Shown: one piece after another, positions 1-38,187 of the stretch
Layout of the letters: every line of letters starts with the position of its first letter
How positions within the stretch are numbered: position 1 is the first letter of the stretch
Assembly: GCA_938015805.1 (NCBI GenBank)
Contig: CALLXF010000066.1
Span: forward strand, 1-38,187
Source: an uncultured Saprospiraceae bacterium
GTDB lineage: Bacteria > Bacteroidota > Bacteroidia > Chitinophagales > Saprospiraceae
DNA: 38,187 nt
Direction of reading: 5' to 3'
Translations under genes and position numbers: made by a program
The notes under the pieces: model-generated
Told to the model about the DNA's origin: nothing
Database searches by the model: none
What the model saw: the letters and a program-made list of their open reading frames with translations, nothing else

Positions 1-1
1 A

Positions 2-847
2 TTACTCTACGACATGTGCCTGGAATGCCTGAATTACTTCTTTAGAACCTCCGTCTACTCTATGTACAAAAACTACAGCTTCCATATTTTCTGCGATCCA
101 TGTTCCGTCTTCATCTGGAAGTATCCCTGAAAAGCTTTTATTAACTAAAACACCTTGCTCTGGGTTTACCCCAAAACTATCTCCGTCAAAAGCCGTAAGC
201 ATCATACGTAATACGTGATCATGCTCATATTCTTGAAGTGTTATTACAGAACCATCAGATTGCTTTTCGTCTTGTGCATCTACGATGTGACTTTCCGTTA
301 GCATCACAGATATATTATAAGTTCCTTCTAGGTTTCTTACTGCCCTAGCTCCTATTTCTATAGTCACCTCTCTAGTGGTCTCATCAAAAGTAACGACTCC
401 AGCAAGATCCATCAAATGATCTTTGTTTAGTTCTTGCTGAGCTAGATTTGACCATATCTCAGGTGTAGAAATGGCTAGTTCTGGTTCGCCCTCGAACTGA
501 ACTCTGTTTATAGCTCCAGCAGGTTTTCCGAACCACGGTTTAAGATAATTTTCTAAATCTCTCGCCTCATCAAATCTAAAATCATACTTACTTCCTGTTG
601 TTGGTTCGCTCAGAAGATCTCCATGGATTCCGATTACTACCACTTTTCCTGGGAAAGAAAGCATAATGTCTTTTGCTATTGTAGAGGCGATCGGACAATT
701 AGAACATTTTACACCGGTTAGATCCTCTAATAAAATTACTCTATCAGATCCGGGTGGATCCACGATAGGAATTTGAACTTCCTGTTCTTTACAAGAGAAA
801 CACAATAAGATGGTTAGACAAAGAAAAAAATGAGCAATTGTTTTCAT
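2..847 (-). CDS. Omp28-like outer-membrane lipoprotein with thioredoxin-type CxxC
   Basis: This 281-residue protein is probably an Omp28-related surface or periplasmic lipoprotein. The N-terminus is a lipoprotein signal with a lipobox ending at Cys19 (LLCFSC). After a short linker comes a strand and a LTGVKCSNCP motif, with Cys48 and Cys51 placed like the CxxC of a thioredoxin fold. The rest looks like a thioredoxin domain followed by a beta-sandwich region. The stop codon TAA is at 2-4, so the gene is complete although it touches the window edge. It lies 23 bp downstream of the DUF6029-like barrel gene on the same strand, so the two are likely one operon. The Omp28 family has no firmly established reaction. 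A thiol-redox or adhesin-like role is inference from the CxxC and the neighbouring TlpA gene. Confidence 0.8.
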   Translation of the reverse strand: MKTIAHFFLCLTILLCFSCKEQEVQIPIVDPPGSDRVILLEDLTGVKCSNCPIASTIAKDIMLSFPGKVVVIGIHGDLLSEPTTGSKYDFRFDEARDLENYLKPWFGKPAGAINRVQFEGEPELAISTPEIWSNLAQQELNKDHLMDLAGVVTFDETTREVTIEIGARAVRNLEGTYNISVMLTESHIVDAQDEKQSDGSVITLQEYEHDHVLRMMLTAFDGDSFGVNPEQGVLVNKSFSGILPDEDGTWIAENMEAVVFVHRVDGGSKEVIQAFQAHVVE

Positions 848-870
848 AAGTTAAATCTTAGATTATTATT

Positions 871-2544
871 TTAAAAGGTGGAGCTTACTGACATGCGTAC
901 TCCACTAAAAGCAGGTTCCAGTCTACAAATACCTCCCGAGCACACAACTCCTTCTACTTGTTTTACATATTTAACATTAAAACGATTAGATGATCTAATA
1001 TATGTTACACCTAGTGTAGGATATAGTATTTTTAATGACTCTCCATTTTCATCCTGAGGTGATTTTTTAGATGGTTTTATATTGTACATCCCAGATATCT
1101 CAAAAATCCAATGTGGTGCCATCCCAAATTCTGCCAAACCAAATACCCAGTTTCCAAAATCTTCCTCGGTCAACATATATTGGCCCTCAAATCTTAAAGA
1201 CTTTTTACGAGTAAATTTATAGAGTATATCTACAAAAGGTGTGATCGTATTTACGGTACCAGCTCCAGCTTTTACCTCATACAGCTCTTGGTTATATTTT
1301 TGTAATTGTAAACCTCCTGATATTCTGAGTTTTCTACTTTTCTTCCACAATATCTCTGTATAAAGTTCCTGATAAAGCTCTGTACTATCAAGATCATTTA
1401 TGATAGATGCATTTACATTTATATTTATTTTTTTAGATGGGGAGTAGGTGACATCTACCTGGAAAGCTTGCTCACTTAGTAACTGTGTCGCTGGACTATA
1501 ACGACTGGTAAGTCTATAAGTATTTAACCTATTCATTGGAGGTACAAAATTTATCAAACCAAAATTTTGACGTAAAGTCTGATCTGTTCTAAAATCAAAA
1601 TTTTCTGTACGCTTCCCTTCTACTGTGATTCCTAATCCTTTAGTCGCGTATGATAAACTAGCGTAACCTACACTTCCAGATTCTTTAACAAGACTCTCTT
1701 TTATCTGTACTCCTGACAGTGCTGTATGAGTGGCAGCTGGATCAGAAAAAACATCAGGTGTCTTGTAGGCAAACTCTGTATAGAGACTAAATTTCTTGTA
1801 AGATAATGTATTATAGAAACTAAGGAGATGGGTATTATAAACTGGATTTATCTGCTCCTCTGGAATATAGAATTTTATAATATCCACTAATGCTCCCACT
1901 GATTCCTCATCGAGTGTCCTGTTTACATAACCAATACCGGGAGCCATAGTAAAGACATATCCTACCTTACCGAAATCTATAAAACCCTCTAATGAGACTC
2001 CTTTAATCTCTGCTTTATTTCGATCAAATAAAAATTTCTGTCTTCCGGCCAATGTTTTTACTTCCCAGTTTTCAGAAAGACGATAGGTTAATCTTGCACC
2101 TACTAAAGCATTATCGATCAACTGTGGTCTCTGCTCAAAAGATCTAAAAATGATTCCACTACCGATCTGGTCATATATATATCCTACTCCAATTCCTAAT
2201 TTATCTAGCTGCTTACCGATATACCAGTTACCTATTCCTTCTGCTGTGTACGAATCATTAGGATTTAATAAATTAGAATTGTTAAATGCATCAAAACGGA
2301 TCCTAAGATCGTAACCAGACTGACGATAATTTAAATTAAGCCATACCTCGGAACCAAAGAGCTCATTATCATATTGCGGGATATTTGCTGCACCGATAAT
2401 AGAGTCCCTTATAAAGATATTTCCATTGGCGGTAAGCCCCCCAGAAAATACTCCTTTCTCCTGAGCATAAAAATGTGCAGGGATAAGTGTAACTAGTAGC
2501 ACTAAAAAACAGTTTATAATTATAGTGTTAGCTTTAAAAATCAT
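871..2544 (-). CDS. Outer-membrane beta-barrel protein, DUF6029-like
   Basis: This 557-residue protein starts with a signal peptide (about 1-28, ending FYAQ). After it comes a long run of alternating hydrophobic and polar segments typical of a many-stranded outer-membrane barrel. The region around residues 105-150, with YDQIGSGIIFRSFEQRP and a following LIDNALVGAR, resembles DUF6029 proteins, which in Bacteroidota often sit next to Omp28 and TlpA-like genes. The protein ends in an aromatic residue (SVSSTF), as expected for insertion by the BAM machinery. There is a CSGGIC pair near the C-terminus. It is the first gene of a probable two-gene operon with the Omp28-like lipoprotein and diverges from the thioredoxin gene across 86 bp. 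The function is unknown; the family call is from memory of motifs. Confidence 0.72.
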   Translation of the reverse strand: MIFKANTIIINCFLVLLVTLIPAHFYAQEKGVFSGGLTANGNIFIRDSIIGAANIPQYDNELFGSEVWLNLNYRQSGYDLRIRFDAFNNSNLLNPNDSYTAEGIGNWYIGKQLDKLGIGVGYIYDQIGSGIIFRSFEQRPQLIDNALVGARLTYRLSENWEVKTLAGRQKFLFDRNKAEIKGVSLEGFIDFGKVGYVFTMAPGIGYVNRTLDEESVGALVDIIKFYIPEEQINPVYNTHLLSFYNTLSYKKFSLYTEFAYKTPDVFSDPAATHTALSGVQIKESLVKESGSVGYASLSYATKGLGITVEGKRTENFDFRTDQTLRQNFGLINFVPPMNRLNTYRLTSRYSPATQLLSEQAFQVDVTYSPSKKININVNASIINDLDSTELYQELYTEILWKKSRKLRISGGLQLQKYNQELYEVKAGAGTVNTITPFVDILYKFTRKKSLRFEGQYMLTEEDFGNWVFGLAEFGMAPHWIFEISGMYNIKPSKKSPQDENGESLKILYPTLGVTYIRSSNRFNVKYVKQVEGVVCSGGICRLEPAFSGVRMSVSSTF

Positions 2545-2630
2545 TCTGGTTAATTAATAGTTAAATACTTTTTAGAAAAAGCAATGATATGCTTATCTAT
2601 GTAACTTGTTTGTAAAATTGACTAAAAATA

Positions 2631-3134
2631 ATGAAAATGAGTATCAAAAAAATATCCCTTATAGCATTCCTAGGACTTTTCCTTATGTCTTTTAGTTATA
2701 TCGGGGACCTTTTTCCAAGCGTGGAGTTAAAATCACTGGATGGTAAAACAGTAAATACTGACGAATTTATTAAAGATGGTAAGCTTACAGTAGTTAGTTT
2801 CTGGGCAACATGGTGTTCTCCATGTAAAAGAGAACTAGATGCCATCGCTGATATTTATCCTGACTGGCAAGAGGAATATGATGTAGAACTAGTAGCAATT
2901 ACGATAGATAATTCTCGTCAGCTGACTAAAGTTCCGGGAATCGTATCTTCTAAAAACTGGGATTATACTGTTCTCTCCGATAGTAAACAAAAATTACAAC
3001 GAGCATTAAACTTTGAGACAATTCCACAGACATTTTTACTAGATAAAGATGGTAATATCGTGTACTCTCATAATGGCTATAACCCAGGAGATGAGGATCA
3101 TCTAGAAGAAGTGATCGCCAAATACGCAAAATAA
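2631..3134 (+). CDS. TlpA/ResA-like periplasmic thioredoxin
   Basis: This 167-residue protein has an N-terminal signal or anchor segment (about 6-23) followed by a single AhpC/TSA-TlpA type thioredoxin domain. The active site is WATWCSPC with Cys62 and Cys65, and the cis-proline is Pro132 in ETIPQTFLLD. Proteins of this family reduce disulfides outside the cytoplasm, for example in apocytochromes or envelope proteins. The partner here is unknown. Both ATG 2631 and ATG 2637 are possible starts; both keep the signal peptide. The gene diverges from the DUF6029/Omp28 operon, and the Omp28-like product also carries a CxxC, so a shared thiol-redox role is plausible but inferred. A strong hairpin terminator follows at 3160-3193. 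Confidence 0.88.
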   Translation: MKMSIKKISLIAFLGLFLMSFSYIGDLFPSVELKSLDGKTVNTDEFIKDGKLTVVSFWATWCSPCKRELDAIADIYPDWQEEYDVELVAITIDNSRQLTKVPGIVSSKNWDYTVLSDSKQKLQRALNFETIPQTFLLDKDGNIVYSHNGYNPGDEDHLEEVIAKYAK

Positions 3135-3159
3135 TATATACAGAAACATAGTAATTATA

Positions 3160-3193
3160 AAACCTATCCATTTTTGTGGATAGGTTTTTTTTA
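3160..3193 (+). terminator. Rho-independent terminator after the thioredoxin gene
   Basis: A perfect 10-bp stem (AAACCTATCC with GGATAGGTTT) closes an 8-nt loop and runs into a T tract. It lies 25 bp after the stop codon of the thioredoxin gene. Confidence 0.9.
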
Positions 3194-3342
3194 TTCCGAT
3201 GGACGTTTAATAGACCTTAGACGTTTCCATTTTATAAAAACCAATTTCTACATCTAATCTATATCTTCTAAGGTTATATTTTATTCCTTTAGTTAACAAT
3301 AGATTTTAGGATATAAAAAGAAAATTTAGTAATCCTAAAGAT

Positions 3343-3350
3343 TACTTTTG
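3343..3350 (+). promoter_or_regulatory. Bacteroidota -7 promoter element for the lipoprotein pair
   Basis: TACTTTTG matches TAnnTTTG exactly and is followed by C, as is common. It lies about 47 bp before the first lipoprotein start. No clear -33 TTG is present at the usual distance. The same TTACTTTTGC string occurs on the minus strand upstream of the pyrophosphatase gene. Confidence 0.55.
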
Positions 3351-3397
3351 CAAAACGATTATTATTGAACCATTATTTAATTTAAAAAACTTTATAA

Positions 3398-3787
3398 ATG
3401 AAACTTAAATTTTTAAGCTTATTACTTTTATCTGCTACTTTATTTATGACATCTTGTGGAGATGATGAGCCTGATTGCACATCTAGTAGCGTTGCAGGAA
3501 CTTACACTGGAACTAATGATTGTGATCCTGACGATATAACAGATGCTACAGTGATCGTTTCAGCTTCCGGTGATTCTGTCACAATTGACAGTGGAGAAGG
3601 AACTGAGTGGACAGTAGCTCTTAATGGATGTGATACAGAGTCTTACACCGAAACGGTAGATATTTTTGGGATTTCGATAACTACTACTATCGATGTAACT
3701 TTTACAGAAACTGATATGACCTTGGTCACTTCAGCAAGTGGTTTTGGAATTAATGACAGTTGTTCATTAACTTTAACTAAACAATAG
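3398..3787 (+). CDS. Small lipoprotein, lipocalin-like
   Basis: This 129-residue protein has a clear lipoprotein signal (MKLKFLSLLL to FMTSCGDD, lipidated Cys20). The mature part is acidic, rich in Ser/Thr/Asp, and starts with GTYTGTNDCD, resembling the opening strand of small lipocalin-like lipoproteins of Bacteroidota. It contains four further cysteines (in PDCTS, NDCD, NGCD and DSCS), which could form disulfides. A -7 element at 3343 and a 15-bp gap to the next gene point to a two-gene operon. The two products share the same layout (signal, SCGDD, GT-W/Y opening), so they may be distant paralogues. No function can be assigned. Confidence 0.75.
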   Translation: MKLKFLSLLLLSATLFMTSCGDDEPDCTSSSVAGTYTGTNDCDPDDITDATVIVSASGDSVTIDSGEGTEWTVALNGCDTESYTETVDIFGISITTTIDVTFTETDMTLVTSASGFGINDSCSLTLTKQ

Positions 3788-3802
3788 AAACTCGATCTAC
3801 TT

Positions 3803-4162
3803 ATGAAAATTAAAAGTATTATTTGTTCTTTATTCCTGATATCAGTTCTAGCAGTTTCCTGTGGTGATGACACCTGTGACGTTTTAAGCGAGGCAGTAGT
3901 GGGCACATGGACCATAGAAGAGCTTTCTGACGGAACCATTACTATGAATTCTGACGGCTCATTAGTGGATAGTGATAATGTCATTTTTGATTCCACTTTT
4001 GATAGTACTACTAAGACATGGGAATTAAGCGGCACAACACTTACCGTAAATGCAGATGACGGATCGACTATTACATTTTCAGAATTTGATGTAACGAGCT
4101 TTACTTGTGATCAGCTCATTACCTCAGACGGAGTAAATACTTTTACGTTTAATAAAAACTAA
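3803..4162 (+). CDS. Small lipoprotein, lipocalin-like
   Basis: This 119-residue protein has a lipoprotein signal ending SVLAVSCGDD (lipidated Cys20). The opening VVGTWTIEEL is the usual first strand of lipocalin-like lipoproteins. A later segment, TKTWELSGTTLTVNADDGST, reads like the alternating strands of a small barrel. The product is acidic. It is the second gene of a pair with the lipoprotein 15 bp upstream and ends at a strong bidirectional terminator. The role is unknown. Confidence 0.75.
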   Translation: MKIKSIICSLFLISVLAVSCGDDTCDVLSEAVVGTWTIEELSDGTITMNSDGSLVDSDNVIFDSTFDSTTKTWELSGTTLTVNADDGSTITFSEFDVTSFTCDQLITSDGVNTFTFNKN

Positions 4163-4181
4163 GAAGATCCATATTCAAAAT

Positions 4182-4218
4182 AAAAAAGTCCGCAGCTTTT
4201 GAGTTGTGGACTTTTTTT
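4182..4218. terminator. Bidirectional terminator between convergent genes
   Basis: AAAGTCCGCAGC pairs with GTTGTGGACTTT through two G-T wobbles around a 6-nt loop, with an A tract on the left and a T tract on the right. It can end both the lipoprotein pair (+) and the PA14-OmpA gene (-). Confidence 0.88.
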
Positions 4219-4261
4219 ACGCACTTACGTGAATGTTCCATTGACTTCTCTAAAAAGTGCA

Positions 4262-5182
4262 CTATTCAATAACAATTTCGACTCTTCTATTCTTTTCCCT
4301 ATTTGGCTCGGTATCATTATTAACTATTGGTAGGCTACTTCCATGTCCCATAGCCTTAAATGTAATTTCTGATCTCTGCAATTGCTCCACAAAATACTCG
4401 ACCAATCGATCCGCCCTATTTTGAGATAACTCGATGTTATGATCTGTATTACCTCTATCACAAGTATGCCCGTGAACGGTTACGCTTTTTATATCCACAT
4501 CCTTTATCTCAGCAATGAGCGAATCCAAAGCTATAGTCACCTCTTCTTTTAAGGTATAAGAATCATAGTCAAAAAGATATTGACCACTAAGCAGTATCTT
4601 TTTAGATTTCTTTTTACTACCATTTGTATTTGAGGATGGTAAATTGGATAAAGTTTTATCTCCGAGGCACTCTGGTCCTAAATAAAATCCGTCAAAAATA
4701 AATCCATACTGATTTACAAAACCCTGATAATACCACAACTTGATAGGATACTTACCTGCCTCTAAAAACAAGGTGTCTTTCTTAGAAGTCATTTTATGAG
4801 TATGATCATTATTAATGATTTCCTTATCGTCTATCCAGAAAACCGAACCATCATCAGAACTCAGAATAAAAGCATAGCAACCATCTTGTTTTATTACCAT
4901 CTCGGAATCTAGAATCATCCCAAAACGATCCTTACGATCTACATCCGGAAAAGGAAAATCCGTGGTTGTCTTTTTTATTCTAATCTCTTCCCAGTTTATC
5001 TTACCCAGTTTAGGATAATCGTAAATCTCCTCGCTATACCCAAATTTACTATCCATTACTCTTCTAGCAGGAAGCTTATATACATCACCTGTAAAAGGCA
5101 TAAAAAATGGATCTTGCTGAGTATAAACTAAAGTGTAAAGTAGACTTAAAAATAATGATATGGACAATCGAAACAAGTTCAT
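4262..5182 (-). CDS. PA14-like domain fused to an OmpA C-terminal peptidoglycan-binding domain
   Basis: This 306-residue protein has a signal peptide (about 1-21, ending VYTQ). Residues about 55-170 resemble a PA14 carbohydrate-binding domain: YAFILSSDDGSVFWIDDKEI, then NNDHTHK, and LEAGKYPIKLWYYQG. Residues about 197-306 form an OmpA/MotB domain: a FDYDSYTLKEE start, VTVHGHTCDRGN, the SQNRADRLVEYF helix, a GHGSSLP loop and the NRRVEIVIE end. OmpA domains of this type bind peptidoglycan diaminopimelate. The protein could therefore tether a sugar-binding head to the wall, which is inference. It is a single-gene unit with the terminator at 4182-4218 downstream. Confidence 0.85.
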   Translation of the reverse strand: MNLFRLSISLFLSLLYTLVYTQQDPFFMPFTGDVYKLPARRVMDSKFGYSEEIYDYPKLGKINWEEIRIKKTTTDFPFPDVDRKDRFGMILDSEMVIKQDGCYAFILSSDDGSVFWIDDKEIINNDHTHKMTSKKDTLFLEAGKYPIKLWYYQGFVNQYGFIFDGFYLGPECLGDKTLSNLPSSNTNGSKKKSKKILLSGQYLFDYDSYTLKEEVTIALDSLIAEIKDVDIKSVTVHGHTCDRGNTDHNIELSQNRADRLVEYFVEQLQRSEITFKAMGHGSSLPIVNNDTEPNREKNRRVEIVIE

Positions 5183-5205
5183 AATATAATAACCTTGGAT
5201 CGAAG

Positions 5206-5214
5206 CAAATATTA
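5206..5214 (-). promoter_or_regulatory. Possible -7 element for the PA14-OmpA gene
   Basis: On the minus strand this reads TAATATTTG, a TAnnTTTG-like element with one extra spacer base. It would give a leader of about 20 nt. No clear -33 element is visible. Confidence 0.3.
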
Positions 5215-5319
5215 TTAACTCCCGGGACTTCTAAAAAAAATAATCAATAGATGGCACTATGTCGATTTGAGTGGGTAAAAAACATCTATTCCATTCTGAT
5301 TGTCATTTAAGTTCATATT

Positions 5320-5560
5320 CAAATGCCTCTTTTGCCTTGAAGCAAAAGAAACAAAAATTCAAGACTGTTTTGATTTCTTAATGCTCCTAAATCCTTGAAA
5401 TCCTAAACAAAATAAACTCGCAATAACAGCTGATTTTCACATTATTAATTATGCTATCCCATTGGCATATCTTATTCTCACCATTCTTAGTTTTGCTCAA
5501 ACACTTTTGTTTTTAACGGATTTTAAAAATTTATCCACTAAAATCAAAAAGGTCAATCCT
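5320..5560. repeat. Decayed interspersed intergenic element
   Basis: The 502-bp gap 5183-5684 has no convincing gene. Inside it, 5327-5367 contains an inverted repeat (CTTTTGC and GCAAAAG around CTTGAA) followed by a second pairing (CTTGAA with TTCAAG), then AAACTCGC and GCTCAAACA strings further on. From memory, this order of short words is common in non-coding dispersed sequences of many Bacteroidota genomes. It looks like an old degraded copy. No terminal repeats or transposase remain. Confidence 0.4.
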
Positions 5561-5684
5561 TGCATAACTTAAAAGTATACCTAGCATTTAATCACTCAAC
5601 CATTCTGATCAACATTGAGCCCAATAGATCTATACACAACATGATCAATTACAATGTAATACTATACCCAATAAAATGTAACTC

Positions 5685-7553
5685 TTACTCTAACTCTGAC
5701 AGCTCTAGCCAGCGGTTCTCCGCAGTCTCTATTTTATTCTGTATTTCTCCTAGTTCGAGAGATAGTTCTTTTATTTTTTCTGGAGTAAGACTGGTATCAT
5801 TAAAGGCTTCTGCGATTTCTGTTTTTTTATTTTCTAGCTTTTGCATTTTTGCCTCTAGAGATCGTAATTCCTTTTTTTCGTTGTAGGATAATTTACGTTT
5901 TTCCTCTGCAGGTGGAGCAGCATTCGGGCTTGCTTTTTTTACGGACTCTGATTCTGCCTTTGCTTCTTTAGCTTCCTTTTTACGCCGGCGATATTCTGTG
6001 TAATTCCCATTAAAATCCTTTATAGCTCCCTCCCCTTCTAGGACAAAAATATGATCTACCAGTTTATCCATAAAGTACCTGTCGTGAGATACGATTACTA
6101 GACATCCTGTAAACTGGAGTAAATATTCTTCTAGTACATTAAGCGTCATAATGTCTAGATCATTAGTCGGCTCATCAAGGATTAGAAAATTAGGGTTTTG
6201 CATCAGAACGGTCAGTAAGAGCAATCTACGTCTCTCCCCTCCCGATAACTGAGATACAAAAACTCGTTGCTGAGATCGAGGAAATAAAAATCGCTCTAAT
6301 AGAGATTCTGCGGTCAGTTTTTGTCCTTTTTCTAGTGGAATATATTCTGCTATATCTCGGATGACATCGATTACCATCTTATCCTTAGTCAGCTGTAATC
6401 CCTCCTGTTTATAATGCCCAAAAACCACCGTATCACCGATAATTATTTTTCCGCTGGTTGGTTTTATTTCCTGGGTAATCAGTTTTAAGAATGTGGATTT
6501 ACCAGTTCCGTTCTGGCCTACGATACCTACTCTTTCTCCTTTTTTAAATTTGTAATCAAAATCTTTGATCAGTACTTTTTCATCGTAAGACTTAGATAAA
6601 CGATGAGCTTCTATAATCTTACCTCCTAGTCTCGATGACTGGATCATAATCTCTACTTTCTCATCACTAAGTCGCTTGCTCGCTTGCTGCTTTATCTCAG
6701 AAAATTTTTCTACTCTTGATTTGGCTTTGGTACCTCTAGCTTTAGGCTGTCGTCTGATCCAGTCGAGTTCTTTTTTAAATAACTTTTTAGTCTTGCCTAA
6801 TACGACGGCTTCGTTTTCTAATCTAGCGGCTCTTTTTTCTAAAAATTCTGAATAGTTTCCTTTGTAAGAATGAATCTCTCCTCTGTCTAATTCGATAATA
6901 TGATTACAGACTCGCTCTAAAAAGTAACGATCATGGGTTACCATAAATAAGGTAAGTGATGTCCGCTGCAGATAGTTTTCTAACCACTCGATCATTTCTA
7001 TATCCAGGTGATTAGTAGGCTCATCTAGGATGATAAAGTCGGCATCCTCTAGGATTAATTTAGCAAGAGCAATTCTTTTTTGCTGACCTCCAGACAGAGA
7101 TTTTATCTGCTGATCGTGGTTCTCTATTTTTAGCTTATAGAGTACCTCCGATATCTTTGCCTCCATGCTCCACGCATTGAGCTCATCCATTTTTGCAAGG
7201 GCATCAGCGAGAGCATCTGTATCATTTTTGGCTTGAGCCAATTCGTAATTCTTTATCGCCGTGACGTGCGGGTGATCGAGATCATAGATGACCTCTGCTA
7301 CTGTATGCTCAGGATCCATCTTAGGATCTTGCCATAAAAAACCGACCGATACATCTTTTGTAAGATCGACCATTACGTTTTCTCCCTCGCCACTTTCTAT
7401 GCCCCCGACTATTTTTAGGAACGTAGACTTACCAGAGCCATTTTTGGCTACTAGACCGATTTTATCTCCTTTAGATAAGGTAAAGGAGATATTATCTAAT
7501 AAGACTTTATCACCGTATGATTTAGAAAGATTTTGGACTTTTAGGAATTGCAT
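5685..7553 (-). CDS. uup: ABC-F family ATPase, Uup-like
   Basis: This 622-residue soluble protein has two ABC domains and no membrane segments, as in ABC-F proteins that act on the ribosome. Domain 1 has Walker A GLVAKNGSGKST (about 33-45), signature LSGGQQKR and Walker B FIILDEPTNHLD. Domain 2 has Walker A GIVGQNGTGKST, signature LSGGERRR and Walker B FLILDEPTNDLD. A basic linker (about 235-310, rich in Lys/Arg) separates them. The last 60 or so residues form a charged coiled coil (RSLEAKMQKLENKKTEIAEA), typical of Uup, which binds DNA or ribosomes. Start: the MQFLKVQNLSKSYG N-terminus is normal for the family. A perfect -7 element lies only 4 bp before ATG. Confidence 0.92.
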   Translation of the reverse strand: MQFLKVQNLSKSYGDKVLLDNISFTLSKGDKIGLVAKNGSGKSTFLKIVGGIESGEGENVMVDLTKDVSVGFLWQDPKMDPEHTVAEVIYDLDHPHVTAIKNYELAQAKNDTDALADALAKMDELNAWSMEAKISEVLYKLKIENHDQQIKSLSGGQQKRIALAKLILEDADFIILDEPTNHLDIEMIEWLENYLQRTSLTLFMVTHDRYFLERVCNHIIELDRGEIHSYKGNYSEFLEKRAARLENEAVVLGKTKKLFKKELDWIRRQPKARGTKAKSRVEKFSEIKQQASKRLSDEKVEIMIQSSRLGGKIIEAHRLSKSYDEKVLIKDFDYKFKKGERVGIVGQNGTGKSTFLKLITQEIKPTSGKIIIGDTVVFGHYKQEGLQLTKDKMVIDVIRDIAEYIPLEKGQKLTAESLLERFLFPRSQQRVFVSQLSGGERRRLLLLTVLMQNPNFLILDEPTNDLDIMTLNVLEEYLLQFTGCLVIVSHDRYFMDKLVDHIFVLEGEGAIKDFNGNYTEYRRRKKEAKEAKAESESVKKASPNAAPPAEEKRKLSYNEKKELRSLEAKMQKLENKKTEIAEAFNDTSLTPEKIKELSLELGEIQNKIETAENRWLELSELE

Positions 7554-7557
7554 GCCG

Positions 7558-7565
7558 CAAAGATA
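7558..7565 (-). promoter_or_regulatory. -7 promoter element giving a near-leaderless uup transcript
   Basis: On the minus strand this reads TATCTTTG, a perfect TAnnTTTG. Only four bases (CGGC) separate it from the ATG at 7553, so transcription from it would start at or next to the start codon. No clear -33 TTG is present. Confidence 0.5.
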
Positions 7566-7705
7566 ATTATCCTATGCAATCTTGGATTGGATATTTGGTT
7601 TTCGGGTGTTTCCCTTGGTTTACGGTGTTACGGTTTGATAGGTTCAAGGGTTTAGGGGATTAATGGCTTAATGGGAATATAGGTTTAAGAGAGTTCCTGA
7701 TTACT

Positions 7706-7735
7706 AATAAGTGCTTATTTAATAAGTGCTTATTT
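7706..7735. repeat. Tandem 15-bp near-palindrome
   Basis: AATAAGTGCTTATTT occurs twice head to tail without a gap. Each unit has 6-bp arms AATAAG and CTTATT around TG. It lies about 150 bp upstream of the uup start and 14 bp from the prc terminator. It could be a pair of operator sites. No matching copy was found elsewhere in the window. Confidence 0.6.
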
Positions 7736-7748
7736 TAAAACTATAAAC

Positions 7749-7785
7749 AAAAAGAGACCTTGACTAACAGCCAAGGTCTCTTTTT
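7749..7785. terminator. Terminator for the Prc protease gene
   Basis: AAAAAGAGACCTTG pairs with CAAGGTCTCTTTTT over 14 bp around a 9-nt loop, with T tracts readable on both strands. It lies about 28 bp past the prc stop on the minus strand. Confidence 0.9.
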
Positions 7786-7812
7786 ATAACGCTTTATTAC
7801 TTAAATACAATT

Positions 7813-9924
7813 TTACGATTTAGACATATCTTCTAGGATGTGTAACACCTCTTTTAGATAAATATCTTTTTTTACGCCATCGATCCAGTCTTGATTTTTT
7901 TCCATGGTCGCCTCGTCTTCGGCTATTTTATCGTAATCGACTTTTAGGTTCTTTACCTCAAAACCTGGTATGTCAGATTCCATGATTTTCTCAAATCGAT
8001 CTGCGTCATCTTCCCGCTCCTGCATTAAAGCCGCAAACCCTTCTATATCCATCGGATAATTAGTGAAGTCTCTCACTTCTTTTAAACGCTTAGCATTTTC
8101 TATAATCATTTGGAAATTTTCGTCTCCGTTGATTCTACTCTCTGATTTTGATCTTAGGGCAGCTCTATCTTTTACGATGTAGGTATCCTGATCGTACTGT
8201 ACAGGATCTATTTTAGTCCATTCCATCGGATCATCATATTCCTTTTCTCCAGTCTGCATAAATGCATATGTATCCGGTAAGATGATATCTGGAACTACAC
8301 CTTTAAGCTGTGTCGATCCACCATCTACTCTGTAAAATTTCTGCATTGTCATTTTTACCTGACCCAGCGGTTTAAATTCGGTGCCGCCTCTGATCGCATC
8401 ATCTAGGTCAAAAAATCGTTGTACTGTTCCTTTTCCAAAAGTCGAACTAGAACCCACGATGATCGCTCTATTATAATCTTGGAGAGCCGCAGCGAGTATC
8501 TCAGATGCAGATGCACTGTAACTATTTACCATCACTACTAGTGGACCATCATAACGTACTTTAGGATCTTTATCTTTATAAACATAGGAGTTTTTCTCTC
8601 TAGCTTTTACCTGTACGATCGGACCTTCTTCTATAAATAGACCAGTCATATCGACTACATCTCTCAGTGATCCTCCTCCATTAAATCTGAGGTCTAAGAT
8701 CATCCCGTTTACTCCAGCAGCTTTTAGTTTTTCTATTTCCTCTGCAACATCTTCAGCACAAGAATTTCCATCCTTTCGTTCAAAAGAAGAATAAAATTTA
8801 GGCAGTTTTATATATCCTACATTATCCATGAGATCTGGAATATCTAAGATCAGAGACTTAGCAAAAGTCTCTTCTATATTTACGATATCTCTTGTGATTT
8901 CTACATCTACTATCTCTCCGTTTACCTTCTTAACGGTAAGGATAACCGTCGTTCCTTTTTTACCTCGGATATTTTGTACCACATCATCTATACGCATTCC
9001 ACTGATGTCTAATGCTTCTTCACCTTTCTGTGTTACCTTAGTAATCAGATCGTTTACTTCTAATTCTTTTCCTTTCCATGCTGGACCACCAGGTATGATT
9101 TCTACCACTTTAGTATAATCTCCATCAGTACGTAATCTTGCTCCAATACCTTCTAGTTTTCCACCCATATTAATATCAAAATCCTGTTTTTCCTTAGGAT
9201 TAAAATAATCAGAGTGCGGATCATATCTATGCGTGATTGCATTTAGATAGGCCTCAAAACGATCGGACCTACGTAACTTAGTCATAGACTTAAACCAGTT
9301 ATCATACATCTTTTTTGCTCCTTCCTGAGCTTTAGTTTCTATTTCTTCTGCTGTCAGTATCTCTGCATCTTCTTTACCTTCCTTTTCTTTTTGCTCTTCC
9401 GTCAGCTCATAAATCCGACTTAGGATTTCGTACTTTACGGCTTTACGCCAATACTCAGATAAACCTGCATCATCTTTTGCAAACTCCTTTTTATCAAAAT
9501 CAAATTCGATTGTTTCCTTTTTAGTAAAATCAAAGTCTTTATCAATCCAGTTTTCGTAATGAGCTTTTGCTTTAGTTACACCTGCATCTAATAAATCTAC
9601 TGATAGATCAAAAAACTCAAACGTTCTAGCATTAGCTTGATCGTCGATTTGTAATTCGTATGGTTTTAATTTATTTACATCTTCCTGAGTTAAAAAACGC
9701 TTAGCTCCATCGATAGATTTAAGGTAGTTTTTAAATACCTTTTTAGAGAAGGTATCATCTACGGCTTTGGGCGTAAAATGGGCCTGATCTAAAAAATTCA
9801 TAACAGCATGTAGGATCATGCTCTCTCTCTCTTTAAAATTTACTCTAGGGTAAAATGCCCCGAAAACTAGTACCCCAAAAAGAAGGAATACGATTATCGA
9901 ACTTTTATACTTCATTACATCCAT
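7813..9924 (-). CDS. prc: Carboxy-terminal processing protease Prc/Tsp (family S41A)
   Basis: This 703-residue protein is a tail-specific periplasmic protease. The N-terminus has a signal or anchor segment (YKSSIIVFLLFGVLVFGAFY). Next come an N-terminal Tsp domain (about 30-235), a PDZ domain (about 250-335, LEGIGARLRTDGDYTKVVEI onward) and the S41 protease domain (about 360-560). The catalytic Ser is in NSYSASASEIL near residue 470 and the catalytic Lys in FGKGTVQ near 495, 25 residues apart as in E. coli Tsp (Ser430, Lys455). A C-terminal extension of about 130 residues matches the DUF3340 region of long Tsp enzymes. Length is normal. ATG 9924 or ATG 9915 (MKYKSS) can start it. It cleaves proteins from unstructured C-termini and often tunes wall hydrolases. 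Single gene with its own terminator. Confidence 0.95.
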   Translation of the reverse strand: MDVMKYKSSIIVFLLFGVLVFGAFYPRVNFKERESMILHAVMNFLDQAHFTPKAVDDTFSKKVFKNYLKSIDGAKRFLTQEDVNKLKPYELQIDDQANARTFEFFDLSVDLLDAGVTKAKAHYENWIDKDFDFTKKETIEFDFDKKEFAKDDAGLSEYWRKAVKYEILSRIYELTEEQKEKEGKEDAEILTAEEIETKAQEGAKKMYDNWFKSMTKLRRSDRFEAYLNAITHRYDPHSDYFNPKEKQDFDINMGGKLEGIGARLRTDGDYTKVVEIIPGGPAWKGKELEVNDLITKVTQKGEEALDISGMRIDDVVQNIRGKKGTTVILTVKKVNGEIVDVEITRDIVNIEETFAKSLILDIPDLMDNVGYIKLPKFYSSFERKDGNSCAEDVAEEIEKLKAAGVNGMILDLRFNGGGSLRDVVDMTGLFIEEGPIVQVKAREKNSYVYKDKDPKVRYDGPLVVMVNSYSASASEILAAALQDYNRAIIVGSSSTFGKGTVQRFFDLDDAIRGGTEFKPLGQVKMTMQKFYRVDGGSTQLKGVVPDIILPDTYAFMQTGEKEYDDPMEWTKIDPVQYDQDTYIVKDRAALRSKSESRINGDENFQMIIENAKRLKEVRDFTNYPMDIEGFAALMQEREDDADRFEKIMESDIPGFEVKNLKVDYDKIAEDEATMEKNQDWIDGVKKDIYLKEVLHILEDMSKS

Positions 9925-10124
9925 ATTATTACTTATAAAGATACTTTATTTAAGACAGATAAATCGGCGGCAAGTTTTAGAAATATGGGTCTTTTAACTT
10001 ATTCCTAACGCAAAAATCACTCCTTTTCTGAATTTATAGTCTAGGAATTTGATTTTTGGGTGGTTTACCATTTAGATAACGGTCCGTTTAAAGGATTATT
10101 ATTTCTGAATATTAAGTTGCTGAG

Positions 10125-10266
10125 CCTCTTGACTTTCGTCGAATGGAAGGATTGTTTTTATCTCGACTACATGGACGAAAATAAAATATTCGTTAATCAG
10201 AACATCGATTTAAAATCTAAGTCTTCTTTTGCGATCATGTGGATCCCTCCGCTTCTCTCGTCATGA
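10125..10266. repeat. Decayed interspersed intergenic element
   Basis: The 449-bp gap 9925-10373 has no supported gene; its only ORF (10060-10266, +) has no recognisable feature. The stretch 10125-10266 includes TTTATCTCGACTACATGGA, TTTTGCGATCATGTGGATCC and CTCCGCTTCTCTCGTCATGA. From memory these words resemble a dispersed intergenic repeat seen in many Bacteroidota (CATCTCGACT ... GGATTCCTCCGCT ... ATGA). It looks old, and no coding remnant or target duplication is visible. Confidence 0.4.
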
Positions 10267-10311
10267 ATGTTAGTCTAAAGTCTAACAAGGATTTCATTCG
10301 CCGAAAGGCAA

Positions 10312-10347
10312 AAAAAAAGTGCCGTCTCTTTACGAAACAGCACTTTT
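10312..10347 (-). terminator. Terminator for the membrane pyrophosphatase gene
   Basis: AAAAGTGC pairs with GCACTTTT, with an imperfect inner extension. On the minus strand it is followed by a T tract. It lies 26 bp past the hppA stop. Confidence 0.85.
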
Positions 10348-10373
10348 GTATTTTACTACTAATTCTAAATTTC

Positions 10374-12581
10374 TTAGATAAATGGTGCAATAACTAAAGC
10401 TACTACAGACATTAATTTTAGTAAGATATTAAGGGATGGACCAGAAGTGTCTTTAAATGGATCTCCTACTGTATCGCCTACTACGGTTGCTTTGTGAGCA
10501 TCACTTCCTTTGTAGTGCATTTTACCATCTATATCTACACCTTCCTCAAACATCTTTTTTGCATTATCCCATGCTCCTCCCGCATTAGACTGAAAGATCG
10601 CCATAAGTACTCCACATACTGTAACTCCTGCAAGTAACCCACCTAGCATCTCTGCTCCTCCGATGAATCCCATGAGCACTGGAGATAAAACAGCAATAAC
10701 TCCTGGTAATACCATTTCTCTAATCGATGCTGTCGTAGAAATTTCTACACACTTACTGTAATCAGCAGAACCGTCTGCCGCATCAAAAACTTTTCTATCT
10801 GCATCAGACCAGTCGCTCATTTCTTTACCATCATTTTTCTTCATTACTGCTAGTGCAGCATTCAATGCTGGTATTTCCTTAAACTGACGTCTTACTTCTT
10901 TAATCATATCCATCGCTGCTCTACCTACTGCATTCATAGAAAGTGCAGAGAATAAAAATGGAAGCATTCCTCCTACAAAAAGAGCTGCCATAACTTTAGG
11001 ATTCATGATATCGATTCCTGTAAGTTGTGTAGTCGGATTTGCCACATTATATGCTGTAATAAAAGCTGCAAATAATGCTAATGTTGTCAGTGCTGCAGAT
11101 CCGATTGCAAATCCTTTTCCGATCGCTGCAGTCGTATTACCTACTGCATCTAATTTATCTGTTCTCTGTCTTACTTCTTTAGGAAGCTCAGCCATCTCAG
11201 CGATACCTCCTGCGTTATCAGATATCGGTCCGTATGCATCTACTGCCAGCTGGATACCTGTATTAGATAACATCCCTACCGCTGCAATAGCGATACCGTA
11301 TAAACCAGCAAAGTGATAAGCACCGATAATTGCTGCTGCTAAAATGATAATCGGAATAGCTGTAGAAATCATACCTACTCCTAATCCTGCGATAATGTTA
11401 GTTGCAGCTCCTGTCACAGATTGCTTTACGATAGAAAGAACTGGCTTAGTCCCTGTTCCTGTATAATGCTCTGTTACGATACCTATTAATAATCCAGAAG
11501 CTAAACCGATCAGTACAGCTACGAATACTCCCCAAGAGTGATAAGTAAATGTTTCCGTACCTGCTAAATTTCCTACTGACCATGATTCTGGAAGCATCCA
11601 AGAAACGATCAGGTAAGTAGCTACAAGCATGATTCCAGCAGAAATAAATTCTCCTCTGTTTAATGCTTTTTGTGGATCTCCACCTTCTTTTACTTTTACA
11701 AATAATGTTCCTATAATAGAAGTAATGATCCCTACTGATGCTAAGACTAAAGGAAGTAATACTGCAGAAATTCCGCCAAAATCATCTCCCCATCCAGTAG
11801 AACTCATCAGAGCTGCTCCTAATACCATCGTACCGATAATTGATCCTACATAAGACTCAAATAAATCAGCACCCATTCCCGCTACATCACCTACGTTATC
11901 ACCTACGTTATCTGCAATCGTTGCAGGGTTAAGAGGATGATCTTCTGGAATACCAGCTTCTACTTTTCCTACTAAATCAGCTCCTACGTCGGCTGCTTTG
12001 GTGTAGATACCACCTCCTACTCTTGCAAATAAAGCAATAGAAGAAGCTCCAAAAGAGAATCCTGTAATTACAGTAATCACTTTAGAAATATCAGCTATTT
12101 CTGAAAATCCCCACAATGAAGAATAAACAAGTAATAATGTTCCTAGTCCTAGTACTCCTAGACCTACTACACCCATACCCATTACAGATCCACCAGCAAA
12201 AGCCACTTCGAGTGCTTTCCCTAAACTGGTTCTGGCAGCGTTAGTGGTTCTAACGTTTGCTTTAGTGGCTACTTTCATTCCGATAAATCCAGCCAGTGCT
12301 GAACAAATAGCACCTAATATAAAAGAAACGGCTACAAGCATAGAAGATCCTTCTTGCATGCCACTCCAAGCCATCAGTATAGCCACAGCTGCTACAAAAA
12401 TGGCTAGTACTCTATACTCTGCTCTAAGAAAAGCCATAGCTCCTTTAGAGATGTTATCTGCAATTCTACCCATCTTTTCTGTTCCTACTTCTTGCTTAGA
12501 AACCCAAGATGATTTTACAAATGTATACGCTAATGCAATAAGTCCAAATACTGGAATTGCATAAATGAGGTTTTGTCCCAT
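10374..12581 (-). CDS. hppA: Membrane-bound pyrophosphatase, K+-dependent, probably Na+-pumping
   Basis: This 735-residue protein has about 16 membrane helices and couples pyrophosphate hydrolysis to cation pumping. Family motifs are present: [20 protein letters not shown] for substrate binding, [39 protein letters not shown] and [18 protein letters not shown]. The motif [10 protein letters not shown] near residue 484 has Ala where K+-independent enzymes have Lys, so the enzyme is probably K+-dependent. Glu242 in DLFESY sits where Na+-pumping enzymes have their gate glutamate; plant-type H+ pumps have it shifted. Together these point to a Na+ or dual Na+/H+ pump. That assignment is inference from family rules. 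Single gene, with a -7 element 31 bp upstream and a terminator downstream. Confidence 0.96.
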
Positions 12582-12611
12582 AGTTTTAGTTTTTCACTTT
12601 TTTAACAGCCG

Positions 12612-12619
12612 CAAAAGTA
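12612..12619 (-). promoter_or_regulatory. -7 promoter element for hppA
   Basis: On the minus strand this reads TACTTTTG followed by C, a perfect TAnnTTTG, 30 bp before the hppA start. No convincing -33 TTG is visible. Confidence 0.55.
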
Positions 12620-12773
12620 AGTTTTTATACTGTCTTGAAGAAGTTAAGAGAATAAGATTTAAGGATTTATTATATATTAATTAATACTATATCTTCTGCA
12701 AAATGGGAGATTTACGATTTATTAATGCAGTATCTAGTTATTTTTACTAAAAATAATTTCTTGGGACCTTCAC

Positions 12774-12789
12774 TAATTATCGATAATTA
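12774..12789. promoter_or_regulatory. Perfect 16-bp palindrome, possible operator
   Basis: TAATTATCGATAATTA is fully self-complementary. It lies 67 bp before the start of the T9SS-secreted protein and within the divergent region shared with hppA. A dimeric regulator site is possible; no regulator is known. Confidence 0.4.
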
Positions 12790-12855
12790 CCTAATCCTAT
12801 CTTTAAATCATAGAATATTTAATAATTTAAACCTTTGTTAGTAAATAACTCGATT

Positions 12856-14715
12856 ATGAAAAATTCCATCTTTGTTTTACTGCTTTGTTTTGTATCCGTA
12901 AATATGATCAAAGCCCAACAAGTGTCTTACGAAAAAATCCAATACCCAACTATAAAAAAGCTTAAAACCATTGACGTAAGTCAATTAGATGATGAATTTC
13001 TTCCAACGATAGAATATCTGGAAGCTCCACAAGTTTCTGGTAATCCTTATAAAAGATATCTGGCCGACTTAAAAGAAGGTCTTAAAGAATCACATCCTCG
13101 TCATAACGAACCGATAGTAAGTACAAGAGGTGATGCTGATCCTCCAGAGGTCCTTAATGGATTTATCGTCGGGGGTGTACAACCTGGACGTCCTTTGGAT
13201 AATCACCTAGCAATGAGTGGAGATCGAGTAGTATCCTCAGTAAACTCTTTTATTTCTGTACAGACAAAAGAGGGGGCATTTGTCAAAAATTATTCTTTGG
13301 CAAATTTTGCAATGGGACTAGGGGTCAATGATGGCCTATTTGATCCTCGTTTGATTTATGATCCTCAGGCAGACCGTTTTGTAGCGATATTTTTATCTGG
13401 GTACAGTAGTGACGAGAGTGATATCGTAATTTCTTTTTCTGATAGTAATGACCCTACCGGAGAATGGCATGCATACGTGATCCCTGGAAACCCAAACAAT
13501 GATAATACATGGACCGACTATCCTATGGTCACTGTAACGGATACTGATATTGTACTTACGATAAATCTTTTAAGAGATGGAGAATCATGGCAACTAGGCT
13601 TTGAAAAAACGCTAATCTGGCAGATGGATAAGGCTAAAGGTTATGCTGGAGAAGATTTAGATAACACAGTATTATGGCAAGATGTAAATTTTGGAAATGC
13701 AAGTATCAGAAATCTTTGTCCGGTCGGTCATGCTACTGATATTTTACCTTCCAAAACATATTTTGTATCGGACAGAAATTTTGATATCGAGAACGATACC
13801 TTTTTACTTGTCGAACTCACAGGAGGTGTAAACGATCCTGATGCTGAATTGCTTGTCGATTTTGTACGCAGTGACGTTCCTTATGGTGTTCCGCCTAATG
13901 CTATGCAAGAAGAGCACGAATTACAAACTAATGATGCTAGAGTTTTAGAGGCATTTATTATAGAGGACGAAATCCAATTTGTAGGTAATACTAGAAATCC
14001 AGTGAATAATCAGTGTGGGATATTTCATGGCGTTTTGACAGATCTGAACGGAGCGAGAAATTTACATCTGGAACACATAATCGGAGAAGATTATGAAATA
14101 GGTTATCCTGGTATTACATGGATGGGAGATATTCCATCTGATAGAGATGCGATTATCACTTTTGATCATACTGGTGTAAATAAATATGCAGGAATATCTG
14201 CGATGTATTATAATTTGGAAGATGGGTATTCTGATATTATAACAGTACAAGATGGAAATGCTCCTTGTACGATGAATCCAAATGGAACATTAGAAAGATG
14301 GGGCGACTACATGGGTACTCAAAGAGATTTTGTTAATACTGATGAACTGTGGGTTTCTGGATTTTATACTTTAGCTAATGGAAGAAATCATCCATGGATC
14401 GCTCATTTAGCTAAACCGGGAACGATGTCATCTACCTCGGAAAACCAAAATCCTATTGTATCTAAGGTTTATCCTAATCCTGTAGCTAATAGAGTTTCTG
14501 TAGAATTTACAATTCCTCAGGCTGCAAAAAATGTATCTGTCGTTCTGCTTAATACAGAAGGAAAAGTAATAGAAAAATTAATCAATACCACGCCCCATAA
14601 AACTGGACTGAGCCGATTTTCTTTTGATGTATCTTCTTTAGAAAAAGGTATCTACCTCGTAGAGGTGCAGATCGATAATCAGCAAGCTTCTACTAAAAAG
14701 GTGGTGGTACAATAA
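12856..14715 (+). CDS. Secreted protein of unknown function with T9SS sorting domain
   Basis: This protein of 619 residues starts at ATG 12856 (MKNSIFVLLLCFVSVNMIKA signal peptide). The open frame can be extended 7 codons to a TTG at 12835, but that would add MLVNNSI before the signal and is less likely. The middle (about 85-520) is rich in short beta strands with DPRLIYDPQADRFVAIFLSG, FSDSNDPTGEWHAYVI and WTDYPMVTVTDTDIVLTINL, and may be a propeller-like fold. I do not recognise the family. The last 80 residues are a Por/type IX sorting domain: SKVYPNPVANRVSVEF, then GIYLVEVQ and a KKVVVQ end. The domain directs export by T9SS and removal or anchoring at the surface. Single gene. Confidence 0.85.
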   Translation: MKNSIFVLLLCFVSVNMIKAQQVSYEKIQYPTIKKLKTIDVSQLDDEFLPTIEYLEAPQVSGNPYKRYLADLKEGLKESHPRHNEPIVSTRGDADPPEVLNGFIVGGVQPGRPLDNHLAMSGDRVVSSVNSFISVQTKEGAFVKNYSLANFAMGLGVNDGLFDPRLIYDPQADRFVAIFLSGYSSDESDIVISFSDSNDPTGEWHAYVIPGNPNNDNTWTDYPMVTVTDTDIVLTINLLRDGESWQLGFEKTLIWQMDKAKGYAGEDLDNTVLWQDVNFGNASIRNLCPVGHATDILPSKTYFVSDRNFDIENDTFLLVELTGGVNDPDAELLVDFVRSDVPYGVPPNAMQEEHELQTNDARVLEAFIIEDEIQFVGNTRNPVNNQCGIFHGVLTDLNGARNLHLEHIIGEDYEIGYPGITWMGDIPSDRDAIITFDHTGVNKYAGISAMYYNLEDGYSDIITVQDGNAPCTMNPNGTLERWGDYMGTQRDFVNTDELWVSGFYTLANGRNHPWIAHLAKPGTMSSTSENQNPIVSKVYPNPVANRVSVEFTIPQAAKNVSVVLLNTEGKVIEKLINTTPHKTGLSRFSFDVSSLEKGIYLVEVQIDNQQASTKKVVVQ

Positions 14716-14726
14716 TACTTGTGGCA

Positions 14727-14750
14727 TTTAGTAATAAATAGAATACTAAA
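14727..14750. terminator. Weak hairpin between convergent genes
   Basis: TTTAGTA pairs with TACTAAA over 7 bp around a 10-nt loop, between the T9SS protein gene (+) and the nitroreductase gene (-). There is no long T tract, so terminator function is uncertain. Confidence 0.3.
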
Positions 14751-14787
14751 TTCTTACATTTTAGAGTGTATAGTCTTAGTTTGATTA

Positions 14788-15360
14788 CTAGTTCTCCCAC
14801 TTTAGTTTAGACTCTAGAGGTTGTCTTTCTCTTACCGGAAAATCCTCATGATCGGTTTTAGCTAGGTAGAAAAGACCTAGGCATTTTTGGTTCTCTTTAA
14901 GTGATAAAAAAGGATTTAAATGGATGATGTCTCTCGGCGAACTCCAATACCCGACAATATCTAGAGTCGTAGCAGCTAGCCACAAATTCTGGACGGCCAT
15001 AGCCGTCGCTGCGACTTCCTCCCACTCTGGTAGTAGCTCAGGGGTAGTATCTATGCAGATCGCAATAATCGCAGAAGCCTTAGAAGGATTAGTTTTTAGC
15101 TTTTTTAATTTCCTTTCGGATATTTTTTCCGGAGGGGTATGCAATTTATACAAGCGTAAAAGCTCGGTGGATAATCGCTGTAGTCCATCATTTCTAAAAA
15201 CGATAAATTTCCATGGTTCAGTTTTTTTATGGGTCGGAGCCCAAAGTGCAACGTCCAATAATTTAAATATTTCTTCCTCAGTAACTTCCTGATCATTGTA
15301 CATGGACGGAAAAGTAGATCTCCTAGATGTAATGATTTCTTTTAATTGATTATAGGTCAT
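14788..15360 (-). CDS. Nitroreductase family protein
   Basis: This 190-residue protein looks like a small FMN-dependent nitroreductase of the YdjA-like type. The N-terminal RRSTFPSMYNDQEVTEE and LLDVALWAPTHKKTEPWKFIV motifs hold the typical Arg-Arg-Ser phosphate-binding start and the P-T-H-x-x-x-x-P-W segment. The C-terminal half has AVQNLWLAATTLDIVGYWSS and ends with a LGLFYLAK strand. The substrate is unknown. The gene diverges from the DtxR/MntR operon over 73 bp, and the 20-bp dyad at 15383-15402 lies only 23 bp upstream of its start, so it may share metal control. No clear -7 element was found for it. Confidence 0.85.
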   Translation of the reverse strand: MTYNQLKEIITSRRSTFPSMYNDQEVTEEEIFKLLDVALWAPTHKKTEPWKFIVFRNDGLQRLSTELLRLYKLHTPPEKISERKLKKLKTNPSKASAIIAICIDTTPELLPEWEEVAATAMAVQNLWLAATTLDIVGYWSSPRDIIHLNPFLSLKENQKCLGLFYLAKTDHEDFPVRERQPLESKLKWEN

Positions 15361-15382
15361 TTTTAGATGTTATTGAGTTTCT

Positions 15383-15402
15383 TTTTTAGGTTAATCTAAA
15401 AA
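15383..15402. promoter_or_regulatory. DtxR/MntR-type operator dyad
   Basis: TTTTTAGGTTAATCTAAAAA is a 20-bp inverted repeat with a single mismatched pair. Its core TTAGGTTAATCTAA resembles the TTAGGTTAGCCTAA cores bound by DtxR-family repressors. It lies 31 bp before the start of the DtxR-type gene and between divergent transcripts. A -7-like TATCTTTA sits at 15407-15414, so the dyad would cover the -33 region of the metal operon. Autorepression is inferred. Confidence 0.7.
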
Positions 15403-15433
15403 TTTATATCTTTATCAGACTAACAGGATTACA

Positions 15434-16087
15434 ATGATTACGCAAACTGAGGAAAATTATTTAAAAGCCATTTATAAAATAGCCGAAAAAGAAAAAAAAT
15501 CTGTCGGTACTAATGCCATCTCTGCACAGATGAAAACCACGGCGGCGTCAGTAACAGATATGATCAAGCGATTATCCGAAAAAGGGCTAGTCAATTATCA
15601 AAAGTATAAAGGTGTAAATCTCACTCCTGTAGGGAATAAACATGCTACCAATCTAATCAGAAAACATCGCTTATGGGAAGTTTTCCTCGTGGATAAGCTC
15701 AATTTTAGATGGGAACAAGTTCATGAAATTGCTGAACAAATGGAACATATAGATTCTGATAATCTAATTACTAGATTAGATGCTTTTCTAGGGCATCCAA
15801 GATTTGATCCACACGGAGACCCTATTCCTAACGCAGAAGGGAAATTTACTTTAAGAGTACAAAATCTCTTATCTGATATTTCCCCTAATCGCAAAGTAAA
15901 TGTACTAGGCGTAAAAGAACACGACTCTCCTTTTCTGGAATATCTTAATTCGCTCAAAATAGCACTAGGAACAACTTTAGAAATACTAGAAATTGTACCC
16001 TTTGATAAATCTATGAAAATTAGAATTAACGATTCACAAGAAACGATCATTTCTAACAAAGTCGCACAAACATTACTCGTAAGATGA
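15434..16087 (+). CDS. DtxR/MntR family metal-dependent regulator
   Basis: This 217-residue protein is an iron- or manganese-dependent repressor. Residues about 1-65 are a winged helix (TQTEENYLKAIYKIAEKE, then TTAASVTDMIKRLSEKGLV). Residues about 70-140 are the dimerisation and metal-binding domain: RKHRLWEVFLVDKLNFRWEQ, HEIAEQMEHID, LDAFLGHPRFDPHGDPIP. The C-terminal 75 residues fit the FeoA/SH3-like third domain. The gene overlaps the next one by 4 bp (ATGA), and the ATPase gene follows 1 bp later, so the three form one operon. The operator-like dyad upstream suggests self-repression. The Mn-type binding protein favours MntR over IdeR, but metal choice is inferred. Confidence 0.92.
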   Translation: MITQTEENYLKAIYKIAEKEKKSVGTNAISAQMKTTAASVTDMIKRLSEKGLVNYQKYKGVNLTPVGNKHATNLIRKHRLWEVFLVDKLNFRWEQVHEIAEQMEHIDSDNLITRLDAFLGHPRFDPHGDPIPNAEGKFTLRVQNLLSDISPNRKVNVLGVKEHDSPFLEYLNSLKIALGTTLEILEIVPFDKSMKIRINDSQETIISNKVAQTLLVR

Positions 16088-17100
16088 CATTAAAACAAAG
16101 ATTACTGATTATCATTACTTTATTAGCAAGTGTAAATCTATTTGCCCAAAAAAAATTTAGTATCGTAGCATCCGCTTCGATCATGCAAGACATGGCTCAG
16201 AATATCGCTGGTGATTTGCAAACTATTAAAAATATAGTTCCTATCGGAGGAGATCCACACCTACATGCTCCTACCCCTAGAGATGCAAAAATGGTAGCTG
16301 ATGCGGATTTAGTTATTATTAACGGTTTGACATTTGAGGGATGGATAAACGAACTGATAGACAACTCGGGTACTAAAGCAAAGGTGGTAACCATAACTAA
16401 AGGGATTACTCCTCGCACAAGTCAAATCTATAAAAACTCTTCTGATCCACATTGCTGGATGGATGCCTCTAATGGTCTGATTTATATAAAAAATATACTC
16501 GATGCATTGATCGAGTTAGATCCACAAAATAAAGAACAGTATACCAGCAATTATAATAATTACAAAAAAGAACTTATCGAACTGGATGAATATATAGAAA
16601 CTAAAATCAGAGAGATCCCGATGAGTCAGAGAGTACTTATAACCTCTCATGATGCCTTTGCTTATTATGGTCAACGGTATAGTATACAAGTCGAAGCACT
16701 TATGGGAATATCTACAGAGGCAGAAGCTCAGACTTCTGATATGATTAGAGTAAACAAGACCATACGGGAAAGGAAAATACCAGCCATTTTTGTAGAAAGC
16801 ACTATAAACCCTAAGCTTATAAATCAAATTGCTCAAGATAATGACATCAAAATAGGAGGTGAATTATTTGCGGATTCTATCGGTGATAAAACCTCTGGTG
16901 CAGATACCTATATAAAAATGCTTAAGCAAAATACTGACGTAATTGTAAATGCACTTTCAGGAGGTAAAAACGAAAGTCATTCTGAGCATAATCACACCGA
17001 TGGTTCGGGAGGAACTACGAGTAATCTAATCCTTTATTTATTAGCTGGTCTTTTGCTCCTAGGAGGAATGGTATATGTTATTACAAGACTAAATAAATAA
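16084..17100 (+). CDS. Metal ABC transporter substrate-binding protein (Mn/Fe type) with C-terminal membrane anchor
   Basis: This 338-residue protein is a cluster A-I (PsaA/MntC/ZnuA) binding protein. It has a signal peptide (about 1-22, ending LFAQ). Likely ligands by comparison with PsaA are His59 (GGDPHLHAP), His123 (DPHCWMD), Glu238 (FVESTINP) and Asp264 (FADSIGD). The H-H-E-D set is that of Mn/Fe proteins, not the all-His set of Zn proteins. After the fold comes a His-containing linker (ESHSEHNHTDGSGG) and then a hydrophobic helix (about 313-333, LILYLLAGLLLLGGMVYVIT) with a short RLNK end. This anchor is unusual: the protein would be fixed to the inner membrane by its C-terminus. It overlaps the regulator by 4 bp and is followed 1 bp later by the ATPase. 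Confidence 0.93.
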   Translation: MTLKQRLLIIITLLASVNLFAQKKFSIVASASIMQDMAQNIAGDLQTIKNIVPIGGDPHLHAPTPRDAKMVADADLVIINGLTFEGWINELIDNSGTKAKVVTITKGITPRTSQIYKNSSDPHCWMDASNGLIYIKNILDALIELDPQNKEQYTSNYNNYKKELIELDEYIETKIREIPMSQRVLITSHDAFAYYGQRYSIQVEALMGISTEAEAQTSDMIRVNKTIRERKIPAIFVESTINPKLINQIAQDNDIKIGGELFADSIGDKTSGADTYIKMLKQNTDVIVNALSGGKNESHSEHNHTDGSGGTTSNLILYLLAGLLLLGGMVYVITRLNK

Positions 17101-17101
17101 T

Positions 17102-17845
17102 ATGGAATCGATATTAGTTAAAGGATTATCGGTTTCTTACGGGCAAAAAAGAGTCCTCAGTAATATCCATCTAAATATGGAGAGTGGAAATATATATGGC
17201 GTAATTGGCCCTAACGGAGCAGGCAAATCTACCTTATTTAAATCCATATTAGAATTACTAGAGCCTAATGCTGGAGAAATAAAAGTACTCGGTAAAGAAA
17301 TAGGAAAAGTCAGAAAAAAAGTAGCTTACGTTCCTCAAAAAGACGAAGTGGACTGGACGTTCCCCGCTACCGTAATGGACATCGTTATGATGGGCAGATA
17401 CCCACATAAAAAGATTTTACAACGCATAAATACTGAAGATAAAACCATCGCTGAAGAAGCTCTCAACGACCTAGAAATACTACACCTCGCAAACCGTCAG
17501 ATCGGTCAGTTATCCGGAGGACAACAGCAGCGTGTTTTTATAGCTAGAGCATTAGCTCAGAAAGCAGAAATCTTTTTTCTGGATGAGCCATTTGTAGGTG
17601 TAGATATGCTAACGGAAGAAAAAATTATTTTCATTCTGAAAAAATTAGCCAGTCAGGGCAAAACACTACTAGTAGTGCATCATGACTTAGCTACGGTCCA
17701 TAAATATTTTAATAAAGTCATATTGCTTAACCAGAGGCTCATTGCCTATGGTGATACCACAACCACATTTACAGAAGAAAACATTGCTGCTTGTTACGGA
17801 CCACAGTTAACGATATTACATAAAACAGGACTGATAAATAAATAA
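17102..17845 (+). CDS. Metal ABC transporter ATP-binding protein
   Basis: This 247-residue protein is the ATPase of a Mn/Zn-type ABC importer. It has Walker A GVIGPNGAGKSTL (about 33-45), a Q-loop (VAYVPQKDEVDW, typical of the family), the signature LSGGQQQRVFIARAL, Walker B EIFFLDEPFVGVD and the switch His in LLVVHHDLATVHKYF. It follows the binding-protein gene after a single base, so it is the last gene of the operon. The membrane permease expected next is absent: 17846-18109 holds no ORF of that size. The permease must be encoded elsewhere or borrowed from another system. Confidence 0.94.
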   Translation: MESILVKGLSVSYGQKRVLSNIHLNMESGNIYGVIGPNGAGKSTLFKSILELLEPNAGEIKVLGKEIGKVRKKVAYVPQKDEVDWTFPATVMDIVMMGRYPHKKILQRINTEDKTIAEEALNDLEILHLANRQIGQLSGGQQQRVFIARALAQKAEIFFLDEPFVGVDMLTEEKIIFILKKLASQGKTLLVVHHDLATVHKYFNKVILLNQRLIAYGDTTTTFTEENIAACYGPQLTILHKTGLINK

Positions 17846-18045
17846 TAAAACCATCTCTCAGTTTAATCAAGTTTTTTTTAATCCTAATATTCTTAAGACA
17901 TCCTAAAAGCTTATATCATTTAGATCATTAGATATAGAAAGTTATTTAATTTTCATACCTAACCAACCTATTCCAAAATATCTATAGACTTTAGCCATTC
18001 TTACTTGATAAAAAAATTATTACTTATTCTCGAGGTAAAACAGTA

Positions 18046-18059
18046 TTTTAGGTTGTCCT
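18046..18059. promoter_or_regulatory. DtxR-like half site upstream of the small barrel gene
   Basis: TTTTAGGTTGTCCT has the exact left half (TTTTAGGTT) of the dyad at 15384-15401 and a partial right half (CCT). It also contains TAGGTTG, a degenerate -7 element. It could be a second target of the regulator or chance. Confidence 0.25.
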
Positions 18060-18077
18060 TATTTACTCGGCCACCCA

Positions 18078-18091
18078 TTGACGCAAGTCAA
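18078..18091. promoter_or_regulatory. CRP/FNR-type dyad
   Basis: TTGACGCAAGTCAA is a perfect 5-bp inverted repeat with a 4-nt spacer and matches the CRP/FNR-family pattern TTGAY-N4-RTCAA. It lies 18 bp before the small barrel gene. As RNA it would form a 5-bp stem with a GNRA (GCAA) loop, so a leader hairpin is an alternative. The rest of the gap 17846-18109 shows no gene. Confidence 0.5.
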
Positions 18092-18109
18092 AAATAATAC
18101 CACTTAATC

Positions 18110-18625
18110 ATGAAAAATATAATGTGCGTTTTACTATTATTCTTTCTATTCATCACGTTACCTGATGATCTTATTGCTCAAGAAAAAAGAGAACAAGCGG
18201 ATAAAATTTATGTGGACATGGGATACCAAAGTGGAATCGGAGATTTTGCAACGGACTATTTTAATGCACAAATTACCTACGGGAAAGAAGCCAATTCTAA
18301 ATTATTTTACGGCCTAGGAGGAACGTTTAGAACCAATCAATTGATAGACCAAAAAATAGCAGGAGCTTTTTTAAATACAAAATCAAGACTTGTCTCTAGT
18401 TACAAACCACTACTTATAGATATCGGCGTAGGCTATAATTTTGAACTAGGCGAAGAATTTAAAGAAGGAGGTGTACTATTTATGGCAGGTCTACATAATG
18501 AGTTTTCTATCAAAAAAAATTTCAACTTTTATTGTGCTGTTAATTATGATGTAATGAGAATGAAAAGGTTTGGTGAGTTTTATCTATATCGTTCTTATAA
18601 CGTTAGAGTGGGTTTGTCCTTTTAA
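18110..18625 (+). CDS. Small outer-membrane beta-barrel-like protein, function unknown
   Basis: This 171-residue protein has a signal peptide (MKNIMCVLLLFFLF to LIAQ, about 1-24). The mature part is a series of amphipathic strands (KIYVDMGYQSGIGDF, FNAQITYGKE, KLFYGLGGTFRTN, LLIDIGVGYNFELG, GVLFMAGLHNEFS, YNVRVGLSF) that fits a small 8-strand barrel. It ends in Phe, as outer-membrane barrels do. I do not recognise a named family. A CRP/FNR-type dyad sits 18 bp upstream. The GNAT gene starts 12 bp later on the same strand and may be co-transcribed. Confidence 0.75.
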   Translation: MKNIMCVLLLFFLFITLPDDLIAQEKREQADKIYVDMGYQSGIGDFATDYFNAQITYGKEANSKLFYGLGGTFRTNQLIDQKIAGAFLNTKSRLVSSYKPLLIDIGVGYNFELGEEFKEGGVLFMAGLHNEFSIKKNFNFYCAVNYDVMRMKRFGEFYLYRSYNVRVGLSF

Positions 18626-18637
18626 TACTTTCCAGAA

Positions 18638-19144
18638 ATGCTCATCAAAACTGCAAGACTTCAGCTAAGACCTACATCACTTGAAGACGCTCCATTTGTA
18701 TTTGAACTTGTTAATTCGCCCAAGTGGCTAAAAATGATAGGTGATCGTAAAGTATATAATATAGAAGCAGCAGAAAAATATTTACAAAAGGCCATAGACG
18801 CTTTTGACAACGCCAAAGGGATCGGTCAGTGGCTCATTCTAGATAATAAAACTAAAGAAAAAATCGGTGTCACTGGTTTATATAAACGAGATGGCCTGGA
18901 TCATTTAGATGTAGGTTTTGCAATATTAGAAAAATACGAAGGAAAAGGTTTTGCTTATGAAGCCACTAAAGCCATAATGAGTCGAGTTATTACATCTAAT
19001 GGTATAAATCGTATTGAAGCAATCACCCTAGAAGAAAATACATCTTCGAGAAAACTTCTAGAAAAGCTAGGATTACGATTTGAAAAAATAATAAATCTTC
19101 CAGATGACCCGGTGGAACTAATGCTATATGCCATAAATTTATAG
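18638..19144 (+). CDS. GNAT family N-acetyltransferase (RimJ/RimL-like)
   Basis: This 168-residue protein transfers an acetyl group from acetyl-CoA to an amino group; the substrate is unknown. It opens with IKTARLQLRPTSLEDAPFVF, the usual first strand of RimJ/RimL-type enzymes. The acetyl-CoA binding region is LDVGFAILEKYEGKGFAYEA (about 88-107), followed by NRIEAITLEENTSSRKLLEK and LGLRFEK. Length is normal. The gene follows the small barrel gene by 12 bp. The stop codon overlaps the start of a short hairpin element at 19144-19158. Confidence 0.9.
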   Translation: MLIKTARLQLRPTSLEDAPFVFELVNSPKWLKMIGDRKVYNIEAAEKYLQKAIDAFDNAKGIGQWLILDNKTKEKIGVTGLYKRDGLDHLDVGFAILEKYEGKGFAYEATKAIMSRVITSNGINRIEAITLEENTSSRKLLEKLGLRFEKIINLPDDPVELMLYAINL

Positions 19145-19158
19145 GCTTACGCCAATGT
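19144..19158. repeat. Short dispersed hairpin element, copy
   Basis: GGCTTACGCCAATGT matches 14 of 15 bases of the element at 37284-37298 (GGCTTTCGCCAATGT). A related form lies on the minus strand at 10295-10312. The similarity continues weakly into the following TTCTAATTT. Confidence 0.35.
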
Positions 19159-19271
19159 TCAAACTTCTAATTTCTAAGCTACAATTGTTTCTATATCTAT
19201 CAGATTATCTGTATCATATAGTAGGATTAGTTAATTTTACAAAGCATAATTACTAGATCCTAGAAAACTTT

Positions 19272-21659
19272 ATGAAATACATAATCCTATTTGTTTTCCT
19301 TTTGATGACTCATGCAATGACAGCTCAGAGAGGTAGCTCTAGAGCTAAAAGTGATTTTATAATTACAGGACAGATAATAGAGTCGTCGTCCTTACTAAAT
19401 ATAGAGTATGCCACTGTTTCTATATTAAAAAAAGATACTGGAAAAATCCTTTCTGGGACGATTACTGACGTTAGCGGTCGATTTAAACTAGAAAGTAACT
19501 CAAAGGATATTTATCTAGAAGTAAGCTTTATAGGTTATAAAACAAAACGTATCGACTATGTTTCTTTTAAAGGTCAGAAAGCAGATCTTGGACAGATTAA
19601 ATTAGGCGAGAATTCAGAAATACTAGACGAAGTAGTGGTAACTGCAGAAAAATCAACTACTGAGTTTAAACTAGACAAAAGAGTTTTTAATGTCGGAACG
19701 GATCTGAGTAGTACAGGAGCGAGTGCGTTAGAAGTGCTTAATAATGTCCCATCCGTAAATGTAAATATAGAAGGTGCCGTTACGCTTAGAGGAAGTGGTG
19801 GCGTGCAGATACTGATTAATGGAAAACCATCTGTGCTTGCAAATGATGAAAGTAATGCCCTAGGAACAATCACCGCAGATATGATACAAAGCGTAGAGGT
19901 TATTACTAATCCATCAGCAAAGTATGATGCAGAAGGCACATCCGGTATTATCAATATCGTCCTCAAGAAAAACGAAAAGAAAGGTGTAAATGGATCTATA
20001 TCTTTAAACACAGGGGTGCCTCATAACCATAGCATAGGGCTAAGCTTAAATAAACGAACAGAAAATTTTAATCTATTTACTCAGATCGGTATAGGCTATA
20101 AAGAAAGAGTATCAGATGTAGATAATATCAATAGAGATTTAATCACAGAAAATACAGTCACAACAAAAGGACAAGAATCGCGAAACGAAAAATTCTACAA
20201 TGTCATCCTAGGAACTGATTATTATATCAATCCTCAAAACATCATTACTCTCTCAGGTAGTTTTGCTTATGAGATAGAAGATCAACCTTCCTCTACGACA
20301 TTTAGTTTTACGGATAACGATAACAGTCTATTACAACAATGGCAAAGAAGTGAAATTACAGAAGCTACTAATCCAAAACTGCAATATGAACTGCAGTATA
20401 AAAGAGATTTTACAGATCATAAAGATCATCAGTTACTTTTTAGTGCAATAGGGAATTATTTTGGAAAAGCACAGTCATCTGTATTTACTGAGACGATTAT
20501 AACAGGTACTGATAATCTCATCGATCAGATCACAGATACAGATTTTGAGGAAGGGAAGTACACTTTTAATTTAGATTATACTAAACCTATCGAAGAGCAA
20601 TGGACGATAGAGACCGGTACACAATACATCGATAACACTGTCAGCAACGATTATTCTGTAAGTAATCTAATCAATGGAGCATATATCCTAGATCCTAATT
20701 TTACAAATCTATTTAATTACGACCAAAAGGTTCTAGGAGTCTATGGGACCGGAGCATATGAGGGAGATTACTGGGGACTAAAAATCGGACTTAGAGCAGA
20801 GTACACTAACCTAAATACACTGCTGACCAATACTAATGAAAACAACAATCAAAAATTTACAAATTTATTTCCCTCCTTACATACTTCTTACAAACTGAGC
20901 GATAGGATATCTTTCCAGATGGGTTATAGTCGTAGAATTTATAGACCAAGATTATGGGATCTAAATCCTTTCTTTAATATTAGAAATACCTTTACCATCA
21001 GGACGGGAAATCCCGATCTGCAGCCAGAATATACCGACTCTTATGAGATTGGGAGTATTTTTATTTACGAGCAAATCTCTTTTAATCTGAATGCATATCA
21101 TAGATACACTACAGATAAGATAGAACGAATTTCTACATTTACAAATAACGTAAACGTCTTTTCTCCAGAAAATATAGGGACTAATAATACCACTGGACTA
21201 GAATTAAATTTTAAATATTCTCCATTAAAAAAAGTAACCATAAATGGGGACATGAACTATAACTACTTTACCAGAAGAGGAATGTTTAATGATCAAATTT
21301 TTGATTTTAGCAATAACCAGTGGTCGAGTAAACTAACTTCTAAATTTAAAATATCTAAAAGTTTTGATTTTGAATTAACAGGAAGATATCAGTCTGCAGT
21401 AGAAACTGTACAAGGAAGCAGAGCAGATAATTTATTCGCCGATTTAGGATTACGATATAAGCTAATGAAAGGAAGAGCGGTTTTTAATCTTAGCGTAAGA
21501 GATGTCTTTGCTTCTCGGATAAGAGAGAGCATATCAGAAGGTGATAACTTTTATTCTTTTAGTAGACGCCAGCTGGGTCGATTTATATCCTTAGGTTTTA
21601 GTTATGGTTTTGGAAAAGGAGAAGCCATGACCTACGGTGGTGGAGGTAGAAGAAGATAA
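19272..21659 (+). CDS. TonB-dependent receptor-like outer-membrane protein
   Basis: This 795-residue protein has a signal peptide (about 1-18, MTAQ). Residues about 30-110 are a CarboxypepD_reg-like domain (FIITGQIIESSSLLNIEYAT, then ISVSFIGYKT-type strands). Next is a TonB plug-like domain (LDEVVVTAEKSTTEFKLDKR, ALEVLNNVPSVNV, GVQILINGKPS, IQSVEVITNPSAKYDAEGTS). The barrel from about 230 on matches the outer-membrane beta-barrel family 3 type (QMGYSRRIYRPRLWDLNPFF, TGNPDLQPEYTDSYEIG). The C-terminus, AMTYGGGGRRR, extends past the last strand as a Gly/Arg tail. Receptors of this type take up or sense ligands, often peptides or metals; the substrate is unknown. Confidence 0.92.
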   Translation: MKYIILFVFLLMTHAMTAQRGSSRAKSDFIITGQIIESSSLLNIEYATVSILKKDTGKILSGTITDVSGRFKLESNSKDIYLEVSFIGYKTKRIDYVSFKGQKADLGQIKLGENSEILDEVVVTAEKSTTEFKLDKRVFNVGTDLSSTGASALEVLNNVPSVNVNIEGAVTLRGSGGVQILINGKPSVLANDESNALGTITADMIQSVEVITNPSAKYDAEGTSGIINIVLKKNEKKGVNGSISLNTGVPHNHSIGLSLNKRTENFNLFTQIGIGYKERVSDVDNINRDLITENTVTTKGQESRNEKFYNVILGTDYYINPQNIITLSGSFAYEIEDQPSSTTFSFTDNDNSLLQQWQRSEITEATNPKLQYELQYKRDFTDHKDHQLLFSAIGNYFGKAQSSVFTETIITGTDNLIDQITDTDFEEGKYTFNLDYTKPIEEQWTIETGTQYIDNTVSNDYSVSNLINGAYILDPNFTNLFNYDQKVLGVYGTGAYEGDYWGLKIGLRAEYTNLNTLLTNTNENNNQKFTNLFPSLHTSYKLSDRISFQMGYSRRIYRPRLWDLNPFFNIRNTFTIRTGNPDLQPEYTDSYEIGSIFIYEQISFNLNAYHRYTTDKIERISTFTNNVNVFSPENIGTNNTTGLELNFKYSPLKKVTINGDMNYNYFTRRGMFNDQIFDFSNNQWSSKLTSKFKISKSFDFELTGRYQSAVETVQGSRADNLFADLGLRYKLMKGRAVFNLSVRDVFASRIRESISEGDNFYSFSRRQLGRFISLGFSYGFGKGEAMTYGGGGRRR

Positions 21660-21705
21660 CAGATATTTTTTTTAGATATTGTCATAGATAAACTAAAGAC
21701 ATCAA

Positions 21706-22062
21706 ATGAAACCATCCTCGATCCCTATAAACTATATAGAATTTAAAGCCAAAGACCTGGAGAAAATTAAGCTATTTTATGCCGCTACTTTTGGATGGAC
21801 ATTTACGGATTACGGTCCTACCTATGTGGCATTTTCTGACAGTGGTGTCGAAGGAGGTTTTGAATACACAGAGGATGAAATCATAAACGGAGTTCTCATC
21901 GTATTACACCATAAAGATCTGCATTCCATAAAAGACAAAGTTATCCAGTCAGGAGGTATTATTTCTACGGATATCTTCTCTTTTCCTGGCGGTAGTCGCT
22001 TTCATTTTATGGACCCAAGCGGAAACGAATTAGCCGTGTGGTCAGATGACACCAAATCATAA
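21706..22062 (+). CDS. VOC family protein (glyoxalase/bleomycin resistance fold)
   Basis: This 118-residue protein is one vicinal-oxygen-chelate domain. It opens with INYIEFKAKDLEKIKLFYAA, then FGWTFTDYGPTYVAF and ends with FHFMDPSGNELAVWSD, the usual last strand with the metal-ligand-like Glu. The substrate is unknown. It lies 46 bp after the TonB-type receptor and its stop overlaps the start of the next gene by one base (TAATG), so it is coupled to the GH113-like gene. Confidence 0.9.
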   Translation: MKPSSIPINYIEFKAKDLEKIKLFYAATFGWTFTDYGPTYVAFSDSGVEGGFEYTEDEIINGVLIVLHHKDLHSIKDKVIQSGGIISTDIFSFPGGSRFHFMDPSGNELAVWSDDTKS

Positions 22063-23213
22063 TGAGGTATCAAAGTAATATTAACCTCAAGGACTATTAT
22101 TCTAATACGACAGCTTTTAAAAAATCACTCCCTCTATGGTTGCCTCTGATGATTATTTTCTTTTCTGGTTGTGCTCAGAACGAAACACTCAAATCACAAG
22201 AATCTAAAACAACATCGATAAATTCCAGACTTTCTAACCCAAAAGTCAGTCATGATAAAAAACAAAAAGGTATTCATGTCTTTGGAAGATTAGATTCTGG
22301 TAATATAAAACCATTACAGGATAATCATTTTGAGTGGATTACACTAGTTCCTTTTGGAGATCAAAAAGAACATGATAGTCCATTTATGAAATCCCACTGG
22401 GGAGATAGTATAGAAATCTCAGAACGTAATAACAGATGGATTGATCAGATTACACTAGCCAAGGAATCTGGATTTAAGGTTTTTGTAAAACCACACATCT
22501 GGTTACATACTCCATCATCTGGAAAGTGGAGATCTGATGTATATCCGACCACAGATGACAACTGGGAATTATGGAAAGAGAGTTATCGCAATTTTATTTT
22601 TAGATGGGCCCACATCGCAGAACTAGCAGATGCAGAAATGTTTTGTGTCGGCACAGAACTTACTAGACTAACTATAGAAAAACCAGAATTCTGGAAAGCA
22701 TTAATAGCAGAAATAAAAACGATATACTCTGGTAAAATTACATATGCCGCTAACTGGTACGAGGAATATGAAAAAATTACCTTCTGGGAAGATTTAGATT
22801 TTATAGGAATTCAAGCTTACTTTCCTTTAGCTAAAGATAAAGCACCGACTGTGGAACAAATATCTAAAGGCTGGGAAAAACATTTATCTCAAATTGAAGC
22901 TGTCTACAAAAAACATAATCGTCCAATCCTATTTACAGAACTAGGTTATAAAAGCACAACTGATAGTGCCCTTCGTCCTTGGGAATGGATCGATTATTCG
23001 TTAGAAAAAGATATCTCTCCTTCTCCAGAAACGCAAGTAAATTGTTATCATGGTTTTTTTAATGCCGTCTGGGACAAAGAGTGGTTTGCCGGGGTGCACA
23101 TCTGGCAGTGGAATACAAGAGTAGAGAAAGGTCGAGGTCTGGCTCATTTAGATTTTACACCTCAGTACAAACCAGCTGAGCAAGTTATTGCGGAGTGGTT
23201 TTTAAAAAAGTAA
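22062..23213 (+). CDS. GH113-like glycoside hydrolase, lipoprotein
   Basis: This 383-residue protein is predicted as a TIM-barrel glycoside hydrolase of the GH113 type (family known for beta-mannanases). A long N-terminal region of about 22 residues precedes the hydrophobic core and lipobox FFSGCAQ (Cys37), so it is probably a lipoprotein. The barrel starts near 70 (GIHVFGRLDSG). Glu199 in FCVGTELTRL fits the acid/base and Glu293 in LFTELGYKST fits the nucleophile. GGVHIWQWN-like strand AGVHIWQWNTR and RGLAHLDFTPQYKPAEQVI complete the fold. The start at 22062 overlaps the VOC stop. Substrate is inferred only from the family. Confidence 0.85.
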   Translation: MRYQSNINLKDYYSNTTAFKKSLPLWLPLMIIFFSGCAQNETLKSQESKTTSINSRLSNPKVSHDKKQKGIHVFGRLDSGNIKPLQDNHFEWITLVPFGDQKEHDSPFMKSHWGDSIEISERNNRWIDQITLAKESGFKVFVKPHIWLHTPSSGKWRSDVYPTTDDNWELWKESYRNFIFRWAHIAELADAEMFCVGTELTRLTIEKPEFWKALIAEIKTIYSGKITYAANWYEEYEKITFWEDLDFIGIQAYFPLAKDKAPTVEQISKGWEKHLSQIEAVYKKHNRPILFTELGYKSTTDSALRPWEWIDYSLEKDISPSPETQVNCYHGFFNAVWDKEWFAGVHIWQWNTRVEKGRGLAHLDFTPQYKPAEQVIAEWFLKK

Positions 23214-23252
23214 TACTGGTTAAGTCCTAGTAATTTAATCAGGATTAATCCT

Positions 23253-23293
23253 TACACGTTATTAATACGTGTATAGATAATTCGTTTATCTAT
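23253..23293. other. Two adjacent hairpins after the GH113-like gene
   Basis: TACACGT pairs with ACGTGTA (23253-23273), followed directly by TAGATAA pairing with TTATCTA around TTCGT (23274-23292). A perfect 10-bp palindrome GGATTAATCC lies just before at 23242-23251. They sit 39 bp past the GH113-like stop and could protect or end that mRNA. The rest of the 341-bp gap 23214-23554 between convergent genes holds weaker AT-rich hairpins (for example 23402-23417) but no gene. Confidence 0.4.
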
Positions 23294-23554
23294 ATATACG
23301 GGCTACGGTATTAAACAAGGATCACAGATTAGCGAATCTAACTATCTCAATAGATGTAATATGACCTCAATGTGTTATACCTCCTATGCTCTATTTACGA
23401 TAAACTATTTTTAGTTTCTCGAATTATAATTATCGAAAATCAAAGTGCTCTTTTGTTCTTTATAGTTTACTTTTTTTAGAGTAGCATTGCCGATTCCTGT
23501 ACATACTTTTTTTTAAATGCCCTAAAAAAAACAACAGTTAAAGCAACAATATAC

Positions 23555-25726
23555 CTACACGACAACTAAACCGATACCACGTAAATCTTCCATTAGATTA
23601 CCATGCCAAAACAAAGTAAAATCACTTAGCCCAAAATCTATAAAACCTTGCTCCATTTCTTTAAACAGAAGATGATCAGAATCAGAAGATGCACTTGTCT
23701 TAATGATCAGTTGCTCGATCCATTTTCCCTCTAACGCAAGACAGGGCAATCGATACGTTTCTTTTTTTGTTGTAATATCTAGTGTGTTGGTTTCTGGATT
23801 AAAAATCATTGGCCCTCCGAGCCAAAATACTTTTTGATTAGGTTTAGGTGTAGTAAGACTAGGCTTAGAAAGATATCTGTAAATTAGATCAGAAGGTAAA
23901 CTCGTCGCCGGAATTGTATGCTCAAACCATTCCTGCAAATCATAGTCTAGACATACACCATGCATAAAATTATATAACGATTTTTTTAAACCTGCTCCAT
24001 ATAAATCATGATCTGCTCCAGTCGGATCTGAGTGTTCTAGGTCGTTATTAGCAAACGTTCCTAGACCAGTATGATTTACAACTTTAAACTGATGCGGCTG
24101 CAAACCTACAGGGCTATGTGCCGTCATGGCAAAACGATGCCAAAACGCTGACTGTAATACACCTTGCTCAAACATCTGACGCACCACCTCTAGAGAATCC
24201 ACGGTCTCCTGATCTGTCTGCGTCGGAAAACCGTACATGAGATAAGCATGTACCATAATCCCCGCTTGATTAAAATTCTGGTTGACCTGAGATACTTGTT
24301 GGATCGTGACACCTTTTGCGATTAATTTTAAGAGTCGGTCAGAGGCTACTTCCAGACCACCGGATACTGCTATGCAACCCGACGCTGCTAGTAATCTACA
24401 CAGATCGGATGTAAAGCTTTTCTCAAATCTTATATTTGTCCACCAACTAACGACGAACCTCCGTTTTAAAATTTCTAGTGCTACTGCTTTCATAAGAGCA
24501 GGAGGTGCTGCCTCGTCCACAAAATGAAAACCTCTCTCCCCTGTTTGGTCTACGAGTTCTTCCATTCGGTCAACGATAAGAGAAGCAGAAGAAGCCTCAT
24601 AGTCTTTAATATATGATAGTGATATATCGCAAAATGTACATTTACCCCAGTAGCATCCATGAGCCATCGTAAGTTTATTCCACCTTCCATCACTCCATAA
24701 TCGATGCATCGGATTAGTCATCTGGATGACCGAAAGATAGGATCTTAGGGATAGACCCGTATAATCAGGAGTGCCGACATGTTCTTGTTTTACATCTGGA
24801 TAAAGACTTCCATTATAATAAACCACAAGATCATTTTCTAGGGTAAACGTTCGCTTAAGCATCGAGGCTTCTATCGTTCCATCCAGATAACTGAGCAAAT
24901 TAATCAAGGGCGTCTCACCGTCATCCAGCGTGATAAAATCTACAAATTCAAATACCCTCGGATCAGAAATAGACCGCAACTCTGTATTAGGATAACCACC
25001 ACCCATGCAAATTTTTACATCCGGATAATGTGCCTTAATCCATTGTCCACATTTCAAAGCGGCAAAAAGATTACCCGGAAACGGAACTGATAAACAAACT
25101 AATGTAGGTATAGCATCTAAAAACTGCTTACGCAAAATGTCTAACATGATAGTACTGATATAGCTTGTCAGCGAATGTAATTCTGCATACAAACTATCAA
25201 ATGTCTGGGCACTCATACCCAGTCGTTCTGCATATCTACTAAACCCAAAATGAGGGTCTATAAGTTCTATAATAAAATCGGCAATATCCTCTAAATAGAG
25301 TGTCGCAATATGACGAGCCTGGTCTCTTATTCCCATCGTCCCAAATGCCCAATCTAAATCTTCCAACTGATCAAACTTAGAGGCCTCTGGCAAAAAATTA
25401 CGTTCGCAAATAAAATGAGCCAATGTCGCATCCTGATCCTGAAGAAAAGAAATTACAGCATCTATAGTTTCTATGTAACTATCTTTTAATGTAAATATCC
25501 GTTGAGCATTAGGACTTGCAGACTGCAGGGACTCCATGTCTACCCTGGCAAATAAATCCTGCAAGCCCTGCTTAGAAAATAACCTCAGAATAGTATCCAT
25601 TCCGAGATCTATCTGACCTGCCGGAATACCTTTAGTGTTTAAAAACCCCTTAATATAAGCCGTCGCAGGATACGGCGTATTTAACTGAGTAAAAGGGGGC
25701 GTTATCAATAATATTTTCTGTGGCAA
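23555..25726 (-). CDS. B12-binding-type radical SAM protein, unknown reaction
   Basis: This 723-residue protein has an N-terminal B12-binding-like Rossmann domain (about 1-290: KILLITPPFTQLNTPYPATA, IKICMGGGYPN-like strand, DFITLDDGETPL) and a radical SAM domain (about 345-560). The iron-sulfur cysteines are Cys358, Cys363 and Cys366 in HGCYWGKCTFCD, a CX4CX2C spacing instead of CX3CX2C. Further radical SAM features are GGLEVASDRLLKLIAKG and YLMYGFPTQTDQET. The C-terminal 160 residues are unfamiliar. The start is TTG at 25726; an in-frame stop lies five codons upstream and no ATG fits the domain start. It is a single gene, and its base composition looks richer in G and C than its neighbours. 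Substrate unknown. Confidence 0.85.
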   Translation of the reverse strand: MPQKILLITPPFTQLNTPYPATAYIKGFLNTKGIPAGQIDLGMDTILRLFSKQGLQDLFARVDMESLQSASPNAQRIFTLKDSYIETIDAVISFLQDQDATLAHFICERNFLPEASKFDQLEDLDWAFGTMGIRDQARHIATLYLEDIADFIIELIDPHFGFSRYAERLGMSAQTFDSLYAELHSLTSYISTIMLDILRKQFLDAIPTLVCLSVPFPGNLFAALKCGQWIKAHYPDVKICMGGGYPNTELRSISDPRVFEFVDFITLDDGETPLINLLSYLDGTIEASMLKRTFTLENDLVVYYNGSLYPDVKQEHVGTPDYTGLSLRSYLSVIQMTNPMHRLWSDGRWNKLTMAHGCYWGKCTFCDISLSYIKDYEASSASLIVDRMEELVDQTGERGFHFVDEAAPPALMKAVALEILKRRFVVSWWTNIRFEKSFTSDLCRLLAASGCIAVSGGLEVASDRLLKLIAKGVTIQQVSQVNQNFNQAGIMVHAYLMYGFPTQTDQETVDSLEVVRQMFEQGVLQSAFWHRFAMTAHSPVGLQPHQFKVVNHTGLGTFANNDLEHSDPTGADHDLYGAGLKKSLYNFMHGVCLDYDLQEWFEHTIPATSLPSDLIYRYLSKPSLTTPKPNQKVFWLGGPMIFNPETNTLDITTKKETYRLPCLALEGKWIEQLIIKTSASSDSDHLLFKEMEQGFIDFGLSDFTLFWHGNLMEDLRGIGLVVV

Positions 25727-25872
25727 AACTGATATCTGTTAAGCTTGCTAAATTATACAAATAAACCACCTAAGCGTAAGTGCTGATGAATTAAAACAAC
25801 AAAGACCGGTACTAACTCACCAAGAGTAATATAAATAGCCAACTATGAAAAATCCTATATTCATTAAACAAC

Positions 25873-26496
25873 CTACTTTTTAGCTTTTCTATTTTTTCCA
25901 CTAAACACATTTACGGCAGGGTCTTGCGGATTCCCTGCAGATCTTCTGTAGGATACGATCTGTCCAGTATGATAAATAGCATCTGTAAGTGGGCCATTTA
26001 AAAAATTCCAAAATGGAAAAGACGATTCTTGTTCGCCCCGTTTAAACGTAACCTCAAGATCCGCAATAGAGACTTGACCAGATTTTAGGTAATTACTAGC
26101 TTGCTCCAAAGTTTTTAAAATCATAGTTCTCATCTCATGAGGAGAATAATCTCCTTTATCATAAGGCCTAATATTAGGCTTATTAGAAATTACATTTAAG
26201 ATGGTTTCTGCCAGACCTCTTATATGATCCTGCGTCTCTAATATTGTACGAGTGTTTTCTCCTTCTGGTTTATAAGCATAATTCTCTAGAGATAAGGACT
26301 CTGTTGCCCAGTAGAAACGATATCCTAAACCGTCAATCATACGAGCAACAACATTTTCCATATTATAATCAGCGGGAGCGTCAGGAATCTGTTGATAAGG
26401 CATATCTGTCGAATTTTGTGCGGTGAGATTAGGACTGAGCATTACAGTAAATACTAAACTCAAAAATGTAAAAATAGAAGTCTTTGTAATTTTCAT
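25873..26496 (-). CDS. DinB-like four-helix protein with signal peptide
   Basis: This 207-residue protein has a signal peptide (MKITKTSIFTFLSLVFTVML to LTAQ, about 1-26) before a DinB/YfiT-like four-helix domain: ARMIDGLGYRFYWATESL, LETQDHIRGLAETIL, MILKTLEQASNYLKSG and TDAIYHTGQIVSYRRSAG. DinB domains usually bind a metal through one His in helix 2 and an HxxxH before GQ. Here the last motif is DAIYHTGQ, so the first of the two has become Asp. The C-terminus is basic (GKNRKAKK). It is the last gene of a minus-strand group, 33 bp after GT2, with its own possible -7 element. The reaction is unknown. Confidence 0.82.
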   Translation of the reverse strand: MKITKTSIFTFLSLVFTVMLSPNLTAQNSTDMPYQQIPDAPADYNMENVVARMIDGLGYRFYWATESLSLENYAYKPEGENTRTILETQDHIRGLAETILNVISNKPNIRPYDKGDYSPHEMRTMILKTLEQASNYLKSGQVSIADLEVTFKRGEQESSFPFWNFLNGPLTDAIYHTGQIVSYRRSAGNPQDPAVNVFSGKNRKAKK

Positions 26497-26501
26497 GTTT
26501 C

Positions 26502-26509
26502 CAAAATTA
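26502..26509 (-). promoter_or_regulatory. -7 promoter element close to the DinB-like start
   Basis: On the minus strand this reads TAATTTTG, a perfect TAnnTTTG, with only five bases before the ATG. If used, the transcript would be leaderless or nearly so. No -33 TTG is clear, and the gene may instead be read through from GT2. Confidence 0.4.
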
Positions 26510-26529
26510 GAAATTGTTTTTAAAAGTAA

Positions 26530-27666
26530 TTATTTAACCTTACGGCCTTTCCACTGATAGGTACCTGGAATAAAACTCATAAAGCCTGAATATAAAACTA
26601 TGAAGAGAGATATTACGGAAGCCCCGAAAAAATACTTTATGCTTTCGGAACGATCAAAATAATCAGACATTGACTTTAGAAATAAGAAGTCCATTATACC
26701 TTTTATAAACAGCTGGAAAAGTGCTATAAATATCAGTGTCCCATCAATAATAAAACTCAATGCAATATTACCTACTATCGAAAATTGGAAAATGAAAATC
26801 AAAGCTAGTACTCGCTTAAGTCCATCGTCAGTATATGCCTTTGACTTGGTCGCCCATCGCTTACGCTGGACTAGGAGATTAGATATCGTTTTTTCTGAAG
26901 CGGTAGTTACGACTGCATCTTTAGATTTTATGTATCCAATCTGAAAATCATGATCTGCAATTTTCTGTATTAAAAACATATCGTCACCAGAAGCCAACTC
27001 CTCATTCCCGGCATATCCTTTTAGCTCGATAAATGTAGATTTTAGAAAAGATAAGTTTGCTCCATTAGCGAGATAATATTTCTGTTTTGATATTCCATTG
27101 GCGGTAACAGCCATCATCCCGCTCATATCTAGTACCTGATAATGTTCCACGAGATTCTCTCCTTCCTCAAATACTACAGGACCACCAGCAGCAACCTGAT
27201 CCGTAACGCTATAAGTATATGCGACTGTTTTTATCCATTTATGACCAACAGTACAATCAGCATCCGTGGTGAGGATAATCACTCCTTTTGATGACCTGAT
27301 CGCTTTATCTAATGCTTGCTTTTTTCCTGATCTTCCCTGATCCTGATCTATCACAGTAAGTCGATCATCTGCTATGGATCGAGCAATCTCTCCTGTACGA
27401 TCATCTGAGTGATCATTAACAACGATTACCTCTAGTAACTGAGATGGATAATTATTATGCAATACACTTTCTATACAAGATCGGATATACTTCTCCTCAT
27501 TACGAGCCGCTATTATAACGGATACACTATGCGACGGGATATAATGATCAGGTACATTAACCTCTTCTAGATCATACCATCCTGAAAAAAAATCATACAC
27601 TAGATATACATAAGTGATAGCAAGAGCAAGACTTATAATAAAAAATAAGATGGCGACAGAAAACAT
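26530..27666 (-). CDS. Membrane glycosyltransferase family 2
   Basis: This 378-residue protein is a processive-type GT2 enzyme. It has one N-terminal helix (about 4-28), a GT-A catalytic domain (SVSVIIAARNEEKYIRSCIE, VIVVNDHSDD, ILTTDADCTVGHKW with the DxD), an acceptor motif (ASGDDMFLIQKI) and the QRKRWATKSKAY motif seen in cellulose/chitin-synthase relatives. Three or so C-terminal helices follow. It would add sugars from a nucleotide donor to a membrane-linked or extruded glycan. It overlaps the preceding small membrane protein by one base, so the two are coupled. Sugar and product are unknown. Confidence 0.92.
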   Translation of the reverse strand: MFSVAILFFIISLALAITYVYLVYDFFSGWYDLEEVNVPDHYIPSHSVSVIIAARNEEKYIRSCIESVLHNNYPSQLLEVIVVNDHSDDRTGEIARSIADDRLTVIDQDQGRSGKKQALDKAIRSSKGVIILTTDADCTVGHKWIKTVAYTYSVTDQVAAGGPVVFEEGENLVEHYQVLDMSGMMAVTANGISKQKYYLANGANLSFLKSTFIELKGYAGNEELASGDDMFLIQKIADHDFQIGYIKSKDAVVTTASEKTISNLLVQRKRWATKSKAYTDDGLKRVLALIFIFQFSIVGNIALSFIIDGTLIFIALFQLFIKGIMDFLFLKSMSDYFDRSESIKYFFGASVISLFIVLYSGFMSFIPGTYQWKGRKVK

Positions 27667-28175
27667 TAATTGAATAAATCTTCGTAATCATCAGTTGAGG
27701 AATCGTCCCTTCTCCGAGTTTGAGGCTCCGATTGAGGCTGGGCTCTATCTATGTCTTCTAATTCTAAAAAATCTTCTTCCACTTCCTCATACTCTGTAAA
27801 TTCTTCTTTTTGGGCGACAGCCTCACCATCTCCACCTACCATCGTTTTTATTTTTTTACGCATGTACGCTTTGAAAGCAAGGAAAGAAAAAACTAAAGGA
27901 AAAGCAAAAACAGTAAGCACTCCGAGACCGATACCACGGACTGGTTTACGCTTTACTAAATCGATTATATATTTAAAATAATCTGTAATGACCGTATAAT
28001 CTATTACAGCAGCTATGATTATAGCGACTACAGCAATGGGAATTGCAAGTGCAGAAACGATTTTAAAAATACCAGTGGCTATAAAGTACAGCAGAATAAA
28101 AAACCCTACAAACATCACTAACGGAACCAGGCCTCCTAAAGGCGAACGATTACTATTTATATTTCCCTGAATCAT
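27666..28175 (-). CDS. Small membrane protein of unknown function
   Basis: This 169-residue protein has about three hydrophobic helices (LVPLVMFVGFFILLYFIATG, IVSALAIPIAVVAIIIAAVI and GIGLGVLTVFAFPLVFSFLA). The N-terminus is short and polar. The C-terminal 50 residues are strongly acidic, rich in Glu and Asp (EEFTEYEEVEEDFLELEDID), and end in DYEDLFN. I do not recognise the family. It lies 39 bp after the ABC exporter and shares one base with the GT2 gene, so it is likely a partner in the same envelope operon. Confidence 0.75.
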   Translation of the reverse strand: MIQGNINSNRSPLGGLVPLVMFVGFFILLYFIATGIFKIVSALAIPIAVVAIIIAAVIDYTVITDYFKYIIDLVKRKPVRGIGLGVLTVFAFPLVFSFLAFKAYMRKKIKTMVGGDGEAVAQKEEFTEYEEVEEDFLELEDIDRAQPQSEPQTRRRDDSSTDDYEDLFN

Positions 28176-28214
28176 TATTCTAAAAATTATAACACTAAAT
28201 TACGCTAAATAATA

Positions 28215-29981
28215 TTACGCTATAGATTCCGTAAACTGCATTTCATACATCCCTTTATAAATACCATCCTCTAATAATACCAGTTCCTCATGACTTCCAT
28301 ATTCCTTTATCTCTCCATCACGGAGAACTAAAATTTTATTTGCATTTTTTATCGTAGTTAGTCTATGGGCGATGATAATACTCGTCCTATTATCGATCAC
28401 TTTTTCTATTGCATACTGTATTATTTCTTCTGTCTCTGTATCTATCGAAGACGTCGCTTCATCCAATATTAAAATATCTGGCTCAAAAACTAGAGCCCTC
28501 ACAAAAGAGATCAGCTGACGCTGCCCCATGGACAAATTAGATCCTCTCTCTGTAATCACAAAGTCGTATCCATTAGGCATTTTTTCTATAAACTCATGAG
28601 CTCCTATAACTTTGGCTGCAGCCAATACTTTTTCAAAAGGAATATTCTCATTTCTCAATGTTATATTTTCCTTTACACTTCCAGCAAAAAGAAATACGTC
28701 CTGCAACACCATGGATAACCGTGATCGTAAAAAATCGAGATCATATTTTCTAATCTCGGTTCCATCTATATAAATCTCACCATCTGTAATCTCGTAAAAC
28801 CGATTGAGGATATTTATAATTGTAGTTTTACCAGAGCCAGTATTCCCTACGATAGCAAGCGTCTCTCCGGGTTTTATTTCAAAATTTATTTTCTTAAGGA
28901 CATTATGAACTCCATTGTAAGAAAAACTCACATCCTTAAACTGGACATGGCCATCCATTGCAGATTTGATACTTCCTTTATCCCTAATAGAAGAAGTATT
29001 ATCGAGGACATTAAAAACACGATCTGCAGCTACTAATCCCATCTGTAAAGTATTGAGCTTGTCAGCCAATAATCTGACGGGCCTAAATAACATATTAAGA
29101 TAAATAGGAAATGCAACCAATGCTCCGAAAGTGACCTCCCCTTTTAAGTACGCTCCTGCTCCCCACCATATTAATAGAGCTAGTGCGACTGCTGAAATAA
29201 TCTCCACGACTGGAAAAAATATAGCGTAGTAAAATATAGAATCCAGATTTGCTCCAGTATATTTTCTATTTATAGAACGGAATTTTTTTCGCTCTTGCTC
29301 CTCTGCACTAAAAATCTGTACAACGGTCATTCCAGAAATACGCTCCTGTAAAAACGCGTTCATCTCAGAAATCTGATTACGAACTCTCTGAAAAGCCTTC
29401 TTTACACTTTCCTTAAAAATATATGTAGCTAATATCAAAAATGGTAGTGTAATAATGCAGATCAGAGTCAACCGCCAGCTGGTATAAAACATAATAGATA
29501 GAACAGCTATCACTGCCAATAAATCCGCTACTATTGTAATCACTCCTTGAGCAAAAACATCATTTATCCTCTCAACATCATTTATAGTCCTGGTCGTAGC
29601 CGTTCCGATCGCATGAGTATCAAAATAATTCATGTTAAGCGAAGTGATTTTATCAAAAACTTTAACCCGTAAATCTTTGATCACAGACTGTCCTAATAAT
29701 GCCGTGATATAAATAAAAAAATATTTTAAAACCACTAAGACTAAAACGATAACGAGATAAATTACGGCATCGAACAACATCCCTTCTTCACCTGCAATAA
29801 TATGATCATCCACCATAATATTTACTAAATATGGACGGAAACTATTAAGCGGGGCCATGATGATGGCTAAAGCCAATGACGTAATAAAAATAGACTTATA
29901 GGGAGAAGCCATGGACAATACCCTACGGAGTAATTTCCAATCCATTTTATTAGAACTAATTTTCTTTTCTTCCATCGTCAT
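28215..29981 (-). CDS. MsbA-type ABC exporter (ATPase and permease in one chain)
   Basis: This 588-residue protein is a half-transporter that works as a dimer. Residues about 20-320 carry six helices of the type 1 exporter fold. Residues about 345-580 are the ATPase: Walker A AIVGNTGSGKTT, Q-loop LSMVLQDVFLFAGSV, signature LSMGQRQLISF, Walker B ILILDEATSSID and switch His in IIIAHRLTTI. The signature is LSMGQ, a common variant of LSGGQ. Export of lipids, glycolipids or drugs is typical; the substrate is unknown. ATG 29981 (MTMEEKK) or 29975 can start it. It heads the operon with a -7 element 10 bp upstream. Confidence 0.94.
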   Translation of the reverse strand: MTMEEKKISSNKMDWKLLRRVLSMASPYKSIFITSLALAIIMAPLNSFRPYLVNIMVDDHIIAGEEGMLFDAVIYLVIVLVLVVLKYFFIYITALLGQSVIKDLRVKVFDKITSLNMNYFDTHAIGTATTRTINDVERINDVFAQGVITIVADLLAVIAVLSIMFYTSWRLTLICIITLPFLILATYIFKESVKKAFQRVRNQISEMNAFLQERISGMTVVQIFSAEEQERKKFRSINRKYTGANLDSIFYYAIFFPVVEIISAVALALLIWWGAGAYLKGEVTFGALVAFPIYLNMLFRPVRLLADKLNTLQMGLVAADRVFNVLDNTSSIRDKGSIKSAMDGHVQFKDVSFSYNGVHNVLKKINFEIKPGETLAIVGNTGSGKTTIINILNRFYEITDGEIYIDGTEIRKYDLDFLRSRLSMVLQDVFLFAGSVKENITLRNENIPFEKVLAAAKVIGAHEFIEKMPNGYDFVITERGSNLSMGQRQLISFVRALVFEPDILILDEATSSIDTETEEIIQYAIEKVIDNRTSIIIAHRLTTIKNANKILVLRDGEIKEYGSHEELVLLEDGIYKGMYEMQFTESIA

Positions 29982-29991
29982 AATCTGATCT

Positions 29992-29999
29992 CAAAGGTA
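29992..29999 (-). promoter_or_regulatory. -7 promoter element for the ABC exporter operon
   Basis: On the minus strand this reads TACCTTTG, a perfect TAnnTTTG, 10 bp before ATG 29981. It would give a leader of about 7 nt to the first ATG or 13 nt to the second. Confidence 0.5.
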
Positions 30000-30249
30000 T
30001 CTATACTCAGGGATAAGTCATCTGAAATTTAGAGGAACATATTAAAAATCTATATTTTCTATAATCTGATTACTGAATTCTAAACATTTATGCAATCACC
30101 GTATCAGGACTTATAAAATTATACAATAGAAATGCTCAAATCGCTAGAATGTTGAGCTAAAGTGTGAATTACACCCTGAAGAACAATAAACCCTAAGAAA
30201 ACTAAAAAGACTTTACTCTAAGTAAAAATAATAGCTAAAAAATAATTAC

Positions 30250-30343
30250 TTTGGTAAAATCAAAACAATACGGAAATACCAATTGCCGTAAGTTATGACT
30301 TGTTTAAAAGTTTGAGAGACCTGTTATACAGGTCTCTTTTTTT
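30250..30343 (+). ncRNA. Possible small RNA ending at an orphan terminator
   Basis: The 370-bp gap 29982-30351 has no gene, yet a strong plus-strand terminator ends at 30343. Just upstream lies TTACTTTG (30246-30253), one base off TAnnTTTG. The stretch between could be a small RNA of about 90 nt; TACGG and CCGTA inside it (30269-30291) could pair. No known RNA family is recognised, and the transcript is a guess from the two signals. Confidence 0.3.
30315..30343 (+). terminator. Strong plus-strand terminator without an upstream gene
   Basis: AGAGACCTGT pairs perfectly with ACAGGTCTCT around a TAT loop and runs into TTTTTT. The T tract favours the plus strand. On the minus strand it lies 9 bp past the DUF6624 stop but is followed only by CAAACTTTT, so it could serve that gene weakly. 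Confidence 0.85.
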
Positions 30344-30351
30344 ATCTTTCA

Positions 30352-30954
30352 TTATAAAATCCATCCTACCTTTCGTTTCCATCTGTTCATTTCTGCATTT
30401 CTTTTTTCTAAATCTACTGGTGGAGATTGATTTTCGTTTTTGGCTTGTTGGCGTATTATTTTTGTTTGTTCTTCTAGCGTAAGGAGACCTATGGATTTAC
30501 GTCGCCGGTTTACTTTTTCTATATCATCGTAAGGATTAGGACTAAGTTTACCATTCTGATCCCAATCAAACTGAGTACCATAATATTGAGGTCTATCTTC
30601 AAAAACAGCGATCCGATCAGATAAGTATGCCAGATTTATATTAGTAGATTGATTATCATCCGTTTTTGTTTCTCGCAGAAGCTTTAGACATCTTTTCATG
30701 AATACTGGTAAACTAATAGCATGCTGGATTACTAACCAGGCCGCTTGGTTTGCTTCCTTTCCTACTTTATCAGCTGTAGGATATCCTATAGAATCGATAA
30801 TACCACCTAGGAACTTTGCATTTAAGATATGTAGTTTCTCCATCTCAGGATGGTAACCTTCTGATAAAACACCCTTAGAAATGAGTCTCTCACGCATATC
30901 TAAATCTGCATCTCTTAAGTCTATTATTTTTTTTGCGATCTGAGGATAACGCAT
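30352..30954 (-). CDS. DUF6624 domain protein
   Basis: This 200-residue protein has no signal peptide. It carries the motifs I associate with DUF6624: AAWLVIQHAISLPVFMKRCL (about 90-109), LAYLSDRIAVFEDRPQYYGT QF with the QYYGTQF core (about 128-146), and VNRRRKSIGLLTLEEQT (about 166-182). The tail is basic. The domain is found in many bacteria and its activity is not known to me. It lies 100 bp after radC on the same strand and could be the last gene of that group. Family recognition is from memory of the motif order. Confidence 0.75.
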   Translation of the reverse strand: MRYPQIAKKIIDLRDADLDMRERLISKGVLSEGYHPEMEKLHILNAKFLGGIIDSIGYPTADKVGKEANQAAWLVIQHAISLPVFMKRCLKLLRETKTDDNQSTNINLAYLSDRIAVFEDRPQYYGTQFDWDQNGKLSPNPYDDIEKVNRRRKSIGLLTLEEQTKIIRQQAKNENQSPPVDLEKRNAEMNRWKRKVGWIL

Positions 30955-31054
30955 TATTTATTTACTTTTTTAAGAAACTTAATCAGACTATAAAGGCCAT
31001 TAATTAATAATAGAGGATCAATTTTAAAACAATACTTCCAATAATAAAAACCGT

Positions 31055-31753
31055 TTATACAAATCCCTCATCTACAAGACTTACATATCCGGAATCAGAG
31101 ATAATGATATGATCTAAGACATTAATATCTAGGTGTTTACCAGCAGCCATTAATTTTTTTGTGATTTCGATATCCGCTCTGCTGGGTTTTAGGTTTCCTG
31201 ATGGATGATTATGGAAGAGAATTATTCCACTAGCCAGATGCTCTAAAGCTGTTTTAAATATAATTTTAGAGTCTACTACTGTTCCTGATACACCTCCAGC
31301 ACTGATCTGTTTTTTAATTATAATTCTATTTGCTCTACTAAGTAATAATATCCAAAACTGCTCGTGATCGAGTTCGTAAAATAAATCCTTTAGCTCTTGA
31401 TATGCTTCCTTACTAGAAGAGATTTTAGGTTTTTCTACGACCTCAGTATTTTTACGTCGACTTCCCAGTTCTAGGCATGCCATAATCGATATAGCCTTAG
31501 CCTCTCCTATTCCTTTAAATTTTTGCAGATCTTTTATGGACAACTTCCCTAAGGCAAACAGATCATTATTTACAGAGGCAAGTATCTTTTTTGATAGCTC
31601 GACTGCTGACTCGTTACGCGAACCAGAGCCTATTATAATGGCAATAAGCTCTGCATTACTCAAATATTTTCTTCCTTTTAAAAGCAGTTTTTCTCTTGGG
31701 CGGTCTTCCTCCGCCCAAGATCTGATAGTGATATTTTTTTCTAAATCCATCAT
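31055..31753 (-). CDS. radC: RadC family JAMM-domain protein (UPF0758)
   Basis: This 232-residue protein has helix-hairpin-helix segments near the N-terminus (LSNAELIAIIIGSGS, LQKFKGIGEAKAISI) and a JAB/MPN domain. The JAMM motif is FHNHPSG with His181 and His183, followed by Ser191 and Asp194 in SRAD. Length is normal for the family. RadC was once linked to DNA repair, but a repair role is not well supported; the biochemical activity is open. It begins only 9 bp after the stop of the T9SS subtilase gene, so the two may be read together although they share no obvious function. Confidence 0.93.
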   Translation of the reverse strand: MMDLEKNITIRSWAEEDRPREKLLLKGRKYLSNAELIAIIIGSGSRNESAVELSKKILASVNNDLFALGKLSIKDLQKFKGIGEAKAISIMACLELGSRRKNTEVVEKPKISSSKEAYQELKDLFYELDHEQFWILLLSRANRIIIKKQISAGGVSGTVVDSKIIFKTALEHLASGIILFHNHPSGNLKPSRADIEITKKLMAAGKHLDINVLDHIIISDSGYVSLVDEGFV

Positions 31754-31762
31754 CCGATGTAC

Positions 31763-34700
31763 CTATTGCACGAGTACTTTTAAAATTTTGGATTTATTAT
31801 CATTTCTTAATTTGATAAAATATACGCCTGCAACCAGTTCCTTATTAAATTCTAATCTACTCGATCCACTAACATCTCTTACCTTTTGATTATCTAAAAT
31901 TTTACCTGTTACAGAAATAAGAGAAACTTCAATCTCTTGATTATTTAGATTAGTAAATGTTAAAGAGAACTGACCAGAATTAGGGTTAGGAAATAGATCA
32001 ATATTAAAATCTAATATTTCATCATCTACCTCCGTGGTTATCTCCACTGTTTCTACCGCAGATACATCATCACAGTTTTCTGATTGTCCGATTAGAGAAA
32101 CGGTGTAAGAATCATTTAATATATATGAGTTAAGTGGATTTTCTAAAACAGAACTGGACCCATCACCGAACATCCATAAATAGGATTGACAATTTTCTGA
32201 AGTATTAGTAAAGGTGACATGACTATTATCTATATCATAGGTAAATGACGGAAGGGGTTTCTCTTTTATAAATACTTCCTGAGTTATGGTATTTGTTCCG
32301 AATGCATTGGTCGCTGTTAACGTTATCATTTTTATACCAGCTGTATTATAGGAGATATTAAAAGGTCCTTCTCCTACGGATGTTGCTGTACTTGCATCTG
32401 CACCAAAATCCCATTCGTAAGTATTCTCATATCCAGAGGAGGTGTTTTTAAACTCAAATAAAACATCTATACATCCCTCTGGCAAGCTTGTAAAATTAGC
32501 TGTCGGTGGAGCCGCTTGATCTGTGATGTTTATATTATCTATATACATCTGATTTCCGTATCCAGAGATATTAACAAATTTCAATACTATTTCCTGACCT
32601 ATAAATTCTGTTAAATCTAATTCTTCGTATCTCCATTGATCAGCACTAGTAGGAATAAATTGATTAGTAAAATAATCTGGCAGAGTGGCTAACTCCAAAT
32701 CCGATTTTCCATAAATAGTTTTTTCAAACTGGTTTGTACAGTCCGAATAAACATCTACTCTCATACTATCAAATAACGTAGAACTATATGGTACGTAGGC
32801 CATATCAAAACTGAGAATTGGGATTACCGCATCAGTAAGATCTATATTTAAAGAAATCAACTCGTCTTCGATAAAATTTACATTGTAGGCATAATTATCT
32901 ATAAATGCAGCACGAGTTGGTAAACCATCAGGTCCAGTAATAACATCTGATCTCTCCCATGTTATGCCATTATCATCATTTACACCACTCCAGTCCGCAG
33001 GAGGAAACTGGGCCTCCTCAAAAGCCTCCTCGATCTCAGGCTTATAAACTGATGTTCTTAATTCTAAATCAAATACTGACTCTGCCCTGTCATTATAATC
33101 AGCTGTATCTAAACTATACTCTACCCATGTTTCCAATAAATAATTTCCATTGCTATTTATATTAAGTGGTGTGGTAAAAGAATATTCTTCTTCCGTCCTC
33201 GGATCTAATGTGCCTACATAACTTTCGGTGACAACCGTGCCTCCTCCTAACCTATAATTTAACTCAAAATCTGTAATACCTATCAAACCATTATTCCTGA
33301 TCAACATGGAAACAACATTACTCTCCTCACAAGAAATTAACTTCCCATTTTCTGGAGAAATCATTCTTTTAATAGCGATATCATTATCCACTGTACAGTC
33401 AAAATAACCCGAATTATGATTTATAGCAATCGTTCTTCTTCCTTCAAAATTATCAGGACCAAGAGCTCTCACTGCCATCCAATTATCGTCTTCAGGATTT
33501 ACCATCGGCACTGTAAAAAATGTATCTGTAGCACTACCTACAATTTCCATAAAACGATCTCCTAACAAATAAGCCTCATAACCCGTAGCTCCTTCTACTC
33601 TATCCCAACTGAGTGTTATAAAATCCCCACATGCCTCTACTACTTCTAAGTTTTGAGGGACAGGACCTATTGAAAAATTTGCATCACTGGAATCACTAAC
33701 TCCATCTCTAGTAACTCTTAGTCGTGCTGTACCTAAAATTGTTTCTGGTAAAGTCCAGTCATAAAGTCGCGTATCTCCCGGTACAGATACTAAATCTATC
33801 CATGTTACTCCTCCATCTAAACTGTAATCGATAGTAAAATCTCCCTCATCAGAAAAAGCATCCCACTGTATCCGCTCTATATCATTAGAGACAAAACCTT
33901 CTCCACCATTAGGATAAGTAACCGTAATATCATTACTAGAAACGAAATCATAAACGACATAATATCTTACATCATTAAAAGGAATCTCAAACCCATCTAC
34001 TTGTAATGTATAATCACCAGCTACCGGATTGTTTATTAGCACCTGTTCCATATTATTTAGATTGTCCACACCTCGAGTGGCAGGAGCCGCTAAACTTACT
34101 GGATCAGCAGTAGGATTTAATATCCATGGGTTTATACTCTCAGATGTAGGCGTCGTCACGACCAGATTAAGATCATTTACGAGTGCTTTAGTAGTCAGTG
34201 GAGTGGCTTCTTTATCCGACCAGTACAACATCATCCTTACCTGTTTAGTATTAGGAGGAACGGAAACTGTATGAGTATTAGAATCTCCTTGTCCGATGTT
34301 AGAGGATAAATAACGCTGATCTTCCAGTAATCGCACGGCACGATAAGCATTTAAATGCCCCCATCCAGTCCTATAATCTGGGCCTTCGTTTTCTAAATCA
34401 TTGGCAGTGTTTAATAAAGTAGCTTTAATCAAAGCGGACTCTGGATTTACACCTCCATTTAATTCTTTATAGGCTTGATAGAGCTGAGAAGCTGTTCCCA
34501 TAACACACGGTGCCGCAGCAGATGTTCCCCCAAAAGCATCATACTGATTATCCTGAAAAGTAGATACTTGTTCAGCTCCATGAGCCGCAATATCTGGTTT
34601 TATACGACCATCAAAAGCAGGACCTCGACTACTAGAATTTACTAAGGTTCCATCCTTTGCTAAATTAGCAGTAGTCATTACATTCTTACCTTGCTTATGA

Positions 34701-35848
34701 CCTCCTGTAATATTTCCCCACTGATCTCCAGCACCATAATCACAATCTAGATTATTAGAATTACCAGCTGAGAAGACATGTAATAAAGAAGGGTTTTCCG
34801 AAGTTTGCAGATCGACCGTCTCACTTACTGCAGTATATCCTGCATTACATCCATTACTGTAAGAAGAATTAGTAATCATAACACTATCCGTAAGGTGCAG
34901 ATCTAAAGTATTATCTAAGAAACTCGCATCATAGTCTAGAATGTAAAGAAATGCTCCTTTTGCTGCTCCTTTATAACGAGGATCTAGATTACCCGCAGCA
35001 CCAGCCATTCCCGCTACACCATCTCCATGTGTGCCTGAAACATCACTGGAACTTTCATTATTCAATCTACCGTGAAAATCAATATGTGGTCCTACATCTC
35101 CATCATCTCTTACCATAATATTTATACCAGTACCATCGTAATGTCTACCTGCAGGATAGTCAGAATCTATCATATTATTACGATGTAGTCCTCTTCCTAT
35201 CCGATCCTCTGGCATCCCTGGATCGGTAAGCTGAGAAAAATAATTAAACTGAGGCATCTTAATCACTTTGTCTAATTGATCTTCTGAAATACTGATATGA
35301 ATGAGATGGATAAAATCAGGAGCCTTTAAAACTTTAATATTATTCTGAGCACATAAATCTAAAATTTGTGCTCTGTCTATATCAGAATAATATCTAGCAG
35401 AAAGGGAAATTTGATCTCCGGATCGAGACCATTTATCAAAAGATCTACTAGCTACCTCTGTAGTTATCTTCCAATCTTGTTTTATTTTAGAAATTGCTCT
35501 AATCGACAGACCTGTAAGAATATCCTCATTTATATCAGCAGGGATACTAGCGATATAAGCCTTATTAGGAATGTAATCTATAAGTTCTATTCCCGCTTCT
35601 TTGATTTTTTCTTGTAATACCCGATCTGGTATATTATAGAACTGTATAAGACGATAAAATCTACCATTGACTATTTCAGAACCTGTAGAAATATCTCTAA
35701 AATTTACATTAGGAGCTAGACTAATGACCTCAGTCCTCATCATAATATCATAAGGATCACTTTCTAATTGGGCGAAAGCCCCATTACTTAAAATTGTAGA
35801 AAAAAAGAAAAGTAGGCTAATAACTCTTACGGGATAACTACGGTTCAT
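31763..35848 (-). CDS. Large subtilisin-like protease with PKD repeats and T9SS sorting domain
   Basis: This 1361-residue protein has a signal peptide (about 1-27, GAFAQ) and an S8 protease domain (about 235-520). The catalytic residues fit Asp248 (VRDDGDVGPH), His274 (SGTHGDGVAG) and Ser443 (FGGTSAAAP); Asn363 in FSAGNSNN fits the oxyanion hole. The Asp motif is DDG, not the usual D-S/T-G. After it come a beta domain (to about 650), a fibronectin-like region (VSNDIERIQWD to near 820), a CARDB-like part, a cleaved-adhesin (choice-of-anchor J) domain (about 960-1130) and two PKD repeats (ANFTSLPEGC and PSFTYDIDNS). The last 75 residues are a T9SS sorting domain (FNIDLFPNPNSGQFSLTF to KILKVLVQ). 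It is a secreted or surface protease. Confidence 0.93.
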   Translation of the reverse strand: MNRSYPVRVISLLFFFSTILSNGAFAQLESDPYDIMMRTEVISLAPNVNFRDISTGSEIVNGRFYRLIQFYNIPDRVLQEKIKEAGIELIDYIPNKAYIASIPADINEDILTGLSIRAISKIKQDWKITTEVASRSFDKWSRSGDQISLSARYYSDIDRAQILDLCAQNNIKVLKAPDFIHLIHISISEDQLDKVIKMPQFNYFSQLTDPGMPEDRIGRGLHRNNMIDSDYPAGRHYDGTGINIMVRDDGDVGPHIDFHGRLNNESSSDVSGTHGDGVAGMAGAAGNLDPRYKGAAKGAFLYILDYDASFLDNTLDLHLTDSVMITNSSYSNGCNAGYTAVSETVDLQTSENPSLLHVFSAGNSNNLDCDYGAGDQWGNITGGHKQGKNVMTTANLAKDGTLVNSSSRGPAFDGRIKPDIAAHGAEQVSTFQDNQYDAFGGTSAAAPCVMGTASQLYQAYKELNGGVNPESALIKATLLNTANDLENEGPDYRTGWGHLNAYRAVRLLEDQRYLSSNIGQGDSNTHTVSVPPNTKQVRMMLYWSDKEATPLTTKALVNDLNLVVTTPTSESINPWILNPTADPVSLAAPATRGVDNLNNMEQVLINNPVAGDYTLQVDGFEIPFNDVRYYVVYDFVSSNDITVTYPNGGEGFVSNDIERIQWDAFSDEGDFTIDYSLDGGVTWIDLVSVPGDTRLYDWTLPETILGTARLRVTRDGVSDSSDANFSIGPVPQNLEVVEACGDFITLSWDRVEGATGYEAYLLGDRFMEIVGSATDTFFTVPMVNPEDDNWMAVRALGPDNFEGRRTIAINHNSGYFDCTVDNDIAIKRMISPENGKLISCEESNVVSMLIRNNGLIGITDFELNYRLGGGTVVTESYVGTLDPRTEEEYSFTTPLNINSNGNYLLETWVEYSLDTADYNDRAESVFDLELRTSVYKPEIEEAFEEAQFPPADWSGVNDDNGITWERSDVITGPDGLPTRAAFIDNYAYNVNFIEDELISLNIDLTDAVIPILSFDMAYVPYSSTLFDSMRVDVYSDCTNQFEKTIYGKSDLELATLPDYFTNQFIPTSADQWRYEELDLTEFIGQEIVLKFVNISGYGNQMYIDNINITDQAAPPTANFTSLPEGCIDVLFEFKNTSSGYENTYEWDFGADASTATSVGEGPFNISYNTAGIKMITLTATNAFGTNTITQEVFIKEKPLPSFTYDIDNSHVTFTNTSENCQSYLWMFGDGSSSVLENPLNSYILNDSYTVSLIGQSENCDDVSAVETVEITTEVDDEILDFNIDLFPNPNSGQFSLTFTNLNNQEIEVSLISVTGKILDNQKVRDVSGSSRLEFNKELVAGVYFIKLRNDNKSKILKVLVQ

Positions 35849-35951
35849 ATCTTATCTTGATGGTTTAGAATATAGGCTTTAAGATAGGATAATTACCGAT
35901 ACTAGATGGCAATAAATATGTCATCATGACTACTTAGCCAAAATTAAGTCA

Positions 35952-35965
35952 TGGTATTTATACCA
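35952..35965. promoter_or_regulatory. Short dyad upstream of the subtilase gene
   Basis: TGGTATTTATACCA has 6-bp arms TGGTAT and ATACCA around TT. It lies about 105 bp before the subtilase start and about 68 bp after the stop of the PLP enzyme gene. It might be an operator or a weak hairpin. Confidence 0.25.
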
Positions 35966-36032
35966 ACAGCCTCTATAAAAGTCTACCGAATGGCAGTTTT
36001 TTAAAATTTAAAGATAAATATAGTTTTGGCTT

Positions 36033-37190
36033 TTATTTTAACGCTTGTGCGAGATCCTTTTTAAGATCATCAATATCTTCAATACCTACGCTAAGTCTAA
36101 TTAAGGAATCTGTCAATCCCACTTTTAGTCTTTCTTTTCTGGGAATGGATCCATGTGTCATAGTAGCAGGATGACCGATCAGAGATTCTACACCTCCTAG
36201 AGATTCTGCAAGCGTAAAAATGGCCGTCTTTTTCAGCACTTTACTAGCCGCAGATTTTGTGTTTACTTTAAGATCAAAAGACACCATACCTCCAAAATCA
36301 CTCATCTGTGTCTTAGCCACTTTATGATTAGGATGTGTCTTTATTCCAGGGTAATATACATTGGCTACTTTTTTGTTTTTCAACAAAAATTCTACAATCT
36401 CTTTTGCATTTTCGCAAGCTCTCTGCATTCTCAAATGAAGTGTTTTTATTCCTCTCAATATTAGAAAACAGTCTTGTGGTCCGGGAATCGCTCCAGCTGC
36501 ATTTTGTATAAAATATAATTTCTCTGCAAGAGTATCATCCTTTACAATTACAGCACCATGGATTACATCTGAGTGACCACCGATATATTTTGTAGCCGAA
36601 TGCATAACGATATCCGCACCTAGGTCTAATGGGTTTTGTAAATACGGCGAAGCAAAAGTATTATCTATACAAACTAGAATATCTTTTCTTTTTACCGAAT
36701 TAACCACCTTTTTTATGTCGATAATATTAAGCATCGGATTAGTCGGCGTTTCTACCCATATCATCTTAGTCTGATCACATATTAAGGACTCTATTTTTTT
36801 AGTATCGCCCATACCTACATAATGAAACTTGATGCCGTACTTACTAAAAATCTGGTTCATCAGTCTATATGATCCACCATACAAATCATTAGTAGAGATC
36901 ACCTCGTCTCCAGGTGAGAGCATTTTTAGTATCGCATCTAATGCAGCGAGTCCACTACCAAAACAAATTCCATATTTACCATTTTCTAAAGCCGCTAGAT
37001 TTTTTTGCAAAACATCTCTTGTAGGATTTTGGGTGCGAGCATACTGGAATCCTTTATGCTTACCTGGGGCATCTTGCACAAAAGTTGAGGTTTGGAATAT
37101 CGGAGTCATCACCGCTCCAGTTCCTATATCTGGACTAATACCCGCATGGATTACTTTAGTTGCAAACTTCATTTGATCATTTTTTTTCAT
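36033..37190 (-). CDS. Cystathionine gamma-synthase/lyase family PLP enzyme
   Basis: This 385-residue protein is a Cys/Met-metabolism PLP enzyme of transsulfuration. PLP is bound by Lys201 in MHSATKYIGGHSD; Asp176 in CIDNTFASPY pairs with the pyridine nitrogen. Other family motifs are GFQYARTQNPTRDVL, CFGSGLAALDA, WVETPTNPML and ESLGGVESLIGHPATMTH near the C-terminus. The family cannot be split into synthase (MetB) and lyase from sequence alone here, so no symbol is given. ATG 37190 has a purine-rich ATAGGAA upstream; ATG 37172 (MKFATK) also fits the family N-terminus. Single gene. Confidence 0.92.
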   Translation of the reverse strand: MKKNDQMKFATKVIHAGISPDIGTGAVMTPIFQTSTFVQDAPGKHKGFQYARTQNPTRDVLQKNLAALENGKYGICFGSGLAALDAILKMLSPGDEVISTNDLYGGSYRLMNQIFSKYGIKFHYVGMGDTKKIESLICDQTKMIWVETPTNPMLNIIDIKKVVNSVKRKDILVCIDNTFASPYLQNPLDLGADIVMHSATKYIGGHSDVIHGAVIVKDDTLAEKLYFIQNAAGAIPGPQDCFLILRGIKTLHLRMQRACENAKEIVEFLLKNKKVANVYYPGIKTHPNHKVAKTQMSDFGGMVSFDLKVNTKSAASKVLKKTAIFTLAESLGGVESLIGHPATMTHGSIPRKERLKVGLTDSLIRLSVGIEDIDDLKKDLAQALK

Positions 37191-37283
37191 CGTTTAGATT
37201 CCTATTATTAAATGCAAAAAATTGTAGAACTATTTAGACTAAAGATAATAGCATATATCAGTAATTTTCTATTACGTTCTTTT

Positions 37284-37298
37284 GGCTTTCGCCAATGT
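37284..37298. repeat. Short dispersed hairpin element, copy
   Basis: GGCTTTCGCCAATGT, with the flanking bases, forms TTGGC paired with GCCAA around TTTC (GNRA-type GAAA on the minus strand). It matches 14 of 15 bases of 19144-19158. It lies 54 bp past the methyltransferase stop and has no T tract, so it is not an obvious terminator. Confidence 0.35.
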
Positions 37299-37351
37299 CT
37301 ATCTTTCTATTTTGCAAATTCTGACCACCTCACAAATTAACTTAACGCAGA

Positions 37352-38170
37352 TTAGATTTTCTGAGCAATAACTTCTATCATGCTCGGTCCCATAAAATTA
37401 GAGCCCGGAATTTTTTCCAACTCTTCAAAATCTTGTAATGCCTCATCCATAGTGGACTGGTCGATGAGTCCCATTTCCATAACCTTAGGAAGATAAATAC
37501 TAAAGAAAGTTTTAGGCCAGTGCCATGCGAGATCATCTGTAGTGGCTAATTTATTCATTTTACGGATACTGTTTACTTTGTATCCTTGTGCAGTAAAAAT
37601 TGCAGGTAATCGTCTACCTACATTTATCTCCCCTTCCATATCTGTAAAACTTTTATACGCTGCAGCGATACCTTTAGTGAGACCAGATAATCTAGGTTCT
37701 ATTTGCAAAGTACTCCAGTCATAATATTCTTGGATAACTATTTTACCATTAGGTTTTAATGCCTTTTTTAATTTTTCTATGATCTCCTCTGGATTAGGAA
37801 TCCACGCCATTGCCCATCTGCAGTAAATCCTATCAATAGAATCATCCTCTAGTTGCATATTATCAAAATCAGAATGCAATAAAGTAATATTTAGATCGTG
37901 GAATTTAGAAAGAGCGGATAAATAATCGATGTAGTGTTTAGACTTGTCTATTCCGATAACCTTACCTTCTGGTCCTGCCATATAAGCCAGTTCCACGGTA
38001 CAAAACCCAGGACCACATCCTAAATCTAAAAAAGTTTGTCCCTTAGAAAACTGAGCAGATCTCCAGCCTATACGAGCTTCCTCTGACCATACCTGATGCT
38101 GAAATCCTAATCTCCATAACTCCTCTTTATCAGTTCCTAGTATGTATTGATTTTGATCTTGTGTACTCAT
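37352..38170 (-). CDS. Class I SAM-dependent methyltransferase
   Basis: This 272-residue soluble protein has a class I methyltransferase fold. Motif I is FLDLGCGPGFCTVELAY (about 48-64), followed by KVIGIDKSKHYIDYL, an LLHSDFDNMQLEDDSIDRIY motif and KPNGKIVIQEYYDW. The C-terminal part, with WHWPKTFFSIYLP and SMIEVIAQKI, is not typical of a named subgroup. Substrate unknown. The start at 38170 lies 17 bp from the window edge, and AAAAGTAGA just upstream may aid translation. Confidence 0.88.
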   Translation of the reverse strand: MSTQDQNQYILGTDKEELWRLGFQHQVWSEEARIGWRSAQFSKGQTFLDLGCGPGFCTVELAYMAGPEGKVIGIDKSKHYIDYLSALSKFHDLNITLLHSDFDNMQLEDDSIDRIYCRWAMAWIPNPEEIIEKLKKALKPNGKIVIQEYYDWSTLQIEPRLSGLTKGIAAAYKSFTDMEGEINVGRRLPAIFTAQGYKVNSIRKMNKLATTDDLAWHWPKTFFSIYLPKVMEMGLIDQSTMDEALQDFEELEKIPGSNFMGPSMIEVIAQKI

Positions 38171-38187
38171 TCTACTTTTAATTTTTA

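Follow-up and report, generated by a model that had tools for sequence, protein, structure and literature searches.

Class-1 cobalamin radical SAM enzymes are described in a 2025 review (PMC13331322) by a five-stranded Rossmann fold with a hairpin after strand 5. According to the same review, OxsB, TsrM and TokK put an Asn, Arg or Trp residue of the strand-3 loop under the cobalt, and OxsB is counted there as a non-methyltransferase. AprD4 is reported as a radical SAM diol dehydratase (PMC5461906). As to the cluster motif, a paper from 2011 regards 'CX3CX2C or CX4CX2C' as typical for the superfamily (PMC3087415), and a review states that departures from CX3CX2C 'are not unusual' (PMC8992657). 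A Cx4Cx2C motif was published for GenD1, together with a demonstrated dependence on cobalamin and radical SAM (PMC4340712), and the motif reported for PoyB and PoyC is Cx7Cx2C (PMC5682303). Our searches of the open-licence PMC literature found, among the matches listed, no publication on the family described here.

The window analysed, a stretch of 38,187 nucleotides from an uncultured Saprospiraceae bacterium (contig CALLXF010000066.1 of assembly GCA_938015805.1), encodes a protein of 723 residues which stands for a real, as yet uncharacterised subfamily within a known group, the cobalamin-type radical SAM enzymes. The open reading frame (ORF) starts with a TTG codon and is composed of the following parts, given in the order of the protein.

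23555..25726, minus strand: whole ORF, 723 residues, B12-type radical SAM protein (full-length homologs found)
25607..25726, minus strand: residues 1-40, Rossmann strands 1 and 2, NTPYPATAY conserved (model and conservation)
25106..25606, minus strand: residues 41-207, helical insert between Rossmann strands 2 and 3, LEDxxD and GFSRYAE conserved (model and alignment)
24812..25105, minus strand: residues 208-305, Rossmann strands 3-5 and beta-hairpin, motifs PFPGN, GGG and LDDGE (model, alignment and Pfam B12-binding matches in the family)
24107..24694, minus strand: residues 345-540, radical SAM barrel, with VDEAAPP, WWTNIRFE, GGLEVAS and AYLMYGFPTQT (Pfam Radical_SAM)
24629..24655, minus strand: CX4CX2C cluster motif, C358, C363 and C366 (position, alignment and motif count in homologous ORFs)
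23861..24106, minus strand: residues 541-622, post-barrel region, its first part conserved with FANND and GLKKSLxNxMHG (alignment)
23558..23860, minus strand: residues 623-723, optional C-terminal beta-sheet with helices, winged-helix/RRE-like in appearance (models and structure comparison)

Radical SAM membership is given by the Pfam family PF04055, which scores 45.3 bits against a cut-off of 29.5 over residues 355-513 and matches all 39 aligned family members. The first-pass annotation had read a CX4CX2C spacing for Cys358, Cys363 and Cys366, and the translation of the ORF bears this out: the three residues sit inside HGCYWGKCTFCD, and the letters HGC-YWGK-C-TF-C correspond to CX4CX2C. Whether this spacing is conserved in the clade had been left to be checked. 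The three cysteines are invariant in the 39 members, and of 95 homologous ORFs 94 show C[YW]WxxCxxC, the sole exception (L100) being an N-terminal fragment of 210 residues. Hence, the spacing is neither a product of chance nor a sequencing slip.

As a distinguishing oddity, which is how it had first been presented, CX4CX2C is not supported, since the same spacing occurs in GenD1, in queuine lyase and in distant relatives, namely the proteins of Rhizobium phaseoli, Sinorhizobium meliloti and Rhizobium CB3171 and two proteins of Jannaschia and Novosphingobium linked to nitric oxide synthase (NOS). The BchE protein examined has CX3CX2C. Thus, the spacing is already known, the motif is not the news, and the protein joins other CX4CX2C enzymes. 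The annotation had also named, as speaking against its reading, the case that the spacing is standard in a subfamily already characterised; for the motif, GenD1 and queuine lyase are such cases, yet no membership of either enzyme in the present subfamily is shown. In the phylum at large, a DNA pattern for the motif was found in 61 of 296 genomes, many of the matches being the family's own genes, and none of seven other places examined held an ORF with C[YFW]WxxCxxC.

The history of the spacing was followed in a tree of 34 rows, in which the motif columns were kept and the label of one row (Solid) was set by hand from 8 to 3 after its motif had been read. Eighteen of the 20 CX4 rows stand together (99/99), and the two NOS-linked rows fall with the CX7 group (95/89). 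On the supported branches the spacing label has to change at least twice, and only 4% of the bootstrap trees need a single change; the AU test does not reject a single CX4 clade of all 20 rows (p-AU 0.16). A warning of long branches meeting was given by the program, and because of these long branches the CX4 grouping is soft.

Some of the more distant loci deserve mention in their own right. In the alphaproteobacteria Jannaschia sp. W003 (L158, 4131-8339) and Novosphingobium sp. ES2-1 (L159, 5644-9382) a CX4CX2C B12-type radical SAM gene stands directly before an NOS oxygenase gene and a glycosyltransferase gene flanks them on one side, which looks like a conserved small pathway. On the conjugative plasmid pAK76 of S. 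meliloti (L106, 6531-11952) a distant CX4CX2C relative has a flavoprotein gene on one side and genes for a 2OG-Fe(II) oxygenase and a cupin-like protein on the other, and these neighbours suggest a biosynthetic cluster. In two Streptomyces plasmids (L143, 3992-6626, and L144, 3884-6365) tmk (dTMP kinase) and a NUDIX or MazG-like gene stand in this order after a CX3CX2C radical SAM gene, possibly a nucleotide-related island.

That the protein belongs to a distinct subfamily, as the first-pass annotation had suggested, is supported by the tree, where the family forms a 100/100 clade of 15 sampled rows, and by the curated models. Of NCBIfam, 26 models matched and none of the 25 listed reaches its cut-off. 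The best neighbour is the RiPP C-methyltransferase family TIGR03975 (80.3 bits against a cut-off of 281.85, residues 177-518), followed by the P-methyltransferase PhpK (TIGR04479; 76.7 bits against 600). The AprD4 diol dehydratase model NF033070 scores 18.1 bits against a cut-off of 500.

A scan of contigs found at least 591 stretches that encode relatives. The best 80 of these have 57-74% identity in the best segment, and 79 of them are from Bacteroidota and one from Pseudomonadota. Of 395 genomes sampled from the phylum, 66 have the family (E≤1e-60) with one match each, save for one genome with a match in two pieces. In this member (G129:C25:128941-131292) the query ranges of the two pieces overlap and a single frame of 801 residues is reported for both, so it may have undergone an insertion or rearrangement relative to the others. 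In the set of the 60 nearest genomes, which counts the window's own, matches at E≤0.001 occur in 19: strong ones (E≤1e-190) in 14, and weak ones that correspond to other radical SAM proteins in five. Three further genomes belong to the window's genus; one has the family, and the other two, one of them 98% complete, show none. Cultured Flavobacterium, Pedobacter and Chitinophaga carry the family as well. Four members with at least 80% query coverage and 49.6-55.2% identity were found in plasmid records, from Aureibacter, Parabacteroides, Vitreoscilla and Ideonella, so that the family is also present on a Parabacteroides plasmid and on two betaproteobacterial plasmids. From the phylum sample, the nearest genomes and the plasmids it therefore follows that the family is real, patchily distributed across Bacteroidota and single-copy in the phylum sample.

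Two other readings, a phage or viral origin and a defence system, were considered and rejected. Two viral-contig stretches matched a pattern, neither of which encodes a relative, and phages gave no match at E≤1e-5. A search for defence systems with PADLOC gave no match at E≤0.01.

The AlphaFold2 model of the 723-residue protein (pLDDT 80.0, pTM 0.83) predicts Rossmann strands at residues 5-9, 36-40, 209-213, 238-242 and 264-266 and a hairpin at 293-297 and 300-304, with the barrel next. The predicted strands and hairpin fit the class-1 description, with the Rossmann domain before the barrel. In a structure comparison over approximately residues 1-610 the Z scores were 18.6 for OxsB, 18.0 for AprD4, 17.4 for TsrM, 16.4 for MgmA, 16.3 for CysS and 15.2 for TokK. 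OxsB, the top row (3.4 Å over 387 residues), is tied with AprD4. MiaB, a tRNA enzyme not known as one of the B12 enzymes, also spans residues 1-594 of the model, at Z 12.1-13.1.

The N-terminal B12-binding-like domain of the first-pass annotation is supported by these strands and by Pfam B12-binding (PF02310), which matches 18 of the 39 members at E≤0.01; the model adds a helical insert of about 165 residues within the domain. For the two members with scores given, PF02310 reaches 29.1 and 29.3 bits against a cut-off of 32.1. In the window protein no B12-binding match was found at E≤0.01, and Radical_SAM is the only Pfam domain seen. This missing match, together with the Z score of AprD4, would agree with a Rossmann domain that is a structural relic in an enzyme working without cobalamin, like AprD4. 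AprD4 is not known to use cobalamin, and a search of the open-licence PMC literature found no paper describing AprD4 with both cobalamin and a Rossmann domain. Against a relic stand the PF02310 matches in the other members and the loop after strand 3. The letters of this loop are PFPGN in 93 of the 95 ORFs (the remaining two are fragments and stop short of it), and it lies where characterised class-1 enzymes put the residue under the cobalt. It deviates in two betaproteobacterial members (PFPGS and PFPGA) and in the Rhizobium relatives. By analogy with OxsB, TsrM and TokK, the PFPGN loop may place a residue under the cobalt likewise. A relic is further disfavoured by the genomes, since all seven family-positive genomes checked have other strong B12-binding domains. 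We therefore consider a cobalamin-free enzyme rather unlikely, and infer that cobalamin is the cofactor.

B12 use by the host points the same way. Pfam finds B12-binding in the host genome three times, once within a MetH-like fragment. Of the 66 family-positive genomes, 62 match MetH at E≤1e-80, and the other four carry strong B12-binding domains. Since 368 of all 395 sampled genomes have a MetH match, this co-occurrence says little. The MetH match of the host itself (G000:C114:2041-3276) is limited to profile positions 770-1182 of 1182, within a frame of 442 residues, and is below the family cut-off, perhaps due to a contig end.

We propose a stand-alone cobalamin-dependent class-1 radical SAM enzyme, most likely a C-methyltransferase, and give this reading an even chance of being right. 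C-methylation ranks first among the reactions, as the two curated families with the best scores are both methyltransferases. In such an enzyme C358, C363 and C366 would hold a [4Fe-4S] cluster, and SAM would bind to the fourth iron and be cleaved to the 5'-deoxyadenosyl radical, which would abstract hydrogen from an unactivated substrate carbon. Methylcobalamin, bound base-off in the Rossmann domain over the PFPGN loop, would give the methyl group, and a second SAM would remethylate the cobalamin. Positioning of the substrate, perhaps a peptide or protein whose gene lies elsewhere, is probably the task of the winged-helix/RRE-like C-terminal domain and of the helical insert. Several results weigh against the proposal. 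AprD4, a diol dehydratase, has a Z score of 18.0, compared with 15.2-17.4 for the methyltransferases, and MiaB fits a large part of the model as well. OxsB, the top row, is no methyltransferase either. Furthermore, the window protein lacks the PF02310 match, its cluster loop is poorly modelled (pLDDT below 50 at residues 364-371), and the likeness of the C-terminal domain to an RRE is weak.

With OxsB as the top row of the fold comparison and 37.3 bits for the BchE profile, a cobalamin-dependent non-methyltransferase also has to be taken into account, which would use B12 with the 5'-deoxyadenosyl radical for a ring contraction, a cyclisation or a rearrangement in the manner of OxsB or BchE. 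Since methyltransferases make up both of the best-scoring profile families and methylation is the commonest reaction of the group according to PMC11659888, such an enzyme appears unlikely, though worth keeping in mind, and C-methylation is preferred.

The annotation had further described a C-terminal region of about 160 unfamiliar residues. This region exists but consists of two parts on the minus strand, a conserved post-barrel stretch (about residues 541-622) and a variable optional domain (about residues 623-723). In the alignment residues 541-600 are well conserved (GLKKSLxNxMHG) and residues 623-723 poorly. In the phylum sample the match stops before profile position 660 in 10 of the 66 genomes. 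Nine of these ten are from one family (f43) and have open frames of 619-636 residues; the tenth (G102) has a frame of 728. Judged by frame length, the C-terminal domain is thus absent in 9 of the 66 family-positive genomes. The proteins of Parabacteroides, Vitreoscilla and Ideonella have 626, 650 and 645 residues.

Predicted alone from 38 sequences, residues 610-723 form a four-stranded sheet with helices (pLDDT 85.7, pTM 0.73). Foldseek found no match for the isolated domain at E<0.001, and Pfam has no match in it. Searched against the PDB, the C-terminal profile gave two chains only, a designed protein (E 0.035) and a penicillin-binding protein (E 0.7), neither of which is meaningful. In the structure comparison, where a Z score below 8 may reflect a common arrangement only and rows within 1 are tied, the best ten rows are RiPP or peptide-modifying proteins (Z 5.7-6.5): McbB 6.5, ThcOx 6.3, TruD 6.0, TbtB 6.0 and TbiB1 with leader peptide 5.9, as well as MadB and MccB. 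We take the leading rows to align through their RRE domains. The next rows are ribosomal-oxygenase chains (Z 4.4-5.4, the best 5.4 and 5.3) and DNA-binding domains of response regulators (at most 5.2, then 5.0). With hhalign, no similarity was detected to an alignment of four PqqD sequences or to a control of 16 Trans_reg_C sequences, a small reference set. The domain is thus weakly assigned as winged-helix/RRE-like, and no more. By eye, the C-terminus of the Rhizobium phaseoli relative (L105, 7464-9569) resembles PqqD or an RRE, yet it has no Pfam PqqD match.

The structural rows, together with TIGR03975 as the closest curated family, would suit a RiPP-type enzyme with a true RRE at its C-terminus, which would bind the leader of a short peptide from another locus of the genome; this peptide would then be C-methylated. 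However, the ribosomal oxygenases and response regulators are tied with the last RRE rows (5.7-6.0), there is no sequence similarity to PqqD, and the core is far better conserved than the C-terminal domain, which some members lack. A precursor-like ORF or partner that recurs beside the gene was not detected either.

This last point follows from the gene neighbourhoods. A DinB-like gene (Pfam 20.7 bits against a cut-off of 23) stands upstream at a distance of 146 bases, and the gene is convergent with a GH113-like gene. In G001 and G002, two genomes of the same genus, the homologs of the two flanking genes lie on different contigs, and G003 of that genus has neither. Clustering of the ORFs around 95 loci placed any neighbour group near the gene in at most 19 loci. 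Of 20 groups traced, 16 are wholly Flavobacteriaceae or wholly Pedobacter and four add one to three loci from other families. The four mixed groups, response regulators, DEAD-box helicases and similar proteins, are counted as chance or generic because the proteins are generic, the foreign loci few and the distances scattered. Among the loci inspected, the neighbourhoods of other clades differ. Of the 25 groups listed for the small ORFs within 1.5 kb of 136 loci (5,045 in total), none is precursor-like and spans families; two groups with three family labels each consist of one synteny group and a single stray. No neighbour among the 95 loci and no small ORF among the 136 was thus found to recur beyond genus-level synteny. 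Scans for promoters (six promoter-like sites, 9.1 in shuffles) and terminators (seven terminator-like sites, all inside ORFs, 1.9 in shuffles) gave nothing usable. Hence the gene does stand alone in the window and across the relatives examined, as had been stated, and, as far as neighbour and small-ORF clustering reach, its context gives no clue to the substrate.

Given these findings, we regard the RiPP-type enzyme as quite improbable. A related proposal, for which we see only a slim chance, is a widespread orphan cobalamin radical SAM enzyme that recognises a leader or protein by a domain of its own, fused to it, and C-methylates a conserved protein from another locus of the genome. If true, this C-methylation would be a housekeeping protein modification and not natural-product synthesis. 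What makes the family of interest is that it occurs in one sixth of the phylum's sampled genomes with a very conserved active site. For the preferred C-methyltransferase, a peptide or protein is perhaps the substrate.

Compared with known systems, the PoyC-type family TIGR03975 shares the N-terminal B12-type domain and the radical SAM domain with our protein. In contrast to the CX4CX2C found here, all four Streptomyces proteins of that group (two annotated as such and two unannotated homologs with 80-84% identity) have CX7CX2C, and its gene in S. globosus adjoins a precursor gene, whereas the window gene has none. The likeness to GenD1, a gentamicin A C-methyltransferase, is one of published motif (Cx4Cx2C), and unlike the window gene GenD1 belongs to an antibiotic pathway. 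Queuine lyase (6p78) has the same spacing (CIWGKCSFC) and is the single PDB sequence match at E≤0.1 (E 0.015); its chain of 251 residues is matched to query residues 336-524 only, and a PDB search with the alignment profile gave no match at E≤0.1. The relatives on Rhizobium and Sinorhizobium plasmids have CX4CX2C and 22-31% identity over the aligned parts and group with the family at 99/99, but they have different gene neighbours and long branches, so that their exact placement is unsure. The class-1 enzymes OxsB, TsrM, TokK and CysS have the same two-domain fold as residues 1-610 (approximately) of the model at 10-18% identity. Of these, TsrM differs by its CX3CX2C motif, and the insert of about 165 residues is a predicted feature, seen in the model of the window protein.
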